Of a stretch of 64,000 bases of DNA, positions 1 through 64,000 are shown piece by piece. The stretch is from positions 2,604,001-2,668,000 of the forward strand of contig NZ_JAUSXN010000001.1 in the NCBI RefSeq assembly GCF_030816015.1. Direction: 5' to 3'. Numbering within the stretch: position 1 is the stretch's first letter; the number at the start of each line of letters is the position of its first letter. Origin of the DNA: Pedobacter sp. W3I1. GTDB lineage: Bacteria > Bacteroidota > Bacteroidia > Sphingobacteriales > Sphingobacteriaceae. Both the position numbers and the translations under genes were made by a program. Below the pieces are notes generated by a model. The model saw only the letters and a program-made list of their open reading frames with translations. It did not search any database and had not been told where the DNA came from.

Positions 1-910
1 GATTTTGTCCTTTGCCTAAAAAGTAATCGACTACTTTTTCGATCATGGGTTGTTGCACATGCTGCAAAGGTTCGAATATAAATTCTTCTGTTTCATTGGT
101 AGAAACAGTGATTTTATTGCCAAACATCGGGAAACTGATGTGACCTTTTGAGCCATAAATCACGCATACATCAGCTTGATCTTGTGGGGCAACAGAGAAA
201 CACCAGGTACCACTGAAAAGAACCCCATTTTCGAAAAGGATATTTCCTGTAACCAGATCATCAACTTCAGTGTTTTCCTGTTGTCTGGTAGCCATGCCCA
301 TGGCATTTTTTACAGCGTCGAAATAGTAAGTCATCAGATCCAACTGATGTGGAGCCAGATCATGGAACAAACCACCACCAGAAATGGCTGGATTAATCCG
401 CCAATTATCGGCTGTTTTGGCAATTAGTGCGGGGTTGGGCGACTGGAGCATTTTTAACCGCACTAAACGAACATCGCCAATGGTATGTGTAGCCAGTAAT
501 TCTTTAACTTTTAAGAACATGGGTTGGGCACGGCGGTAATGAGCTACGCAAAGCTTCACCTTTAATTTGTTGGCTGCATCAGTCATGCGTTGAGCAGCAT
601 CGGCATCTAAAGTCATGGGTTTTTCTACATATACCGGCTTGCCAGCTTTTAAGGCCTCAATGGTGTAAGCTTCGTGCTGTAGGGGTGGGGTAGCAATGTA
701 AATGGCATTAACCTCCGGATCGTTAATCAGTTGAGCAGCATCATCATACCATTTTGGAACATGGTGCCGTTTTGCATAATCAGCAGCTCTGGCACCATCG
801 CGGCGCATTACTGCTACCAATTTAGAATTGGCAACTTTATTAAAAGCTGGTCCGCTTTTTACTTCAGTCACATCTCCACAGCCAATAATGCCCCATCTTA
901 TTTCTTCCAT
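1..910 (-). CDS. Gfo/Idh/MocA family NAD(P)-dependent oxidoreductase (C-terminus cut by window edge)
   Basis: The frame reads leftward from an ATG at 910 and runs off the window, giving about 303 residues. The N-terminus (MEEIRWGIIGCGDVTEVKSG) holds the Rossmann GxxGxG-type dinucleotide-binding turn. It is followed by the family motif VYVEKPMTLDADAA, in which EKP carries the conserved lysine, and by a GGGLFHDLAPHQLD segment typical of the C-terminal substrate domain. These enzymes oxidise or reduce sugars, inositols or related polyols with NAD(P); the substrate cannot be read from sequence. There is no operon partner on this side. The family is secure and the specificity unknown. Confidence 0.9.
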   Translation of the reverse strand, partial: MEEIRWGIIGCGDVTEVKSGPAFNKVANSKLVAVMRRDGARAADYAKRHHVPKWYDDAAQLINDPEVNAIYIATPPLQHEAYTIEALKAGKPVYVEKPMTLDADAAQRMTDAANKLKVKLCVAHYRRAQPMFLKVKELLATHTIGDVRLVRLKMLQSPNPALIAKTADNWRINPAISGGGLFHDLAPHQLDLMTYYFDAVKNAMGMATRQQENTEVDDLVTGNILFENGVLFSGTWCFSVAPQDQADVCVIYGSKGHISFPMFGNKITVSTNETEEFIFEPLQHVQQPMIEKVVDYFLGKGQN

Positions 911-1187
911 TGTAATCGGTTTGATAGGTTCAATTTAGAAAATATTACCCGGAAACTACGTTCAAACAATAAAAAGCTTGTTAAAAAAGAAAAGGGATTC
1001 ACTTTGGGAGTGATCCCTAATCAACTAACCAAACAAATCTATTCCGGAAACCACGCCGGAATTAATTTATAAACGAAAGAATTAGGAGATTGTTTTATGG
1101 TGATTGTCTATTTGGTGTATTTTTTTAAAAAAAGAAAAATAACATCTTTATCCGAAATTAAAGCCTCTCTTTTTTTAGCTTTGTACT

Positions 1188-1385
1188 ATGCAAAATCTTT
1201 CCAAGAAGCTTCAGATTGATCTTATAGAACTTAAGGCAAAATATGCCTTTATCATGGATGAACTTGAAGTAACATTTGCCGATGCTTACCTGTCGAAATT
1301 GCAAGCTAAACAACGCCTGGCCGAGCAGATGATGATAGAAATGGAAAGAATACTCACCAGCGAGGCCGGAGAGCAAGAAAACTAA
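1188..1385 (+). CDS. Small hypothetical protein, probably helical
   Basis: A 65-residue protein, acidic and Lys/Glu/Gln/Leu-rich, predicted to be mostly helical and possibly coiled coil; there is no signal peptide. I do not recognise a family. A TAGCTTTG element at 1176-1183 fits the Bacteroidota -7 box and ends only 4 nt before the ATG, so the mRNA may be leaderless; a clear -33 element is not visible. The opposite strand (1158-1376) is open but reads as a shadow. A stem-loop follows at 1405-1446, consistent with a short single-gene transcript. Confidence 0.55.
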   Translation: MQNLSKKLQIDLIELKAKYAFIMDELEVTFADAYLSKLQAKQRLAEQMMIEMERILTSEAGEQEN

Positions 1386-1404
1386 TGTGTTAAGATAAAG
1401 AGAT

Positions 1405-1446
1405 CGTTAACTTTAGTAAAGCCTCTTTTTATTTACTAATTTAACG
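1405..1446. terminator. Putative bidirectional terminator between convergent genes
   Basis: A nested inverted repeat: CGTTAA (1405-1410) pairs with TTAACG (1441-1446), and TTAGTAAA (1413-1420) with TTTACTAA (1432-1439). The loop contains a T run. It lies between the convergent small gene ending at 1385 and the esterase ending at 1484, where a shared terminator is expected. The stem is AT-rich, so its strength is uncertain. Confidence 0.4.
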
Positions 1447-1483
1447 GAGAACTGGAAAAATAGCGGAAACTATGCGATTTGCG

Positions 1484-2470
1484 CTATCTCTTTTTCAAAG
1501 CCGGTGGGATGCTAAAAGTGGGTTTTTTGTCGGCATCTTTAAAGTCTACTTCCATAAAGTAGTGTTTTTGTTTAATGATGTAATTTTCTATAAACCACAA
1601 AATATCTGGCAGGTTTTCAACCATTGGTGAGCCGGCTATTTCATGTCCCATACCTTGCACATACTGAAAGTAATATGGATATCCGTTTTTTCTGAAGGTG
1701 CGTGCAAGGTATTTGGAACCAAAAAAGCCCCTGTTCAGCAATCGCACTTTATTATAGGGTACAAGTTTATCGGCTGTGCCATGGAAAAGCATGGTAGGTG
1801 CTGGGGGTATGGCATATTTTGGCGCGCCCTGATAACTTAAAATTGCGCCGGCAAAAGAAATTACACCTTTGTATTGAAAATGCTGTGGAAGTTTAGCAGA
1901 TAGTGCTGTCGCATTACGCTTGTTATAATCGGCATGCAGTGCAGTAATAGCGCCCGCACTTGATCCCGATAAGATAATCATAGCCGTATCGATACCGAGT
2001 TCTTTTGCATTTTTGATCAGATAGGCCGTTGCGTCGAAAACATCTGTTGTAGCCGTATCAATAGCTGCTTTTAAGTTAGACGTATTAAATGGACTAGGAA
2101 ATTTCTTTCCTTTAAGGCCTAGTCTGTAGTCAACAGAAACCACTTTAAAACCATGCGCTATTAAAGTGTTAAAATATTGATCAAATAATTTGCTATCTCT
2201 GTGGCCCATTACAAAGCCTCCGCCAAATATAAAAAGCACTGTTGGCTTGGTTTCTGTTATTTTACCACTGTAATAAATATCTAACTTTAGTGCACCTGAA
2301 TCGGTTTGCGAAAATGTTTTAGTATCTACGTGATATTTTTTATCCTTGAGTTCAATTTGTGCTATTGCAGATATGGAGCTGAATAAAAGTGTCAGGAACA
2401 GCAGGCTTAGCGGATATACTTTATTATTGGGCATCATCTGTTTTTTAGGAAGTGGTTCGCTATCAGCCAT
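1484..2470 (-). CDS. Secreted alpha/beta-hydrolase (carboxylesterase/lipase-like)
   Basis: 328 residues with an N-terminal hydrophobic signal ending near SISAIAQ (residues 32-38), so probably exported. The fold markers are an oxyanion-type GGGF loop (83-86), the nucleophile elbow GSSAG with Ser171, an acid Asp234 in GTADKLVPY, and His276 in GMGHEIAG. It should hydrolyse an ester, possibly an acyl or acetyl ester on a carbohydrate as in related BD-FAE/Est families; the substrate is not deducible. The first ATG gives a long pre-signal stretch, and an internal MM at residues 12-13 may be the real start. It is convergent with the small gene at 1188. Confidence 0.8.
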   Translation of the reverse strand: MADSEPLPKKQMMPNNKVYPLSLLFLTLLFSSISAIAQIELKDKKYHVDTKTFSQTDSGALKLDIYYSGKITETKPTVLFIFGGGFVMGHRDSKLFDQYFNTLIAHGFKVVSVDYRLGLKGKKFPSPFNTSNLKAAIDTATTDVFDATAYLIKNAKELGIDTAMIILSGSSAGAITALHADYNKRNATALSAKLPQHFQYKGVISFAGAILSYQGAPKYAIPPAPTMLFHGTADKLVPYNKVRLLNRGFFGSKYLARTFRKNGYPYYFQYVQGMGHEIAGSPMVENLPDILWFIENYIIKQKHYFMEVDFKDADKKPTFSIPPALKKR

Positions 2471-2663
2471 GGATCGGCTGTATTTCTAAGCTAATTTATT
2501 GCATTTTCAGTTCAAGTGCAATTAAATACACCATATTTTAATATAGCTTCAACATTAATTTAATAGTCTTTAATTGCGATTGAACATTTCTTAATAAGTT
2601 AATATGAAAGTACTGATAAGTTAAAACGCTTTGTGTTGCTTTGCGGCCAAAGAATTAACATTA

Positions 2664-2897
2664 ATGATGCAAAACAGTCAGATAAAGGTTAGCCCAGATC
2701 TACAGCAGTTTATCGATAAGTTTGAGCCCAGTAAATTTAAACTAATGTCGGGTGGGATCGAAATCAGGGGAATAAACGATATGCAAAGGAATATTGCTCA
2801 AGCCAGAGAAATTATAGAAAGATTAAAACTTCGCCTAATTGTTTCGCATAATGCCGAAATGCTTAGTTATCGTGGTTTTGAAGTAACTAACTTATAA
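2664..2897 (+). CDS. Hypothetical small protein
   Basis: About 77 residues from the ATG at 2664 (MMQNSQIKVSPDLQQFIDKF). An in-frame TTG at 2631 would lengthen it, but ATG is preferred. The protein is soluble, with no signal and no cysteine motif. Its middle (EIRGINDMQRNIAQAREIIE) looks helical. I recognise no family. It stands alone, divergent from the esterase and convergent with the LytS-type kinase, with a 40-nt gap to the latter's stop. Confidence 0.5.
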   Translation: MMQNSQIKVSPDLQQFIDKFEPSKFKLMSGGIEIRGINDMQRNIAQAREIIERLKLRLIVSHNAEMLSYRGFEVTNL

Positions 2898-2939
2898 GTC
2901 TAACTTATTTTTGTTTTTTATGATGAAATCGACAGGGTG

Positions 2940-4019
2940 TTATATAAATTTATGAGCTTCTTCCAGGTTGATTGTAATTAGCACTTCAAAATAATTATCT
3001 TTCATTCCTGAAGAAATCTCTGCTCTGTCTGCATAGGTATGGAGCAGCCTTTGCCGGATATTTTCAAGGCCTGTATGGAAACCTGTATCGTTGAGACCTG
3101 TGTTAATCAGGTTACTTGTTTGAATGCTAAACTGCCCTCCATACAACTTTACCATAATTTTTCCAGGATCTTCCGGCTGGCTGAGGTTACCATGTTTAAC
3201 CATATTTTCGGTTAGGCTAAGTAATAGTAATGGAATGATCTCGGTCGATTCGATTTTCTGGTCATAACTAAAATCTATAAATAAGTCAGGCTGCTTTATT
3301 CTGCTAAGCTGAAGAAGGTTTTCGACTTGGCGGATCTCTGCTTCCAGTGGCATAATTTCCGGACCATGTTCGCACTCCAAAGCGTAACGCATCAGTTTTG
3401 AAAGGTATCGCACGGCTTCTGCAGCCCGGGGTTCACTCTTATGCGTACTGTTATATATATAGGTTAAAGTATTGAACAAGAAATGTGGATTTATTTGAGC
3501 TTTGAGATAGGCATTTTTAGCATTAGCCAGTTCAAGCGTTATTTGCTTTTGCTTCAACATTTCTTCAATTGCTTCTTTTTCCAGTTTGGTTGCCCGATGT
3601 TTCTGGTGGATATAACTTTTAATAAAATAGTAAGCTGTTGAGAATAACATGAAGTAGATTCCCCGCCACAGTGTTGAAGACATAAATTTCCAGTCTGTAA
3701 CCGTGAGCTTATCAATAGGAACTATTGTTGTTTTTGAAAGGGATCGATCTGTGAGGTACGCGATAATAGTATACAAACATACTTCAACTATTGTTAATAT
3801 AATTATCCTTAAATAAATAGGTCTGTTTGATTTTAAACTTTTTCCTAATACCAATTCGGCATGGATATAGAAGAGTGTTATATTGATAATGTAGTGAATG
3901 CAATAGCTTAATAAAGTGGCATTTATTTTAAGGATCAATGAGATCAGTATATATTCATAAAGAATGAAAGTAGCCCATGCAATAATATGCCAGCGATAAT
4001 TTTTTAGCCAGTTTTTCAT
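2940..4019 (-). CDS. LytS/YehU-type sensor histidine kinase
   Basis: 359 residues. The N-terminal half has about four hydrophobic membrane segments (roughly 12-30, 36-55, 70-90, 118-135). A short coiled linker (140-170) follows, then the His_kinase domain with KAQINPHFLFNTL, where His179 is the phospho-acceptor. A degenerate HATPase region ends the protein (ENMVKHG, then GLENIRQRLLHTY). Such kinases normally phosphorylate a receiver-LytTR response regulator. The upstream neighbour on the same strand (4267-4674) is LytTR-only, so the usual partner is either elsewhere or incomplete here. Confidence 0.9.
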   Translation of the reverse strand: MKNWLKNYRWHIIAWATFILYEYILISLILKINATLLSYCIHYIINITLFYIHAELVLGKSLKSNRPIYLRIIILTIVEVCLYTIIAYLTDRSLSKTTIVPIDKLTVTDWKFMSSTLWRGIYFMLFSTAYYFIKSYIHQKHRATKLEKEAIEEMLKQKQITLELANAKNAYLKAQINPHFLFNTLTYIYNSTHKSEPRAAEAVRYLSKLMRYALECEHGPEIMPLEAEIRQVENLLQLSRIKQPDLFIDFSYDQKIESTEIIPLLLLSLTENMVKHGNLSQPEDPGKIMVKLYGGQFSIQTSNLINTGLNDTGFHTGLENIRQRLLHTYADRAEISSGMKDNYFEVLITINLEEAHKFI

Positions 4020-4266
4020 TTTTTTTTAAGGTTAAAATTGGGTTTCACAACAGTCAATAATTGCTTTGCGTAATGTAGTCTTTTAGGGATTTTGATGGGG
4101 CTAATTTTCGTTTATGAAAAGAATAATAGACTTAAAATCGACCCGGAAAACTGCGTTTGTTTTCCGTTCACAAAAAGCAGCTAATATGAGCTTTCAAAAG
4201 AGTGATCCGACTACTAGTACAATGACTGTGATCACAACACTTACAACTCATTCAGATTTGCAAATG

Positions 4267-4674
4267 TCAATCCCTTAGGCGTTTTGAGACAAGGGTTTGA
4301 CTTTCAATATAATCCATAAATGCCTCTTTGTATTGTGGAGTCATAAGCACTTCGTACTTTCCAAGATCGATTTTGTGCCCATTAATTTCCTTTACAAAGG
4401 TGGTGTTAATCATGTACGATTTGTGAACGCGGTAGAATTGCTCATTTTCCCGGAGTTTTTCCTCCATTTCTTTTATGGTCATGTATACCGAATAGTCATT
4501 TGTTGGCGTGTAAATGTGCACATGATTATTTGAGCCCTGGAGATAGATGATGTCTTTTTTGAGTACTTTGGTAAGCCGGCCGCGTTCGCCGCTTGTGCGT
4601 AAGAAAAATGCTTCTTCATTTTCTTGTACAAGACGCTGCGTATCATAATATTCCGAAAGCACCTCATTAACCAC
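4267..4674 (-). CDS. LytTR DNA-binding domain protein without receiver domain
   Basis: 135 residues. The LytTR domain occupies about 25-130: an FLRTSGERGRLTKVLKKDI segment, IIYLQGSNNHVHIYT, then FYRVHKSYMINTTFVKEI, which is the classic FxRVHRSYLVN signature. No CheY-like receiver precedes it, and the upstream frame has an immediate stop (ATG GCT CAA ATA TAA), so truncation by start misassignment is unlikely. It is probably a transcription factor binding direct repeats. The LytS-type kinase follows on the same strand after about 250 nt, suggesting linked function without a visible phospho-acceptor. Confidence 0.85.
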   Translation of the reverse strand: MVNEVLSEYYDTQRLVQENEEAFFLRTSGERGRLTKVLKKDIIYLQGSNNHVHIYTPTNDYSVYMTIKEMEEKLRENEQFYRVHKSYMINTTFVKEINGHKIDLGKYEVLMTPQYKEAFMDYIESQTLVSKRLRD

Positions 4675-4885
4675 TTCCGTTATATTTGAGCCATGAAATA
4701 AAAATTAATTACATATTTGATATTGTAGCAATAAGCTATTTTACTGTTTTAGAAAACCGCAAAACTTCAAAAGACACAGGAAAAAATAGATGGTTGCCTA
4801 CGCTACGCGTGGGTGCCTGTTTATCTTGTGTCTGGGCATTTTGCGGTGCCTCTAAAGCGGATATCGGGTTAACCCACGCTTTTTT

Positions 4886-5116
4886 ATGGATCGTTTTTCC
4901 CAGCCAAATCACTTTCTCCTCAATCTGCCCATTGCAGAACTTCCACTATCTGAGAATTTTAAGCTTAGAAGTAAGTTAATGGGCTTTTTTACACTTCAGG
5001 ATATTATTGGGACTCACCAAAAGGAATTACATGAGTTGGATGATTATTCGGAGCACTGGTATTTCGAATTTGTAGATTTTTTACGCAGGAAGGGTTTGTT
5101 AAATCTTCTTGGTTAG
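4886..5116 (+). CDS. Small RNA polymerase alpha C-terminal-domain-like protein
   Basis: 76 residues. The C-terminal 58 (LPLSENFKLRSKLMGFFTLQ onward) match the helix-hairpin-helix pattern of small alpha-CTD-like proteins found in Bacteroidota mobile elements: PLS-x-F, MGF-x-TL-x-DII, then W-x-x-E-x-x-x-FL-x-x-KGLLxLL. It may contact DNA or transcription factors. The reading frame extends little upstream, and the sequence before it (4686-4885) has no convincing gene. It converges on and overlaps by 4 nt the RteC-like gene at 5113, a pairing that points to an integrative element or its remnant. Confidence 0.55.
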   Translation: MDRFSQPNHFLLNLPIAELPLSENFKLRSKLMGFFTLQDIIGTHQKELHELDDYSEHWYFEFVDFLRRKGLLNLLG

Positions 5117-6264
5117 CATTTTCCCTCGGCAATGGTCAACATGTTGACGATTTTTTCGATCACTTTTTCAACATCGTTTCCTACATTTCCATAGTAAGCA
5201 TTTTTAAAGCTTTTTTCTGATATGCTATCTTTTTCTATAGTACTATAGTGTTTCGTAACATATTGATGTAGTGCCTTGGGGCTCTGGGTTGTGATGATGC
5301 CAGCCTCAACTTGTAGGTGTATGAATATGGCAAGCTGTTTTACCGTAAAGGTTACTTTAAAATTGCTATCTAAAATACCACCACGACTTAGGTCTTCGGC
5401 TATGGTATCTATTGATTTGAGGTAGCTGATTTCGCTTTCAATATACCGCAGTAGTGATTCGTCAATATCGGGCAAATTTCTATTGTAGGGTATGCTTATG
5501 GTTTTAAAAACCTGCCCAATTAGCTTTTTAAAGAAATGGATTAATCTATATTGCTCGCTAATGTTTTCGCACTTTCGAAGTTCCTGAGTAAAGTAGTTGC
5601 AGCAGGAATGATAAAAAGATGGGTGATTAAAATTTAAGGATACGAGTATTAGGATAAACCCTGGCATTTGTAAAGGAGATGCAAATTTATTTAATGCTAT
5701 TTTAAGTGATTCGAAAAAATCATATAGATATCCTGCCTGTTCGAAAGTAAAGCGGACAATACCGTTATTTAAGTGTTCAACGATATGCGTAAAGGCCACA
5801 ATGGTTTCATTATCGGCATGCAGTTCTTCAAGGCTTTTTATGATCTGGCTTGAATTTTCTGCAATATTTACTAATAACTGTTTCTGAGTAATTATGGAAA
5901 CAGGGCAATGATAGTCGAAATAGTATGGTAAATACTGCTGAAGATCCAAAACCATCTGGTTGATTAGATTTGCTATGCTATTAATTTCTTCTGTTTTATT
6001 TTTTTGACCAGCATTAAGGCTATCCTCATTCACCATGGTTTCTAACTCATCCATTAATTGCATCAACCCTCTTTGATGTTGCCTTAGATAAGCCTTTGAT
6101 CTATCGGGTTCCATTTGTGTAATATTATGCTGAATGGAGCTGAATATCCGTTTACTTTCCTTTAAGATTTCGTCTTGCAGTTGCTTGCAGAGGCACTTAT
6201 ATGCTGCTCCAACTTTAAGGGCATCTAAAATTATTTCCCTGAAGCTTATAAGTTCATACATCAT
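5113..6264 (-). CDS. RteC-like regulatory protein
   Basis: 383 residues, mostly helical and cytoplasmic. The C-terminal part resembles RteC of CTnDOT-type conjugative transposons: a FTVKQLAIFIHLQVEAGII helix pair, a short HQYVTKHYSTI segment, then SISEKSFKNAYYGN and a final helix. In Bacteroides, RteC activates the excision operon. No integrase, relaxase or tra genes lie near it, so it is either an orphan or the remains of an element. The adjacent alpha-CTD-like gene (4886-5116) overlaps its 3' end by 4 nt. Confidence 0.7.
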   Translation of the reverse strand: MMYELISFREIILDALKVGAAYKCLCKQLQDEILKESKRIFSSIQHNITQMEPDRSKAYLRQHQRGLMQLMDELETMVNEDSLNAGQKNKTEEINSIANLINQMVLDLQQYLPYYFDYHCPVSIITQKQLLVNIAENSSQIIKSLEELHADNETIVAFTHIVEHLNNGIVRFTFEQAGYLYDFFESLKIALNKFASPLQMPGFILILVSLNFNHPSFYHSCCNYFTQELRKCENISEQYRLIHFFKKLIGQVFKTISIPYNRNLPDIDESLLRYIESEISYLKSIDTIAEDLSRGGILDSNFKVTFTVKQLAIFIHLQVEAGIITTQSPKALHQYVTKHYSTIEKDSISEKSFKNAYYGNVGNDVEKVIEKIVNMLTIAEGKC

Positions 6265-6538
6265 TTTGCTTAGTAGCCAATTGCTTAATTCTAGGCATTT
6301 TAGTTTCGTTTTTTTGTATTAACGTGGTAAAACGAACTTTTAACGTGGTGATACTTAATTTTAGCACTTTATCGGTTTGTATTGCCTGTTATTTTGATAA
6401 GCCGGGCATATTCAGCGATATTCCTTTTGCGAGCAATGGGATGCAAATCATGCACATGAAGGCAAACTAGATTATCTCGATGCGGCAAAAAGTTAATATG
6501 TTTACAGGGTTAAACTTTTGAATGTTTGTTATGCTTAG

Positions 6539-6844
6539 GGGTGCAAGCCAGGTAATTGCAATCGATTAAAATGCTCGAAATGTATTTTAAGGCCGTTCAG
6601 AGAATGGGAAACAATATTGGGTGTTTATAATCCATCTTATGATAATTTTCAGCTTTCAGGGTTTTTTGATAAAGGATATTACCATTGAGCAGGGGTAGGC
6701 ACCGGTACTAAATTAGCTGGTAGGCTTGTAAATGAGGCGGAAGTGGTGCCGGATGATATCCATTACCCATACGCTCCACTCGGAGATGCTCCGCATGGGT
6801 ATAAATTTGAGGATAAGGAAGAAGACTGCGTTAAGGTAACTTGA
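6539..6844 (+). pseudogene. Degenerate open frame of unknown family, interrupted by a stop
   Basis: The gap 6265-6931 has no intact gene. One frame stays open from 6539 to a TGA at 6686-6688 and then continues to 6844. The first part is cysteine-rich (GCKPGNCNRLKCSKC), and the second reads HYPYAPLGDAPHGYKFEDKE. Continuity across a single stop suggests a decayed coding region. A further 31-codon fragment ending HAHEGKLDYLDAAKS lies about 6406-6500 in another frame. I do not recognise the product. It sits beside the RteC-like gene, so decay of a mobile segment is plausible. Confidence 0.35.
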
Positions 6845-6931
6845 AGAAACACTATTGAACTAAATTAGCATTTTGTTCTGTCTATCTTTATTCTATCCTG
6901 GTGTAGAAAACGGATTGTCCAAGGGTAAATA

Positions 6932-7444
6932 CTAGGAACCGTGCCTGTAATTTTTTAAGTATTTCTTGAGCAGGAGTCTGGCCTGATGGATATGTGTCTT
7001 TACCGTCCCTAAGGGGATTCCCAGTTCCGCCGAAATCTCTTCATATTTATAGCCTTCAAAATAGCGCTGAAAAGGAATGCTGTAAGCATCTGGGATACTG
7101 TCAAGTGCTTTTTGGATATCACCCATCATAAATTTGGATTCTGATGCATTCCGGTCGGCGCTTTTGATCAGCTGTACGCTTGATAACTCTTCTTCTGTGA
7201 TAATGAGTTCCTGTTTTTTCTGCTCTTTACGATAATTATTGATGAAAGTATTGCGCATAATTACATAAAGCCATCCTTTGATGTTGGTGCCCTGATCAAA
7301 ATTATTACAGAAACGTATACCCTTAAGCAGTGTGTCCTGTACAAGATCCTTCGCCTCGTCTTCATCCCTGGTGAAGCGCATGGCATGCGAATGCAGGGAA
7401 GATGCATGCCGGTTCGCAGCTAAGCTGAATTCATTTTGGTCCAT
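6932..7444 (-). CDS. ECF-type RNA polymerase sigma factor
   Basis: 170 residues with both sigma regions. Region 2 is at about 15-80 (HAMRFTRDEDEAKDLVQDTL, with the DAEDLVQ-like core, then NIKGWLYVIMRNTFINNYR). Region 4 is at about 108-165 (IPDAYSIPFQRYFEGYKYEE, then GIPLGTVKTHIHQAR, the promoter -35 binding helix). It directs RNA polymerase to an alternative promoter class. No anti-sigma gene of FecR or zinc-finger type is adjacent, so the signal is unknown. It lies 262 nt downstream of a small unknown gene on the same strand. Confidence 0.9.
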   Translation of the reverse strand: MDQNEFSLAANRHASSLHSHAMRFTRDEDEAKDLVQDTLLKGIRFCNNFDQGTNIKGWLYVIMRNTFINNYRKEQKKQELIITEEELSSVQLIKSADRNASESKFMMGDIQKALDSIPDAYSIPFQRYFEGYKYEEISAELGIPLGTVKTHIHQARLLLKKYLKNYRHGS

Positions 7445-7706
7445 TATTCTTGGTTTTGAGGTAGATTTTTAGGATAAATAACACTTAAAGACAGTTTTTG
7501 GTTTGGATAATGTAAGGATGATGGAAAAAAAAGCTTATGATACGATACGTCCAACTAAATGGTAGTTTGCCTGTTTAAGATGTGCTGTCGGATAACTTTT
7601 AACATCAATTGTTTCCAGTTAGTTTAAATTCTGGCTGGACAGAGAAAAAAATAGATGGCATTACCATATTTTCTTTTTGAAAGCATTCACCTTGACATTA
7701 TACCCG

Positions 7707-7982
7707 CTATTGTAGGTGATTTTCGATTGCCCCGGAGATCTGGTTGATCTCAGCCACACCTAGAGAAAGATGATGACTGTTTTCTGTTAATTTGTAATCA
7801 AATGGTGCTAGTTCCTCAAGCTCGATCTCTTCAGCTTTCAGTAAGATCCAGTCAGATTCCTGTTTTCTTATTGCTCCTAAAATCCCTCCTAAATAAACAA
7901 TCTTAAAATAATCATCTTTTGGGACAATGGTCAGGGTGATCGCTTGATCGTTATGATCGATTTCAATGTTAAATGCTGTCAT
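7707..7982 (-). CDS. Hypothetical small beta-rich protein
   Basis: 91 residues from the ATG at 7982 (MTAFNIEIDHNDQAITLTIV); an in-frame ATG at 8021 would add 13 residues and cannot be excluded. The sequence alternates hydrophobic and acidic residues as in a small beta-sheet protein, with no signal peptide or cysteine. No family is recognised. It lies between the large PAS kinase (upstream on the same strand) and the ECF sigma gene, so it may be co-transcribed with the kinase; the gap to the kinase stop is about 130 nt. Confidence 0.5.
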   Translation of the reverse strand: MTAFNIEIDHNDQAITLTIVPKDDYFKIVYLGGILGAIRKQESDWILLKAEEIELEELAPFDYKLTENSHHLSLGVAEINQISGAIENHLQ

Positions 7983-8111
7983 GATCTCAAAACCATTGCA
8001 TCCCACTTTTTGTTTTGTCAAAATGGCCCGGTTATCGGATTAACCCTTCTGCCGGATTGATGCGGTGTTTAAACGCAAAGCTGCTTTCATTTGGATTTTC
8101 CAGCTATTGCG

Positions 8112-10907
8112 TCAATCTGTACCGTAAACCGGAAGAGAAAAAAGAAACGTACTTCCGATACCCTGTTCGCTTTCTGCCCAAATCTCTCCATTGTGGCGGC
8201 TAATGATCTCATGAGCCAGGTACAGCCCTATGCCTAGACCTGAGATGTTAGGTGAGCTCTCATCAATGCGATAGAACCTTTTAAATATGTTTTTAAGCTT
8301 GTTATGCGGGATACCCGGTCCGAAGTCTGTAACGCTTACGGTGATCTTCTCGGGGGAGCTGTCAAGGCTTACTTTAACATGGTCTGCCATTGGTGCGTAC
8401 TTGACGGCGTTACTAAGCAAGTTGATGATGACCTGTTCGATTCGCTGGGCGTCTCCGCTGGCCATGCAATGCTTGGTATTGCTATGAAAACTGATAGTAT
8501 GCTTAGGGGCAGAGTGCTGGATGAGTTCGATCGATTCCCTAATCACGGCCTCAAGGTCAAATGGTTTAATAGAAAGCTGTAGCTTTCCGGCTTCAATCTT
8601 CGATATGTCCAGCAGGTCGTTGACAAGAGAGGTGAGTCTTTGCACCTGATTGGATGCCTTAGTAAGGAATGTTTGCTGTTTTGCTTCAAATGTCAGGCGA
8701 CCCAGGATTTGAAGATAACCGCTGATACTTGCCAGTGGTGTCTTGAGCTCATGGCTGGCAAGGCCGATGAATTCATCTTTTTTGTCGTTAAGTGCCTTTA
8801 CTTCTTCAAAGAGTTTTGCGTTGTCGAGGCTTATGGCGGCCTGGGCGGCGATAGAAGTGACTATTGTTTCATGCTCCTGCGTAAATATTGCTGGTTCAGG
8901 ATGTCCAAAGAACAGCCCGCCGATGACATTTCCGTTCCTTGATATTACCGGGACAGCCAGGTAACTGACCACGGGTAGGTGTCCTTTTGGCATGCCAAAG
9001 TGAGGCGCATTTTTTCCATATCTTTCATCCTTTGTGATATCATCAACTCTAACTACACCCTGCCCTGAGAAGGTAGGATGGAATACAGCGGTATTTCTGG
9101 GCATCCCAAACTTTTCGAAAGACTCCCTTGATGCGCCAGAAAGAGTGAAGAGCATGTAGGATTCTCCCTGGCCATCAGTCTTGTTGTAAAAAAAAGCCCC
9201 GAATTGTGCTCCGGTGAGCTCTGTGGTGGCATCAGTTACCTTTTGCAGGATCTTGTTCAGTTCAAGCTCTTCGGATATAGAGCCCATAACCATATTCATA
9301 ATCTCAAGGCGCTCGGTGTATTTCCTCGCTGTTTCCTGGACCTGTAGCTGCTCAGAAATGTCGCGGGCGATCTTCGAGGCACCTATGATCGTTCCATTAG
9401 GTCCGAAAATGGGAGAGACGGTGATCGATAAGTGTAACTGCTTGCCACTTTTGCCCTGCCTTATTGTTTCAAAGTGATCGACGTTGTTTCCACTGCGTAT
9501 CTGCGAGATAATGAAATCTTCTTCCTGGATACGTTCGGGTGGAATGATAATAGAGATGTGGCGTCCGAGGGTCTCAGACTCGGTATAACCGAAAGCCCGT
9601 TCCGCTGCCGGGTTCCAGCTGGTAATTATTCCCTCAAGGGTCTTTGAGATAATAATGTCGTCAGTTGAATTTACTACTGCGGCTAGGCGTGCCTGTTTTT
9701 CGGCCAGGTCGGCCAGGCGCAGTTCGTTCCGCTTTTCCGAAGTCACATCCAGCACCGAGCCGATGAACCTTTTTGCTTTTTTATCTTCGTAGTAAACTTT
9801 TCCCTTTGCCCTTACCCAGCGCAGCTCATGATCGGCCTGACCAATAGTACGATATTCCACGTCATAGTCGCCGCTAGGGCTGCTTCCCGAGAGCAACTCG
9901 CTGATGATGGTAGTAATCCTCGTTCTATCGTCTGGATGCAGGCCCTTTATGAAGTCATCCTCGTAGGTTACCTCGTTTTTATGCCGTACACCAAAAAGCT
10001 CACGGCATCGCCAGTCCCATTCCATAATACCCTTTTCCAGGTCCATGTCAAAGGTACCGAGTTGTGCCGCGGTCTTTGAAAGCTGGATCCGCTCATATGC
10101 CTTTTGCAGCTCCATGCGTGATTTTACCTGTTCGGTAACATTGACGGAAATGGCAAGCACACCAAGGATTGCGCCGAAAGGATCACGATAGGCTTGGTAA
10201 ACAAAGTTTTGATAAACGGTATCTTGCTTTCCATGCCTCAAGAGCCTTACAGGCGTTTCATTCGCGAAAAAGGGTTCCCCGCTGCGGTACACTTCTTCCA
10301 TTACCTGTTCCAGACCCTGCTCTCTGGCATCGGGAAGAGCCTGGAAGACTGGTCTGTTTATTACGGTGTCTTTGGACTTGCCCCAGATATCGAGCATGGC
10401 TGCATTAACCATCTCAATGATAAAATCCGGTCCGCGTAGCAGGCACATGGCCACAGGCGCTTGAAGGATCAAGCTGCGGAAGTTCTGTTCGCTGAATTCT
10501 GCGTGCTGTTTCGCCAGGTTCAGATCAGTTACGTCTGCGGCGGTGTTCATCACCCCATATACTTTTCCGCTCTCGTCAAACAGAGGGGTGAATGAGTAGT
10601 TGAAATAAAACTCTTTCAGTTCTCCTTTTACAACGAGATCGACCCGGCTGTTGCGGATATCGTAGGGAACGCCCGTTGAGTAAACCTCCTCCAGTTTTTG
10701 ATAAATGCCGGTGTTCCTAAGTTCAGGAAGTAGTTGTGCATAGTTTTTTCCGATCACATCATCTCCCTTACCCCACACATCGATCACTGCCTGGTTGGCG
10801 CGTGTGATACGCATTTCGCGGCCTTCGTATACTGCAATAGGGAATGGTGCGCTCTCGATGAGCGCTATAATCTGTTGTTCGTTTTTTGTCTGGTTTCCGT
10901 TTTCCAT
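8112..10907 (-). CDS. Multi-PAS/GAF sensor histidine kinase
   Basis: 931 residues, with no clear membrane segment, so a cytoplasmic sensor. Approximate order: PAS (12-130), PAS (135-262), PAS_3-like (265-390), PAS (395-520), GAF (535-690), HisKA with ASHELKTPLASISGY (His719), and HATPase_c (NLLSNAVKYAP, then VTDFGPGIP and GLGIGLYLAHEI) to the end. The stacked PAS and GAF domains imply sensing of small ligands, redox or light. The receiver gene at 10972-11340 lies just upstream on the same strand and is the obvious phosphotransfer partner. GC content looks higher than in the biosynthetic genes nearby. Confidence 0.93.
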   Translation of the reverse strand: MENGNQTKNEQQIIALIESAPFPIAVYEGREMRITRANQAVIDVWGKGDDVIGKNYAQLLPELRNTGIYQKLEEVYSTGVPYDIRNSRVDLVVKGELKEFYFNYSFTPLFDESGKVYGVMNTAADVTDLNLAKQHAEFSEQNFRSLILQAPVAMCLLRGPDFIIEMVNAAMLDIWGKSKDTVINRPVFQALPDAREQGLEQVMEEVYRSGEPFFANETPVRLLRHGKQDTVYQNFVYQAYRDPFGAILGVLAISVNVTEQVKSRMELQKAYERIQLSKTAAQLGTFDMDLEKGIMEWDWRCRELFGVRHKNEVTYEDDFIKGLHPDDRTRITTIISELLSGSSPSGDYDVEYRTIGQADHELRWVRAKGKVYYEDKKAKRFIGSVLDVTSEKRNELRLADLAEKQARLAAVVNSTDDIIISKTLEGIITSWNPAAERAFGYTESETLGRHISIIIPPERIQEEDFIISQIRSGNNVDHFETIRQGKSGKQLHLSITVSPIFGPNGTIIGASKIARDISEQLQVQETARKYTERLEIMNMVMGSISEELELNKILQKVTDATTELTGAQFGAFFYNKTDGQGESYMLFTLSGASRESFEKFGMPRNTAVFHPTFSGQGVVRVDDITKDERYGKNAPHFGMPKGHLPVVSYLAVPVISRNGNVIGGLFFGHPEPAIFTQEHETIVTSIAAQAAISLDNAKLFEEVKALNDKKDEFIGLASHELKTPLASISGYLQILGRLTFEAKQQTFLTKASNQVQRLTSLVNDLLDISKIEAGKLQLSIKPFDLEAVIRESIELIQHSAPKHTISFHSNTKHCMASGDAQRIEQVIINLLSNAVKYAPMADHVKVSLDSSPEKITVSVTDFGPGIPHNKLKNIFKRFYRIDESSPNISGLGIGLYLAHEIISRHNGEIWAESEQGIGSTFLFSLPVYGTD

Positions 10908-10971
10908 AAATTAGGATAATGGTCTGCTGCTGGATAAATACCTGGTCGGTCTGACTGATAAACAAGGTTTT

Positions 10972-11340
10972 TTAACTTTTGTTTACCAAGACATCAGCAA
11001 GGGCCAAAAGCTCGTCAAGATCAAAGGGTTTGGCTATGAAACAGTCAGCGCCAGCTTGTTCCGAAAGTGCCTTCCCATCATTGTTGGCAGAGATGTAGAT
11101 AACAGGAATGTTTTTCACTTCTTCGTTGGCCTTCAGGAGCTGGGTAGCCCTGATTCCGCCGATAGATGGGATCCAGTTGTCCATCAGGATCAGCAGCGGC
11201 CGGTACTGGATCGCCATTTCAACCACATTATCACAGTTCTGGAAACTGTGTACCTGCCAGCCGCTTTCCTCAAAAAGGAAATTGAAAATGTTTAAAAGAT
11301 CGGGGTCGTCATCGAAGACAAGTACGGTTTTAGAATCCAT
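10972..11340 (-). CDS. CheY-like single-domain response regulator
   Basis: 122 residues comprising only a receiver domain. The acidic pocket is Asp10/Asp11/Asp12, the phosphoacceptor is Asp54 in LILMDNWIP, and the conserved lysine is Lys104 in FIAKPFD. It has no output domain, so it works by phosphorelay or protein contact. The PAS/GAF kinase starts 65 nt downstream on the same strand, supporting a kinase-receiver operon. The downstream part of a phosphorelay (Hpt or DNA-binding regulator) is not adjacent. Confidence 0.92.
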   Translation of the reverse strand: MDSKTVLVFDDDPDLLNIFNFLFEESGWQVHSFQNCDNVVEMAIQYRPLLILMDNWIPSIGGIRATQLLKANEEVKNIPVIYISANNDGKALSEQAGADCFIAKPFDLDELLALADVLVNKS

Positions 11341-11481
11341 ATACGAATATACATGGATTTTGATAAATTGTAAAAAAGGAGCGATGACACTTCTGTACCT
11401 GCCAAATTCTGCTTGGAATATCAGGGCTGAGCCTACAGTGAAAAAAGTAAACCAAATTAACCGCTTTAAACAATCTATACA

Positions 11482-12681
11482 TTAACTTACTCTTCCCGGA
11501 TATTGCTGCAATGCCACTTCCAAACAATCCATAGCTGCGTTTAAATCGTTGGTATTTAATACATATGCCATACGAACCTCGTTTTTGCCAGAACCAGGGG
11601 TAGAATAGAAGCCCGTTGCAGGCGCCATCATTACCGTTTGGTTATTATGGTTAAAATCCTCTAAAATCCACTGACAAAATTTATCAGCATCATCAATAGG
11701 GAATTTTGCTACTACGTAAAATGCACCGCCCGGATTAGGACAGAAAACGCCTTCTATATTATTTAACCGACCAACCAAAGTATCACGGCGCAAGGTATAT
11801 TCGGTATTTACTTTTTCAAAATAACTATCTGGCGTATCTACAGCTGCTGCACCAGCAATTTGTTCAACCATGCCCGGGCTTAATCTTGCTTGCGCAAATT
11901 TTAATCCTGAAGCAATAACTTCTTTGTTTTTCGTAATTAAACAGCCTAAACGTGCACCACAAGCACTGTAACGTTTAGAAACTGTATCCATAATGACCAC
12001 ATTTTCATCTAATCCGTCTAAATGCATCGGTGAGATAAATTCCCGTCCATCATAACAGAATTCGCGATAAGCTTCATCAGAGAATAAAAATAGATCGTAT
12101 TTAACACAAAGTGTTTTTAAAGCCTCTAATTCTGCTCTTGAATATAAATAACCAGTCGGGTTATTGGGGTTACAGATTATGATCGCCTTGGTTTTTTCAG
12201 TAATCAATTTTTCGAATTCGGCAATCGGCGGTAATGCAAAACCATTTTCAATGTAAGAAAGAATTGGTTTTACCACCACGTTGCTCATACAGGCAAAGCC
12301 ATTGTAATTGGCATAAAAAGGTTCTGGAATGATAATTTCGTCGCCCTCGTTTACGCAGGTTTGCATGGCAATGGTGATGGCTTCAGAACCACCAACCGTT
12401 ACCAATATGTTTTCGGGTGTAATATTGTAGCCCAGTTTATTGTAGTATTCGGTCAGTTTTAAACGGTATGCAAGTGTACCTTCTGATGGTGTATAGGCCC
12501 AAACATTAAAATCAATGTTTTTGATAGCGCTTAACATTCCTTCAGGTGTTTCTATATCTGGTTGACCAATATTTAAATGGAAAACTTTTTTACCATCTTT
12601 TTTAGCTTGATCTGCAAATGGAGTTAACTTTCTGATTGGCGATGCAGGCATCTGCACACCTTTTTGTGAAATTTTTGGCAT
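11482..12681 (-). CDS. Class I/II pyridoxal-phosphate aminotransferase (aspartate/aromatic type)
   Basis: 399 residues. Family landmarks are NPNNPTG (171-177), SDEAY with Asp202, and the PLP-binding Lys236 in DTVSKRYSACGARLG. It should transfer amino groups between an amino acid and a 2-oxoacid; aspartate, aromatic or branched substrates are all possible. The start MPKISQKGVQMPASP is typical of Bacteroidota members. A strong stem-loop (12693-12723) lies only 11 nt before the start codon, so its own promoter has very little room; expression may depend on read-through from the DUF1573 gene. Confidence 0.9.
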   Translation of the reverse strand: MPKISQKGVQMPASPIRKLTPFADQAKKDGKKVFHLNIGQPDIETPEGMLSAIKNIDFNVWAYTPSEGTLAYRLKLTEYYNKLGYNITPENILVTVGGSEAITIAMQTCVNEGDEIIIPEPFYANYNGFACMSNVVVKPILSYIENGFALPPIAEFEKLITEKTKAIIICNPNNPTGYLYSRAELEALKTLCVKYDLFLFSDEAYREFCYDGREFISPMHLDGLDENVVIMDTVSKRYSACGARLGCLITKNKEVIASGLKFAQARLSPGMVEQIAGAAAVDTPDSYFEKVNTEYTLRRDTLVGRLNNIEGVFCPNPGGAFYVVAKFPIDDADKFCQWILEDFNHNNQTVMMAPATGFYSTPGSGKNEVRMAYVLNTNDLNAAMDCLEVALQQYPGRVS

Positions 12682-12692
12682 GGCACAAAAAT

Positions 12693-12723
12693 AAAAAAGT
12701 CCCGATGAAAATCGGGACTTTTT
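12693..12723 (-). terminator. Intrinsic terminator hairpin between DUF1573 gene and aminotransferase
   Basis: The 14-base arm AAAAAAGTCCCGAT, a short loop (GAAA), and the complementary arm ATCGGGACTTTTT, giving a strong GC stem with T runs on both strands. It is placed to stop transcription from the DUF1573 gene (12745-13137). It sits 11 nt before the aminotransferase ATG. Its stem core (GTCCCG) is the same as that of the pheA attenuator terminator. Confidence 0.85.
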
Positions 12724-12744
12724 AAATATTATCGTTTAAAAAAT

Positions 12745-13137
12745 TTATTTTGAAGCTGCGGCAACCGTTTCACCTTTGATGTAAAGCACTTTAATTGGTG
12801 TTTTAGCATTTGAAGTAATGGTTACGGCTTTCGAAAAAGTAGAGGGACCAGCAGCAGCGTTAAACGTTACAGAAATTACACCAGTTTCACCTTTTTTTAA
12901 TGGTGTAGAAGTGTATTTAGGTACTGTACATCCACAGCTTGCTTCAGCTTTAGTGATAATTAAAGGCTCTTCGCCAACATTGGTGTATTTAAAATCGTAT
13001 GTAACTGGTTTGTTCAATACAATTTTACCGAAATCGTGAGTTTCCGATTCAAATTTAAACTCTGCAGGTTTAGTTTGTGCATTTACAGCAACACTTAAAC
13101 CTAAAACAAAAGCGAATAATACTAAGATCTTTTTCAT
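12745..13137 (-). CDS. DUF1573 domain-containing exported protein
   Basis: 130 residues: signal peptide (MKKILVLFAFVLGLSVAVNA), then a single immunoglobulin-like DUF1573 domain. Family marks are HDFGKI, YDFKYTNVGEEPL, and a Cys-Gly-Cys motif (C68, C70) in SCGCTVPKY, then GVISVTFN. It is probably periplasmic. The biochemical role of this very common Bacteroidota family is not settled. It is followed by the strong terminator at 12693-12723 and is transcribed divergently from the E1 gene at 13308. Confidence 0.9.
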   Translation of the reverse strand: MKKILVLFAFVLGLSVAVNAQTKPAEFKFESETHDFGKIVLNKPVTYDFKYTNVGEEPLIITKAEASCGCTVPKYTSTPLKKGETGVISVTFNAAAGPSTFSKAVTITSNAKTPIKVLYIKGETVAAASK

Positions 13138-13307
13138 GTTATGTGGTTGTAATTTATTTTTTATAATCTAAAACAAATTTAATGTTTTCATATTAAAACA
13201 AAAACTATTCCAAATATATTTTACAAATCCATATATAATTTTACAATGGAGGATAAAGGCAAACTTTTAATTTTGTATATATTTGCCGCAACCAATCTTT
13301 GATTACT

Positions 13308-15731
13308 ATGCCGAATGAAAAATTGATGACCAATACTATTGATGCTTCCGAACTCAGTTTTAACGATTTTAAATCTATCGTCATAAACGACTACAAAATA
13401 GCCTTCGAAAGTAGGCAGGCCAGTGTTTTAGGCCGTAGAGAAGTATTAACAGGAAAGGCAAAATTTGGTATTTTTGGTGATGGGAAAGAAGTGCCCCAGG
13501 TGGCTATGGCCAAAGCTTTTAAAAACGGCGACTGGCGCTCAGGTTATTACCGCGATCAAACTTTTGCCTTCGCAACAGGTATTTCTACCATTAAAGAATT
13601 TTTTGCACAGCTTTATGCCAATCCGACCGATGGAGCTGATCCGTTTTCGGGCGGGAGACAAATGAACTGCCATTTTGCAACAAAATCTATTAATGAAGAT
13701 GGCAGCTGGAACGATTTAACGCAGATTAAAAACTGCTCATCAGATATTTCTCCAACTGGTGGCCAGATGGCCCGTTTGGTAGGTTTAGCTTATGCTTCTA
13801 AATTATTTAGACAAAATAAAGAACTAGATTACTTAAAACACTTTTCTGTAAACGGAAATGAGGTTGCTTTTGGTACCATTGGTAATGCGTCAACTTCGGA
13901 AGGGGTATTTTTTGAAGCCATTAACGCTGCAGGTGTTTTACAGATACCTATGGCCGTTTCTATTTGGGATGATGCCTATGGCATTTCAGTTCCGGCAAAA
14001 TATCAAACTACAAAAGAAGATATTTCTGAGGTTTTAAAAGGTTTTCAGCGTAATGCCGATCAACCAGGATATGAAATTTATAAAGTAAAGGGCTGGGATT
14101 ATCCGGCTTTATGTGAGGTGTATGAAAAAGCAATAAATGTTTGCAGAGACGAACATGTACCTGTTTTAATTCACGTTACCGAACTTACTCAACCTCAGGG
14201 GCACTCTACCTCTGGTTCGCACGAAAGGTACAAATCAAAGGACCGCTTGTCTTGGGAAACCGAACACGATTGTATTCTGAAAATGCGTGCCTGGATGCTT
14301 GATTCGGCTGTAGCAACAGAAGAGGAAATTGCAGAGGTTGAAAAAGACGCAAAGGCTTTTGTACGTAATGCACAAAAAGAAGCTTGGAATGAGTTTTTGG
14401 ATAGTATTAAACCCGAACAAAAACAAGTGGTTGATTTAATTAGCAGTATGGCTAAACATCAACCTGAACTGGCTAAGATTGCAGCAAATCTGGCTTCAAC
14501 TGCCGATGCACAACGCCGGGAGGTTTTTACTGCTGTACGAAAAGCCATACGTTTATCGACTGGTTTTAACTCTCCGGAACGCAATGAACTGTTGGCATGG
14601 TATAAAAAACAAGCTAAGTTTAATCACGACCGTTACAATTCTAAACTGCATACTGACGGCAAAGAAAGTCCTGATATGATTGCAGTGGTTAATGCTGCAT
14701 ATGATGAGCAATCGAAAATGGTCGACGGTAGGGAAGTGCTTAATGCCTGCTTTAACGAAAACTTTGCCCGCGATCCGCGTTTAGTTGCTTTTGGAGAAGA
14801 TTTAGGGAATATTGGTGATGTAAATCAAGGCTTTGCGGGTTTACAGGCCAAATATGGTGAATTAAGAATTACCGATACTGGAATTAGAGAAATGACCATT
14901 ATGGGGCAGGGTATTGGTCTGGCTATGAGAGGTTTAAAGCCGATTGCTGAAATACAATATCTTGATTATTTAATTTTTGCACTAAATGTGCTTAGCGACG
15001 ATTTAGCGTCGCTCTCCTACCGGACTAAAGGGATTCAAAAAGCGCCGGTTATTGTACGTACCCGTGGTCATCGGTTGGAAGGAATCTGGCATTCAGGCTC
15101 GCCAATCAGCATGATTTTAGGCGCTTTAAGAGGGATGCATTTATGCGTGCCTAGAAATATGACCCAAGCTGCCGGTATGTACAACACCCTTTTTAGAGCT
15201 GATGAACCCGCAGTAGTAATTGAATGTTTAAACGGTTACCGGCTTAAGGAAAAACTACCAAGTAATGTTGGCGATTTTACGGTTCCGTTAGGTAAAGCAG
15301 AGGTTTTAGAAGAAGGCACTGATATTACAGTAGTATCTTACGGTTCTTCTTTAAAAATTGTTCAGGAGGCGGCAGAAGAATTGAGCTTATTGGGTATTTC
15401 GGTAGAAATTATAGATCCACAAACACTATTGCCTTTCGATACCACACAGGTTTGTGTAAACTCGCTTGCCAAAACCAATAAATTACTGGTCGTAGATGAG
15501 GATGTTCCAGGAGGTGCATCTGCCTATATTCTGCAAAAGGTACTGGAAGAGCAAAAAGGTTATTTCCATTTAGATGGTCAGCCAAAAACATTATCGGCTA
15601 AAGCGCATCGTCCGCCATTTGGATCAGACGGTGATTATTTCAGTAAACCATCAGTTGATGATGTAATTGAAACCATTTACCAGATGATGCACGATGCAAA
15701 TCCAACTAAATACCCTTCATTTTTTTTATAA
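13308..15731 (+). CDS. Fused E1 alpha-beta subunit of branched-chain 2-oxoacid (or related) dehydrogenase
   Basis: About 807 residues from the ATG at 13308; a TTG at 13299 is in frame, but the ATG gives the better start. The N-terminal half is the thiamine-diphosphate E1-alpha part (FGTIGNASTSEGVFFEAINA, then SIWDDAYGISVPAKYQTT). The C-terminal half is transketolase-like E1-beta (RLVAFGEDLGNIGDVNQGF, then EIQYLDYLIFALN, and RTRGHRLEGIWHSGSP). The fusion decarboxylates a 2-oxoacid and acylates a lipoyl E2. E2 and E3 are not adjacent. Bacteroidota-type -7 boxes (for example TATATTTG at 13278-13285) lie upstream. Confidence 0.9.
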   Translation: MPNEKLMTNTIDASELSFNDFKSIVINDYKIAFESRQASVLGRREVLTGKAKFGIFGDGKEVPQVAMAKAFKNGDWRSGYYRDQTFAFATGISTIKEFFAQLYANPTDGADPFSGGRQMNCHFATKSINEDGSWNDLTQIKNCSSDISPTGGQMARLVGLAYASKLFRQNKELDYLKHFSVNGNEVAFGTIGNASTSEGVFFEAINAAGVLQIPMAVSIWDDAYGISVPAKYQTTKEDISEVLKGFQRNADQPGYEIYKVKGWDYPALCEVYEKAINVCRDEHVPVLIHVTELTQPQGHSTSGSHERYKSKDRLSWETEHDCILKMRAWMLDSAVATEEEIAEVEKDAKAFVRNAQKEAWNEFLDSIKPEQKQVVDLISSMAKHQPELAKIAANLASTADAQRREVFTAVRKAIRLSTGFNSPERNELLAWYKKQAKFNHDRYNSKLHTDGKESPDMIAVVNAAYDEQSKMVDGREVLNACFNENFARDPRLVAFGEDLGNIGDVNQGFAGLQAKYGELRITDTGIREMTIMGQGIGLAMRGLKPIAEIQYLDYLIFALNVLSDDLASLSYRTKGIQKAPVIVRTRGHRLEGIWHSGSPISMILGALRGMHLCVPRNMTQAAGMYNTLFRADEPAVVIECLNGYRLKEKLPSNVGDFTVPLGKAEVLEEGTDITVVSYGSSLKIVQEAAEELSLLGISVEIIDPQTLLPFDTTQVCVNSLAKTNKLLVVDEDVPGGASAYILQKVLEEQKGYFHLDGQPKTLSAKAHRPPFGSDGDYFSKPSVDDVIETIYQMMHDANPTKYPSFFL

Positions 15732-16000
15732 AGTAATAGCTGGGGTATAAGATTTAACGGTCTGAATAATTTAAAGGCTTTACAATCAGTTTCTTATTTT
15801 GTTTATATTTAAATGATAGAGATTTTGATGGAAAGGTAAAAACTGGTTACCTATTTGATCAGTTTTTTACCTACTTTTAGAAACCAAACGCTATTTTGTT
15901 ATTTCAGAATGTTTTATCTTATCCCGGATGTGAACGCTGTAACTTTCAAGATTTTTTGTGGTTATTTTCCGATAAAACAAATGATTAGTTTGAACTGAAA

Positions 16001-18316
16001 ATGACGCGCTATCTTGTAAATGCTCAGTTCGTTAGTAAAGCATGTTTTTTTAAAAAAGGCATGCTGTTTCTCTTTTTCTCATTTTTATGCACAGCTAGCT
16101 TTAGTCAGACGAGTGCGCCGCAGAAAAAACTTGATAGCCTTTTAAGTTTAAATCAAAAGAATCTAAAATCAGACTCCACCAAAATCAAAATATTGACGGA
16201 GGTTTACCGCCAATACATGCGGATGAAAAATGTAGAGAAAGCGGAAGAATATGTGGATAAAACCATTCAGCTTTCGCATGAGAAAAATCTAAAAAAATTC
16301 TCTGCATTGGCTTATTACCGAAGAGCTTTAATGTACCATGGAAGGTCTGATTACCAAAAGGCAGAAGAAAACTATCACAATGCAGTTGCCGAGTTTTCTT
16401 CAATAGGAAATTTGGATATGGTAGCTGGTACTTACCTCAATCTAGGCGCCTTGTATGGCAGTATTCCCGATTATGTAAAATCCCTAGAAGTTAATCAAAA
16501 GGCCATCGCTATCTATGAAAAAATGGGCAACGAAACCGATATGGCAAGTTGTTATACCAATATTTCTACCATTTATCAGAGCTTAGGTAACCAGAGTCAG
16601 GCATTGGTTTACATGGAAATGGCGCTAAAAGTATTTGCTAAAGAAGGCGAAAATACAAGAGGTGTAGCCGTTGTTTATGGCCTGATGGGGACCAATTATT
16701 TCGAGGCATCAGATCGTGAATTAACGGAGATGAATGTAATGCCCAACCAAAAAATAAAACTGGCCTTAGCGTATTATAACAAGTCGTTAAAAGTGTCAGA
16801 AGCTATTGGAGATATGGGTTTAGTAGGTACCATTAAACGAGATCTTGCTGACTTGTATACTTCAATTGGACAAAAGGATGCGGCGGTAAAATCGTATCAA
16901 AAATCAGTTGAGTTAAATAAATCGGGAGAAGATAAAGAAGCCTATGCCGCAAGTTTATATGCTTTGGGTAACTTTTACCAAAAAGAAAATGATTTTGAAA
17001 ATGCAATCATATTACTCAATAATAGTTTAAAAATTGCAGAAGAAAACAGGCTGCTGGATATTGAAAAACTAGCTACTTTAGGTCTAAGTACTGTATATGA
17101 GAAACAAAAAGATTATAACAAATCATTAGCCTACTACAGGCAATATATTGCGGTTAGAGATAAAATTTTCGATCAGGAAAAGGAAAAGGAAATTACCAGA
17201 AGACAGATGCAGCTCGATTTTGGTATTAAAGAGCGCGACTATTTATTGAAGCAAAAACTTACAGAAGGTGAATTAAAAAGGCAACAGCAGGAACTTGTGC
17301 TAAAAAGGCAACAATTGGTGTTGAGTGATAAAGAAAAAGCATTGGATTTGTTAACTTTTCAAAAAGCAAAAGCTGATCTCGATATTCAGCGTTTGGCTCA
17401 GGATAACAAATTTGCTCATGCTAAATTTGCGGCACAATTAACCGCTGGAGTAAAGGACGAACAGATTAGTAAACAGGTACAGCAGATTAAATTTGATGAA
17501 CGCATAAAATTATTCCTTACCATAGCCACAACACTTATTCTGATTATTGCCGTGGTTATATTTTTTAACCAGCGGAAAACAACCAGGCTGAATAAGATTA
17601 TCAATACGCAAAAACGGGAGTTAGAGCAGTTAAGTAAAGTTAAAGACCGTATTTTTAGTGTAGTAAGCCATGATATGCGTACGCCTGTTAATTCATTAAT
17701 TTCCTTTATGCAGCTGTTAGAAGGTGGCAATATTGAGCAAGAGAAGTTAAACAGATACGCTGCATCACTGAAAAATAATCTCACCTATACCTCCACAATG
17801 ATGGAGAACCTCCTCAATTGGGCGGCCAGCCAAATGCAGGGTTTTAACCCGTATTTAGAATCATTAGATGTTCATGATCTGATTAATGAGGTTATTCTTT
17901 CTTTGCAGGATAACGCCAATGAAAAGCGCTTAGCTATTCAGAATTTAGTGCCAGCCAAAACATTTTGTAAAGCAGATTCGAACATGTTTATGCTGGTTAT
18001 TCGCAACATCATCAGTAATGCCATTAAATTTACGCCAAATGGCGGTACCATCACAGTTAGTACTCTTCCTAATGGAAATGTGCAAGAAATTAAAGTTTCA
18101 GATACGGGCATCGGTTTAACACCTGTACAGGTAGAACATTTTAATAAGCCAGGTTATTTAGGTGCGGGTGTAAGCACCTTGGGTACAAATAAAGAAAAAG
18201 GTACAGGTTTAGGTTTGTTGCTCTGCAGAACCTTTATTAGCTTAATGGATGGTAAGATCAGTGCTGATATTAATCCTGCAGGTGGAAGTTATTTTAAAAT
18301 AATCCTGAAGAAATAA
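16001..18316 (+). CDS. TPR-repeat sensor histidine kinase
   Basis: 771 residues. A signal-like segment (residues 20-36) leads into tetratricopeptide repeats (about 45-400), e.g. YLNLGALYGSIPDYVKSLEV and SLYALGNFYQKENDFENAI. A long charged coiled coil (400-500) and one membrane helix (LFLTIATTLILIIAVVIFF, about 505-523) follow. HisKA has VVSHDMRTPVNSL with His557, and HATPase_c has IRNIISNAIKFTP and GTGLGLLLC. The TPR domain should be periplasmic. The 1-nt gap to the convergent LytTR response regulator (18318-19073) suggests they form a pair. Confidence 0.93.
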   Translation: MTRYLVNAQFVSKACFFKKGMLFLFFSFLCTASFSQTSAPQKKLDSLLSLNQKNLKSDSTKIKILTEVYRQYMRMKNVEKAEEYVDKTIQLSHEKNLKKFSALAYYRRALMYHGRSDYQKAEENYHNAVAEFSSIGNLDMVAGTYLNLGALYGSIPDYVKSLEVNQKAIAIYEKMGNETDMASCYTNISTIYQSLGNQSQALVYMEMALKVFAKEGENTRGVAVVYGLMGTNYFEASDRELTEMNVMPNQKIKLALAYYNKSLKVSEAIGDMGLVGTIKRDLADLYTSIGQKDAAVKSYQKSVELNKSGEDKEAYAASLYALGNFYQKENDFENAIILLNNSLKIAEENRLLDIEKLATLGLSTVYEKQKDYNKSLAYYRQYIAVRDKIFDQEKEKEITRRQMQLDFGIKERDYLLKQKLTEGELKRQQQELVLKRQQLVLSDKEKALDLLTFQKAKADLDIQRLAQDNKFAHAKFAAQLTAGVKDEQISKQVQQIKFDERIKLFLTIATTLILIIAVVIFFNQRKTTRLNKIINTQKRELEQLSKVKDRIFSVVSHDMRTPVNSLISFMQLLEGGNIEQEKLNRYAASLKNNLTYTSTMMENLLNWAASQMQGFNPYLESLDVHDLINEVILSLQDNANEKRLAIQNLVPAKTFCKADSNMFMLVIRNIISNAIKFTPNGGTITVSTLPNGNVQEIKVSDTGIGLTPVQVEHFNKPGYLGAGVSTLGTNKEKGTGLGLLLCRTFISLMDGKISADINPAGGSYFKIILKK

Positions 18317-18317
18317 C

Positions 18318-19073
18318 TTATTTTAAAAATCTCGATAGGATTTTTTTGTCAATTGATTTCTCCAGTAATTCTTGTCGGTTAGAAGCACTAATTGGAACCA
18401 GAAAGTTATGATCTAAATGGACCTCATGATTGGTTAAGGTTACAATATGATTAGTATTGATGATGTATTGTTTGTGTACCCTTGAAAAAATTTTCGAAGG
18501 CAACTGTTTTTCTAAATTTTTTAGGCTTACCAAAATAACATGCTTATCGCTGCTGGTAAACAGCTTTGAAAAATCGCCCATGCTTTCAATATAAATTACA
18601 TCATTATATTTCAACTTGGTTATGCCTTTAGTTTCCCTAAAAAAGAAATAATCATCGTCTGTTTTATCGTCGTTGTTTAAGTTTTCGACAGGGAGTTTAT
18701 TTACTTGTTTCCTCAATTCAATATATTCGATTGCTTTATTGGTGGCTTTTAATATACGTTCGAATGTTGCGGGCTTAACAATAAAATCCAGCGCATCCAG
18801 ATTAAAGCTTTCTGCAGCGTACTCACTAAATGAAGTGATAAAGATAAATAGTGGCTGTATTTTAAGACTCTTTAATAAATCCATACCAGAAAGCTCTGGC
18901 ATATCAATATCAGAATAAACGATATCTACTGTAGTAGAGGATAAAATTTGCGAAGCTTCTATACCATTACTACAAACAGCAATAATATTTAATGATGGAA
19001 TTTTTTTTAGATGCATTTCTATAGCATCTCTTTCAATTTCATTATCATCAACAATTAAGCAACTGTAGGTCAT
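18318..19073 (-). CDS. LytTR-family response regulator
   Basis: 251 residues. The receiver domain (1-125) has Asp9/Asp10, phosphoacceptor Asp55 in VYSDIDMPELSG, and Lys100 in DFIVKPATFER. The LytTR DNA-binding domain (about 150-250) contains VIYIESMGDFSKLF, FSRVHKQYIINTNHIV and VPISASNRQELLE. It is the standard partner class for kinases like the TPR kinase that ends 1 nt away on the other strand. Convergent ends allow transcript overlap, but no direct regulation can be inferred. Confidence 0.93.
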   Translation of the reverse strand: MTYSCLIVDDNEIERDAIEMHLKKIPSLNIIAVCSNGIEASQILSSTTVDIVYSDIDMPELSGMDLLKSLKIQPLFIFITSFSEYAAESFNLDALDFIVKPATFERILKATNKAIEYIELRKQVNKLPVENLNNDDKTDDDYFFFRETKGITKLKYNDVIYIESMGDFSKLFTSSDKHVILVSLKNLEKQLPSKIFSRVHKQYIINTNHIVTLTNHEVHLDHNFLVPISASNRQELLEKSIDKKILSRFLK

Positions 19074-19193
19074 TTAGAAATATATAATTTAGTTAGAGAA
19101 CACATTTTTTTTCTTAAAGTTTGTAATTTACGTTAAAATATGGATTATAAGATAATCCAGGCATCATTTTGTAGATAAACGTAACATTAACTT

Positions 19194-19802
19194 TTATTTT
19201 TGGTGTTTCTTTTCACCAGTGTATAATTTCTCACCTGCTTTTACGGCCAATGGTAAGTCGTTTTCTTCTGGCGGCACAGGGCAACGGTATCCGTCACTAT
19301 AGGCACAGTAAGGATTATAGGCTTTATTAAAATCGATTTCGATGTGATGATCTACGATTTCTTTTGCATCCAGATCAATGTATCTGCCACCGCCATAAGT
19401 TTCCTTATTGTTGGTCTCGTCTGTAAAAGGCAGAAAGAGGTGATCTTTATAAACCGGGTTGGTTGATAAAGAAACACTTCTATATAAAGTCATTTGAATT
19501 TTTTTGTCATTCAAAATGAAATTTACATGTGCATATTTATAGTAATCGCTGCTGGAACCATTAAAAGTCGGCATTTTGAAAACTTTTTCATTCTTCAGTA
19601 TTTCTACATCAGCCAAAATTTTATACGCACTGTCTGCCTCATAAAAGTGAAGGTTTTGCAGGTCGTTTTTCTTGAGTGGTGACCGTTCGTCTTTAATGAA
19701 ATCCTGTTTATAGATTTCACGATGTTTTGTGATCTGTTCAGCATAGCTTTGTGCAAAGCTATTCATGCTGATCAATAGCAATAAGAAGGTAATGATTCTC
19801 AT
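19194..19802 (-). CDS. DUF1684 domain-containing exported protein
   Basis: 202 residues, beginning with a signal peptide (MRIITFLLLLISMNSFAQS). The body matches DUF1684: HREIYKQDFIKDERSPL near the start, GGRYIDLDAK, then the highly characteristic FNKAYNPYCAYSDGYRCPVP with PEENDLPLAVKAGEK. Function of the family is unknown. It starts only 8 nt after the stop of aroC on the same strand, so it is the last gene of the aroA-aroC transcript, though its link to chorismate synthesis is not evident. Confidence 0.88.
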   Translation of the reverse strand: MRIITFLLLLISMNSFAQSYAEQITKHREIYKQDFIKDERSPLKKNDLQNLHFYEADSAYKILADVEILKNEKVFKMPTFNGSSSDYYKYAHVNFILNDKKIQMTLYRSVSLSTNPVYKDHLFLPFTDETNNKETYGGGRYIDLDAKEIVDHHIEIDFNKAYNPYCAYSDGYRCPVPPEENDLPLAVKAGEKLYTGEKKHQK

Positions 19803-19810
19803 TTGGCGAA

Positions 19811-20908
19811 TTAAATAATGCTTGCTTTGTTTCTTAAAAACTGATCGGCTAAAACGAGTGCTGCCATCGCCTCAACAATTACTACTGCTCTGGGTACCAC
19901 ACAAGGGTCATGTCGGCCTTTCCCTTTAATCTCCGAAGCTTCACCAGCTGCATTGATGGTTTGCTGGTTATGCATAATGGTTGCAACAGGCTTAAAAGCT
20001 ACTTTGAAGGTAATATCCATCCCGTTAGAAATGCCGCCTAAAATACCGCCGGCATAATTGGTTGTCGTTTTAAAAACTTTCGAATCGGCAGCTTTTGGCT
20101 GAGGGATATCATTGTGCTGAGATCCTCTTAATTCGCTTCCGGCAAAGCCAGAGCCATATTCGAAACCATGAACGGCATTAATGCTGAGCATGGCTTTACC
20201 TAAATCAGCATGCAATTTATCGAAAACAGGCTCACCTAATCCCGCAGGGCAGCCTTTTATTATGCAGCCTATTTTTCCGCCAACGGTATCGCCATCTTTT
20301 CTAACCGAATCAATAAACTCGATCATTTCGTGTGCAGTTGCAGGATCAGCACAACGCACAATATTCTCTTCTCTAATTTGCAATAAAGCTGATAAATCAT
20401 TGCTTTCTAAATTAGGAGCTTCTATTGTCCCTACTGAAGTTACATGTGCAAAAATTTCAATACCTTGCTGCTTTAAAAACAGTTTTGCAATTGCTCCAGC
20501 TGCTACACGGGCAGCAGTTTCGCGTGCAGAAGAACGACCCCCGCCACGGTGATCGCGGATGCCATATTTCGCATCATAAACATAATCGGCATGGCTAGGG
20601 CGGTAAACATCAAGATTATGACCGTAATCTTTTGACCGTTGATCTTCGTTCGGAATTAAAAGTGCAATAGGTGTCCCCGTACTTTTCCCCTCAAATACAC
20701 CCGATAAAATCTGAACGATATCGCTTTCTTTTCTTTGTGTGGTAATTTTGGATTGACCTGGTTTGCGTTTGTCCAGTTCCGATTGGATAAAATCCATATC
20801 GATATCCAATTGCGCCGGACAGCCATCAATAATTACTCCAATGGCTACGCCATGAGATTCGCCAAAAGTGGTGATACGAAATAGTTGTCCGAATGAGTTG
20901 CCTGCCAT
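19811..20908 (-). CDS. aroC: Chorismate synthase
   Basis: 365 residues, full length. It catalyses the last shikimate step, EPSP to chorismate, using reduced FMN. Signature segments are [15 protein letters not shown] near the N-terminus, [36 protein letters not shown], and GGISNGMDI later. It lies 88 nt downstream of aroA (EPSP synthase) on the same strand and is followed closely by the DUF1684 gene. The order aroA-aroC matches the pathway order. Confidence 0.97.
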
Positions 20909-20996
20909 TATTTTTAATTGAATTATAGATTGATTAAATTATTGAATGGATTTTAACACCCATTCTTGATACATGGTTCTTGATACTTTTTTCTCG

Positions 20997-22286
20997 CTAC
21001 TTGATACTAACATCAAATCCTGCTTTTTTCAAATCTTCCCAATAATACGGATAAGATTTTTCTACTACCTGCATTTCTTCAATTTCAACTTCGTTAATTA
21101 ATAGGGCAAGTGGTGCAAAAGCCATTGCCATACGGTGGTCCTCGTAGGTTGCGAAAGTGACTTTATCTGGAAAATGAAGGTTATCGGTATTTAAAGTATA
21201 AACCAGATTATCTTCTGTAAAAGTAACGCCTATTTTAGCTAATTCATTCTGAAGGGCTGCAATACGGTCTGTTTCTTTAATTTTTAATGTTTCTAAACCA
21301 GTGAAAGCCATGTTTTTGCCCAAAGCTGCTGCAATAACTACAATAGTTTGTGCTAAATCCGGACAGGTTTTTAAGTCTAAAACCTCTTTTGTATCTAAAG
21401 AAAGGCCTAAGTTGCTAATGGCAATGCCATTATCGGTTTTGCTGGTAGCAATGCCAAAAATCTTCATGATATTTTTGATCTGGCTATCACCCTGCAAACT
21501 CTTTTCTTTTAAAGCAGGTAAACTAATTTCTGCTTCATCAGCTAAAGCTGCAATACTATACCAATACGACGCTGCGCTCCAGTCGGGTTCTACAACCAAA
21601 GTGCCTGGTTTAAAAGCCTGTGGTTTAATGGAAATTGAATTTCCATTCCAGGAATGCGTAATGCCAACTTCAGCCAGCATATCTAAAGTCATATCTACAT
21701 ATGGCTTAGAAGTAAGCTCGCCTTCTATTTCTAAAGTTAAACCTTGAGGTAGGATAGGAGCAATCATCAGCAAGGCCGAAATATATTGACTGCTGATATC
21801 GCCTTTTATTTTAACTTCAGCGGTTTTTTGATTTAAAGGGCCAACAATATTCAATGGAGGGAAACCTTCTGCTTCTGCATAAGAAATATCTGCGCCAATG
21901 GTTTTTAAAGCCTGTGCCAAAATCCCAATAGGGCGCTGTTTCATTCGCTCGGTTCCGGTAAGTAAGAAATTACCATTTTTAGCTGAAAGATAAGCCGATA
22001 AGAAACGCATAGCGGTTCCGGCAGGGCCAACATCAACCAGTTCGGAGTTTGCAGTTTTTAGTTTGGAGTCTTCTCCCAACTCACTACCTTCAACGCCCAA
22101 CTTATTCAGGATGCCATTTAAAGTTACCGTATCGGCAGCATTGGAAAGATTTTCAACTTTAACCAGTTGCTTGCTTAAAGCGCTAATAATTAAAGCCCTG
22201 TTGCATTCGCTTTTCGAGCCTGTTAATTGGATTTCCGTATTAATATTCTTGGTTCCTTTAAAAGAAACTAAGGCGTTTTTCGACAT
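20997..22286 (-). CDS. aroA: 3-phosphoshikimate 1-carboxyvinyltransferase (EPSP synthase)
   Basis: 429 residues. It joins phosphoenolpyruvate to shikimate-3-phosphate. Motifs: KSECNRALI (shikimate-phosphate site), GPAGTAMRFLSAYL (PEP loop), SSQYISALLM, SKPYVDMTL, IKETDRIAALQ, and YEDHRMAMAFAPLAL. Upstream (22287-22858) is a repeat-rich gap of 572 nt, so a separate promoter for aroA-aroC is likely rather than continuous transcription from the DAHP synthase gene. Confidence 0.96.
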   Translation of the reverse strand: MSKNALVSFKGTKNINTEIQLTGSKSECNRALIISALSKQLVKVENLSNAADTVTLNGILNKLGVEGSELGEDSKLKTANSELVDVGPAGTAMRFLSAYLSAKNGNFLLTGTERMKQRPIGILAQALKTIGADISYAEAEGFPPLNIVGPLNQKTAEVKIKGDISSQYISALLMIAPILPQGLTLEIEGELTSKPYVDMTLDMLAEVGITHSWNGNSISIKPQAFKPGTLVVEPDWSAASYWYSIAALADEAEISLPALKEKSLQGDSQIKNIMKIFGIATSKTDNGIAISNLGLSLDTKEVLDLKTCPDLAQTIVVIAAALGKNMAFTGLETLKIKETDRIAALQNELAKIGVTFTEDNLVYTLNTDNLHFPDKVTFATYEDHRMAMAFAPLALLINEVEIEEMQVVEKSYPYYWEDLKKAGFDVSIK

Positions 22287-22551
22287 TTTATTCTGTGTTT
22301 ATTCTTAAATGTAAGTGTCAGATGGAAACATCTGACACCACATCATATTTGTTTTTTATATCATACTGAGTTAGTCGAAAACTATCGTAAGTCCCTTCGA
22401 CAGGCTACCATTGACAGACTCCAAAGAACGGTCGTCTTTCCCGCGCAGGCGGGAACCACGAAGTGCTCAGCGAAGCTAATCTTAAAGCTTATGGCATTAC
22501 GATTATTCATAAGCTTTCTTTTCTTCAAAGGCATTCATGAGCACTACGTGG

Positions 22552-22736
22552 TTCCCAATCAATTTACCAATGACAGATTCTGAAATTCGCGTCATCTCGA
22601 CCGAAGCAAATGCGGAGTGGAGAGATCTTTGGACTATGTTTAAAAGATCTCTCCACTGCGGTCGAGATGACGATTTATCTTACCTGTCTCCCAACTCCTT
22701 CGTTTTTTGCTAAAAAACTGACCTCTGGGAATGACG
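22552..22736. repeat. 185-bp dispersed palindromic repeat, copy 1
   Basis: The gap 22287-22858 holds REP-like sequence and no gene. Positions 22552-22736 form an imperfect palindrome with outer arms GTCATCTCGACCG and CGGTCGAGATGAC. A near-identical copy lies inverted at 32425-32608, including the flanks AATTCCCAATC-like and GTCAGTTTTTTAGCAAAAAA. Upstream (about 22435-22455) a further short palindrome CCCGCGCAGGCGGG is present. Confidence 0.85.
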
Positions 22737-22858
22737 ATTCTTCGCGGATTATCATCTATTAAAATCCCTGTAATTTATATTGATTTTTATACAATAAATT
22801 AACCCTCAGGATGACACCACTGTTAAACTTAGCTTTATGCTTTCAGCTTTAACCTCAA

Positions 22859-23998
22859 CTACGCTTTAACTTCAGTATGTTGCTCGGCAGCAATGCCTTG
22901 TTCAGCTTTGCCAGCATTCATAATTTCAGTTTGCTTACGGATTGATTCACCATGCACCAATTCTAAGAATTTCTCAGTAAAATTTAAATCTAATTTTAAA
23001 GCTTTTGCAAAAGCATGACCTTTTTTAATGATGGCATCCCAGCGGTTAACCTGTAAAATAGTTACCTGGTTATCGCGTTTAAACTCACCAATTTTCTCTA
23101 CAACAGCCATACGCTCACCCAATTTTTGTAATAAGATGTCATCAATTTTATCGATTGATTTACGTAGGTCAGCTAATTTATCAGCGAAAGCCTCGTTTGG
23201 TGCTTCTGGCTCACGAACGGTTAAACGATCAACCAATTCAGCTAAAGCAGCAGGGGTAACTTGTTGTTTAGCATCAGTCCAGGCAACTGAAGGATCTACG
23301 TGAGATTCGATCATTAAACCTTGCATGTCTAAATCTAATGCTTTTTGAGAAATGTAAGGGATTAACTCACGATTACCACAAATGTGACTTGGATCGTTGA
23401 TGATCGGTAATTCAGGGCAAAGTGTTTTTAACTGGATAGCAAGTTCCCACATTGGTTCGTTACGGAAAGAACTTTTCTCGAATGATGAGAAACCGCGGTG
23501 GATAGCACCAATTTTAGTAATTCCTGCACCGTTAATACGCTCAATTGCACCAATCCATAATTGTAAATCAGGGTTAACCGGGTTTTTGATCAATACCGGA
23601 ACATCATGGCCTTTTAAAGCATCCGCAATTTCCTGAACAGTGAAAGGATTTACAGTAGAACGTGCACCAATCCAAAGGATATCTACACCAGCTGCTAAGG
23701 CTTCTTCAACGTGTTTTGCATTCGCAACCTCCACAGCCGTTGGTAAACCAGTTTCTGCTTTAGCACGTTTTAACCACTCTAAACCGATACTTCCGATACC
23801 TTCGAATTCTCCCGGACGAGTACGTGGCTTCCAGATACCAGCTCTTAATACCGATACTTTGCCGGTAGCAGCCAATAAATGCGCTGTTGTTAATAATTGT
23901 TCTTCAGTTTCTGCACTACAAGGACCAGAAATGATTAATGGTTCGTTGTTTACGTTTAACCAGGTGTTTAAGGGTTGGATGTTTAAATTAAGTTTCAT
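22859..23998 (-). CDS. Bifunctional DAHP synthase / chorismate mutase
   Basis: 379 residues with two domains. Residues 1-260 are a type I-beta-like DAHP synthase: PLIISGPCSAET, RAGIWKPRTRPGEFEGIG, ILWIGARSTVNPF, PVLIKNPVNPD, IGAIHRGFSS, and INDPSHICGNRE. Residues about 265-355 are an AroQ-type chorismate mutase (ADKLADLRKSIDKIDDILL through VNRWDAIIKK). It makes the first shikimate intermediate and converts chorismate to prephenate. It lies 128 nt downstream of pheA on the same strand, so it is probably governed by the leader attenuator at 24975-25152. Confidence 0.95.
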   Translation of the reverse strand: MKLNLNIQPLNTWLNVNNEPLIISGPCSAETEEQLLTTAHLLAATGKVSVLRAGIWKPRTRPGEFEGIGSIGLEWLKRAKAETGLPTAVEVANAKHVEEALAAGVDILWIGARSTVNPFTVQEIADALKGHDVPVLIKNPVNPDLQLWIGAIERINGAGITKIGAIHRGFSSFEKSSFRNEPMWELAIQLKTLCPELPIINDPSHICGNRELIPYISQKALDLDMQGLMIESHVDPSVAWTDAKQQVTPAALAELVDRLTVREPEAPNEAFADKLADLRKSIDKIDDILLQKLGERMAVVEKIGEFKRDNQVTILQVNRWDAIIKKGHAFAKALKLDLNFTEKFLELVHGESIRKQTEIMNAGKAEQGIAAEQHTEVKA

Positions 23999-24126
23999 GA
24001 TGATGGGGTTGTTTAATTCCGAAATCCGCAGGCGGAAAGTCTGGAGTTATATTTTAATTATTTTATTTACAAGTTTGATTATTCTGTTATTTGTCTTCGG
24101 ATTCCTGATTTAAGACTCCTGACTTT

Positions 24127-24960
24127 TTATACTTTATCGTTCTTTTGATATTCTCCTAATATGTTGAAGTTCGATGTATATTTTAATGCCTTTCTAATGG
24201 CTTTATCATATTTTTCTGTACTTGGCCATTCTAAATCGACGTAAAAGTAATATTCGTTTCTTTTACCTAAAACAGGCATAGATTGTATTTTTGTTAAGCT
24301 TACATCCTGTTCAGCAAAGATGTTTAAAACTGTGGCCAATGAGCCTGCTTTGTGCCCAACCTGAAAACAGATAGACGCTTTGTTTATTTTCTTTCCTTCG
24401 TCTGTTTTGTCTTTTTTAAGAATTAGAAAGCGGGTGTAATTTTTCTTGTTCGATTCTACACGGCGTTCTAAAATGTTCAAACCGTAAAGTTCTGCAGCCA
24501 AACTGTTTGCAATGGCCATGGTATCAGTTAATTGCTCTTCCTGAATCCGCTTTGCGCAGGCAGCAGTATCGTTGCTCTCTACAATTTTAATCTGTGGATA
24601 ATCGTAAAAGAAATCGATACACTGGCGGATGGCGATAGGATGAGAGGTAACCACTTTAATATCCTCAAACTTTACACCAGGTAGCGCCATTAAGTGCAAT
24701 TGGATAGGCAGGTAAACTTCGCCTACAACTGAAAAACCATAATCGCGGATCAGTGTATAGTTTGGTAATAAGCTACCCGCAATAGAGTTTTCGATAGCCA
24801 TTACTACGAAGTCGGCATCGTTTTTCTCTAATTTATCGCAGGTTTCTTTAAAAGAATTACACTCTACAGTTTCGATATCATTACCAAAGAATTTGTAGGC
24901 GGCTTCTTCGTGGAAAGATGCTTTAATACCCTGAATTGCTACTCGTTTTGTCGTTTCCAT
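24127..24960 (-). CDS. pheA: Prephenate dehydratase
   Basis: 277 residues, cytoplasmic. The catalytic domain (about 5-185) has GIKASFHEEAAYKFFG at the start and the NYTRFLIL motif carrying the conserved Thr-Arg-Phe. An ACT domain (about 198-270) with KAGSLATVLNIFAEQDVSLT and SMPVLGKRNEYYFYVDL gives phenylalanine feedback inhibition. The product phenylpyruvate is transaminated to phenylalanine. A terminator lies 15 nt before its ATG with an aromatic leader peptide upstream, so the gene is very likely attenuated. Confidence 0.96.
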   Translation of the reverse strand: METTKRVAIQGIKASFHEEAAYKFFGNDIETVECNSFKETCDKLEKNDADFVVMAIENSIAGSLLPNYTLIRDYGFSVVGEVYLPIQLHLMALPGVKFEDIKVVTSHPIAIRQCIDFFYDYPQIKIVESNDTAACAKRIQEEQLTDTMAIANSLAAELYGLNILERRVESNKKNYTRFLILKKDKTDEGKKINKASICFQVGHKAGSLATVLNIFAEQDVSLTKIQSMPVLGKRNEYYFYVDLEWPSTEKYDKAIRKALKYTSNFNILGEYQKNDKV

Positions 24961-24974
24961 TTTTGCGTTAAAAC

Positions 24975-25007
24975 AAAAAAGTCCCGGCTGTTTGCCGGGA
25001 CTTTTTT
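24975..25007 (-). terminator. Attenuator terminator in front of pheA
   Basis: A perfect 14-bp hairpin: AAAAAAGTCCCGGC, a 5-nt loop, GCCGGGACTTTTTT. It lies downstream of the leader ORF (25043-25105) and directly upstream of the pheA ATG at 24960. On the minus strand the segment GCCGGGGC at the end of the leader ORF is complementary to the first arm (GTCCCGGC), giving a competing antiterminator of about 8 pairs including one G-U. This is an attenuator rather than a simple end of transcript. Confidence 0.9.
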
Positions 25008-25042
25008 ATACATTTTAATATTGTTATATATCTTTTTGCATA

Positions 25043-25105
25043 TTAGCCCCGGCTCTCACTAAAATAGTAAAAGTAACCAAAGTAATATGTGTTTGTAATT
25101 TGCAT
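25043..25105 (-). CDS. Phe/Tyr-rich leader peptide of the pheA attenuator
   Basis: An ORF of 20 codons plus TAA: MQITNTYYFGYFYYFSESRG. Residues 7-15 contain five Tyr and three Phe with a single Gly, a composition expected only of an attenuator leader peptide. An A-rich stretch precedes the ATG, as in many Bacteroidota genes. The ribosome should stall at these codons when charged tRNA-Phe or tRNA-Tyr is scarce. The stop codon follows directly on GCCGGGGC, the antiterminator segment, so a ribosome completing the peptide would cover it and let the terminator form. Confidence 0.88.
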   Translation of the reverse strand: MQITNTYYFGYFYYFSESRG

Positions 25106-25122
25106 TTCTTTTTTTGTTGAGC

Positions 25123-25152
25123 CAAATGTAGTAACAAAATTTAATTTGTCAA
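25123..25152 (-). promoter_or_regulatory. Promoter of the pheA leader transcript
   Basis: On the minus strand TTG (25152-25150) is followed by 19 nt and then TACATTTG (25130-25123). This matches the Bacteroidota -33/-7 promoter pattern (TTG, 19-21 nt, TAnnTTTG). Transcription should start a few nucleotides past 25123, some 15 nt before the leader ATG at 25105. Confidence 0.8.
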
Positions 25153-25273
25153 TAGGAAATTGAAAATATTTTTAATAAAATTAAATTTTGTTGGATTTAG
25201 ACTGTTTTGAAGGTGGGTATGGAATGTTTGAACTGACTATCTGAGGCTAGTGGAGAAGAGTGCTGAGAATACA

Positions 25274-25593
25274 TTATAAACTATCAATTATATTCTGGAT
25301 ATCTTTTTTCGTAATGGTTGCTTCTTCAGACTTGTCATAAATGTAAATCATATTGATTTCATTTTCAACTTGTAAGTAGGTGATCACTCTATAACCACCA
25401 CTTTTTCCTTGCTCTTAACAGCAAGTCTTATTTTAAAAATACCATTACCTAGGTCTGTCCCAGTTTTTGGATTTTCTAATAATATTGATTCTAATTGAGA
25501 TAAATCGTTAATTAATGATACGTGTTTCTTTTTTAAATGCTTTGCTTTTTTAATAAAAATAGGAGAATATATAATTTTCATTTCCTCCATCAT
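25274..25593 (-). pseudogene. RelE/ParE-family toxin gene disrupted by a frameshift
   Basis: The frame opens at 25593 (MMEEMKIIYSPIFIKKAKHL) and stops at 25384 after KIRLAVKSKEKVVVIE. The -1 frame continues as GKSGGYRVITY and ends DKSEEATITKKDIQNIIDSL at 25274. One missing base in the run AGCAAGGAAAAAGTGG would restore the family pattern IRLAVKSKGKSGGYRVITY. RelE/ParE toxins either cleave mRNA at the ribosome or poison gyrase. The paired antitoxin gene overlaps it by 4 nt. Sequencing error in a homopolymer tract cannot be excluded. Confidence 0.75.
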
Positions 25594-25781
25594 ATATCAT
25601 TAAGAGATAGCGGAGCAGTTTTTCCTGCGCTAATGTCTTTTGCCTCTTTTATTCCTTGTTTTATTCCATCTAGCAAGAGTTGCTTTTTAGGAGTTTGAAT
25701 TATCTTGGCATTAATTCTTTTTAATACCTCTAAAAGAAATTCAGTGTCGTTATCTTTAACTTGTATTGTTAATGTTGTCAT
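25590..25781 (-). CDS. Antitoxin of a type II toxin-antitoxin pair
   Basis: 63 residues, start MTTLTIQVKDNDTEFLLEVL. Small, charged and helix-rich, with a C-terminal tail (GKTAPLSLNDI) typical of antitoxins that bind a RelE/ParE partner. It ends in an ATGA-type overlap with the toxin reading frame at 25593, a characteristic translational coupling. Because the toxin is frameshifted, it may now have no partner. The family label is inferred from context more than from sequence. Confidence 0.6.
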   Translation of the reverse strand: MTTLTIQVKDNDTEFLLEVLKRINAKIIQTPKKQLLLDGIKQGIKEAKDISAGKTAPLSLNDI

Positions 25782-25938
25782 TGCAATAAACTTTATACCA
25801 AAAATACAAATTATATCTTAATTAAGATACAACTGCATTAAGCATAAGGATATAGAGTATTCATCATGAATAATATGTATTTAGGGGCTCTATCTAACTT
25901 TATGCATCTGTGGGCTAAAATTCCGATGTTAATTTTTA

Positions 25939-26901
25939 TTATCCTGTAGAACTTAACTCTCCCCGGTCGTTAAGTACTTTTATTTTATCCTGTTGTAGCG
26001 TTTCATACCTTTTCTTTTCCTCTTCACGTAACTCCTGTTGCATAATTTTAGCAATTTTGGTGCTTCCATCATGGCTCCATCCTGGTGGATTGAAAACGTA
26101 TTTCAGTTTATCCATAAACGTTGGCGCCTTTTTAACATCCGCACTCAAAGCAATAAATTCATGAAAAATAATGTTAACCGCTCCGGTATCTTCTGGCTGT
26201 GTAGTTAAACCATATTTAACCACGTCTTCTGGCAGTTCTTCCTGGAAAGTTCCAAACCATCTATCCCAAAGGATTAAAACCATGCCCATGTTTTTGTCTA
26301 AATACCGAACATTGCTGGCATGGTGCACGCGATGGTGAGAAGGCGTTACAAAAATATATTCATACCATTTTGGAAACTTAATGTTGTACTGTGTGTGCAC
26401 CAGATTGCCATAAATTTGCGTAACCAGATAAGCAAAAAGAATGTCAACCGCTGTAAAACCCATAAATGCAAGAGGCAAATAAAAGAAAACACGGTACAAG
26501 GGCTCGAAAACAGTTGAACGGAAACCAGTGGTTAAGTTAAAATGTTCTGATGAGTGATGCGTAACGTGCATGGCCCAGAAAAAGCGCACATAATGGCCAA
26601 CGGTGTGTAAAAACCAATACAGAAAATCCTGCGCTAAAATTAAAACAAGCCAATAAACCCAAATATTAGGAATTTGGAATAAACGGAATTGATAACAATA
26701 TTCTAATAGAAAAAAAGTGCCGGTTTTGGTTGCTAAATTGATTACAATCGCCGCCGTCATCAGATAAATATTGGTCCAGGTATCGCGTTTGGTGTATAAT
26801 TTTCTGTCGTGCGCATAGCTGAAATACATTTCAACCAGGGTTAAAACGATTACGAAACCAAACAGGCCAACAACAGAAATATCACTTCCGGTAAAATTCA
26901 T
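25939..26901 (-). CDS. Sterol desaturase / fatty acid hydroxylase superfamily membrane protein
   Basis: 320 residues with about four membrane segments. The di-iron histidine boxes are visible: HTVGH, then HVTHHSSEH, then SHHRVHH. These ligate a non-heme di-iron centre that hydroxylates or desaturates lipid substrates using oxygen. The actual substrate in this organism is not readable. It ends a three-gene run (S4 protein, aroB, this gene), starting 1 nt after the aroB stop, so the three are likely co-transcribed. Confidence 0.9.
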   Translation of the reverse strand: MNFTGSDISVVGLFGFVIVLTLVEMYFSYAHDRKLYTKRDTWTNIYLMTAAIVINLATKTGTFFLLEYCYQFRLFQIPNIWVYWLVLILAQDFLYWFLHTVGHYVRFFWAMHVTHHSSEHFNLTTGFRSTVFEPLYRVFFYLPLAFMGFTAVDILFAYLVTQIYGNLVHTQYNIKFPKWYEYIFVTPSHHRVHHASNVRYLDKNMGMVLILWDRWFGTFQEELPEDVVKYGLTTQPEDTGAVNIIFHEFIALSADVKKAPTFMDKLKYVFNPPGWSHDGSTKIAKIMQQELREEEKKRYETLQQDKIKVLNDRGELSSTG

Positions 26902-26902
26902 T

Positions 26903-27961
26903 TTACAAACTGTTATAATAATCTAAACTGCTTAAAATATCTGCTGTACTTACACGGCAGTTAAACGTGCATTTACCTGTTGTTTCTAGAAGTGAAAATA
27001 GAATGTTTCCATCTTCATTCTTTTTATCACTTTGCATTAATGCTAAAAGGGTATCAAAACTTTCCTTTTTAATATGATATTTAGGATATAATGATAAAAT
27101 ATATTCGCTAATATCTGTCAGTTCTTCTTTTGTTAACGTACTATTTTTGATCGATAATGCAGCCTCACAAACAAAACCAATGGCAATTGCTTCACCGTGG
27201 GTTAACGGATTTTTGTCGTTTGCCAAAGAATAACCTTCTACGGCATGCCCAATGGTGTGTCCGAAGTTTAAAATCTTACGCAGGTTTTTCTCATGCGGAT
27301 CGATGGTAACCACTTCGTTTTTAATTTCTACTGAGCGGTAAATGTCTTCGGCAGAAGGAGTTAAGTAGTTGCTTCCTTTTAATTTTTCGTAATAAGGCTT
27401 ATCATAAATTAGGCCATGTTTAATCATTTCAGCAAAGCCCGATAAAAGCTCGCGTTGTGGCAATGTTTTTAAAAATGCAGTTTCGATAAAAACCATTTGT
27501 GGCAAGGTAAAAGTACCCACCATGTTTTTTACATTATCGATATCAATACCGGTTTTGCCACCTACCGAAGCATCAACCTGCGATAAAAGGGTAGTGGGTA
27601 CATTGATAAAATCAATCCCTCTTTTATAAGTAGAGGCAATAAATCCACCCATATCGGTAATCACACCACCACCTAGATTAATCATCAAACTTTTGCGGTC
27701 AGCTTCAAAATCCAAAAGGGTTTTCCAGATACCAATACAAAAATCGATGTTTTTGTTTTCTTCTCCTGCCGAAGTTTCAATCAGATCAAATTCTGCATAA
27801 TCATCTAATAGCGACTGGAACAGGGGTAAGCAAATTTCGCTGGTATGCTCATCAGCAAGTACAAAAACTTTGCTGTATTTGTTGCTTTCTAAAAGTGTTT
27901 TTAGTGCTGCTAAACTGCTTTCGAAATATAAGGTGTGGCCTGCGCTGGTTAGTGGTTCCAT
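26903..27961 (-). CDS. aroB: 3-dehydroquinate synthase
   Basis: 352 residues, second enzyme of the shikimate pathway. Motifs: NLGGGVITDMGGFIASTYKR, then PTTLLSQVDASVGGKTGID, and NFGHTIGHAVEGY with metal-ligand histidines. NAD+ and Zn2+ (or Co2+) are known cofactors of the family. Its start codon overlaps the S4-domain stop codon by one base (TAATG), implying translational coupling. It is separated from the other aro genes by the toxin-antitoxin pair and the desaturase. Confidence 0.96.
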   Translation of the reverse strand: MEPLTSAGHTLYFESSLAALKTLLESNKYSKVFVLADEHTSEICLPLFQSLLDDYAEFDLIETSAGEENKNIDFCIGIWKTLLDFEADRKSLMINLGGGVITDMGGFIASTYKRGIDFINVPTTLLSQVDASVGGKTGIDIDNVKNMVGTFTLPQMVFIETAFLKTLPQRELLSGFAEMIKHGLIYDKPYYEKLKGSNYLTPSAEDIYRSVEIKNEVVTIDPHEKNLRKILNFGHTIGHAVEGYSLANDKNPLTHGEAIAIGFVCEAALSIKNSTLTKEELTDISEYILSLYPKYHIKKESFDTLLALMQSDKKNEDGNILFSLLETTGKCTFNCRVSTADILSSLDYYNSL

Positions 27962-28176
27962 TAAATAACTTCTATTTTGTTTTCACCAAAAGTAATAATA
28001 TCGCCAACTCTAACCTTATAACGTTTGCGGAATTCGACCTCGCCGTTAGTTTTTACTAAACCATCCTCAACAACGGTTTGGGCATCACCGCCACTGCCAA
28101 CTAATCCGGTAGCTTTTAACAGCTGGATTAATGGAATAAATTCGCCCTCTAATTTGAATTGTATCATTTTGTGCAA
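27961..28176 (-). CDS. YbcJ-like S4-domain RNA-binding protein
   Basis: 71 residues, almost entirely an S4 domain: GEFIPLIQLLKATGLVGSGG, then DGLVKTNGEVEFRKRYKVR and VGDIITFGENKIEV. S4 domains bind structured RNA; this small single-domain class is of the YbcJ type. It is directly upstream of aroB with a TAATG overlap. Whether it acts on aroB or aro mRNA is unknown. Confidence 0.9.
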   Translation of the reverse strand: MHKMIQFKLEGEFIPLIQLLKATGLVGSGGDAQTVVEDGLVKTNGEVEFRKRYKVRVGDIITFGENKIEVI

Positions 28177-28260
28177 AAATACGATTATTTAGAGGTTTTT
28201 AGTTTTAACAATGAATGCTTTTTATAATTTTGCACCAATCTGACTTATTAATAGATAAAA

Positions 28261-29445
28261 ATGGATTTATCCCCCAACAAACAACCGAATTTCGATAATA
28301 CGGAAATTGCTTTCCGCCAAAAATCTAATACCGAACTAAAAAAAGCATATTGGCTTTTTAAAATGATTGGCAGTAATTTTCTTACTAAAGTTGGCCCAGC
28401 TATTACCAATTTCTTTTTAAATATCGGCTTGCCCATTCAAGGCGCAATAAAAGTAACCATCTTTCAGCAATTTTGTGGTGGCGAAACCATTGCCGAATGT
28501 GATAAGGCCATTGAACAACTGCATAAAGGTGGGGTAGGTACCATTTTAGATTATTCGGTAGAAGGAGAAGAGGAAGAACAGGTTTTTGACGAAACCTGTG
28601 CCGAAATTATCCGTACCATTATGCGTGCTGATGGTGATCCCAAAATTCCGATTACGGTTTTCAAAATTACCGGAATTGGCCGTTTTGCCTTATTGCAAAA
28701 ACTGGATGCTAAAGAAGCGCTAAATGCCAGCGAAAAGGTTGAGTATGAAAAGGTGAAACAACGCTGCGAAAAGATCTGCCAAACAGCTTTCGATAAAGGT
28801 GTGCCAATTATGATCGATGCGGAGGAAACCTGGATTCAGGATACGATCGATGAATTGGCCTTAGCTATGATGCGTAAATTTAACCGTGAACGGATTATTG
28901 TTTACAATACTTACCAAATGTACCGTCATGATAAGTTAGCCGATATGAAAGCCGACCATTTAATTGCTAAAGCGGATGGTTTTATTCTGGGCGTGAAAAT
29001 GGTTCGTGGTGCCTATATGGAAAAAGAACGTAAACGCGCAGCAGAAATGGGCTACCCTTCACCAATTCAGCCAGATAAGGCAGCATCAGACCATGATTAC
29101 AATGAGTCTTTGCGTTATTGTGTTGATCATATTGAAGACATTGCCATTGTGGCCGGAACGCACAATGAAGATAGCAGCCGTTTATTGACTTACCTTTTAG
29201 AGGAAAAAAATATTACGCACAATCACCCTCATGTATATTTTGCCCAGTTGTTAGGGATGAGTGATAATTTAAGTTTTAATCTGGCCGATTCGAATTATAA
29301 TGTAGCAAAATATGTTCCTTACGGACCGATTAAAGCGGTAATGCCTTATTTATTCAGAAGAGCACAAGAAAATACTTCAGTGGCCGGACAAACAGGCCGT
29401 GAGTTGGGATTGATTGAAAGAGAATTAAAAAGAAGAAAACTGTAA
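28261..29445 (+). CDS. Proline dehydrogenase
   Basis: 394 residues, cytoplasmic TIM-barrel flavoenzyme that oxidises proline to pyrroline-5-carboxylate. Recognised by TILDYSVEGEEEEQ, KITGIGRFALLQKL, PIMIDAEETWIQD, MVRGAYMEKER, VAGTHNEDS, and the C-terminal YGPIKAVMPYLFRRAQEN. The electron acceptor is not evident. TAATTTTG at 28225-28232 is a plausible -7 element about 29 nt before the ATG. No proline or P5C dehydrogenase partner is adjacent. Confidence 0.95.
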   Translation: MDLSPNKQPNFDNTEIAFRQKSNTELKKAYWLFKMIGSNFLTKVGPAITNFFLNIGLPIQGAIKVTIFQQFCGGETIAECDKAIEQLHKGGVGTILDYSVEGEEEEQVFDETCAEIIRTIMRADGDPKIPITVFKITGIGRFALLQKLDAKEALNASEKVEYEKVKQRCEKICQTAFDKGVPIMIDAEETWIQDTIDELALAMMRKFNRERIIVYNTYQMYRHDKLADMKADHLIAKADGFILGVKMVRGAYMEKERKRAAEMGYPSPIQPDKAASDHDYNESLRYCVDHIEDIAIVAGTHNEDSSRLLTYLLEEKNITHNHPHVYFAQLLGMSDNLSFNLADSNYNVAKYVPYGPIKAVMPYLFRRAQENTSVAGQTGRELGLIERELKRRKL

Positions 29446-29619
29446 TTTAGTATTCAGTTAGCAGTTGGTTTTTTCAGTTTTGGGCGGTAATAGATACTGC
29501 CAATTGAAAATTGCCAACTGTTTTTATTTTCTCATCGTCATGCTGAATTTATTTCACTGTTGTCCGGTAAAAATAGATTTTAACGATAAAACAAGTTTTA
29601 TCCGCATTCTAGAGGTGTT

Positions 29620-30837
29620 TTATGTCTTAAAATCTATTTCCAAGGCCCCCAATTTTAGCTGGTTGTTATTACCTTTTCCCATACTTAGCTTTTCAGGATT
29701 GTTGAGGAATTTGTACAAGCTAATGTAGCTCATCATGTGTAGCCTGATAATTGACCTTAAATTGGAAAATGCCCATTTTCTTTTGAGCTGTACCTGTACA
29801 ACTTTTATCAGCAGATCGGATATAAAAGCACACCATATCTGGATTTTGATTGCGTTTTCATTGTCCCCAAGGAAATATTTAAGGGGAAAGTTCTGCTTTA
29901 CCCTTTTGAAGAGCACCTCGATGAGCCAGCGCTTTTTGTATATTTCTGCGATCTCTTCGGGCAACAGGGAGAAATTGTTGGTTAGGAATTCGAATGTTCG
30001 TCCCGATTCCGCATCAAAAAAGGTAACCATACGTACGTTCAGCCTGATCTTTTCCCGTTGCGTACGCGTACCCTGTATCAATATCCGGTCATTCTGCACA
30101 CCTGCCGCCATGCTCTGCAGGGTCAGTTCCCTACTTTCAACGATTTCATATCTTGCATCTTTTTTCTGTCTGGTGACAAAAAAAGCGCCCTGTTTTCCAA
30201 TCCTCTCATACTCCGAATAATCCACATAACCTTTGTCAAAAACAATAAATGACCCTTCTTCAAGGTCTATCTCTTTCAGGAAGGGCATGTCATTCGCACT
30301 AGCGGCAGTAAAACTGATTTTTAAGGGCACATGCTCAGCTGCACCGATCAGGGTGTGAACCTTGATCCCGCCCTTTCTTTTTCCGTTCATCTTCCCAGGG
30401 CTGGGCGCATCGAGTATCCGTTGGAAAAGCGTGATGGTGGATGAATCCGCAATAAAGAGCTTATCATACTGTTTTAATCGGCTGTCCGGTAAAAGATGCC
30501 GGTGCCGTTTGTATAAAAGCTCGTAAATCTGTTGAAAAACATCGAATGGCCTTTTACTGTTAGCATCGCACAGGGTACTTCTTGCCGGGGGGCTGCTTAT
30601 ACCCAAATGAAGAAGCTTGGAGTGGCATGCGTGCATCCCGCTGACCACTTCACGGGTGCTGGTGCAATTGTTCAAGCTACAATAGAGCATTGTAACCAAG
30701 TGGCAAAAAGTATCAAAATACTTATAATAATGGTCGTAACCGCCACGGCGTGACAATGACCTCACAGAATTCCGGTCGATCAAACTTAATAGCTGGTTTA
30801 AGATCGGCTGTCCGGTAAAAAATGTATTTTTGCTCAT
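29620..30837 (-). CDS. IS4-family transposase
   Basis: 405 residues, apparently intact. The N-terminal DUF4372-like region starts FFTGQPILNQLLSLIDRN. The catalytic DDE residues are plausible in LFIADSSTITLFQ, in SFIVFDKGYVDYSEY, and in IYKKRWLIEVLFKRVKQ, where the Glu belongs to the family Y-(2)-R-(3)-E-(6)-K pattern. It catalyses cut-and-paste transposition of the surrounding 1383-bp element. Confidence 0.93.
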   Translation of the reverse strand: MSKNTFFTGQPILNQLLSLIDRNSVRSLSRRGGYDHYYKYFDTFCHLVTMLYCSLNNCTSTREVVSGMHACHSKLLHLGISSPPARSTLCDANSKRPFDVFQQIYELLYKRHRHLLPDSRLKQYDKLFIADSSTITLFQRILDAPSPGKMNGKRKGGIKVHTLIGAAEHVPLKISFTAASANDMPFLKEIDLEEGSFIVFDKGYVDYSEYERIGKQGAFFVTRQKKDARYEIVESRELTLQSMAAGVQNDRILIQGTRTQREKIRLNVRMVTFFDAESGRTFEFLTNNFSLLPEEIAEIYKKRWLIEVLFKRVKQNFPLKYFLGDNENAIKIQIWCAFISDLLIKVVQVQLKRKWAFSNLRSIIRLHMMSYISLYKFLNNPEKLSMGKGNNNQLKLGALEIDFKT

Positions 30838-30876
30838 GCTGTTGATTTAAGTGTCGTAACTCAAATATAACAGTAT

Positions 30877-30906
30877 AAAGGGTAGCTTTAATCGCTACCC
30901 TTTTTT
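30877..30906 (+). terminator. Hairpin terminator inside the IS right end
   Basis: AAAGGGTAGC (30877-30886), a 7-nt loop, GCTACCCTTT then a run of T. It lies between the transposase start (30837) and the right IS end, so it could block transcription entering from outside, a protective arrangement known for other insertion sequences. The T-run favours termination on the plus strand; the minus direction has a weaker tail. Confidence 0.65.
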
Positions 30907-30949
30907 ATAAGTAAAAAATAATTTCTCCGGACAACAGTGAATTTATTTC

Positions 30950-31310
30950 AGCATCTTTCTTGTTAATTATTTTTTTGGAAATGAACATGCAGTAATACTT
31001 GGGGGTATGCAGTCTCGCTTTGCGCTATATCTTTTTGGCTGCCCTTCGACTTCGCTCAGGGTGACAGTCAAAAAGGATGCCGCTGCAATCGAGTTTAGGT
31101 TGAGCGATTGTTTTTTATTTTCGTATCGTCATGCTGAATTTAGTTCAGCATCTTTCATGTATATAATTAGTTCATTATTTTTTTGGAAATGAACATGCAG
31201 TAATACTTGGGGGTATGCAGTCTCGCTTTGCGCTGTATCTTTTTGGCTGCCCTTCGACTTCGCTCAGGGTGACAGCCAAAAAGGATGCCGCTTCAATCGA
31301 GTTTAAGATG
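30950..31310. repeat. Tandem direct repeat of about 208 bp, first unit interrupted by the IS
   Basis: The segment from AGCATCTTTC through GGAAATGAACATGCAGTAAT and the REP core CTTCGCTCAGGGTGACAG (30950-31117) recurs as 31143-31310 at an offset of about 208 bp. The left end of unit 1 is at about 29535-29555, on the other side of the IS. No gene is present in the gap to 31342; the short ORFs here are repeat-derived. Confidence 0.85.
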
Positions 31311-31341
31311 AACGGGTAGTGCTCAGAACATGCCAGGAGGA

Positions 31342-31662
31342 TTATTTCTTCACCACAAAAGATTGTTTGCCCGTTAACAAATCGTAAAACAGGATAAAAT
31401 CACTTACTAAACTATAACCTGGATACTGAAAAGTAGCAGGCTTGTTTTTCTCGAAAAAGAAATGCCCAACCCAGGCAAAACCATATCCCAATACAGGTAT
31501 GGCCAGAAAGAAATGCCAATTATGAAAAAGAAAGCCTGTGAAAAAGGCGAGACAAACCAATCCGGTACCGATAAAATGTAAAATACGCGATGTGGTATTG
31601 GTATGCTCCAACAAGTAAAAAGGGTAGAACTCTTTTAACGATTTAAACTTTTTTTCTGACAT
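31342..31662 (-). CDS. DUF962 / Mpo1-like membrane protein
   Basis: 106 residues with two or three hydrophobic segments (about 30-46, 48-62 and near 85-95). Family markers: FYPFYLLEHTNTTSRILHF at the N-terminus, GYGFAWVGHFFFEKNKPATF in the middle, and SLVSDFILFYDLL at the end. The conserved His residues match the metal-ligand pattern of Mpo1-type fatty-acid alpha-dioxygenases, although the bacterial function is not established. It lies 8 nt downstream of the HAD hydrolase on the same strand. Confidence 0.85.
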   Translation of the reverse strand: MSEKKFKSLKEFYPFYLLEHTNTTSRILHFIGTGLVCLAFFTGFLFHNWHFFLAIPVLGYGFAWVGHFFFEKNKPATFQYPGYSLVSDFILFYDLLTGKQSFVVKK

Positions 31663-31670
31663 ATACTAAT

Positions 31671-32306
31671 TTACAAAATTCCGTTCGCTTTTAAAAAGGC
31701 GCCCAGTTGTGCCGGTTTTTCGGTCATTAATAATGCATTTAATCCAACTTTTTTAGCACCTTCAATATGTTGCGGACTATCGTCGATAAATAAGGTTTCG
31801 GCCGGATCGAGGTTGTTTTCTTTTAATACCTGTTCAAAAATATTGGTACTCGGTTTGCGCAGTTTCATGTGCTGAGAAAAATAAGCTTTCTCAAAATACG
31901 CATCGTAATTATTGATTTCAAAAGTGGTTTTGAGGTAATTGATGATCCAGTCGTAATGGATTTCGTTGTTGTTACTTAATAAAAAAGTACGGTACTTTTC
32001 TTTTACTTCAAGCAGTAAATCGTGGTTTTGCTGTATGGTTCCAATTAACAGGCTGTTCCATGCATCATCAATTTGCTGGTCGGTTAATTCAGGTTTCTCT
32101 GCGGCATTTCTAATTCCCGTCCTAAATTCGGCCGGAGAAATTGCCCCGGTTTCAAAATCATCAAATAGTTGATTGTGTGCTTTGTGGGCAAAGAAATTTT
32201 CAATATCGGTAATGCCTAGCTTTTGAAAAGATGCCTGAGCAATTCTGAAATCGATATCAAATATCACGTTTCCGTAATCGAAAATAATGTTTTTAATGTT
32301 TTGCAT
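31671..32306 (-). CDS. HAD-superfamily hydrolase
   Basis: 211 residues from the ATG at 32306 (MQNIKNIIFDYGNVIFDIDF); an upstream in-frame ATG at 32330 is less likely. HAD motif I is IIFDYGNVIFD with the nucleophile Asp, motif II TFLLSNNNEIHYDW, motif III lysine in RKPSTNIFEQ, and motif IV LFIDDSPQHIEGA. It is probably a small-molecule phosphatase; specificity is unknown. It is followed at 8 nt by the DUF962 gene. Confidence 0.9.
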   Translation of the reverse strand: MQNIKNIIFDYGNVIFDIDFRIAQASFQKLGITDIENFFAHKAHNQLFDDFETGAISPAEFRTGIRNAAEKPELTDQQIDDAWNSLLIGTIQQNHDLLLEVKEKYRTFLLSNNNEIHYDWIINYLKTTFEINNYDAYFEKAYFSQHMKLRKPSTNIFEQVLKENNLDPAETLFIDDSPQHIEGAKKVGLNALLMTEKPAQLGAFLKANGIL

Positions 32307-32424
32307 GGAAATCATCAGGATTTGCTGCAAAGATATTATTGCTGATTTAATGAAGGGTATTAAATCACTTTTTTTTACAAAAAAAGCCCAAAGTGCTTAA
32401 TTGGCGAGTAGTACTTTGTAGATG

Positions 32425-32608
32425 CGTCATTCCAAAGGTCAGTTTTTTAGCAAAAAACAAAGGAGTTGGATGATAGGTAAGATAAATCGTCATCTCGACC
32501 GCAGTGGAGAGATCTTTTAACATAGTCCAAAGATCTCTCCGCTCCGCAGTTGCTTCGGTCGAGATGACGCCAGTTTTAGAATCTGTCGTTGGTAACCTGA
32601 TTGGGAAT
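32425..32608. repeat. Dispersed palindromic repeat, copy 2 (inverted)
   Basis: The reverse complement of 32425-32608 matches 22552-22736 over nearly its whole length, with scattered base differences. The centre is again GTCATCTCGACCG ... CGGTCGAGATGAC. Both copies lie in intergenic DNA. This is long for a REP or BOX element and could fold into a large hairpin if transcribed. Confidence 0.85.
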
Positions 32609-32655
32609 CTTAATGCTTTAGTTGTGTTCTACTTGCATTAAGATTCCCGCCTTCG

Positions 32656-33149
32656 CCTATCGTGTGGACACATCTTCGTTAACCTAGATTTGTATTTATA
32701 ACCTCTTTTCTTAAGGCGATCGTCATGCTGAATTTATTTCAGCATCTTTCCTGCTATTAAAAGATTCTGGTTCTAAAAACTAATTTTTAGATACAAATGT
32801 TGATTTTTCCGCTCTTTGCCGCGGGGGCATGGTACTTTGGAGCGCCAAAGTACCCAAAGCGCTTTGTCAATCCGGCAAGGGGCCTTTAACACAAGCCTCA
32901 TTCACATCAAAAAAACAGAGGCACTTCGTTTTGTGTTCAATTCTCTTCAGCACTTTAAATTAGACTCTATGAACACAAAACCACTGCGTTTCAGGTTTGT
33001 TCGTGCTAATTGTAATGAACTACTCCTGTTTTTTTGATTTTCCCGGCCCTTGGGATTGACGGCGTTCTTCGGTAAAACCTGTAATTTATTAAAGCAAGCT
33101 AGCAAAACGTATAAAAAAACCAAACCAAAAGATGTGTCCACACGATAGG
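32656..33149. mobile_element. MITE-like 494-bp element with perfect terminal inverted repeats
   Basis: A 21-bp perfect inverted repeat bounds this segment, starting CCTATCGTGTGG at 32656 and mirrored at 33129-33149. A 6-bp direct repeat CCTTCG lies immediately outside both ends (32650-32655 and 33150-33155). Inside are REP-like sequence (about 32720-32750) and short ORFs (for example 32816-33037) without recognisable domains. No transposase is present. It was inserted in a palindrome CCCGCCTTCGCGGG. Confidence 0.75.
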
Positions 33150-33194
33150 CCTTCGCGGGAATGACGCAACATCAAAATAATTTTATTTATAGAC

Positions 33195-35903
33195 TTATTT
33201 AGGCTCTACAGTAATTGATTGAATAATTGGCCTGTTCTTTTTATCGTTGGTTTTTAGTTCTTTAAACACAAAATAGATAGAATGGAATTTTCCATCCGAA
33301 AGCATGTTGATTGGAATACTTTTCCTGAAAGTAGATTTTCCAATCATAATGCCTTTGCTGTCATCTAACCTGATTTCGATCTCTCCATCAGCGCCTTGAT
33401 CAAGGTTTAAGAATGAGAAACCAAATCCAGAAATACCAGTTAAGTCGATATTTTTAATGGCTAACCAGCCGTTATCCTTAGTTAAAACCAGTTTTTCTCC
33501 ACCAAAAACATCTTTTCGCTCAAAACCTCCAAAATCTTTAATGTCGTCAGCATCAATGGTACTACTTTTAAGATTGATGAGATTTGTTGTGGTTAAAGGT
33601 TTTAAACCTGCAGCACCTGCATCGGTATAAGTTGCTTTTAAGGTTAGTACCGATTTCTTTTTATCGGTTGCTGCTGGCGGAACAATTTTTCCAGAGGTTG
33701 GGAGTGATGCTTTAACGGCTTCCTTGTTACCCAAAGTCATAATCCACTCCGTAATTTTTTTCACTTCAGCTTCTTTCATTGCGGTATGCGCAGGCATTGG
33801 TACTTCTCCCCACACGCCATGGCTCCCGCCAATCACTTTTGAAGCCAGGTAATCAACCGCTTTGTTGTCGTTTTTATATTTAGCTGCAATTTTATCGAAA
33901 GCGGGCCCAATAGAAACAGCCGATTCCTTGTGGCAGGTGCTACAATCAGATTTCAGCATCAGTGCTCTGCCAGCCATAGTTTGTGCTGCCTGTTGGTGCC
34001 CCAATTGTGCACCAGCTAAATCGGTTCCTTCTGTATAAGTATTTGAAATGTATATGCGGTTATTATTTACTTTAGCCCCTTTATCGCTTACTAAAACTTT
34101 ATAATCAATTGGTTTATTAGGGAAATAAAAGCTCTTGTTTCCAGTTAAGTCAATATTTACAGTGGGGTGCTCGTTCCCTGCAAAAACAGGTACAACCTGG
34201 CTTTTTACAGAAGCTTTACTTTTATCAATTACAGTAACACTTACTGGATATTCGCCCACTTTGGTAAAGGTATATTGTAAACTTGGTGTGGTTGTAGTTT
34301 TGGTAATTCCTTTTCCCAGGCTCCAAATATAAGTTAAAGCATCTCCGTCAGGGTCTTTCGCCGTAACAGTTGCGGTCATTTTATAAGGAAGTAAACCACT
34401 TGTTTTTGCAATGTTCAGGCTTTCAACTGTTGGTGGGCGGTTGCCTTTCAGGTAATCGATTCTGGTAATTGCAGCGTCAGGATTTTTGGTAAACCAGCCT
34501 TTGCCGTATTCGAGGATATATAACTTTCCATCAGGGCCCAGCTCCATATCAATTGGTGCTGCTAAAGAAACATTAGCCATAAAAGGTTCCATGCTCAGGT
34601 AATCACCCTGTGCATTCATGGTTACCGCTTTTACCCATCCACGTACCCATTCATAAATAATTAGCTTTCCGTTATAATAAGCCGGGTAAGGTGAGTTCGC
34701 TGTAGCATAATATACCGGGCCAGCCATTGCTGTACGGCCACCTGCACCAACCTGTGGAAACTCTTTCGATTCACCATAAGGATACCAGATATATGCTGGT
34801 TGCGCGGGTGGAAGTTGTTCCAGGCCTGTATTGTTTGGCGAATTGTTAATTGGCTTTGCAGGATCAAATGCATCTCCGTTTGCTCCATTAGTATAATCGT
34901 AAGCTTTATATGCATAATTATTGCCTATAAATAATGGCCAGCCAAAATTACCTGCTTTACGGGCCTGGTTTACTTCATCATAACCTCTGGGACCTCTCAA
35001 ATCATCATCGTTGGATGCATCAGGGCCGACCTCTCCCCAATATAAAAAATTTGTTTTTTGATCTACTGAAATCCGGTAAGGGTTTCTATTACCCATTACA
35101 TAAATTTCAGGTTTAGATTTTGGATCATTTTTCGGAAAAAGGTTACCATCCGGAATGCTATAAGTGCCGTCTTCATTTACTTTGATCCTTAAAATTTTAC
35201 CCCTCAAATCGTTGGTGTTTCCAGCCGATCTTCTGGAATCGTATTGTTCTAAACCCTTTCTGTTATCAAGCGGGGCATAGCCTTTATTAACATATTGTTG
35301 TTTGGGTACATCAAAAGGAGTGGAATTGTCGCCTGTTGATACATACAATAAATTATCAGATCCAAAAGCAATAGATCCTCCGGTATGGCAGCAGATTTCG
35401 CGTTGAGAATAAAATTCTAAAATGACCTTTTCTGATGCTTTTACAATCTGATCGTTTATTAACTTAAATCTGGATAGTCGATTTACCGATTTATCAAAAG
35501 GACTGTAGAAAAGGTAGATATATTTATTAACTGCAAATTTTGGATCTGCAGCCATACCCAATAAGCCTTCTTCTGCATTCACATCCGGAGTACTGGTTTT
35601 AAAATAAACATCGAGTTTACCAGCCTCTTTAATTTTTTTGGTCTGGTTTTTATAAATCAACACTTCACCTCTGCGTTGTGCTACCAAAATATCCAGGTTA
35701 GGGAGGATGGTCATTTCAGTAGGCTCTGTAAATTCTCCTTGTGCAAGGGTAACTTTTACAAAACGGTCTTGATCTGGTGTGTCTATTTTATGTATGGGGA
35801 AAAATTCGAAAGCCTTGCTCTCGTAAACATTTTTGTTTAGTGTTGTTGCCGATATAAATACAAATGCAATGGCAGATAACAGTACGGTAAAAGTTGTTTT
35901 CAT
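33195..35903 (-). CDS. PQQ-dependent sugar dehydrogenase (GSDH family) with PKD and cytochrome c domains
   Basis: 902 residues, exported (signal MKTTFTVLLSAIAFVFISAT). Residues about 45-480 form a six-bladed glucose/sorbosone dehydrogenase propeller (FTEPTEMTILPNLDILVAQR, EEGLLGMAADPKF, CHTGGSIAFGSDNLLYVSTG, LRGKILRIKVNEDG). A PKD domain follows at about 485-575 (AKDPDGDALTYIWSLG). A c-type cytochrome carries the heme motif CSTCH at 654-658 and a later methionine candidate in GEVPMPAHTAM. The C-terminus (about 750-902) is a beta-sandwich, carbohydrate-binding-like. It probably oxidises sugars in the periplasm, passing electrons via heme c. Confidence 0.9.
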   Translation of the reverse strand: MKTTFTVLLSAIAFVFISATTLNKNVYESKAFEFFPIHKIDTPDQDRFVKVTLAQGEFTEPTEMTILPNLDILVAQRRGEVLIYKNQTKKIKEAGKLDVYFKTSTPDVNAEEGLLGMAADPKFAVNKYIYLFYSPFDKSVNRLSRFKLINDQIVKASEKVILEFYSQREICCHTGGSIAFGSDNLLYVSTGDNSTPFDVPKQQYVNKGYAPLDNRKGLEQYDSRRSAGNTNDLRGKILRIKVNEDGTYSIPDGNLFPKNDPKSKPEIYVMGNRNPYRISVDQKTNFLYWGEVGPDASNDDDLRGPRGYDEVNQARKAGNFGWPLFIGNNYAYKAYDYTNGANGDAFDPAKPINNSPNNTGLEQLPPAQPAYIWYPYGESKEFPQVGAGGRTAMAGPVYYATANSPYPAYYNGKLIIYEWVRGWVKAVTMNAQGDYLSMEPFMANVSLAAPIDMELGPDGKLYILEYGKGWFTKNPDAAITRIDYLKGNRPPTVESLNIAKTSGLLPYKMTATVTAKDPDGDALTYIWSLGKGITKTTTTPSLQYTFTKVGEYPVSVTVIDKSKASVKSQVVPVFAGNEHPTVNIDLTGNKSFYFPNKPIDYKVLVSDKGAKVNNNRIYISNTYTEGTDLAGAQLGHQQAAQTMAGRALMLKSDCSTCHKESAVSIGPAFDKIAAKYKNDNKAVDYLASKVIGGSHGVWGEVPMPAHTAMKEAEVKKITEWIMTLGNKEAVKASLPTSGKIVPPAATDKKKSVLTLKATYTDAGAAGLKPLTTTNLINLKSSTIDADDIKDFGGFERKDVFGGEKLVLTKDNGWLAIKNIDLTGISGFGFSFLNLDQGADGEIEIRLDDSKGIMIGKSTFRKSIPINMLSDGKFHSIYFVFKELKTNDKKNRPIIQSITVEPK

Positions 35904-36307
35904 TTATTTGGTTGATGGATTTTTAATAAATATAGGATATAGTTTTATAGCCTGAAGTATTGTATCAAAATTTATGCGAATAATATTAGGATCGATTAGT
36001 TATTTATTGAGAGAATTATAGAATGATGGATTGATTGAATAAAGCACATAACTGAGTTAACTATATCTGGTTAACTTTTCATGATATGCAAAGATTAATA
36101 TAACTTAAGCGGGAGGAAGTATAGTGGGACTGTACTAATTTATTAAAGATTGCTCCGTTGGTGTTTAAATCAAACGTTTTTAATTGAAATCCATTCATCA
36201 ACAAATTTATTAATCTTATCTATTTTTTCTTTCAGAATCTCTACTATTGAATTGGTATTGTGTTGATAATGTTATTTTTATATAGATTACACTCTAAAAA
36301 TAATACG
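35904..36307. other. AT-rich intergenic region with no gene seen
   Basis: A 404-bp very AT-rich gap separating the divergently transcribed sugar dehydrogenase and the cold-shock-like gene. No open frame, tRNA or strong hairpin is visible. It should contain the promoters of both flanking genes, but no perfect TTG-N19-TAnnTTTG match stands out. Confidence 0.5.
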
Positions 36308-36532
36308 ATGACTGGAGTAATAACAGCTTACAATAAAGAAAGGGGTTTTGGTTTAATCTCTCAATATTTGGTTTTAGAAAGCATTTATTTTGATATAGTA
36401 GATTGCAAAGCGAAAGGTTTATATGTTGGGAGTACAGTTGAATTTGATACTGCTATTACTAAAAGAGGAGTGGTTGCTAAAAATATAATGGGTGTTTCTA
36501 AACTTAGGGTCAGACCCAAGACCTTAATATAA
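36308..36532 (+). CDS. Diverged cold-shock-domain-like protein
   Basis: About 75 residues from the ATG at 36308 (MTGVITAYNKERGFGLISQ). The start resembles a cold-shock domain (G-x-(I/V)-x-x-Y-x-x-x-(K/R)-GFG-x-I, RNP1-like KERGFGLIS), but the RNP2 region (SIYFDIVDC) has lost the canonical VFVH. An upstream GTG at 36260 is in frame but adds an unlikely hydrophobic stretch. The first of four cold-shock-like genes within 1.8 kb, here 806 bp from the next. Confidence 0.6.
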   Translation: MTGVITAYNKERGFGLISQYLVLESIYFDIVDCKAKGLYVGSTVEFDTAITKRGVVAKNIMGVSKLRVRPKTLI

Positions 36533-36803
36533 TAAAGCTTTCGATTTTAAAATCTTGCATAATCTCTGTCAAAAGTGTCCCTTTTATGCTATTTATGATC
36601 AAGTTTAAATGTGAGTTCCAGTGCTCAGTCCCTATAAACTTAAACCCATGATCGGGTTAATGAGCAGTTATATCATCTCAAACAAGACTCATCAAAACCT
36701 TTGTAAAAATTAATTAAATTCAAATCGTACAACCTTAAGTTGTTTTTTTAAATTATTTTGTGTCAGCCTATTGTCATTGTCATTTTAATCTGTAAATTAG
36801 AGA

Positions 36804-36896
36804 ATGGGCGATAAAGTAAATTTGATTCTTGGAATAGTTTTCCTTTTAGGTGGTTTTAGTGTTTTCTTTGTGATTTTTAGCGGAAAAAAGGGTTAG
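36804..36896 (+). CDS. Putative 30-residue single-membrane-helix protein
   Basis: An ORF of 30 codons: MGDKVNLILGIVFLLGGFSV followed by FFVIFSGKKG and TAG. It has one hydrophobic stretch of about 20 residues between a charged N-terminus and a basic C-terminus, the layout of many bacterial small membrane proteins. It lies in the 806-bp gap 36533-37338, which otherwise holds no gene I can support. There is no clear promoter or ribosome binding site, so coding status is tentative. Confidence 0.4.
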   Translation: MGDKVNLILGIVFLLGGFSVFFVIFSGKKG

Positions 36897-37338
36897 TTCA
36901 ATTTTCAAATACTTTTTTCAGGAGAAACTTTTCTCCTTGAATGGTTTATTGATGAAGCGGCAAAATTCGGTATCCGAATAAAAAAAGAATTCATTTCTGG
37001 TATTTACATCAATCCTATATTATCATTTAGGATCGGTGAACTATGCAGTGATAAATGCAGGCTAACAGCTTGTTATATCTGTTGTATGCCAATCGAGATT
37101 CGATGCTGGCAAAATCTTGTTTTATCGGTTTTTTAATTCAAATCAGTTTATTAGCTATTATATTCAAATAGGAAAGTTGTGGATGCTGTCTTCGGCTTTT
37201 TTTTATTATATACGCTTTGTTTATCCTAACACTAATCATCATTTATTATTGCTTGATCTATGGGTTTAGTGCAGAAATCTATTTAATAGCTAAACCTTTT
37301 TGATTTTTTGTATGTTTATTGTATAAAATCTAAATAAA

Positions 37339-37527
37339 ATGCAAGGAACAGTAAAATTTTATAATGAATCTAAAGGTTTTGGTTTCATCATAACAGAAGA
37401 CGGAGAAGAAGTTTTTGTTCACGTTACAGGCTTAACTGATAAAATAAGCCAGAATGATCGGGTAGAGTTCGAAATCGCACAAGGGAAAAAAGGCCCTAAT
37501 GCGGTTAATGTTAAATTGATTCAGTAG
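37339..37527 (+). CDS. Cold-shock protein (CspA family)
   Basis: 62 residues, canonical single CSD. RNP1 is KGFGFII (residues 11-17) and RNP2 is VFVHV (26-30); basic and aromatic RNA-binding residues are retained. These proteins bind single-stranded RNA and DNA and act as RNA chaperones. It is followed after 4 nt by a diverged paralogue (37532), so the two are surely co-transcribed. Confidence 0.93.
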   Translation: MQGTVKFYNESKGFGFIITEDGEEVFVHVTGLTDKISQNDRVEFEIAQGKKGPNAVNVKLIQ

Positions 37528-37531
37528 TTCG

Positions 37532-37729
37532 ATGAGGTTAGGTACAGTAAAGTTTTATAATCAACAAGAAGGTGTTGGCAGTATTATACCATCCAATGGA
37601 GGGAGGGAAGTGAGTGTTTTTGCCCATGGTGTAGTCGATCCGATAAAACCCAATAATATTGTTCAGTTTGATATTGAATTTACACAAAATGGAATTGAGG
37701 CCATTAAGGTGATTGTGCTATCTGCATAG
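37532..37729 (+). CDS. Diverged cold-shock-domain paralogue
   Basis: 65 residues, starting MRLGTVKFYNQQEGVGSIIP. The fold pattern is kept, but RNP1 has become EGVGSII (KGFGFI expected) and RNP2 VSVFAHG, losing the stacking phenylalanine of RNP1. This suggests altered or absent nucleic acid binding. It begins 4 nt after the canonical cold-shock gene stop, i.e. a tandem duplicate that has drifted. Confidence 0.75.
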   Translation: MRLGTVKFYNQQEGVGSIIPSNGGREVSVFAHGVVDPIKPNNIVQFDIEFTQNGIEAIKVIVLSA

Positions 37730-37830
37730 ATAAATATTATAGGATGTTCTTTTATCATCTAATCAGTTTATAATTATTTGGCACAGTTTTTTGGCGAACT
37801 ATACAATAGTTAACGCAAGAGTGTCGAAAA

Positions 37831-38040
37831 ATGGTGACAAAAGAAATGGGTACAATAGATTATTATAATGAAACCGAGGGTTTTGGGAAAATCAGGAGCA
37901 ATATTGGAGAAGAAGTTCTGTTTTATCAAAACGACTCCATAAATGGACTTAATTTAAGAAGGGGGTTAAAAGTTTCTTTTGAATTGCATCAAATATTATC
38001 AATTGCAATAAATGTGTTAATTCTTGAACCGAAAGATTGA
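37831..38040 (+). CDS. Second diverged cold-shock-domain paralogue
   Basis: 69 residues (MVTKEMGTIDYYNETEGFGK at the start). The first strand pattern G-T-I-x-Y-Y-N and a GFGKI turn remain, but RNP2 reads VLFYQND and most basic and aromatic RNA contacts are missing. It lies 101 nt after the preceding paralogue and upstream of the AraC gene. It completes a group of one canonical and three diverged CSD genes. Confidence 0.6.
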   Translation: MVTKEMGTIDYYNETEGFGKIRSNIGEEVLFYQNDSINGLNLRRGLKVSFELHQILSIAINVLILEPKD

Positions 38041-38167
38041 TGATGATTTAATGATTAATCCATTAGTCTGTATTACAGATAGCGTCTTATCATTATAATA
38101 AATTATTTTAGCAACTTGTAACCAAATCTGATAAATTTGATCTTACTGTTGTTTATCCTTAAGTTTT

Positions 38168-38944
38168 ATGATACAGCTGGAGCCAATTAGCGGTTTTTTT
38201 AAAAGAGAACGCGCGTTGCAGGCAATATACCCTATGCGTATGTTGATTGTACGCGAGGGAAATGGCTTTTTGTGCATGAATTCTGGCGATTATCCCCTGT
38301 TAAAAGGTAGGATTTTTTTTATTCCGGAAGAAGGCCTGGTTAGGCTCGATGGAGAAATTACATCAGGTTATTGGCTCAGTTTTAGCAGTTTCTTATATGC
38401 CGAATTTTTACTTCAACACTTAGACCCCCAGGCTAAGAACCTCTTTTTAAATTTATCTTTCAGGGATCTCGATTCGCACCAATCAACTAAAACTTACAGT
38501 TTACTCGATCAGCTAAAAAGAGAAATCAATATTAAAAAAGATATGCCCTTTTTAGCACAATACTTATCATTATTTCTGGGTTTTACAGCTGGTTTAGATG
38601 GCTATCTTGCTGCTATAACTTTAGATGATTTGCAACAGGTATTGCGGTTTAGGGCCATTTTAGAACAATTTTATAAACAAGAAAGATCCATTCAATTTTA
38701 TGCAGAAGGCATGGGGATGAGTGCTGGTAAATTGAATAAATTTTTAGATCGTGTGCTTGGAAAAAGCCTGTCAGTACTCATCAAAGATCACATTATGCGC
38801 AAAGCAGAAGAATTGTTGCTTCACAGTGATTATACGGTTGATGAAATAGCTGAATTATTGGGTTTTGAACAAACTACTAATTTTAGTACGAGTTTTAAAC
38901 GGCACAAAGGCATTTCGGTATTGCAATTTAGCCGCCTAACCTAA
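38168..38944 (+). CDS. AraC-family transcriptional regulator
   Basis: 258 residues. The N-terminal two-thirds is an effector or dimerisation region of unrecognised fold. The C-terminus (about 160-258) has the two helix-turn-helix motifs: SIQFYAEGMGMSAGKLNKFL and DYTVDEIAELLGFEQTTNFS followed by TSFKRHKGISVLQF. It sits about 570 nt before the susC operon on the same strand and is a reasonable candidate to regulate it, though no operator can be identified. Confidence 0.9.
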   Translation: MIQLEPISGFFKRERALQAIYPMRMLIVREGNGFLCMNSGDYPLLKGRIFFIPEEGLVRLDGEITSGYWLSFSSFLYAEFLLQHLDPQAKNLFLNLSFRDLDSHQSTKTYSLLDQLKREINIKKDMPFLAQYLSLFLGFTAGLDGYLAAITLDDLQQVLRFRAILEQFYKQERSIQFYAEGMGMSAGKLNKFLDRVLGKSLSVLIKDHIMRKAEELLLHSDYTVDEIAELLGFEQTTNFSTSFKRHKGISVLQFSRLT

Positions 38945-39235
38945 ATTGAATGAAAAATTGGTGCGTCTGCCAAAGAAATGTTCATCAGTTTGATTTCATC
39001 TCTTCTAGAGAACAGGTATTCCAGACCTCACTACATTAATTGCTTTCGCGCCTAACGCGTAAAGTTTTGCTAACTGCATCTATTTTATCAGCCGCACCAA
39101 TTTTACATCCGCTAAATTATAAAATCTTAGCCTAAAGAAAAAAAATATTCGTAAATATATTACATAGTTGTATTTTAGTGTTTACAATTCTGCATCTGAG
39201 CCGGTTTGAGCAAGTAAAATAAAAAGTCTAGTAAA

Positions 39236-39266
39236 TTTGTAGTCTATTCAAAAAAAATTATATTTG
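39236..39266 (+). promoter_or_regulatory. Bacteroidota-type promoter of the susC operon
   Basis: TTTG (39236-39239), 19 nt, then TATATTTG (39259-39266): an exact match to the TTTG-N19-TAnnTTTG pattern. Transcription would start near 39272 and leave a leader of about 240 nt before the susC ATG at 39514. The upstream part of the gap (38945-39235) contains no gene. Confidence 0.75.
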
Positions 39267-39283
39267 CCGAAAATATAATCATT

Positions 39284-39364
39284 ATGAAACAAGAGTTTAC
39301 GAAATCTATCCTCGTACCGAGCCCCTTATTTATAACTTTAAACAGAATGTATTGTTGCTGGTAA
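39284..39364 (+). CDS. Possible upstream leader ORF ending Met-Tyr-Cys-Cys-Trp
   Basis: A 26-codon ORF with an ATG about 12 nt after the inferred transcription start, reading MKQEFTKSILVPSPLF and ending TLNRMYCCW before TAA. A short ORF at the very 5' end of a long leader is a common place for translation-coupled control, and the two adjacent Cys codons followed by Trp are suggestive. There is no independent evidence of translation. Confidence 0.35.
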   Translation: MKQEFTKSILVPSPLFITLNRMYCCW

Positions 39365-39412
39365 TTTAAAAAGAATTGCTTGTTTCTACTCGTGCAGTAA
39401 GAGCAAAAAAAA

Positions 39413-39434
39413 GGAAAATACATAAGTATTTTCC
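39413..39434 (+). promoter_or_regulatory. Stem-loop in the susC leader
   Basis: GGAAAATAC, a 4-nt loop, GTATTTTCC: a perfect 9-bp hairpin in the leader RNA, 80 nt before the susC start and 48 nt after the upstream ORF. It lacks a T-run, so it is not a typical terminator; it could affect stability or translation. Confidence 0.45.
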
Positions 39435-39513
39435 CCCGGCAAAATTAACGAAACAGGAATTCAATTGGCGTTGCACCTGTTTCAAATCAGTTCAAATCAC
39501 CTATTTCAAAGTT

Positions 39514-42500
39514 ATGCAAAATTTTGAGAAAGTCAATCCCGTACAAGGGGCTTTGGCTTTACAAAGTATTACGTCCAATTTTCGGTTGGGCCTCAGGCAA
39601 ACATGCCGCATTTTATTACCTGTATTATTTTCATGCATCCCGCTACTATCACAAGCACAAAACCCGACAGAACCTACTATTAATGCCACTTTATCTGGAA
39701 CTGTAATTGATGCAAAAACCAAAGAAACCTTAATTGGCGCATCAGTTAAAATTCAAGGTACAACCAATGGCTCATCAACCGATAGGGAAGGAAAGTTCCG
39801 TTTAATTACCGGGCAAAAGTTCCCTTTTACTTTATTGGTTAATTTCGTTGGGTATAAACAAAGCGAAGTGGTGGTTACCCAAAGTCAGATTACAGTTGAG
39901 CTTGTAGAAGACTACAATCCACTAAATGATGTGGTGGTGGTAGGTTATGGCACACAAAAAAAGGTTAACCTCACCGGATCATTGGCCACTGTAGATGCGA
40001 AAACATTGGCCAACAGGCCGATTACCAATGCTACTCAGGCACTTCAAAATGTGCCGGGCGTTTTTACTAACCAAACCAAAGGCAGGCCTGGGGCCGATGC
40101 GGCAACCATTCGCATCCGCGGGGCAGGTACATTAAATAATAACAACCCCCTGGTGCTGGTTGATGGCATTGAATTCCCCTTGGGCGATGTTAATCCAAAC
40201 GATATTGAAAGTGTAACCGTTTTAAAAGATGCAGCTTCTGCGGCCATTTACGGTAACCGTGCAGCAAATGGCGTAATCTTAGTGAAAACGAAAACGGGTA
40301 AAAAAGGAACATTTTCTATCGATTATAACTTTTATGCAGGTTCGCAAAAAGCCACGCAGTTTCCTGATGTGGTAACCAATACAGTCGATTACATGATCGG
40401 TAAAAACCGTGCCCTGGCTAATGAGGGCAAGCCTGCCGAAAGCAGTGAAGCCTTGATTAACGAATATAGAAACGGTACTGACCCAATTATTTATCCAAAT
40501 ACCAATTGGTTCGATATCATGTTTCGCAATGCAGCCATCCAGGAGCATAACCTCCGTATATCCGGTGGCTCAGAAAAAACAGCTTTTTCTATCTCGCTGG
40601 GTTATTTAGATCAGGATGGTATTTTAATTGCCTCATCGGGTAAACGTTATTCCTTAAATTCGAATATCAGTTCTGATATTACCAAAAACCTAAAGGTGGG
40701 TGCAAGTTTAACCGCTAACTTTTGGAACAGTAAAGAAAGTGCCTATAGTGCCGATGATGGCAATGGTGAAGGTGGTTTAATGGGTTTAACTTACCGGGGT
40801 TTGCCTTTCCAAACGGCTTATGCACAAGATGGTACTTATGCCGATCAATGGATTCGTGTTCCCGGACATAATTTCTTTAGAAATACCGTAGCATTGGCAA
40901 ACGAAGGTTTTAATAAAAACAACCAGTACCGCACTATGGCCAATGTATTTTTAGAATATCAGTTGCCATTTAACATCAGGTATAAAACCACATTGGGAGC
41001 CAACCTGCTTTATGGTATTAACAAATATTCTTATCCGGCTATTAACCTAACCAATCCGAAAACAGGAGTGGTAACACCTATTGGCAATACACCTGCACGA
41101 GGAGTTAGACAAATCAGTCAGAACAATATTAATATTACCAATTTTCATACTTTAAACTGGGAAGGTTCGCTTGATAAACACCATTTTGGTGCATTGGCTG
41201 GATTTAGTTTAGAGCGTTTTGATGACAGTAATTTTTCTGCCTATAACGAGGGTTATCTGGGCAATGACTTAACCGAACTGAATGCCGGGAGTACATCACC
41301 TCAGGTTACAGGTACCTCTGGCGCTTCGAGGTTACAATCGTATTTTGGTCGTTTCAACTATAATTACAACGAAAAATACCTGTTCGAGGCGAATTTTAGG
41401 TATGATGGTTCATCACGATTTGCCAAAGACAATAGGTGGGGATTTTTTCCTTCATTTTCAGCAGGATGGAGAGCCAGTGAAGAAGATTTTATTAAAGATT
41501 TAAATATTTTTAGCAATTTAAAACTTAGAGCATCATATGGCAAGTTGGGCAATCAAAATGTGCCTTTATTCAGTTATGTAGATGCCATCGCCCTGGGGCA
41601 GAACTACAATTTTAACGGAACAATTGTAAGCGGGGCAGCCATTACGCAGCTAAGCGACCCCAACATTACCTGGGAAACCACCACCATGAGCGATATCGGT
41701 TTAGAGGGCAGCTTTTTTAAAAGCAAGCTGACTTTTGAAGTTGATTTGTTCGATAAACAGACTTCGAAAATTCTAAGGCAGATCAGCGTTCCCGGGCAGG
41801 TAGGTAATTTAGCCGGACCTGTAAAAAACATCGGTGCTGTAAACAACCGTGGTTTTGAAATCACACTTGGTTTTAAAGATTCGGTAAAAGATCTTCGATA
41901 TAATCTAGACGCTAATCTAACCTATGTGAAAAACAAAGTCACCAATGTAAATGGACAGAAATATTATAGCGGCAATACCATTATTCAGGAAGGATCGCCA
42001 ATTGATAGCTTTTTTGGACTACAGGCGGATGGGATTTTTCAAAGTGCTGACGAAGTGAAAGCACATGCTTTTCAAAATGCAGGTACGGTTCCGGGCGATT
42101 TGAAATATAAAGATGTAGATGGAAATGGTGTGATTGATAATAACGACCGTGTGGTAATCGGTAATAGTATTCCAAAATTTGTTTATGGCTTTTCTGGTGG
42201 TTTTGGTTATAAAAGGTGGGATTTCAGTTTCATCTTTCAGGGCTTGCAGGATGTGGATACTTACCTGACCGGAAATTTGGCGCAACCGTTTAAAAATGGT
42301 GCAGGTGTAACGAAAGATTGGCTTACCGATTCGTGGACGCCAACCAATACAGGAGCTTCTTTACCACGTTTAACTACATCGAATGGCTATCCTCAAAACT
42401 TTCAGACTTCGAGCTTTTGGGTAAGGGATGCCTCTTATCTCAGGTTGAAAAATGTGCAGATCAGTTATTCCTTTCCCAATAAATGGCTCAATAAAGCAGG

Positions 42501-42657
42501 TATTGATGTGTTAAAGGTATTTGTGAATGCACAAAATTATTTAACCTTTTCAAACTTCAAGTTCAGCGATCCGGAAAGGAATTTAACCAGAGCCGATCTG
42601 ATCGAATATCCTAATGCGAAAACAATTACTGCAGGAATTAATGTATCATTTAAATAA
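39514..42657 (+). CDS. SusC/RagA-type TonB-linked outer-membrane receptor
   Basis: About 1047 residues from the ATG at 39514 (MQNFEKVNPVQGALALQSIT); the frame stays open upstream to 39376, but without a signal-compatible start. A signal ends near IPLLSQAQ, then a carboxypeptidase-D-like domain (SGTVIDAKTKETLIGASVKI). The TonB-box region (DVVVVGYGTQKKVNLTGSLA) and plug (NVPGVFTNQTKGRPGADAAT) follow, then a large beta-barrel ending AGINVSFK. It imports oligosaccharides bound by the SusD partner encoded 6 nt downstream. Confidence 0.95.
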   Translation: MQNFEKVNPVQGALALQSITSNFRLGLRQTCRILLPVLFSCIPLLSQAQNPTEPTINATLSGTVIDAKTKETLIGASVKIQGTTNGSSTDREGKFRLITGQKFPFTLLVNFVGYKQSEVVVTQSQITVELVEDYNPLNDVVVVGYGTQKKVNLTGSLATVDAKTLANRPITNATQALQNVPGVFTNQTKGRPGADAATIRIRGAGTLNNNNPLVLVDGIEFPLGDVNPNDIESVTVLKDAASAAIYGNRAANGVILVKTKTGKKGTFSIDYNFYAGSQKATQFPDVVTNTVDYMIGKNRALANEGKPAESSEALINEYRNGTDPIIYPNTNWFDIMFRNAAIQEHNLRISGGSEKTAFSISLGYLDQDGILIASSGKRYSLNSNISSDITKNLKVGASLTANFWNSKESAYSADDGNGEGGLMGLTYRGLPFQTAYAQDGTYADQWIRVPGHNFFRNTVALANEGFNKNNQYRTMANVFLEYQLPFNIRYKTTLGANLLYGINKYSYPAINLTNPKTGVVTPIGNTPARGVRQISQNNINITNFHTLNWEGSLDKHHFGALAGFSLERFDDSNFSAYNEGYLGNDLTELNAGSTSPQVTGTSGASRLQSYFGRFNYNYNEKYLFEANFRYDGSSRFAKDNRWGFFPSFSAGWRASEEDFIKDLNIFSNLKLRASYGKLGNQNVPLFSYVDAIALGQNYNFNGTIVSGAAITQLSDPNITWETTTMSDIGLEGSFFKSKLTFEVDLFDKQTSKILRQISVPGQVGNLAGPVKNIGAVNNRGFEITLGFKDSVKDLRYNLDANLTYVKNKVTNVNGQKYYSGNTIIQEGSPIDSFFGLQADGIFQSADEVKAHAFQNAGTVPGDLKYKDVDGNGVIDNNDRVVIGNSIPKFVYGFSGGFGYKRWDFSFIFQGLQDVDTYLTGNLAQPFKNGAGVTKDWLTDSWTPTNTGASLPRLTTSNGYPQNFQTSSFWVRDASYLRLKNVQISYSFPNKWLNKAGIDVLKVFVNAQNYLTFSNFKFSDPERNLTRADLIEYPNAKTITAGINVSFK

Positions 42658-42663
42658 CAGGTC

Positions 42664-44166
42664 ATGAGAAAATATATTCTATTTATATTCATTTCGGTGT
42701 TCTTGTTTGGCTGTAAAGATTATCTGGATGTAACGCCAACTGATCGTTTTACGCAAGACACCTATTGGAATACGAAAGTGCAGGCAGAAGCTGCCCTGAA
42801 CGGAACCTATGCTGCAATTTACTACAATGTTTATGCTGCCAATTCCATCTATCTGGATGCCTTAAGTCCGAATACTTACCAGTACAATAACGATTATAAC
42901 ATCATTTCGAGGGGTTTGCACAATGCGGCAACAGCTTATTTTAACGAAACCTGGAATGGCAGTTACAAAGGTATAGGCAGAGCCAATAATGTATTGGCCA
43001 ATATCGATAAAGTAAGTATGGATGGCGCCTTAAAAGAAAGGTATAAAGCCGAAGCCAAATATCTTCGTGCCTTATATTATATTCCCCTTTGGAATCTGTT
43101 TGGTGGAGCGCCATTAATTACCGATGCCACTAATTACGAAACACAGGCCAATTTGCCAAGAAACACGGCCGATGAATTGCTCACGCAGATTTTAAAAGAT
43201 TTAACCGAAGCCTCATCAGGAACCGCATTACCTTTAACCTACTCTGGTGTAGATAAAGGAAGAGCAACGCGTGGTGCAGCCTTAGCTTTAAAAGCAAGGG
43301 TTTTATTGTATGCCAAACGCTGGAAAGAAGCTGCCGAAGCTGCAAAAGCAGTTATTGATTTAAAAACTTACAGTTTGTTTCCCGATTACCGTGGCTTATT
43401 CTATCTGGAAAACGAAGGCAATAGCGAAGTAATTTTTGATGTGCAATACAAATATCCTGAATTTACCCATTCGCTCGATATCAGTTTAGATCAACAACTG
43501 GGCTCAGCACCTTTGCCCGATCTGGTAAATACCTATTACGCAACCGATGGAAAGCCAATAAACAGTTCAGCGGTTTATAATGCTGCAAAACCATTTGAAA
43601 ACCGCGATAGCAGATTACAGGCCACCGTAATTTTACCAGGTACACAGTTTAAAGGTGCTACCGTAACCGCAATTCAATACCCCAGTACAGGTTATGGATT
43701 AAAAAAATATACTATTTTTAAAGACAATGAAAAACCTGTTGCAGCACCAACAAGCGGAACATCAGAGTTAAATTTAATTTTACTTCGGTATGCTGATGTA
43801 CTCTTGATGTACGCCGAAGCAAAAAATGAAGATTCTGGTCCCGATCAATCGGTTTTTGATGCTTTGAATTTAGTAAGAGCAAGGGCTAAAATGCCAAATA
43901 TTCCATCTACTTTAGGTCAGCAAGAATTGAGGGCAGAGATTAGGCATGAACGGAGAGTAGAACTGGCAGGAGAAGGTTTATATTATTATGATGTACGCAG
44001 GTGGAGAATAGCTGAGCAGGTATTAAATGGAAATATTACCAATAGCGCAGGGGCAAGGATTGATAGCCGCCTTTTCGATGCCAATAAAGATTATTTATGG
44101 CCAGTGCCGTCAATTGCAATCCAGAATAATCCGATATTAAAACAGAATCCAAACTATAACAAATAG
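42664..44166 (+). CDS. SusD/RagB-family outer-membrane lipoprotein
   Basis: 500 residues. A lipoprotein signal with the lipobox FLFGC puts the acyl-Cys at residue 17. The SusD fold is recognised by DRFTQDTYWNTKVQAEAALN near the start, YKAEAKYLRALYYIPLWNLF, and C-terminal RHERRVELAGEGLYYYDVRR and WPVPSIAIQNNP. It sits over SusC at the outer face and captures the glycan. It starts 6 nt after susC and is followed by the sulfatase after 2 nt, an operon. Confidence 0.95.
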   Translation: MRKYILFIFISVFLFGCKDYLDVTPTDRFTQDTYWNTKVQAEAALNGTYAAIYYNVYAANSIYLDALSPNTYQYNNDYNIISRGLHNAATAYFNETWNGSYKGIGRANNVLANIDKVSMDGALKERYKAEAKYLRALYYIPLWNLFGGAPLITDATNYETQANLPRNTADELLTQILKDLTEASSGTALPLTYSGVDKGRATRGAALALKARVLLYAKRWKEAAEAAKAVIDLKTYSLFPDYRGLFYLENEGNSEVIFDVQYKYPEFTHSLDISLDQQLGSAPLPDLVNTYYATDGKPINSSAVYNAAKPFENRDSRLQATVILPGTQFKGATVTAIQYPSTGYGLKKYTIFKDNEKPVAAPTSGTSELNLILLRYADVLLMYAEAKNEDSGPDQSVFDALNLVRARAKMPNIPSTLGQQELRAEIRHERRVELAGEGLYYYDVRRWRIAEQVLNGNITNSAGARIDSRLFDANKDYLWPVPSIAIQNNPILKQNPNYNK

Positions 44167-44168
44167 AG

Positions 44169-45587
44169 ATGAAAAATATATTAAAATTTATAGCTTTTGC
44201 TACGCTAACGGCCAATTTTGCTTCTGTACAGGCACAAAGTAAAAAGAAACCCAACATTATTTTTATCCTGGCCGATGATTTAGGTTATGGTAACGTACAC
44301 AGCTTTAACCCGAATTCTAAAATTCCAACGCCGAATCTGGATAAGCTCACAGAGGAAGGAATTAAGTTCACCCGTTTCTATTCCGGAAATACCGTTTGTG
44401 CTCCTTCGAGATGTGCCTTAATGACGGGTTATACCATGGGGCATGCCTGGGTAAGGGGTAATGCAAAAGCCAAAGATGGTCTTGCCGCTCTACGCGCTCA
44501 GGATACGACCCTTGCCGAGCGCTTAAAAGGAAATGGGTATAAAACAGGCATGTTTGGTAAGTGGGGGCTTGGTGATGAAGACAGCAAAGGTGCGCCGCAT
44601 TTAAAAGGTTTCGATAGTTTTTATGGCTACCTGGATCAATCGCATGCGCACGATTATTACACCAATCGTTTGTACGAAATTGTTGGCGGTAAAACAGTAG
44701 AAGTGCCTGTTGACACCACAAAATATACCGAAGACCTGATTGTAAATAAAGCTGTTGATTTTATTAATGCCAATAAAGATCAGCCTTTCTTTTTGTATTT
44801 GCCTTTAACGGTTCCACATGCGGAGTTAAAAGTGCCTGCAGAACTATTGAGGAAATTTCAGAATGCAGATGGTTCGAGTAAATTTCCACCAGAAACCCCT
44901 TTCGAGAAAAAAGGAAACTATGATAGTCAGGCGCAGCCACATGCTACTTTTGCAGCAATGGTAAATAAACTTGATACCGATGTAGGTACTATTGTAGCGT
45001 TGATTAAGAAATTAGGTTTGGATAACGATACCTATATTTTCTTTACCAGTGATAACGGGCCACATAAAGAAGGTGGTGCCGATCCAGTGTTTTTTAACAG
45101 CAGTGGCGAGTTCAGGGGCGTAAAAAGAGATCTGTACGAAGGTGGAATCCGCGTACCATTGATTGTAAGAGCGCCTGGCAAAATTGCTGCAGGGCAGGTT
45201 AATCCTACGCCATGGGCCTTTTGGGATGTATTGCCGACATTAGGAGAGTTAACAGGTACAGCATCACCCAGAAATATAGATGGATTATCTTTTTCGCCAT
45301 TATTAAGTGGTAAAAAAGCAGTTAAAGAACATGATTATTTCTACTGGCAGTTTAATGAAAGCGGTTTGAAAGAAGCTTTAACCAAAGGCGACTGGAAATT
45401 GATCCGTTTTAAAGATAAAGGCACTGCCGAAAAGTTAGAGTTGTATAACTTAAAAGCTGATATTGGTGAAAAGAATGATGTTGCTTCTAAAAACCCTGAA
45501 ACTGTTAAAACACTTTATGCTTTAATGAAACAGGCTAAAACACCATCAGAAAACCCTCGTTTTGATTGGTCAGAAATTGAAAAATAG
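44169..45587 (+). CDS. Arylsulfatase-type sulfatase
   Basis: 472 residues with a signal peptide (cleavage near ASVQAQ). The N-terminal metal site is in IIFILADDLGYG (Asp36, Asp37). The catalytic motif is CAPSR (77-81), of the Cys type that must be converted to formylglycine. Later DNGPHKEGGADP and GGIRVPLIVRAPG segments are typical of family S1. It removes sulfate from a sulfated glycan or ester, matching the SusC/D uptake genes. Maturation needs a formylglycine-generating enzyme; the gene that follows looks like a truncated one. Confidence 0.95.
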   Translation: MKNILKFIAFATLTANFASVQAQSKKKPNIIFILADDLGYGNVHSFNPNSKIPTPNLDKLTEEGIKFTRFYSGNTVCAPSRCALMTGYTMGHAWVRGNAKAKDGLAALRAQDTTLAERLKGNGYKTGMFGKWGLGDEDSKGAPHLKGFDSFYGYLDQSHAHDYYTNRLYEIVGGKTVEVPVDTTKYTEDLIVNKAVDFINANKDQPFFLYLPLTVPHAELKVPAELLRKFQNADGSSKFPPETPFEKKGNYDSQAQPHATFAAMVNKLDTDVGTIVALIKKLGLDNDTYIFFTSDNGPHKEGGADPVFFNSSGEFRGVKRDLYEGGIRVPLIVRAPGKIAAGQVNPTPWAFWDVLPTLGELTGTASPRNIDGLSFSPLLSGKKAVKEHDYFYWQFNESGLKEALTKGDWKLIRFKDKGTAEKLELYNLKADIGEKNDVASKNPETVKTLYALMKQAKTPSENPRFDWSEIEK

Positions 45588-45800
45588 ATGAAGAATAAAT
45601 TAATTAAGCCTGCTTTAATTTTATGTTGTGGATTGCTCTTTGCCTGTAAAAACGGTAAGGTTAAAGAAATTGTTCGGGTAAAAGAGAAAAAGAAACCAGC
45701 AATTTGCTGCTCGTCCAATCTGCCATCACGCTTTGGCTTTAAAAAACTGACGAGTAATGTTAGACCATTTGGCGAAAAACAGGCTAAAAAGTCATTATAA
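45588..45800 (+). pseudogene. Truncated N-terminus resembling a formylglycine-generating-enzyme-like lipoprotein
   Basis: The start codon follows the sulfatase stop directly. The 70-residue product has a lipoprotein signal (MKNKLIKPALILCCGLLFAC, Cys20) and then KKKPAICCSSNLPSRFG. In Bacteroidota a short CC-x-x-x-LPxRF segment of this kind precedes the catalytic domain of FGE/SUMF1-like proteins next to sulfatases. The frame then changes character (FKKLTSNVRPFGEKQAKKSL) and ends, so the catalytic domain is missing. The FGE interpretation is inference from pattern memory; an unrelated small lipoprotein is possible. Confidence 0.5.
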
Positions 45801-45844
45801 AATTAATTCAAGGATATATCAGAAAGAAAATTTCTCGGCAAATT

Positions 45845-46275
45845 TGTCATGTTGAGCCTGTCGAAACACATACAAGTGTATTTAACTAAGTCCTTCGACA
45901 GGCTCAGGATGACAATTTGTTTTTGTGATACAGTCTCTTTTTTTTGAATCTGATATTGGGAGCATAGTAGAAGGATAATTTTTATGCCCCCCTGCAACCC
46001 TAAAAATGAAAAACTGTTTTTGCCCATTAGCCGCGGTTGAAGCGTTACCCTGCAGCAACGAGGTACGAGGCAGCGAAGCGTAAAAGCGTAAAACGGGAAG
46101 AAACTGAATGTTTTGTACAGGCATTGCGCTCCGGATCCAAACCAGTAATTTCTTCTCCTCGGTTTGAATGTTCACATGTTGAGAACTTAAATTAAATGGC
46201 CTGTGAGGACACAGACCATGGTGTAAGAGACAATGTTGCTATGTTGCAGAGATTCTTCGCTGCGCTCAGAATGAC
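45845..46275. repeat. REP-like intergenic repeats
   Basis: The gap 45801-46286 has no gene. It contains an inverted repeat: GTTGAGCCTGTCGAAAC (about 45851) against GTCCTTCGACAGGCTCAGGA (about 45891-45910). A second REP-like core TTCGCTGCGCTCAGAATGAC lies at 46256-46275. The sequence between (45930-46180) gives only overlapping short ORFs. These cores recur elsewhere in the window (for example 31050 and 31255). Confidence 0.65.
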
Positions 46276-46286
46276 AGTCTGTGTAA

Positions 46287-47556
46287 TTAATTTTCAAATA
46301 GATAACCACTGTAAGCCAGTCCTTTGGCTACGCTTTTAAAATTATCGCCAGAGTTTAATGGGATGTGAGGGAACTTGCGTTTAAACAAGTTTTGCACGGC
46401 CGAAACCATCGATGTTCCTCCAGTTAAAAACAAACAGTCAATATCTGCCGGGTTAATTTTGTATGTTTCCATAAACTGATCCAGGTAAGCATCGATTTTA
46501 TTGATGTCTTTTTCGATAATCGAATTATACTGTTCCAGCGAAATATTTTCATCAATCTCGATTTCCATGTTACTATAGGCGAAGGTAGAAACAGGCTGAT
46601 CTGAAAGTTCAATCTTTGTTTTCTCGATCGATCTGAACAAAGAATAACCCAGGTTATTTTCGATCAGGGTGATCAGGTTTTTAAACTTCGGATCGTTGCC
46701 AGAGTAATAGTAATATTCCTCAATCTCTTTCTGGATTTTTAAACCGTTAAAAAAGTTCATTTTATCCCAGGTACAAATATTGGCAAAAAGCGATTTCGGC
46801 ACATTTAAAACTTTGCCAGGAGTAGCCTCATACATGGTGTTTTTCCCGAAATAGGGTGTGCCTTTATCCCACATAAAAGCAGAATCAAGACTATCGCCAC
46901 CAATGTAGATACCACCAGACGCAATCATATCGTTTTTACGGTTTTTACTGCCTACCTTATCCGGATCGAGGATCAGGTAGGTGAAATCTGTTGTACCACC
47001 ACCTAAATCGGCTACTAAAACGCGTTCCTTCTTTTTGATTGTTTTTTCGTAGGCAAAAGCTGCCCCAATAGGTTCGAATTGAAAACGCACATCGGTAAAA
47101 CCCGCACTTTCAGCAGCTTTTTTTAACCTGGTTTGCGCCAGGGTATCTTTCATGGTATTGTCGTCATCAAAGAAAACCGGGCGGCCGATAATGGCTTTGT
47201 GGCAATCGTAGCCCGTAATCAGGTCAGCTTTTTCTTTCAGGTCTTTAAGAATCAGGGTAACCAGATCAGAAGCTGTATATCTTTTATTATGGATACGGGT
47301 TTCGGTAAAAGTAGTTCTCGAAAGGATCTGTTTGATGGATTTGATGAAGCGACCTTTCATGCCATCGTTCAGGTAAGCATCTATTGCTTTTTCGCCAACA
47401 ATATGACTTTCACCATCAATCATGCTTTTTACTTCTGTAAAATAGATTAACGAGGGAATAGAAATCGTATCTACAATTTCTTTCTTTCTCTTCATCAAAA
47501 ATAGAAAGTGCCGAATTGGTTGTTCCAAAATCGATTCCGTATAAAAACTTGCTCAT
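46287..47556 (-). pseudogene. Hsp70-family ATPase, frameshifted at a GAAA repeat
   Basis: The natural start is the ATG at 47556: MSKFLYGIDFGTTNSALSIF gives the phosphate-1 loop of Hsp70. The frame then breaks in a tetranucleotide tract (three GAAA units on the minus strand, 47477-47488). The main frame continues KKEIVDTISIPSLIYFTE to 46287, with VLVADLGGGTTDFTYLI (phosphate 2) and CLFLTGGTSMVSAV (adenosine loop). Removing one 4-nt unit reads DEEKEIVDTI without interruption, so the coding sequence is about 420 residues when in frame. It is likely a chaperone-like ATPase of the YegD type. Confidence 0.8.
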
Positions 47557-47710
47557 GGTTTGGTATGCTGTGGTTGGCGACTAAAATGGGGTTGCGAAAG
47601 TATTAAAAAAAAGCGAGGCCTGAAAGCTTTATAAGCTAAAAATATCACTTATAAATAAAGTCTTATTCTGTATATTTAAGAAATTGTTTACACCCTAAAT
47701 TAAAACACAG

Positions 47711-48679
47711 TTGAAAACCGCCAAACTCTTTTTACTGGGTTTAATGCTCCAGCTTTTCTGCATCATTACAGTTTCTTTAGCACAGAAAAATACACCAGAT
47801 ACCGTAAAAACCGGAATTTACGTTACCAGTATACACGATATAGATTTTAAAGACAAAGAATATACCATTAACTTCTGGCTGTGGCTAAAATATAAAAACA
47901 AAGAATTTAATTTTGTTGATAACCTTGAAGTGCCTCAAGCTAAAACGGTTAGTAAGTCGTTTTCTACCATCGATACCACAGGGAATGAAGTATACATGCT
48001 GATGAAGCTGCAATGCGTAATGAAAGATTCGTGGTCGATTAACAATTTTCCATTCGACCATCAACTGCTGAGGCTTTCTGTAGAAAATTCACAATTCGAT
48101 TCCTCATCATTGATATTTGTGCCTGATACGCTGGGCAAACAATTTGATCCGCGATTTACATTACGCGGGTGGAATATCGACAGTTTAAAAACTTCTGCAG
48201 CTAATAAAATTTATGAAACGGCTTTTGGCGATCCAGGTATAAAAGTGCCAAGAACCGAATATAGTAGTTATAAGGTGAGGATTGGAATTAGCAGAGATGC
48301 TTTTGGCCTGTTCTGGAAAATGTTTTTGGGTATGTATGTGGCATTCTTAATTGCCTATATGTGTTTTTATATCCATGCAGATAGTATCGATTCGCGTTTT
48401 GGGTTAAGCGTAGGTTCTCTTTTTGCCGTAATTGGTAATAAATACATTATTGATGGTTCACTTCCCGAATCCACAACTTTTACACTGGTAGATACCCTGC
48501 ACGGCATCACCCTTATATTTATTCTGATTGTTATTATATCCACAGCCTTTTCACTTAAGATGATTAAAAGAGGGAAGGAAGAAAAAGCTCAAAAATTTGA
48601 CCGGATTTTTTCTCTTACACTTTTGGTAATTTATATCGTTTTAAATGTTTTTTTTATCGTAAAAGCTATAAATGCTTAG
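47711..48679 (+). CDS. Pentameric ligand-gated ion channel (Cys-loop-receptor) homologue
   Basis: 322 residues. An N-terminal signal is followed by a beta-rich ligand-binding domain (about 26-195) with FWLWLKY and the signature WSINNFPFDHQLLRLSVEN, similar to prokaryotic GLIC/ELIC. Four membrane helices follow: about 199-222, a GLSVGSLFAVIGNKYI segment, a TLHGITLIFILIVIISTAFS segment, and the C-terminal LTLLVIYIVLNVFFIV. The only start giving a signal peptide is a TTG at 47711, with an in-frame stop a few codons upstream. It is divergent from the Hsp70-family gene; no ligand is indicated. Confidence 0.75.
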   Translation: MKTAKLFLLGLMLQLFCIITVSLAQKNTPDTVKTGIYVTSIHDIDFKDKEYTINFWLWLKYKNKEFNFVDNLEVPQAKTVSKSFSTIDTTGNEVYMLMKLQCVMKDSWSINNFPFDHQLLRLSVENSQFDSSSLIFVPDTLGKQFDPRFTLRGWNIDSLKTSAANKIYETAFGDPGIKVPRTEYSSYKVRIGISRDAFGLFWKMFLGMYVAFLIAYMCFYIHADSIDSRFGLSVGSLFAVIGNKYIIDGSLPESTTFTLVDTLHGITLIFILIVIISTAFSLKMIKRGKEEKAQKFDRIFSLTLLVIYIVLNVFFIVKAINA

Positions 48680-48686
48680 CCGAAGA

Positions 48687-50780
48687 TTAAAATAACTCAC
48701 TTGTACCCAAATGGGCGTTTACAATGCGGGTAATCTGCTGGCCAAGTTCTTTTGCATTGCCAATCCCTACGCTTTTAAGTGCTGCCAGTTGGTCGGTAGT
48801 TCTGGGCATTTTTTCGGCAATAGAAAGTAGTGCTAAGTCAGAAAGTACAGCATAATCCTGGGTGCCCCGTTGCTGTGCGATTGTTTTCCGCCATTCGACC
48901 AGGTTTTTATAAACCTGTGGATTGGAAATCTCTTTTGGTTTGATGCTCGATTTAACCGGTTTTTTCTCCGGTTGTTTATTGCCTGCTGCGTGCAAAGTAT
49001 TGATATAATCTTTGATCGAAAAGGGGTTCCACGAAATTTTAAATAAAGCCAGCTTGATCTGGAGTGCATCTTTACAATCATTTAATGCCGTAAGCAGTTT
49101 ATCAGAGTGTGTATCATTATAAAAGTTGATGGCCACAATTCTAGCCGTTAAGGTAATAAGCTGTTCCAGTTTTGGAACGAAATAATCAGATGCTTTTTGC
49201 AAACGTTCCATAAAAGCACTTTCATTTGCCGGATTTTCATCGGTACTTATTTTAGAAAATTCCTTTGCAATAAAATTCCTGGCTACTTTAAAAATCTCGT
49301 GCTGAAGAATCTGGGTTCCCTGTTCGTAAATAGATAAAAAGGCATTTTTCTCGTCTTTGTCGATCAGTTTGGAACGCCCGAGTTTTTCCCAATCTTTGGC
49401 GATCAGCGAGAAATCCAGCAATTCATGGATCAATCCCCAGGCATATTGCTGACTATAACGTGCAAGCAGATCAGCTGTAGGTTTATCCTGGTGAGTGGTT
49501 TTTGTGAAACTGATGACCTTTGCATCGGTAATGATGTTTTCGGCAACCACAGGTGATTTTAAGATAAGTCCTTCTAAACTTCTGCAACGGCTGAGTGCTA
49601 CGTAAGCCTGTCCGTGGGTAAATGCGGTGCTTACATCAACTATGGCCTGATCAAAGGTTAATCCCTGGCTTTTATGTACAGTAATGGCCCAGGCCAGTTT
49701 AAAAGGATACTGAGAGAATGATCCGGTGCTGGTTTCGTCGATTTTATTTTCTTCGGCACTCAGGCTATATTTAACATTTTGCCAGATTTCTTTTTCTACT
49801 TCGATTTCCCTGCCGCCATTAGTGAAAGTTACTTTTATCGAATCTTGATTAATTGCAGTTATTTTTGCCGCTTTGCCATTATAAAATTGCTTTTTGCCCG
49901 AGGAATCATTTTTGATAAAGATGACTTGCGCACCCAGTTTTAACTGAAGTTTTTCATCGGTAGGATAGGCATCCTTAGGGAAATCGCCACTTACTTCTGC
50001 ATTGAATTCGAAAATTTCTCCTTGTAACTTTTCTAAACAGCCCTGGTTAATTTCGTTAACCAGCTGGTTATGGGTCGTTAAAGTAATGTAGTCATCTTTC
50101 CATTCCTGATCTAAAGATGGATCGTAACGTTCGTTCAGTTTTGCAAGAAGGTCAGCGTCGAGACTGTTTTCTCGCATGCCGTTCAAAATATCCAGAAATA
50201 TGGGGTCTGATTGGCGGTAAACTTTATCTAAAGTAAAGGTAAGCATTGGCGTAGACCTGAAAACCAGGCTATCGAAAAAGTAGGGACTGGAATAGTAACT
50301 CCCCAGGATGTGCCAGGCATCATGAAAAATAGGAGAGAGCTGGTAAAGATCACCAATCATTAATACCTGAACGCCACCAAAGGGGCGGTTAGAGCCTTTA
50401 ACGCGCTTTAAAGTGCGGTCGATAAAATCAATTAGATCAACTCTAACCATACTAATCTCATCAATGATTAATAAATCAAGGCAGCGTAATAACCTTGTTT
50501 TTTCATCCGAGTATTTAAAATTCGTTTCCGCATTTTCATCAACAACCGGAACCAAAGGGCCGAAAGGAATCTGAAAAAAGGAGTGAAGCGTTACGCCACC
50601 AGCATTTATTGCCGCCACAGCAGTAGGTGCAACAATGGCAAAATTCTTTTTTGTGGTATCCCTAATCTTGCGTAGGAGGGTAGTTTTACCTGTTCCAGCT
50701 TTACCAGTTAGAAAAACAGGCTGGTTGGTGGTGGTTAAAAAATCTAAAAGAAGTTGGTTGTCCGGATCGGGCGTATTCAT
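48687..50780 (-). CDS. PIF1-type SF1B helicase with C-terminal HRDC-like domain
   Basis: 697 residues. Motif I is GKAGTGKTT (26-34, Lys32); Walker B is LLIIDEISMV; further motifs are IGDLYQLSPI and, late in the core, WAITVHKSQGLTFDQAIVDV and GQAYVALSRCRSLEGL. The last about 90 residues (YKNLVEWRKTIAQQRGTQDY to the end) form an HRDC-like nucleic-acid-binding domain. PIF1 enzymes unwind DNA 5'-3' and resolve G-quadruplexes and R-loops. It converges on the channel gene. Confidence 0.93.
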   Translation of the reverse strand: MNTPDPDNQLLLDFLTTTNQPVFLTGKAGTGKTTLLRKIRDTTKKNFAIVAPTAVAAINAGGVTLHSFFQIPFGPLVPVVDENAETNFKYSDEKTRLLRCLDLLIIDEISMVRVDLIDFIDRTLKRVKGSNRPFGGVQVLMIGDLYQLSPIFHDAWHILGSYYSSPYFFDSLVFRSTPMLTFTLDKVYRQSDPIFLDILNGMRENSLDADLLAKLNERYDPSLDQEWKDDYITLTTHNQLVNEINQGCLEKLQGEIFEFNAEVSGDFPKDAYPTDEKLQLKLGAQVIFIKNDSSGKKQFYNGKAAKITAINQDSIKVTFTNGGREIEVEKEIWQNVKYSLSAEENKIDETSTGSFSQYPFKLAWAITVHKSQGLTFDQAIVDVSTAFTHGQAYVALSRCRSLEGLILKSPVVAENIITDAKVISFTKTTHQDKPTADLLARYSQQYAWGLIHELLDFSLIAKDWEKLGRSKLIDKDEKNAFLSIYEQGTQILQHEIFKVARNFIAKEFSKISTDENPANESAFMERLQKASDYFVPKLEQLITLTARIVAINFYNDTHSDKLLTALNDCKDALQIKLALFKISWNPFSIKDYINTLHAAGNKQPEKKPVKSSIKPKEISNPQVYKNLVEWRKTIAQQRGTQDYAVLSDLALLSIAEKMPRTTDQLAALKSVGIGNAKELGQQITRIVNAHLGTSELF

Positions 50781-51005
50781 ATCAATTACAAAATTAACCT
50801 ATTCGAAATTGATTTAAGGACAGATTAATTGGTGTTTTATCCACAATTTTATTCAGAAAAGAGGATCAATAAAATGAAAAATAAAATTAAGCACTTGAAA
50901 ATGAGTTTATATTCTTTCTTTTTATGAAAAAATGCGGAAAACATTTTCGAAAATTCAATTCAAATTTGTAACATTGCACTCGCAAAAAAGGATAACCTTT
51001 TTTCC

Positions 51006-51079
51006 GGGCCTATAGCTCAGCTGGTTAGAGTAGAAGACTCATAATCTTTTGGTCCCTGGTTCGAGCCCAGGTGGGCCCA
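51006..51079 (+). tRNA. tRNA-Met (anticodon CAU), elongator or Ile2 type
   Basis: A 74-nt cloverleaf: acceptor GGGCCTA (51006-51012) with TGGGCCC (51072-51078), D arm GCTC...GAG, anticodon loop CTCATAA, T arm CCTGGTTCGAGCCCAGG, discriminator A. The anticodon CAU can decode Met or, if lysidine-modified, Ile. The G1:C72 pair argues against initiator tRNA. CCA is not encoded. An integrase remnant lies just downstream. Confidence 0.93.
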
Positions 51080-51092
51080 CTTACAAAAAGTC

Positions 51093-51122
51093 GCCCTTCA
51101 GGATAGCCTGAGGGGCTTTTTT
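51093..51122 (+). terminator. Intrinsic terminator of the tRNA-Met transcript
   Basis: GCCCTTCAGG, a 4-nt loop, CCTGAGGGGC, then TTTTTT. A strong GC hairpin with a U-run 14 nt after the tRNA 3' end. Confidence 0.88.
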
Positions 51123-51280
51123 GTGTCTTTTAAAGCCGTTTCTGACAATTTTTGATTGTTTCTTCCGATTTTGCGCTTAAGATTCAACAGCATTTTTTGA
51201 TTAATTTAGTAGAGGAAACTTAGGAGCTTTGCTCGGTTTCATCTAAAACTTAGGGGGTAATAAATCTAATATTTGAATCT

Positions 51281-51738
51281 ATGGCAACTGTTTCAGCAAT
51301 CGTAATTAAAAAAGATCAAAAAGCTGATCAAACATGGAATGTGAAGATCAGAATTTGGCACGATAAAAACCGGCTTACATTGATACTGAACATTTCGTGT
51401 CAATAAAACAACTTGGTAAAAAGGATACACTTATCATCAAGGATAACTTTATCTTGATAGGGTTGCCTTCATTACTGAAAGTGTATCGAGATTGGATCAG
51501 CGATAATGATACATTTGTTAGAAGAGCTTCTGCATTTGAAATCCGAGATAAATTGGTTGCTGTTAAAGAAGGTCAGGTGTCCGAAGTAATCGACTTCTTA
51601 GCCTTCTGTAAGGGCTTCATTGATACTAAAAAGAAAACTCCCGAAGCGAGCAGTGCTAAGCCGCTTGTAACCGTCTATAACAGTTTAGTTGATTATTTCA
51701 GATCGGATTACCTGCCTATTACGGAGATCAATTATTAA
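51281..51738 (+). pseudogene. Truncated and frameshifted tyrosine-recombinase (integrase) N-terminus
   Basis: The ATG at 51281 starts MATVSAIVIKKDQKADQTWN and reads VKIRIWHDKNRL, then a frameshift near 51376; the other frame continues YIDTEHFVSIKQLGKKD and ends SDYLPITEINY at 51738. This matches the N-terminal arm-binding and SAM-like regions of Bacteroidota phage-type integrases. The catalytic domain with R-H-x-x-R-Y residues is missing. It lies 200 nt from the tRNA-Met gene, a typical integration target, so it is probably the relic of an island. Confidence 0.75.
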
Positions 51739-51774
51739 TCAAAACTAATCTATACAAGCCCGTGTTCTTATAGT

Positions 51775-52392
51775 ATGCGTACCAAGGACAGAAGGGCCTG
51801 TATTTCAGTCATACAAGAATGGACATATAAGCACCATAAGGGGATATTAATCGGTGGAATCTTAGGATTCTCATTGACTGCGGCATACCTGCTTTCCCGT
51901 AAAAAAAAGAATGCAGGTGTACCTGACGGAACTAAAGAACCCAATTTAAATATGGAAAGGTATATTTTCGAGATTCACACTGATGATGGTGATAAACAGG
52001 CAATAGTTGAAAGTAGCGGTGAATGTTATAGTGTAAGCCTTGACGGACGTTATACCGGCAGTATGTGGCGTGATGAAGGTCGGGGCATGCAGTGGAATAC
52101 TTTAGATGAAGAATTGACTCCTCATCTGTGGGAAATTGCGGGCCAGCTTTCTGAAGCCTTTTCCCGCAAAGGCTTTCCTTCGCTATTGAAGGGTGCATAT
52201 CCTGAAATTATTTCCACAGAATGGAAGAGCAGCGAGACTTTGGAGGTATTGATATCCAATGAGGCTGATCTTGACGTTTTTGGTGTTTTTTTACAAGATG
52301 AAGTGTCTAATCTTGTTGAGTTTGAAGAACATATGGACTTGATCGTAAAAAAACCTGATAACGCGTACTTCATCATTGTTGGCATCAATTAG
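51775..52392 (+). CDS. Hypothetical membrane-anchored protein
   Basis: 205 residues. A membrane helix near the N-terminus (ILIGGILGFSLTAAYLL, about 24-40) is followed by a basic KKKN and a soluble domain of about 140 residues (from NMERYIFEIHTDDGD onward). The soluble part alternates strands and helices with no recognised motif. It follows the integrase relic and precedes PAS kinase genes. No family is recognised. Confidence 0.55.
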   Translation: MRTKDRRACISVIQEWTYKHHKGILIGGILGFSLTAAYLLSRKKKNAGVPDGTKEPNLNMERYIFEIHTDDGDKQAIVESSGECYSVSLDGRYTGSMWRDEGRGMQWNTLDEELTPHLWEIAGQLSEAFSRKGFPSLLKGAYPEIISTEWKSSETLEVLISNEADLDVFGVFLQDEVSNLVEFEEHMDLIVKKPDNAYFIIVGIN

Positions 52393-52801
52393 CATGCCTG
52401 TCAATAAAAAGATTTTATACTTACTTACAAATTCAGAATCCTTTTAGCCATTGATTGTCCTTCTGTGTCATATAATTTCTATAGGCGAAAGTGATTTCAA
52501 ATTTCCTTTCAACCTGTTAAAATTCTTCGGAGGGATTTAAAATATTCTGAGTATTCATGTTTGTAAAATTTATTTACACCTTAATATTAGCTCCTATTCG
52601 CTGTTGTAAAATAATAGTTTCCGTTTTGATCCTAATAATTTGGTTGCTCTGAGATACCCTCCATTAATTGCTTGATGGTAAACCCAAATTGTACTCTCCT
52701 TAAAGTTTTACTGAAATACCAGTAGACAAAGAAAAATAAATTTTAATCGCTATCTTTCGCATAGAATTTTGCAATACAGAAATGTTTGTTCGACTATACC
52801 T
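52393..52801. other. Intergenic region with no gene seen
   Basis: An AT-rich 409-bp stretch between the unknown membrane protein and the PAS kinase. No open frame, RNA gene or strong hairpin is evident in either direction. It should hold the promoter of the kinase at 52802. Confidence 0.5.
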
Positions 52802-53926
52802 ATGGAAGACACAAAAAAACTGAAAGAAAAGCTTGCCCATTACGAAAAAGAAAATGAAGATCTGAAACTTAAGGTTGAAGAACTGACTGATTTCTTTGAA
52901 AACGCTTCGATGCCACTTCACTGGGTGGATGGAGAAGGAATAATTATATGGGCTAATCAAGCTGAACTTGATGCTTTGGGGTATGCAAAGGAAGAGTATA
53001 TCGGATTCCCGATCAGTAACTTTCATGCAGACCAGGAAGTTATACAGGACATACTGACGCGTCTTACCAATAATGAAACACTGCTGGATTATTCCGCCAA
53101 ACTTCAATGCAAGGACGGATCAATCAAGCATGTACTGATCAATTCCAATGTTCTTCGAAAAAACGGAAAATTTGTTCATACCCGCTGTTTTACTAGAGAT
53201 ATTACCGAAAAAATACGAGAGGATCAGCGCAAAAGTGACTTCGTTTCTTTGGTAAGTCACGAATTAAAAACTCCATTGACTACTATCAGTTCTTATAGTC
53301 AGCTACTGATGAAAAACACCAAAAAGGACGAAGGGATAAATTTTCAGGCAGCTACAAAGATTCAGGCTCAAGCTAAAAAAATGACCGCTATGATTCATGA
53401 CTTTCTGAATCTGGCAAGGGTGGAGGAAGGCCAAATACGCCTTAATGAAGAAACTTTTGAATTATATCCATTGGTTGAGGAAATTACCGGAGATGCCCGC
53501 ATATTAGACACCAAGCATAAAGTTAGACTAATTGATTGCGAAGCGGTTACACTTTTTGCTGATCGTGAGAAAATAGGACAAGTCCTAATGAACCTGTTAA
53601 GCAACGCCATCAAATATTCGCCTATGGGTGGTACGATCACTATTGGCTGTAGAAAGCAGCCGGGAAAAGTAAATATCTACGTAAGTGACGAAGGCCTGGG
53701 TATCAGTAAAACAGATCAAAAAAGACTGTTTGAACGTTTCTACAGGGTAACTAATGATAAAGTGAAAACCATAGGGGGGTTCGGTATTGGACTTTACCTG
53801 GTAGCTGAAATCCTGCGTCAGCACAACAGCCAAATTCAGGTTTACAGTCAGGAAGACGAAGGATCAACTTTTCATTTTGATTTAGAAATGGTAATTTCAA
53901 ACAAAACGACTACTTTCAGGTTCTGA
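52802..53926 (+). CDS. PAS-domain sensor histidine kinase
   Basis: 374 residues from the ATG at 52802 (MEDTKKLKEKLAHYEKENED); an in-frame TTG at 52769 is the only longer alternative. A short coiled coil (1-25) leads into a PAS domain (about 30-145: PLHWVDGEGIIIWANQAELD, YIGFPISNFHAD, DGSIKHVLINSNV). HisKA has LVSHELKTPLTTISS with His153; HATPase_c has LLSNAIKYSPMGG, SDEGLGIS and GGFGIGLYLVAEIL. It is cytoplasmic, with no receiver domain. The partner regulator is unknown; the CheY-like gene at 56710 is a candidate. Confidence 0.93.
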   Translation: MEDTKKLKEKLAHYEKENEDLKLKVEELTDFFENASMPLHWVDGEGIIIWANQAELDALGYAKEEYIGFPISNFHADQEVIQDILTRLTNNETLLDYSAKLQCKDGSIKHVLINSNVLRKNGKFVHTRCFTRDITEKIREDQRKSDFVSLVSHELKTPLTTISSYSQLLMKNTKKDEGINFQAATKIQAQAKKMTAMIHDFLNLARVEEGQIRLNEETFELYPLVEEITGDARILDTKHKVRLIDCEAVTLFADREKIGQVLMNLLSNAIKYSPMGGTITIGCRKQPGKVNIYVSDEGLGISKTDQKRLFERFYRVTNDKVKTIGGFGIGLYLVAEILRQHNSQIQVYSQEDEGSTFHFDLEMVISNKTTTFRF

Positions 53927-54009
53927 TAGTACAAAAACCGACTTATGGGTAAACGTGCATTCACGGGTGTAGTTATGGAGAATATGGACAAAAGATGGAG
54001 AATACCTAA

Positions 54010-54084
54010 GAACGATTTATGGGCATGTTAAGCCACGAAATCAAGACACCATTGACCCTGCTTAGCATACTTCCGGTTATTTGA
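54010..54084 (+). pseudogene. Fragment of a histidine kinase (H-box)
   Basis: The gap 53927-54339 has no intact gene, but 54010-54084 encodes ERFMGMLSHEIKTPLTLLSI before a stop, an unmistakable HisKA phosphorylation motif. It is preceded by a stop (TAA 54007-54009) and is probably the remnant of a decayed or recombined kinase gene. The rest of the gap shows nothing further. Confidence 0.55.
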
Positions 54085-54339
54085 ATCGCGGTCAAAGCAA
54101 AGCGCTGACGGGATCATCCATTGCACATGATCACATTCCGCTCCTATAAGAGTTACTACCTTCGCAACCTGGCTATAGTGGTGAAAATATCCTTTACAGT
54201 CTGGTTTAAAATAATTTATCATTAACAAAATGAATGTTGAAAGATCGCAAAATTTGCACAAAAGTGCAGAAATACCCAAAGCCCGGCCGGGCAAGTGGTT
54301 TAATTTGATACCTTTAACAGCTTAATCATATCTACCATT

Positions 54340-55137
54340 ATGAAGTCCCCAATAAAAAGAAATAACGTAAATATCATCGGGAACGGCCAAAAGGTAATTG
54401 TGTTTGCCCACGGTTTCGGCTGTGATCAAAACTCCTGGAAGTTCATTATTGATGCCTTTACTGATGAGTATAAACTTGTCCTGTTTGATTATGTCGGCTC
54501 CGGTAAATCCGATCTGAGCCAATATGACCCGGTGAGATATGGTACGCTTAATGGATATGCACAAGATATTTTGGAAGTCTGCACTGAGCTCGACATTCAG
54601 GACGCCATTTTTATCGGCCATTCCGTAAGTGCTATGATCGGTCTTCTGGCGGCAAAGATTAATCCTGCACTTTTTAAAAAACTTATTTTTATAGGCCCTT
54701 CACCCCGTTATCTAAACGATGAGGGTTATAAAGGCGGATTTGAAAGGCCGGACCTGGAAGCACTCTTCGAGTTTATGGACAACAATTATCTGGGCTGGTC
54801 CAGCGCACTGGCCCCTGCGATTATGGGGAATGCTGACAGACCGGAACTCGGTGAATTTCTGACCAGCAGTTTCTGTTCTACCGATCCCGACATAGCCCGG
54901 GAATTTGCAAAGGTTACTTTCTTTTCCGATAACCGACATGATCTGAAAGACGTAAATATTGAAAGCCTGACCTTACAATGCTCAGATGATATCATTGCAC
55001 CGCTGGAGGTTGGCGATTACATTCACGCAAACCTTAAGGGCAATCAGCTTGTTATAATGAAGGCTACCGGGCATTGCCCCCATATCAGCGAACCAGAGGA
55101 AACCATTACAGCTATTAAAGCTTATCTGAACAATTAA
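54340..55137 (+). CDS. RsbQ-like alpha/beta-hydrolase
   Basis: 265 residues of the RsbQ/KAI2/D14 type. Diagnostic segments: FAHGFGCDQNSW, LFDYVGSGKSDLSQYD, YGTLNGYAQDI, GHSVSAMIG with nucleophile Ser95, IGPSPRYLNDEGYKGGF, CSDDIIAP with Asp217, and GHCPHIS with His245. In Bacillus subtilis RsbQ is required for the PAS-phosphatase RsbP to activate sigma-B. Here the gene is followed after 15 nt by a PAS-PAS histidine kinase (55153) whose first PAS resembles that of RsbP, so the two may form one signalling unit. Confidence 0.9.
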   Translation: MKSPIKRNNVNIIGNGQKVIVFAHGFGCDQNSWKFIIDAFTDEYKLVLFDYVGSGKSDLSQYDPVRYGTLNGYAQDILEVCTELDIQDAIFIGHSVSAMIGLLAAKINPALFKKLIFIGPSPRYLNDEGYKGGFERPDLEALFEFMDNNYLGWSSALAPAIMGNADRPELGEFLTSSFCSTDPDIAREFAKVTFFSDNRHDLKDVNIESLTLQCSDDIIAPLEVGDYIHANLKGNQLVIMKATGHCPHISEPEETITAIKAYLNN

Positions 55138-55152
55138 TTAACCAATCGAACA

Positions 55153-56625
55153 TTGCCGACAGTATATAACAGGGAAAATATTGGGTCGCTGATCGACATA
55201 GAGGCACTTTATCAGTATGCCCCCTGTGGTTATGTATCGTTTATCCCGGATGGGACGATCATTAAGGTCAACCATACGCTACTGGAATGGCTGGGAGAAC
55301 AGGAGGACGATCTTCTTTTCAAAAAAAAGTTTTCCGATCTTATTTCAAAAGGAGGCAATATGCATTTTGAAATGTTTTTCCGGCCTATGATCAATGTTCA
55401 CGGAAAGGTGAAGGAGCTTAGTTATGAGCTGATGGGAAAAGAAGGTGAAATCCTTCCTGTTCTGTTGAGCGCCACTACGATCAGGGATGGTAATAATAAG
55501 ATCGCTGCGATAAACGCGGCACTGTATGAAATCACCGACCGTAAAAAATTTGAAAAGGAACTTGTTATTGCCAAGAAACAGGCAGACCTGGAAAGAAAAA
55601 GGTTTGCTTTCCTGGCCGATCTCATTCCCGAAATCATCTGGACGGCCGATACCTATGGGCATATCGACTATGTCAATGAGCGGTTTTTTCAGTATTTTAA
55701 TATTGATCACCGGATTGTCCATTCCCGCCGTCTTTTGCTCAGAATTCATCCTGAAGAACGGAAATTGTTTATGACTGAATGGCGCGCGTGCTTTGGTACT
55801 GGCAGGGAATTGAATATCACATTGAGGCTGGAAGGTGAACAAGGTATACATAAATGGCATTTGATCAAAGGCGCACCACATCAAGATGAATATGGTAAAC
55901 TTACCAAATGGTTCGGTTCATGCTTCAATATAGACGACCATGTTAAGGCCCTGCAGAAAAAAGATGATTTCATCAGCATAGCCAGCCATGAGCTGAAAAC
56001 CCCGGTTACGAGTTTAAAGGCATCACTTCAGTTACTGGACCGGCTGAAGTCTGAAATCCAGTCGAAGAAGATAATCAGCCTCATTGATCAGGCTATCAGA
56101 AATGCAGGAAAAGTGAACACACTTATTTCTGATCTGCTAAATGCAAGCCAGATGTCGCAGGGACAGCTGCATTTGAACAAGAAGAGTTTTTATATATCTG
56201 AAATCCTAAAAGACTGCTGTAACCACCTCAATGAAGATTTGCATCGAGTAACATTTGAAGGTGACGTGTCACTCACATTGTTTGGCGACCAAGACAGGAT
56301 ATCGCAGGTTATTACAAATTTTATCAATAATGCGGTAAAATATGCTCCCCAGTCAAAAATCATCAAAATCAGTGTCCGGCAGCTAAGCAAATCTATCAAA
56401 GTTGCGGTGATTGACGATGGACCAGGTATCTCAAAAGATAAGCAGGAACATTTATTTGACAGGTACTACCGTGTAGACAGTAATGGTGCACAGGTATCAG
56501 GTTTGGGCCTCGGCCTCTACATCTCGGCAGAAATAATCAGAAAGCACGATGGAACAATCGGTGTAGACAGTTCGCCTGGAAAGGGTGCCAGTTTCTGGTT
56601 TACGATTCCCTTGTCAGAAGAATAG
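55153..56625 (+). CDS. PAS-PAS histidine kinase paired with RsbQ-like protein
   Basis: 490 residues; the only feasible start is a TTG at 55153 (no ATG upstream in frame). The first PAS (about 15-130; YAPCGYVSFIPDGTIIKVN, KKFSDLISKGGNMHFEM) looks like the PAS domain found next to RsbQ in RsbP-type proteins. A second PAS_3-type domain is at about 150-262. HisKA has IASHELKTPVTSLKAS with His279; HATPase_c (FINNAVKYAPQS, DDGPGIS, GLGLGLYISAEII) ends the protein. It is preceded by RsbQ at 15 nt and followed by a convergent CheY-like receiver gene. Confidence 0.92.
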   Translation: MPTVYNRENIGSLIDIEALYQYAPCGYVSFIPDGTIIKVNHTLLEWLGEQEDDLLFKKKFSDLISKGGNMHFEMFFRPMINVHGKVKELSYELMGKEGEILPVLLSATTIRDGNNKIAAINAALYEITDRKKFEKELVIAKKQADLERKRFAFLADLIPEIIWTADTYGHIDYVNERFFQYFNIDHRIVHSRRLLLRIHPEERKLFMTEWRACFGTGRELNITLRLEGEQGIHKWHLIKGAPHQDEYGKLTKWFGSCFNIDDHVKALQKKDDFISIASHELKTPVTSLKASLQLLDRLKSEIQSKKIISLIDQAIRNAGKVNTLISDLLNASQMSQGQLHLNKKSFYISEILKDCCNHLNEDLHRVTFEGDVSLTLFGDQDRISQVITNFINNAVKYAPQSKIIKISVRQLSKSIKVAVIDDGPGISKDKQEHLFDRYYRVDSNGAQVSGLGLGLYISAEIIRKHDGTIGVDSSPGKGASFWFTIPLSEE

Positions 56626-56709
56626 CCGGTGAACATTTTGTTCAGCCACACCCAATTACCTTCCATCCTTTAGGATATTTTTACTCCAGAGCTGGCAAGC
56701 CTGTTTTTG

Positions 56710-57075
56710 TTAACTGTAGCGGATGCTGTGGCCAACCTGTTCTATCAGCTTATATATATCAAAGGGTTTAGCAATAAAACCCTGTGCGCCGCACGAATTT
56801 TCTACCTCGTACTGACTCGAGTGTGCGCTCATCATGAGCACAGGTATTTTTTCAGTGTTATCATCTTTTTTAAGCATTTCACATACATTGATTCCGTTAC
56901 CATCGGGTAAACTGATATCAAGAAGGAACAGGTCTGCCTGATCATGTTTGTCCTTTGACATGAATTCACGAATACTCGAAAAGCTTATCACTTCATATTT
57001 TTCCTCAGTAAGGATCATTTGTATAATATCCCTGATGTCCTGATCATCTTCGAGGACGTATATTCTTTTTGCCAT
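56710..57075 (-). CDS. CheY-like single-domain response regulator
   Basis: 121 residues: acidic pair Asp11/Asp13 region (YVLEDDQDIRD), phosphoacceptor Asp53 in LFLLDISLPDGNG, Lys103 in FIAKPFD. No output domain. It converges on the RsbQ-linked kinase, with stops 84 nt apart, so it is a candidate receiver for that kinase or another of the local ones. It is very similar in build to the receiver at 10972-11340. Confidence 0.92.
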   Translation of the reverse strand: MAKRIYVLEDDQDIRDIIQMILTEEKYEVISFSSIREFMSKDKHDQADLFLLDISLPDGNGINVCEMLKKDDNTEKIPVLMMSAHSSQYEVENSCGAQGFIAKPFDIYKLIEQVGHSIRYS

Positions 57076-57306
57076 AACCTAACCAACTTATTAGGATAAT
57101 AATCGGTAAATGCCTGAAATTGTTTTATATTTTAGCTGGGCTACAGAAATTGAAACTTCCGGTTGTTTTTTATCGTAATGCCGTGTACCCCTTTGAAATC
57201 TGATCAAACGGTGATCTGGTTTTCAAACCTGCCGTCTTTGTTTTTATCTTCCGGTAAATCCCTTCCTGTCTTAAAACTTTCAGCCAGCTTCCATGGTTTT
57301 AACACC

Positions 57307-58836
57307 ATGCAGATTTTATCTCCCACGGCTGCGCATAGCCCGGCAAAAAAATTATATCCCTATCAGCAGCATGCGATCGAAACCCTGTTTGAAAAAATGC
57401 AGACCGGGGCTGATCAGCTGCGCTTGCTCTACCAGCTGCCTACAGGTGGCGGCAAAACAGTTATCTTTTCCGAAATTGCCGATCGTTTTATAAAGGAATA
57501 CCGAAAGAAGGTAATTGTGCTGACCCACCGGCAGGAGTTATGCAAACAGACTTCGCTGGCATTGAAAAACACAGGCGTTTTTAATAAAGTAGTAGACAGC
57601 ACAGTTAAACGGATAGCCAAAAAAGATTATTATTACTGTTATGTGGCCATGGTTGAAACCCTTAAACACAGGATCGATGATGGTTTAATCGATACCGGAG
57701 GGGTAGGCCTTGTGATTGTAGATGAGGCCCATCACAATTCCTTCCACAAACTGCTTAAAAAATTTCCAGGCGCCAGGATAATCGGGGTAACGGCCACACC
57801 TTTTTCGGCAGATGCAGCGCTTCCGATGAAAAGCTTTTACAGTGAGCTGGTGCTTGGAGAGCAGATAAGTTCCCTGATCGAACAGGGTTTTTTGGCAAAG
57901 CCAAAGAGTTTTGGCTATGAGGTAGAACTCAATACGCTGAACAGGGGCATGCACGGTGATTTTACGGTAAGCAGCTCCGATGAGCTATATTCATCCAAAG
58001 TAATGCTCGATCTTCTGCTCCATGCCTACAGGGAACATGCTCTTGGGAAAAAGACATTGATTTTCAATAACGGCATTTTTACCTCACGAAAGGTATTGGA
58101 AGTTTTTCAGCAGGCCGGTTATCCCATACGCCACCTGGATAACCAGACAGAAAATGCAGAACGGGTTGAAATATTAAAATGGTTTAAAAAAACAAAGGGA
58201 GCGATATTAACATCAGTATCCATATTAACTACTGGTTTTGATGAACCGTCTGTGCAATCGGTTATCCTGAACCGTGCTACTACCTCACTTACCCTTTATC
58301 ACCAGATGATCGGCAGGGGAGCAAGGCGTTTGCCCGGTAAAAAGACTTTCAATATTATCGACCTTGGCAATAATGTAGAAAGGTTTGGGGAATGGGATGC
58401 ACCGGTAGACTGGCAGCATGTATTTGAAAGCCCCGAAATCTATCACCAGATCCTGGCAAAGGCAAGCGACGATATCCATCAGATGCCTGCCGAAATGAGG
58501 AACAGGTTTCCCAACAGCACGGGGATAGCATTTGATGTGCTCGCGGCCTATCAAACCGCAATGGAGAAAGGGGAAAAAGCAAAAACCGTGCTCCGCGATT
58601 CCATCAGGCAACATGCAATGATGTGCACTGACAATGCTGAAACGGTGAGCAAGGCATTTGAATTGGCACAGGAACTCGATAAAGAAATCGACTGGAGGAT
58701 AAAACAATACGGCAAATGCATGGGTGCAGTAACCAAAAACTATATAAAGTGGTTGGGCAGCGACTACCGGAGCCGTTTGCACGGCCTGATCGAAAAAATA
58801 ATGTCGAGGCGGGCGGCAATGCGTGCAGCAGTTTAA
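57307..58836 (+). CDS. SF2 DEAH-type helicase/ATPase
   Basis: About 510 residues from the ATG at 57307 (MQILSPTAAHSPAKKLYPYQ); an upstream frame extension to 57163 reads as non-coding. Motif I is PTGGGKTVIF, motif II VIVDEAHHNSFH, motif III GVTATPF. The C-terminal lobe has ILTTGFDEPSVQSVILNRA and LYHQMIGRGARR (motif VI). It should be a DNA- or RNA-dependent ATPase of the broad RAD25/UvrB-like DEAD group; no nuclease domain is seen. It is followed by the DUF3891 gene after 82 nt. Confidence 0.88.
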   Translation: MQILSPTAAHSPAKKLYPYQQHAIETLFEKMQTGADQLRLLYQLPTGGGKTVIFSEIADRFIKEYRKKVIVLTHRQELCKQTSLALKNTGVFNKVVDSTVKRIAKKDYYYCYVAMVETLKHRIDDGLIDTGGVGLVIVDEAHHNSFHKLLKKFPGARIIGVTATPFSADAALPMKSFYSELVLGEQISSLIEQGFLAKPKSFGYEVELNTLNRGMHGDFTVSSSDELYSSKVMLDLLLHAYREHALGKKTLIFNNGIFTSRKVLEVFQQAGYPIRHLDNQTENAERVEILKWFKKTKGAILTSVSILTTGFDEPSVQSVILNRATTSLTLYHQMIGRGARRLPGKKTFNIIDLGNNVERFGEWDAPVDWQHVFESPEIYHQILAKASDDIHQMPAEMRNRFPNSTGIAFDVLAAYQTAMEKGEKAKTVLRDSIRQHAMMCTDNAETVSKAFELAQELDKEIDWRIKQYGKCMGAVTKNYIKWLGSDYRSRLHGLIEKIMSRRAAMRAAV

Positions 58837-58918
58837 CCTAAGCCGGGATTGATGGAAACAGATACCGAAAAGCCGGGGCCGAAAAGGGCAGGCGTTAAGT
58901 TTACAGGGAGGAAAGATT

Positions 58919-59632
58919 TTGATTGTTAATTATTGCAACAGCGGATGGGAAATCATCACCCAAAGGGCTCATGGCCTTTTGGCCGGGCAGATCTGTGCGA
59001 GATGGAAAATCTCCGATCAGCCCCGGCGGTGGGTAGAAACCCTCACGGCTACTACGGAGCACGACGATGTTTTTAACGAGTTTGTCCGTGGTCCGCTGTT
59101 ATCAGATAGCGGCGGACCCCTTGATTTCAAAATGACCGGTTTTGATGAATCGGCCTGCAGGGAAATGATGGATAATGCCATCAGTAAGAGCCGTTTTATC
59201 GCACTGCTGTTTGCAAGACATATTTCTTTTACCCATGGTGCTGAAGCCTCGGCCAAGGCTTACCTTACCGGGCTTAAAAAGCTTGAGAAGAGGTGGGCCA
59301 GGGAAGCTCAGAGCAGCACCGGCGAGGTAGACCGCGCTTATGCTTTGCTCGAATTCTGTGACGCTTTTTCACTGCTCATCTGCCAGGACCAGATTCCGCC
59401 CGAAGAGCGCCTTCTCGAAATCGGCAAAGGACCGGGCGGCACATCTTTCCGGTTTTTTCAGCGGGGGCAACAGCTTATCGTTAAACCATGGCCCTTTGAG
59501 GTCGATAATTTTGAGGTATGTTATGAGCGGCTTACGTTGAATGAAATAACTTTCGAAAACGATGAGGCATTTAGAGCGGCCCTGCGCAATGCAGGGCTTG
59601 AACTTCGAAAGCTGATCATCTCCAGGGAATGA
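58919..59632 (+). CDS. DUF3891-family protein
   Basis: 237 residues. The start is a TTG at 58919 (MIVNYCNSGWEIITQRAHGL); no better ATG lies nearby. Family markers: GWEIITQRAHGLLAGQIC, TATTEHDDVFNEF, GPLDFKM, and RHISFTHGAE. The many conserved His/Glu/Asp residues look like a possible metal site, but the function of DUF3891 is unknown to me. Same strand as the helicase, so possibly co-transcribed. Confidence 0.85.
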   Translation: MIVNYCNSGWEIITQRAHGLLAGQICARWKISDQPRRWVETLTATTEHDDVFNEFVRGPLLSDSGGPLDFKMTGFDESACREMMDNAISKSRFIALLFARHISFTHGAEASAKAYLTGLKKLEKRWAREAQSSTGEVDRAYALLEFCDAFSLLICQDQIPPEERLLEIGKGPGGTSFRFFQRGQQLIVKPWPFEVDNFEVCYERLTLNEITFENDEAFRAALRNAGLELRKLIISRE

Positions 59633-59716
59633 TCTCGTTTTGGTATTCCATCAAACCGATCAGCATAAACCTGTTTTTTAAAAACTTTAGCCGGTTAAGG
59701 ATGGTTATTAATGGTG

Positions 59717-59860
59717 ATGAGAAAATTGGATTCTTTTGAGTGGCTGTTGATCTGCCTGATCCTGGCTACATTTATTACCGGGATAATGGTTGCTTTAGCA
59801 CGTAATGACCGAAAAGCGGCCATTCCAAAGCGTTATCCCGTTGTTGCGTTATGCCGTTAG
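59717..59860 (+). CDS. Putative small single-pass membrane protein
   Basis: 47 residues: MRKLDSFEWLLICLILATFI then TGIMVALARNDRKAAIPKRY and PVVALCR. One 20-residue hydrophobic helix followed by a basic tail, a plausible topology. An ATG at 59711 is in frame as well. It sits between the DUF3891 and GNAT genes. No family is recognised. Confidence 0.5.
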   Translation: MRKLDSFEWLLICLILATFITGIMVALARNDRKAAIPKRYPVVALCR

Positions 59861-59972
59861 CTGCCGGTTGTTAAAGCCTTGATCCATAAATTTACCCTTA
59901 CTTTTACAGCCCGTTTTTTAAGCGCCATCATAATAGTTCGTTTTATCCCTCTACCGTATTCGACATATAAAA

Positions 59973-60425
59973 ATGACATTACCAGAAAAACACTCTGCAT
60001 ACCATTATCAGTTAAACCCGGATTTAACCAGCATCGACTGGCAACGTGTACTCCAACTCTTTCAGGAAATTAATTGGAAACACCGCCTGGCCGAAGAGAT
60101 AGAAAAAGCTTTTAAGATGAGTACTTCCACACTTTTTATCTATGATGGGGAAATGATCATCGCTTTCGGCAGGGTTATAGGTGACGGAAGGTATTATGCC
60201 ATGCTGGCCGATGTGGTGGTAGACCCAGCCCATCAGGGCCGGGGACTGGGCAGATACCTGGTTATGGCGCTGAACAGCCAGTTAGAAAATTATCATTTCG
60301 TTAACCTTAGTGCTGCCCCGGGAGCCGATCGCTTTTATAAGAGCCTGGGGTGGAAAAAGCAGACTACGGCCTATATATGGCCCCAGGGTCCCAAACAGCT
60401 GAGGCAACATTGCGAAAAGGATTAA
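59973..60425 (+). CDS. GNAT-family N-acetyltransferase
   Basis: 150 residues. The acetyl-CoA signature V-D-P-A-H-Q-G-R-G-L-G-R-Y-L (motif A) is intact near residue 88, preceded by the beta strand MLADVVVD and followed by NLSAAPGADRFYKSLGWKK. The acceptor (small molecule, protein or toxin) cannot be inferred. It is alone on the strand between a small membrane ORF and a gap of 530 nt. Confidence 0.9.
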   Translation: MTLPEKHSAYHYQLNPDLTSIDWQRVLQLFQEINWKHRLAEEIEKAFKMSTSTLFIYDGEMIIAFGRVIGDGRYYAMLADVVVDPAHQGRGLGRYLVMALNSQLENYHFVNLSAAPGADRFYKSLGWKKQTTAYIWPQGPKQLRQHCEKD

Positions 60426-60955
60426 AAGGGCAAGCCATCTTGGTGTGACGCCCGGGGATAGTGGCAGCTTTTACCTTGGCGGTAGATTCATTTAATCCTG
60501 TAATTCAATTTAAGACCGGAATTCAGGCCAGAAAAAAGCAGACAAACTCATGGCCGCGGTCAATAAATGGCTTAATAGTGAACCGCAGGAACCGCTTGAA
60601 AAATCGTCTGTCAGGTTTTGTGACATTTAATGATTTTTTCGTACTACAGATATTTCATTTTCAGCTACTCATACCATACCAGCTCTCTTTGAGAAAGAAA
60701 ACGTAATGCCTCCCGGGCAAAAAAACATAATGCATACGCCTGAGGTAACCTGTCCGGGTCAAAAAAAGTACCTTTCCGGAAAAAAAGAAGATCAATTTCG
60801 ATATAGCTGCAATTTTTTCCCGATATTTAAAACTAACCCATGGGTTTGTATGGCTGGAAAGATTACCATTAATTACTGATGCACTGGTGAAACGAACTGC
60901 TAACCTGGTAACTTTTATCCATTTACTTTGCGGTTGTTGAATAAATACATTGTAA
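60426..60955. other. Intergenic region with a possible short ORF
   Basis: A 530-nt gap. A frame at about 60551-60631 reads MAAVNKWLNSEPQEPLEKSS, 26 residues, which could be a small peptide or part of something decayed; evidence is thin. The rest shows nothing. The promoter of the kinase at 60956 should be near 60930 (a TTTACTTTG-like box). Confidence 0.35.
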
Positions 60956-63900
60956 ATGCAAGAAGATCTAACAACAGGTATAAGGAGGTCCTATTTCCAT
61001 GAAATTATAGGCAATGGGCATGAAAGTGATTTTGATCGGGTTAATGAAATGGCCTCACTAATCTGCGATAGCAGGATTTCAGTGATTTCCTTTTCAGATG
61101 GTGCCGAAATTCAGCATAAGGCGATTATAGGGCTCAGCGCTAGTCAACTACCGGCTATCCTGCCATTATGCGCATATCCCTTAAATAGCCATGAAACCTT
61201 TATCGTAGCGGATATTCTTTCCGACAGGCGTTTTAATGAACATCCGGAGGTAGGTGATGAGATAAAGATCAGGTTCTATGCAGGCTATCCCCTTAAAGAT
61301 GCTAACGGGACCGTTCTAGGGTCGTTATCAGTGATGGATACCATGGCAAAGGAAATCACAGCGTCACAGAAGAGACTGCTTTTACTGCTTATCGGAGACA
61401 TCGAATTCCTCATTCATGGAAGGATTAAAAAAGCGGAAAACAGGAATATCAGCCTGCTCTTTGAACATTCTGATGACCTGATCTGTATCCTGGATAAGGA
61501 CTTGAAATTTAAACGGATGAACCCAAGTTTTGCTACCAAATTTGGCTGGACGGAGCAGGAATTAATGTTGAGAACGCTTTTGGATATTGTACCTGCCGAT
61601 GGACTTAAGGAAGCCAGGAAGATTTGGCAGACGCTTAAAAACCGTGAACAGCAGGGAGACCCTACGCATCAGATAGCGATAAAGGGTGGTGGGTACAGAA
61701 TGATTGAATGGACGGCCACATTTGAGGAAGAGGGCGGTGATGTGTTCGCAATAGGCAGGGATGTAACCGCCGATATAGAAAAGAACCAGGCCTTAAAGGT
61801 TAGCGAGCAAAAGTCGAAGGCGTTTTTTGAAAGCTCCCAGGGTCTAATGTGCACACATGATCTTAAGGGAAAGTTAATTTCTTTAAACCCCTCAGGGGCA
61901 AGATCGCTGGGTTACCGTAGGACGGAAATTGTTGGTAAAAGTCTTTTCGACCTCATTCCCCGGGAAAGGCATGCAAATTTGAGGCACTATTTGGCCGATA
62001 TAGTTGAAAAGGGCCATTCAACGGGGCACATGATTATTAAGCGTAAATCAGGCGAGGAACGGTTATGGCTGTACTCAAATACTTTGCAAAAAGACCTTCA
62101 GAGCGAGGCTTATGTGGTGGGGAATGCGGTGGATATTACTGACCAGAAAAAACTGGAGATGGACTTGATTCATACGAGGGATCTACTTGAGGAGACCAGC
62201 GGTATGTCAAAGATAGGTGGATGGGAACTGAACCTCAAGGACCAAAAACTCCATTGGTCTAAAATAACACGCGAAATCCACGGTGTTCCCGATGGATTCA
62301 TCCCGACTATTGACAATGCAGTAGCTTTTTATAGGCCCGGAGCCGATAGGAATATAATTTTAAAAGCTATTAATGATTGTATGCGTACCGGACAGGAATG
62401 GGATGAGGAGCTTCAGATCACTGATTTCAAGGGCCGGGAAATCTGGGTAAGGGCAATAGGCAAGGCTCAAATGTCAAATCAGATGCCTATAAGGGTATAT
62501 GGCACAATTCAGGATATAGACGTGCAAAAACGTGCCCAGATTGAAGTCCTGGAATCCAAAAAGCTCCTGGATGAAGTGCTCTCGGCGGCCACAGGGGTAA
62601 GCATCATTGCAACTGATCTGGATGGGACAATCACGGTATTTAACAAAGGGTCTGAGCGCCTGCTCGGATATACAGCAGAAGAAATGGTCGGAAAACAAAC
62701 ACCCATCATGTTCCATGACCAAAAGGAGGTTTCTGAAATCTGTGCCGATTTCAGCTCCTCAGCGGGCATTGAAGTTGCCGGATTTGGTTTTTATGCGCAG
62801 TGTGCAGACAGTTCAGAAAGGGAGAGGGTCTTCACCTTCATTACAAAAGCTTCCAAACGGGTGAGGGTATCACTGTCCATCACTGCTATAAAAGGGAGCA
62901 GTGGCAGTACGATTGGCTACTTGGGTATATCTGTAGACGTTACCCAAAAAGAGGCGATTCAGCGTGAACTCGCCCTTGAAAAGGCGCTACTGATTGCCTT
63001 CATCGAAAATGCTCCGGCATCAGTGGCCATGGTTGATACCAATATGCGGTTCTTGATCGCGAGCAGAACATGGGTAAAGGCCTATACCCAGATCGAAGGT
63101 AGTATCAAGGGAATGTCCTATTATAAACTGTTTCCAAACCTTTCAAAAGAGCGGAAGGCGGTGCATAAACAGGTGCTTAGTGGCCTCACAATTAAAAAAG
63201 AAGAGGATGTTTATATCGACCCAAAAAATAAAGAATCACACCATATTGCTTGGGAAATGTCCCCATGGTACACTTCTGATCAATCTATTGGCGGAATGAT
63301 GATTTTTACGCACGATATTTCTGCAAGCGTCGAGCACCGTCAGGAGCTCACAGCGGCAAGGTTGCGTGCAGATTTTGCTAACTATGCAAAATCTGAGTTC
63401 CTGGCGAATATGAGCCATGAGATCAGAACCCCTCTTAACGGCGTAATCGGCTTTACCGATCTGGTATTGAAAACGCAGTTGGATGATACCCAACACCAGT
63501 ACCTTAAAATTGTCCATCAGTCGGCCAACGCCCTGTTGGGAATTATCAACGATATCCTTGATTTCTCGAAAATCGAGGCCGGTAAGTTTGAACTTGATAT
63601 CTATAGGTGCGATCTGTATGAAATTGCATGGCAGGCCAGCGATATCACCAATTACCAGATTCACACTAAGAACCTGGAGATGCTGCTAAATCTTCAACCG
63701 GGCCTGCCAAGGTTTATATGGGCAGATGCTCTGCGGCTTAAACAGGTGCTGATCAATCTGCTGGGAAACGCGGCAAAATTTACGGCAGAAGGGGAGATCG
63801 AGCTTAAAATCGAATCCTTGCAGATTAAGGAGAATAATCATCTGCTGAGGTTCTCTGTAAGAGATACCGGGATCGGGATTGCGAAAACCAAGCAGATGAA

Positions 63901-64000
63901 AATTTTTGAGGCATTTTCACAGGAAGATTCCTCAACAACAAAGAAATACGGCGGTACTGGGTTAGGGTTGGCCATCTCCAATAAGCTGTTAAATATGATG
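60956..64000 (+). CDS. GAF/multi-PAS sensor histidine kinase (3' end beyond window)
   Basis: About 1015 residues are visible from the ATG at 60956. A GAF-like domain (about 25-160) is followed by PAS domains at about 165-280, 285-400, 405-520, 530-665 and 670-795. HisKA has [20 protein letters not shown] with His821, then HATPase_c with [21 protein letters not shown] and [10 protein letters not shown]. The protein continues past the edge, and the H-box type ([10 protein letters not shown]) is that of hybrid kinases, so receiver domains may follow. It is likely cytoplasmic; the ligands are unknown. Confidence 0.92.
   Translation, partial: [1015 protein letters not shown]

Follow-up and report, generated by a model that had tools for sequence, protein, structure and literature searches.

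How might Pedobacter sp. W3I1 tie transcription of pheA, and of the gene for DAHP synthase-chorismate mutase behind it, to the supply of aromatic amino acids? The question arises from a short minus-strand segment (25152-24975) of the window, the whole 64,000-nucleotide stretch of DNA analyzed here, which an earlier note made from the sequence alone had described as a complete attenuator. Ribosome-mediated attenuation of pheA is textbook knowledge in Escherichia coli, where the pheL leader carries Phe codons and no Tyr codons. The conservation and folding analyses reported below support the attenuator reading and, as far as sequence can tell, a ribosome-mediated transcription attenuator very probably controls both genes.

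The leader region and the operon behind it

On the minus strand the segment holds, in this order, a promoter, a leader ORF, an antiterminator lying over the last codons and the stop, a terminator and then pheA, with all four elements present as the earlier note had placed and described them. The promoter is of the Bacteroidota type (25123-25152, minus strand; TTG-N19-TACATTTG, full string TTGACAAATTAAATTTTGTTACTACATTTG) and can also be read as TTGACA-16-TACATT. The 20-codon leader ORF (25043-25105, minus strand; MQITNTYYFGYFYYFSESRG) has an A-rich start region and no Shine-Dalgarno sequence at its start. Its codons 7-15 (25061-25087, minus strand) spell YYFGYFYYF, which bears out the claim of eight Tyr or Phe among nine consecutive residues. 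The protector strand, segment 1 (CATATTA in codons 6-8; 25083-25089, minus strand), was drawn from the RNAalifold consensus of 47 genus sequences, and the antiterminator strand, segment 2 (GCCGGGGCT in codons 18-20 and the stop; 25045-25053, minus strand), from its pairing with the 5' arm of the terminator. Directly 3' of the leader stop is a conserved TATGCA (25037-25042, minus strand), whose alternative partners are segment 1 or, in an extension of the antiterminator, TGTATA (25007-25012, minus strand). An A/T-rich spacer separates TATGCA from the intrinsic terminator hairpin, AGTCCCGGC-AAACA-GCCGGGACT followed by six T (24975-25002, minus strand; arms 25002-24994 and 24988-24980, T run to 24975). 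The first arm of this terminator does pair with the antiterminator, as had been proposed: GCCGGGGC (25053-25046), within the last leader codons AGC CGG GGC, forms 8/8 pairs with GTCCCGGC (25001-24994), one of them G-U.

Downstream of the terminator are pheA (24127-24960, minus strand; Pfam PF00800, E 9e-56), which encodes a prephenate dehydratase with an ACT domain (weak ACT match), and the DAHP synthase-chorismate mutase gene (22859-23998, minus strand; PF00793 and PF01817). Pfam matches and synteny also place here aroA (EPSP synthase; 20997-22286, minus strand), found at this position in most Sphingobacteriaceae loci, and aroC (chorismate synthase; 19811-20908, minus strand), and both are probably part of the same transcription unit as pheA. 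No DAHP synthase other than this DAHP synthase-chorismate mutase was found in the genome: type II enzymes (PF01474) had no match there, and the other PF00793 match looks KdsA-like, its sequence being judged by eye. Thus, the operon controls entry to the Phe, Tyr and Trp pathway. The leader and this gene co-occur across 80 named loci, with both present in 54, neither in 18 and mixed cases in 4 and 4 (Fisher p 1.2e-10, uncorrected for descent).

Several other features of the window lie around the operon. aroA is separated from the DAHP synthase-chorismate mutase gene by a gap of ~570 bp (22287-22858) containing sequence that resembles inverted repeats; it follows much closer behind in most of the Pedobacter and Sphingobacterium loci. 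Just upstream of the promoter (25274-25590, minus strand), a RelE-type toxin-like gene, seemingly split over two frames, is preceded by a small antitoxin-like ORF, both recognized by eye. Farther upstream are two copies of the Flavo-1 RNA (RF01705; 31007-31308, minus strand) and, near them, an ORF of 405 aa that looks transposase-like by eye (29620-30837, minus strand).

Conservation and codon content of the leader

The earlier note had staked its reading in part on conservation of the leader in related genomes. We collected pheA matches from 47 genomes of the genus (the window's own included), from family samples and from class samples, and read their upstream regions; the loci are related by descent, so that the counts and p-values given here overstate their independence. 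Leader and terminator are kept in every genome of the genus with a pheA match and in most Bacteroidia whose pheA is accompanied by DAHP synthase-chorismate mutase. Leader and terminator together precede pheA in 47/47 genomes of the genus that have a pheA match and in 41/48 family samples, where the leader alone is found in 48/48; the seven remaining family-level loci lacked a terminator by the finder used. Class genomes outside the family have both elements in 19/55 cases, and the leader alone in 32/55 when 6 aromatic codons in 10 are required or in 36/55 when 5 are. The scan of named loci (leader and terminator in 53/80) located the leader in Pedobacter, Mucilaginibacter, Sphingobacterium, Parapedobacter, Cyclobacteriaceae, Chitinophaga, Allomuricauda and some Bacteroidales. 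Among the 29 best-scoring phylum-level loci examined, nearly all of them outside the class Bacteroidia, none had a leader. Aromatic leaders do stand before pheA in two metagenome-assembled genomes labelled as lying outside Bacteroidia, one of KSB1 (L230) and one of Chlorobi (L227), and may reflect misbinning or transfer.

The promoter travels with the leader as well. In 37/47 genus loci and 79/138 other loci its motif was found within the 70 nt that precede the leader, compared with 0.2% of background windows, and its distance to the leader ATG is mostly 16-18 nt. Terminators are common before operons, and the hairpin could in principle be a constitutive terminator of upstream transcription that happens to follow an unrelated short ORF or microprotein gene, with no regulation at all. 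A conserved promoter between the upstream genes and the leader speaks against this, as do the tracking of the operon by the leader and the covariation of the terminator 5' arm with the antiterminator (described below), and we consider a constitutive terminator highly improbable.

The arrangement is not a chance product. Dinucleotide shuffles of the upstream regions gave at least 8 aromatic codons in 10 in 0/2040 cases and at least 6 in 1.9%, and 11/3000 random real windows combined a score of 6 or more with a downstream terminator; true pheA leaders may lie in some of these windows. Further, a degenerate pattern of the sensing run matches the 6.4 Mb genome at a single place.

Codon content points to what the leader would sense. 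Among the 44 distinct genus sequences most variation of the run falls at third positions (entropy 0.40, compared with 0.11 and 0.18 at the other two), the substitutions are mostly synonymous and the peptide is nearly constant there. Such constancy within the genus would also be expected of nascent-peptide arrest, perhaps together with a free aromatic amino acid in the manner of TnaC. Outside the genus, however, the order of the run drifts (TYYFGYFYYF, AYWFFGFFYF, AYFYGYYFYF, TYFFFYFYYF), and length and C-terminal residues change just as freely while Phe and Tyr are kept; one member carries an extra residue within the run and others end in ..YQ or ..FR. Drifting order with constant Phe/Tyr content favors the sensing of charged tRNA over peptide arrest, which we regard as very unlikely. 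Both Phe and Tyr are present in all 149 distinct leaders, where each makes up 37.2% of run residues, and 45 of the 149 have Trp codons too. Control over pathway entry by the operon would account for the Trp codons of these relatives. The codons thus indicate that the attenuator likely takes a dual input of Phe and Tyr, to which relatives often add Trp. The same attenuator could instead respond to a single amino acid (Phe, or Tyr), with the other codons as passengers, as suggested by aroR of Corynebacterium glutamicum, whose Phe-Tyr-Phe leader responds to Phe and not to Tyr (review PMC11802643). The occurrence of both residues in every leader, in equal shares, and a product pathway that serves Phe and Tyr alike make a single input rather doubtful.

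Alternative structures of the leader RNA

The earlier note had also called for RNA folding. The fold of 25125-24960 is far more stable than expected (z = -6.4, with 0/200 shuffles equally good), and folding supports three mutually exclusive structures, the protector, the antiterminator and the terminator. In the protector hairpin, which appears both in the minimum free energy fold and in the alifold consensus, CATATTA in codons 6-8 pairs with TAATATG at the stop and after it. A family alignment built without reference to structure was scored for paired cells, and the antiterminator and terminator pairings exceeded each of 200 shuffles. The terminator has 98.4% of cells paired and double changes at 8/9 pairs. 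The antiterminator has 94.5% of cells paired, against a shuffle maximum of 93.0%, a narrow margin because one motif is common to most sequences, and double changes at 6/9 pairs. The protector strand has 90.4% of cells paired and modest covariation support. The extended antiterminator, formed by pairing of TATGCA with TGTATA, reaches -22.9 kcal/mol (z -6.7) and has weaker support in the family alignment.

The antiterminator was also compared locus by locus. Taking the best duplex per locus, and searching shuffles likewise, we counted at least 5 G-C pairs in the duplex of 133/160 loci, compared with 1.6% of shuffled spacers. Compensated variants illustrate how the two strands change together: GCCAGGAC with GTCCTGGC; leader codons CAG GAC matched to GTCCTGGC in two loci (L037, L045); leader codons CGG GGC matched to GCCCCGGC in another (L036); and CGAGGC matched to GCCTCG in two more (L217, L221). 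When arms were swapped among the loci with unusual arms, the mean number of G-C pairs fell from 4.9 to 4.1. Moreover, in three loci (L143, L145, L172) the leader stops earlier and AGCCGGGACTRATATG is still present after the stop, which shows the element to be retained for a role in the RNA.

These features are those of a classical attenuator. The antiterminator excludes the terminator and overlaps the region under a ribosome at the leader stop, the leader ORF is rich in codons for the end products, an intrinsic terminator precedes the first gene, the protector hairpin includes sensing codons and a promoter motif lies just upstream of the leader. A structured 5' RNA before a biosynthetic operon could also be a metabolite- or tRNA-binding RNA (riboswitch or T-box). 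The conserved feature here is instead a coding run, and no riboswitch, T-box or known leader family of Rfam reached its gathering score: Phe_leader (RF01859) scored 26.1 bits against a gathering score of 55, Thr_leader gave a weak leader-type match of 29.2 bits, below threshold, and Bacteroid-trp (RF01692) had no match in the window or in the bacterium's own genome. A ligand-binding RNA is therefore extremely improbable. Additions to the earlier description are the conserved protector hairpin, the extension of the antiterminator, the Trp codons of relatives and candidate His and Trp leaders elsewhere in the genome.

Predicted mechanism and place among known attenuators

In the mechanism that we propose, the transcript would begin ~10 nt upstream of the leader, with a ribosome following the polymerase, on the assumption that transcription and translation are coupled in Bacteroidota. 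When Phe-tRNA or Tyr-tRNA is scarce, the ribosome would stall in codons 7-14 and break the protector hairpin formed by codons 6-8 with the stop and UAUG. This would leave GCCGGGGC free to capture the terminator 5' arm, and transcription would continue. With a good supply, the ribosome would reach the stop codon and cover GCCGGGGC and UAUGCA, allowing the terminator to form. If the leader were left untranslated, the protector hairpin would hold the antiterminator and the terminator would again form. Ribosome footprint geometry is compatible with these outcomes: a stall at codons 7-14 should leave 25053-25045 free, and a ribosome on the stop codon should cover all of it. At codon 15, the last Phe codon, a stalled ribosome would already overlie part of the antiterminator, and the earlier codons should therefore matter most.

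A close parallel in design is pheL-pheA of E. coli (RF01859): there too a leader peptide is encoded ahead of pheA, the protector, antiterminator and terminator overlap, and the logic is that of ribosome stalling. Unlike pheL, the Pedobacter leader codes for Phe and Tyr (and often Trp in relatives), and the bifunctional chorismate mutase-prephenate dehydratase of E. coli (PheA) is replaced here by a separate prephenate dehydratase and a DAHP synthase-chorismate mutase. The multivalent attenuators of ilvGMEDA and thrABC likewise bring together in one leader the codons of several end products from a branched pathway, in their case for other amino acids and in other taxa. The nearest tested analogue is aroR-aroF of C. 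glutamicum, where a Phe-Tyr-Phe leader precedes a DAHP synthase gene (PMC4046766, PMC11802643) and an effect of Phe, but none of Tyr, has been reported (PMC11802643); this organism is an actinobacterium, and its leader has three aromatic codons as opposed to eight here.

Within the phylum, a structured and transcribed 5' element has been described before pheA in Flavobacterium psychrophilum, kept in Flavobacteriaceae and absent from Rfam, in a study that also gives clues for leader-peptide attenuation before amino-acid operons (PMC9723704). The gene and the phylum are the same, and the passages of that study on the element give no leader sequence or mechanism; it is likely equivalent to the Pedobacter leader. 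The earlier note's remark that such control is less described in Bacteroidota thus stands insofar as documentation is sparse and needs amending insofar as these passages already report the F. psychrophilum element. Bacteroid-trp, a predicted cis-regulatory RNA motif of Bacteroidetes (PMC2864571), is linked to trp genes by its name and is a different RNA family from the Pedobacter leader. Short ORFs in long 5' UTRs of Bacteroides thetaiotaomicron have been noted as reminiscent of leader peptides. Some attenuators were reportedly predicted in Bacteroidetes/Chlorobi by Vitreschak in 2004, and part of the present finding may for that reason be in print already. What we add is the anatomy of the element, how widely it occurs, the covariation, its association with DAHP synthase and a likely input of two or three amino acids.

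The same genome contains two more candidate leaders. One, a His leader (MNLTLNHHLHLHHRR; L238:1226-1273), lies shortly before the hisG frame (hisG at C1:4933658), with no terminator after it by a simple finder. The other, a Trp leader (MINNIHTWLWQSNSNELRWLRMNKI; L240, reverse complement, C1:6329924 region), lies with a strong terminator shortly before trpE and has no Rfam match. Together they suggest that this organism makes general use of attenuation.

The pheA leader is a sharply defined and broadly conserved element predicted to regulate aromatic synthesis in Bacteroidota, where the regulation of amino-acid pathways is poorly known, and an attenuator of this kind implies that transcription and translation run close enough together in these bacteria to permit attenuation. 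A natural Tyr to Trp swap at codon 8 and a natural separation of leader stop and antiterminator provide ready-made tests of the mechanism. It is conceivable, though we hold the idea tentatively, that the element acts across Bacteroidia as a pan-aromatic integrator, in which any shortage of Phe-tRNA, Tyr-tRNA or, in lineages with Trp codons, Trp-tRNA would relieve termination of the operon and one short RNA would set flow through the whole pathway. If so, aromatic synthesis in the phylum would be controlled mainly by this element, which Rfam does not catalogue.

Follow-up and report, generated by a model that had tools for sequence, protein, structure and literature searches.

An RsbQ-type hydrolase encoded beside a PAS histidine kinase in Pedobacter sp. 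W3I1: a member of the RsbQ/RsbP-PAS class and its variants in related genomes

Results

Gene Content of the Locus

The window analyzed in this study, i.e., the whole stretch of 64,000 nucleotides from Pedobacter sp. W3I1, harbors a gene for an alpha/beta hydrolase which is directly followed by a gene for a cytoplasmic sensor histidine kinase (Table 1). The hydrolase gene ends with TAA and the kinase frame continues in the frame of the hydrolase; the original prediction, made from the letters of the DNA, had the same coordinates (54340-55137 and 55153-56625), frame and 15-nt spacing.

Table 1. Features of the hydrolase-kinase pair (window positions; residues are those of the respective protein)
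Feature	Position	Strand	Basis
RsbQ-family alpha/beta hydrolase ORF, 265 aa, ATG start	54340..55137	+	phmmer; dN/dS
Nucleophile Ser95 codon (FIGHSVSAMI)	54622..54624	+	alignment, letters checked
Triad Asp217 codon	54988..54990	+	alignment, letters checked
Triad His245 codon	55072..55074	+	alignment, letters checked
Gap between the genes, 15 nt	55138..55152	+	sequence
Cytoplasmic sensor histidine kinase ORF, 490 aa, TTG start	55153..56625	+	
PAS1, RsbP-type (residues 25-128)	55225..55536	+	Pfam PAS_9; AlphaFold2; RsbP alignment
Predicted F-alpha helix of PAS1 (residues 66-83), with H71 and F75	55348..55401	+	AlphaFold2 model; alignment
PAS2, not RsbP-type (about residues 150-257)	55600..55923	+	Pfam PAS_3 (173-255) and PAS_8
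HisKA (residues 270-337), phospho-acceptor H279 in ASHELKTP	55960..56163	+	Pfam; alignment
HATPase_c (residues 378-488)	56284..56616	+	Pfam; alignment; fold match
Stretch common to the window and Pedobacter frigidisoli at DNA level, 82%	54298..56625	+	blastn

The best phmmer match of the hydrolase was RsbQ of Bacillus subtilis (1wom/1wpr; E 1.1e-93, residues 2-263), followed by the bacterial hydrolase 3qvm (1.5e-72) and by KAI2/D14 structures, including moss and plant proteins (about 1e-65 to 1e-47), before the values dropped to 1e-14 for other hydrolases. This ranking, with a similarity to the RsbQ family above that to other alpha/beta hydrolases, identifies the product of 54340-55137 as an RsbQ orthologue. 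The triad S95-D217-H245 is intact and invariant across the 21 RsbQ sequences chosen for alignment, and an RsbQ-like hydrolase with a catalytic triad, as had been predicted, is thus borne out by both lines of evidence.

For the kinase, the architecture PAS-PAS-HisKA-HATPase_c was found, with HisKA and HATPase_c exceeding the Pfam cut-offs, and no NCBIfam member was above its cut-off among the matches listed. The H, N, G1 and G2 boxes (H279, N389, D421/G423/G425 and GLGLG at 450-454) are invariant in an alignment of the 12 closest pair kinases. The presence of these domains and boxes agrees with the earlier proposal that HisKA-HATPase replaces the phosphatase domain of RsbP. The kinase model matched HK853, YycG and ThkA (Z about 20), a whole-protein comparison that is dominated by the kinase core and therefore hardly tests PAS1. 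AlphaFold2 predicted a PAS fold for PAS1 (residues 21-130; block pLDDT mostly 87-91) with a putative helix at residues 66-83, in the place of F-alpha; the pTM of the whole kinase model is 0.37, so that the domain arrangement is not reliable. A sequence match of PAS1 alone against solved structures gave nothing below E 0.086.

Just upstream of the pair lies a decayed reading frame with ERFMGMLSHEIKTPLTLLS (window 53999-54080, +), a stretch that appears to be the H box left from a histidine kinase since lost. Another PAS histidine kinase is encoded upstream (52769-53926, +), and a stand-alone receiver protein is encoded downstream in convergent orientation (56710-57075, -). Both were considered as signaling partners of the pair and rejected; as they were not found next to the pair in its nearest relatives, neither can be named as its partner, and no response regulator is conserved near the pair in these relatives. 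A promoter scan upstream of the pair gave sites no more numerous than in shuffles, and no site near the pair fitted a Bacteroidota-type promoter pattern. The genome of the strain also contains two rsbQ fragments (L121, 4215-4313, C1:4627205; L122, 5593-5682, C1:2134587) of 90-99 bp with 91-93% DNA identity to window 54809-54909, inside a duplicated region; the one at L122 is split by a transposase-like ORF.

Conservation of the Pair

Among 198 related genomes, mostly of the same genus as the window, 51 contain RsbQ-like genes, at 65 places in total. One of these places is cut by a contig end and was left out. Among the 64 assessable RsbQ-like genes of the genus (window included), 25 have a gene with an RsbP-type PAS directly downstream, 8 adjoin or overlap a kinase gene of the GAF-PAS type without RsbP-PAS, and 31 have neither a PAS nor a kinase partner adjoining. 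Approached from the side of the PAS domain, a profile built from 44 RsbP-PAS domains yielded 29 strong matches (above 100 bits; next match 84 bits) in the 198 genomes. Directly behind RsbQ lie 26 of them (25 whole and one, L170, with its RsbQ cut by a contig end), and no RsbQ lies in the vicinity of the remaining three (L167-L169). The adjacency of RsbQ and RsbP-PAS, at 26/29 strong matches in 198 genomes, is not due to chance. The search for RsbQ-PAS-HisKA neighborhoods in relatives, on which the original prediction had staked itself, thus revealed a pair that is widely conserved as neighbors.

Beyond the genus, a phylum sample of 395 genomes contributed 22 new places, comprising 18 pairs, one RsbQ next to the other kinase type, two with neither and one that is cut. 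A genome_contigs search, which favors close relatives, gave 20 hits; four loci on the same contigs as genus loci were dropped (L043, L053, L055 and L057, three of them orphans), and all 16 distinct loci carry the pair. Overall, the linkage of RsbQ with RsbP-PAS spans contigs of Bacteroidota, Rhizobium, Acidobacteriota, Gemmatimonadota and Cyanobacteria.

The nearest relative, Pedobacter frigidisoli (L038), was compared by blastn with positions 50001-62000 of the window. The DNA similarity ends at both sides of the pair and the flanking genes differ (Table 1). Identity amounts to 90% for RsbQ, 90% for PAS1, 79% for PAS2 and 80% for the kinase core, and the TTG start of the kinase is conserved. 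The dN and dS values are 0.046 and 0.61 for RsbQ and 0.097 and 1.53 for the kinase, where a dS above 1 makes the value rough; dN/dS is well below 1, and both genes are under purifying selection.

Likeness of PAS1 to the PAS Domain of RsbP

The RsbP-type PAS1 is the most N-terminal domain of the kinase, which is encoded directly downstream of the RsbQ gene. It was compared with the B. subtilis RsbP sequence, which was checked at ten positions named in PMC3183031. In this alignment C10, P62, E72 and P86 are identical, and the characteristic RsbP-PAS residues C10, L13, L48, Q53, F55, C56, Y59, E72 and P86 correspond to C25, V28, I64, N69, H71, F72, F75, E88 and P102, i.e., identity at three of the nine relative to the B. 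subtilis sequence. The alignment and the profile matches behind RsbQ are in line with the predicted resemblance of the first PAS to that of RsbP.

H71 and F75 are the counterparts of RsbP F55 and Y59, giving H/F here vs. F/Y in B. subtilis; matching the class letters to positions by inference, H71 fits the aromatic class and F75 lies outside the H/Y class. Across 57 pairs, the combinations at positions 55/59 were F/H (21), Y/H (13), H/F (10) and Y/V (5), together with the rarer Y/F (2), H/Y (2), F/Y, F/Q, L/Q and Y/I (1 each), and all ten H/F cases are the window pair and its closest pairs. A DIT-like EITDR follows PAS1 in the window kinase. Within the window's branch, taken as the 10 closest pairs together with L063, L064 and the six DHp-only loci, 12/18 members have the corresponding motif [DEN][IVL][TS], vs. 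5/39 others. The class delineated in 2011 has H/Y at position 59 and no DIT motif after the PAS (PMC3183031); as the absence of DIT was a trait observed in that set and not its definition, we keep the window pair in the RsbQ/RsbP-PAS module. Judged from these residues, the changes in the window's branch would be modest, with H/F at the RsbQ-binding positions and a DIT-like motif kept.

Partner Outputs and RsbQ Outside the Pair

Pfam called HATPase_c in 50 of 59 partner proteins (the window, 24 genus, 16 contig and 18 phylum loci), and neither a PPM phosphatase nor a GGDEF domain is among the Pfam families listed for these 59. Nine lack HATPase_c: L052 and L065 are truncated at contig ends, and the other seven are complete proteins that terminate after the HisKA hairpin, namely six Pedobacter loci beside RsbQ (L066, L067, L072, L073, L096, L112) and Acidobacteriales L045. 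Three further DHp-only RsbP-PAS proteins have no adjoining RsbQ (L167, L168, L169). All nine DHp-only proteins of the genus share SH..R(K/R)P and end shortly past the second helix; HisKA was called in 8/9 of them, or in 9/10 members when the window is counted. These proteins fall outside the output classes given in the text of PMC3183031. At L045 (5513-6793, +), a pair in an Acidobacteriales MAG, the partner carries two PAS domains, one of them an RsbP-PAS, and the HisKA-like helix HQINNPLQ, but no ATPase, and is apparently a second, separate case of DHp-only output.

At nine loci (L113-L120, L165), RsbQ-like paralogues that are 42-48% identical to the window protein and keep the triad positions lie directly before, or overlap, a HisKA kinase without RsbP-PAS. 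The N-terminus of these kinases models as a putative GAF plus PAS (Z about 16 to a phytochrome GAF); the kinase at L114 is a hybrid with two receiver stretches by Pfam. Orphan RsbQ genes occur in the genome of the strain itself (L097, C1:2016462-2017235) and at 30 further genus loci, all in one syntenic place. Their neighbors, named by eye, are TspO-like, patatin-like and peptidase genes, a PAS gene being absent, and a convergent response-regulator gene is close by in 15/31 loci. In the members aligned, orphans carry GHFPH or GHYPH vs. GHCP in paired RsbQ. In 22/31 orphan-bearing genomes no RsbP-PAS match was obtained at E 1e-12, scoring 20 candidates per genome, by which some may be missed.

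A tree of 103 RsbQ proteins, rooted at the midpoint only and with some long branches, placed the 31 orphans in one group (100/100) nested in a set of 41 (100/99) whose other members are the window RsbQ and those of nine further pairs. A long branch carries all nine paralogues associated with GAF-PAS kinases as a single group (100/100), and the six Pedobacter DHp-only RsbQs also group together (100/99). In this topology, the simplest reading would be loss of the partner in the orphan lineage.

Partial correlations were 0.44 for RsbQ and PAS1 given the kinase and 0.42 for RsbQ and the kinase given PAS1, with overlapping bootstrap ranges. A special bond between RsbQ and PAS1 was consequently rejected as a reading of the mirror-tree, the signal being no greater than that between RsbQ and the kinase. 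Five RsbQ columns vary together with PAS position 59 (e.g., M32 to S/T/A, E173 to F); co-adaptation with this position was likewise discarded, as these columns follow the clade and are indistinguishable from shared descent.

Discussion

The gene identities, the catalytic residues, the gene linkage and the purifying selection are direct observations on the Pedobacter pair. On this basis, it probably (at roughly 75%) constitutes a bipartite sensor of the RsbQ/RsbP-PAS type with histidine kinase output, in which the hydrolase would contact the PAS domain. We favor contact because the pair agrees in gene order, PAS type and triad with a system for which experiments have demonstrated it. In B. subtilis, RsbQ contacts the F-alpha helix of the PAS domain, which is necessary and sufficient for RsbQ binding; RsbP L48A, F55A, Y59A and E72A are null, F55A and Y59A disturb the RsbQ-RsbP two-hybrid interaction, and F55A also affects the pull-down (PMC3183031). 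Here, RsbQ would bind a small molecule in its Ser-His-Asp pocket and dock on the F-alpha helix of PAS1 in the kinase dimer. PAS1 could be altered either by the occupancy of RsbQ or by a product passed on when the two touch, and this change would pass via the post-PAS1 helix, PAS2 and a further helix into HisKA. As a result, autophosphorylation of H279 would be altered, and with it the phosphorylation of a response regulator whose gene lies elsewhere. What we infer for this pair is the contact between RsbQ and PAS1 and its sign, as well as ligand and response regulator. Against contact stand F at position 59, outside the H/Y class of 2011, H at position 55 and the presence of EITDR, distances that fail to single out PAS1 over the kinase core, and the RsbQ-like genes of the genus that lack a PAS neighbor or lie beside a GAF-PAS kinase.

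Ligand binding is common among PAS folds, and the hydrolase, whose triad is intact, might instead make a free, diffusing small molecule for the PAS1 pocket, which would render docking unnecessary. The catalytic triad of RsbQ is indeed required in B. subtilis (PMC3183031). However, F55A breaks the RsbQ-RsbP interaction in two-hybrid and pull-down assays and is null in vivo (PMC3183031), and a diffusing product needs no tight gene linkage, yet 26/29 PAS matches are linked. As RsbQ contacts the F-alpha helix in B. subtilis (PMC3183031), direct contact is favored over a merely diffusible product, which we regard as improbable. Still more remote is the idea that the hydrolase is a metabolic enzyme merely sharing an operon with a PAS kinase. 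The 31 RsbQ-like genes of the genus without a PAS partner could have a job of their own, but the linkage to one special PAS type is kept across contigs of five bacterial groups, and the window and P. frigidisoli have the bare cassette in common, so that we consider this very unlikely.

Within the contact reading, two models were put forward in PMC3183031: a product is handed over by contact, or the hydrolase itself is the receptor (Model 2). In the latter case, the hydrolase would act like KAI2/D14, with PAS1 reading the occupancy of the pocket and hydrolysis only resetting it. In the phmmer ranking, KAI2 and D14 structures come right behind RsbQ and one other bacterial hydrolase, which would fit with this, as would an AlphaFold2 model of two RsbP and two RsbQ that places RsbQ between the PAS domains and the linker (eLife 2025; PMC12143880). 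Nothing in our data separates occupancy from product hand-over, and we see a near-even chance for the receptor. The "ligand-producing" hydrolase of the original prediction corresponds to only one of the two models of PMC3183031, and the B. subtilis data show that direct contact is needed whichever partner senses. The pairing was recognized correctly, but the suggestion that a kinase version would extend the RsbQ principle to two-component signaling has been in print since 2011 (PMC3183031).

More surprising than the pair itself are the DHp-only partners, the GAF-PAS partners and the orphans. With 31/64 RsbQ-like genes of the genus lacking a PAS neighbor and 8 beside a GAF-PAS kinase, RsbQ is evidently usable otherwise. 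Tentatively, and at somewhat less than even odds, the RsbQ sensor may have been retuned in the Pedobacter/Mucilaginibacter branch, to which the window pair belongs, and have spread there past the rules published for it, serving as a general plug-in receptor for several unrelated sensor domains. This proposal draws on H/F, Y/F or Y/V at positions 55/59 instead of F/H, Y/H or F/Y, on a sister lineage with a DHp hairpin and conserved histidine and no ATPase, and on a deeper RsbQ paralogue on a GAF-PAS kinase together with another lineage whose RsbQ has no neighboring partner. No description of DHp-only or GAF-PAS partners of RsbQ was found in a search of titles and abstract openings, with most subscription journals outside its scope. 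A literature search for RsbQ and Pedobacter was without match, and one for RsbQ and Bacteroidetes returned a Chryseobacterium genome comparison.

While the pair itself is one more case of the class described in 2011, as a compact kinase version from a soil-type bacterium it offers a second system for finding the RsbQ ligand. The plant relatives of RsbQ, KAI2 and D14, are hormone receptors, and the endogenous KAI2 ligand is still undiscovered (PMC10504578). Moreover, an orphan RsbQ lineage and GAF-PAS partners in one genus lead to the question of what RsbQ needs from a partner.

The window hydrolase is homologous to the plant KAI2/D14 receptors, which are alpha/beta hydrolases too, and shares their triad; unlike them, it adjoins a PAS kinase. 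The plant KAI2/D14 proteins act through F-box partners. With RsbQ-RsbP of B. subtilis, the pair shares an orthologous hydrolase (E 1e-93), a PAS domain directly downstream and an identical gene order, whereas a kinase replaces the PPM phosphatase and a second PAS takes the position of the long coiled coil. A sigma-B circuit would not be expected in Bacteroidota.

The closest counterparts are the modules of Nadezhdin, Brody and Price (2011; PMC3183031), who described 45 adjacent RsbQ/RsbP-PAS pairs with PPM, histidine kinase (in Gram-negatives) or GGDEF outputs, RsbP-PAS always N-terminal, RsbQ always upstream and additional PAS domains in five of the 45 proteins. The eLife 2025 study cites this work for histidine kinases across phyla (PMC12143880), and the 2011 text, Figure 2 aside, has no mention of Bacteroidetes or Pedobacter. 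Like the histidine kinase modules of 2011, the window pair has RsbQ directly upstream, an N-terminal RsbP-type PAS, a Gram-negative kinase output and an extra PAS; unlike them, its PAS1 carries H/F where F/H or F/Y is common, and the DIT-like EITDR. The pair thus belongs to a published class and is new in lineage detail, not in kind.
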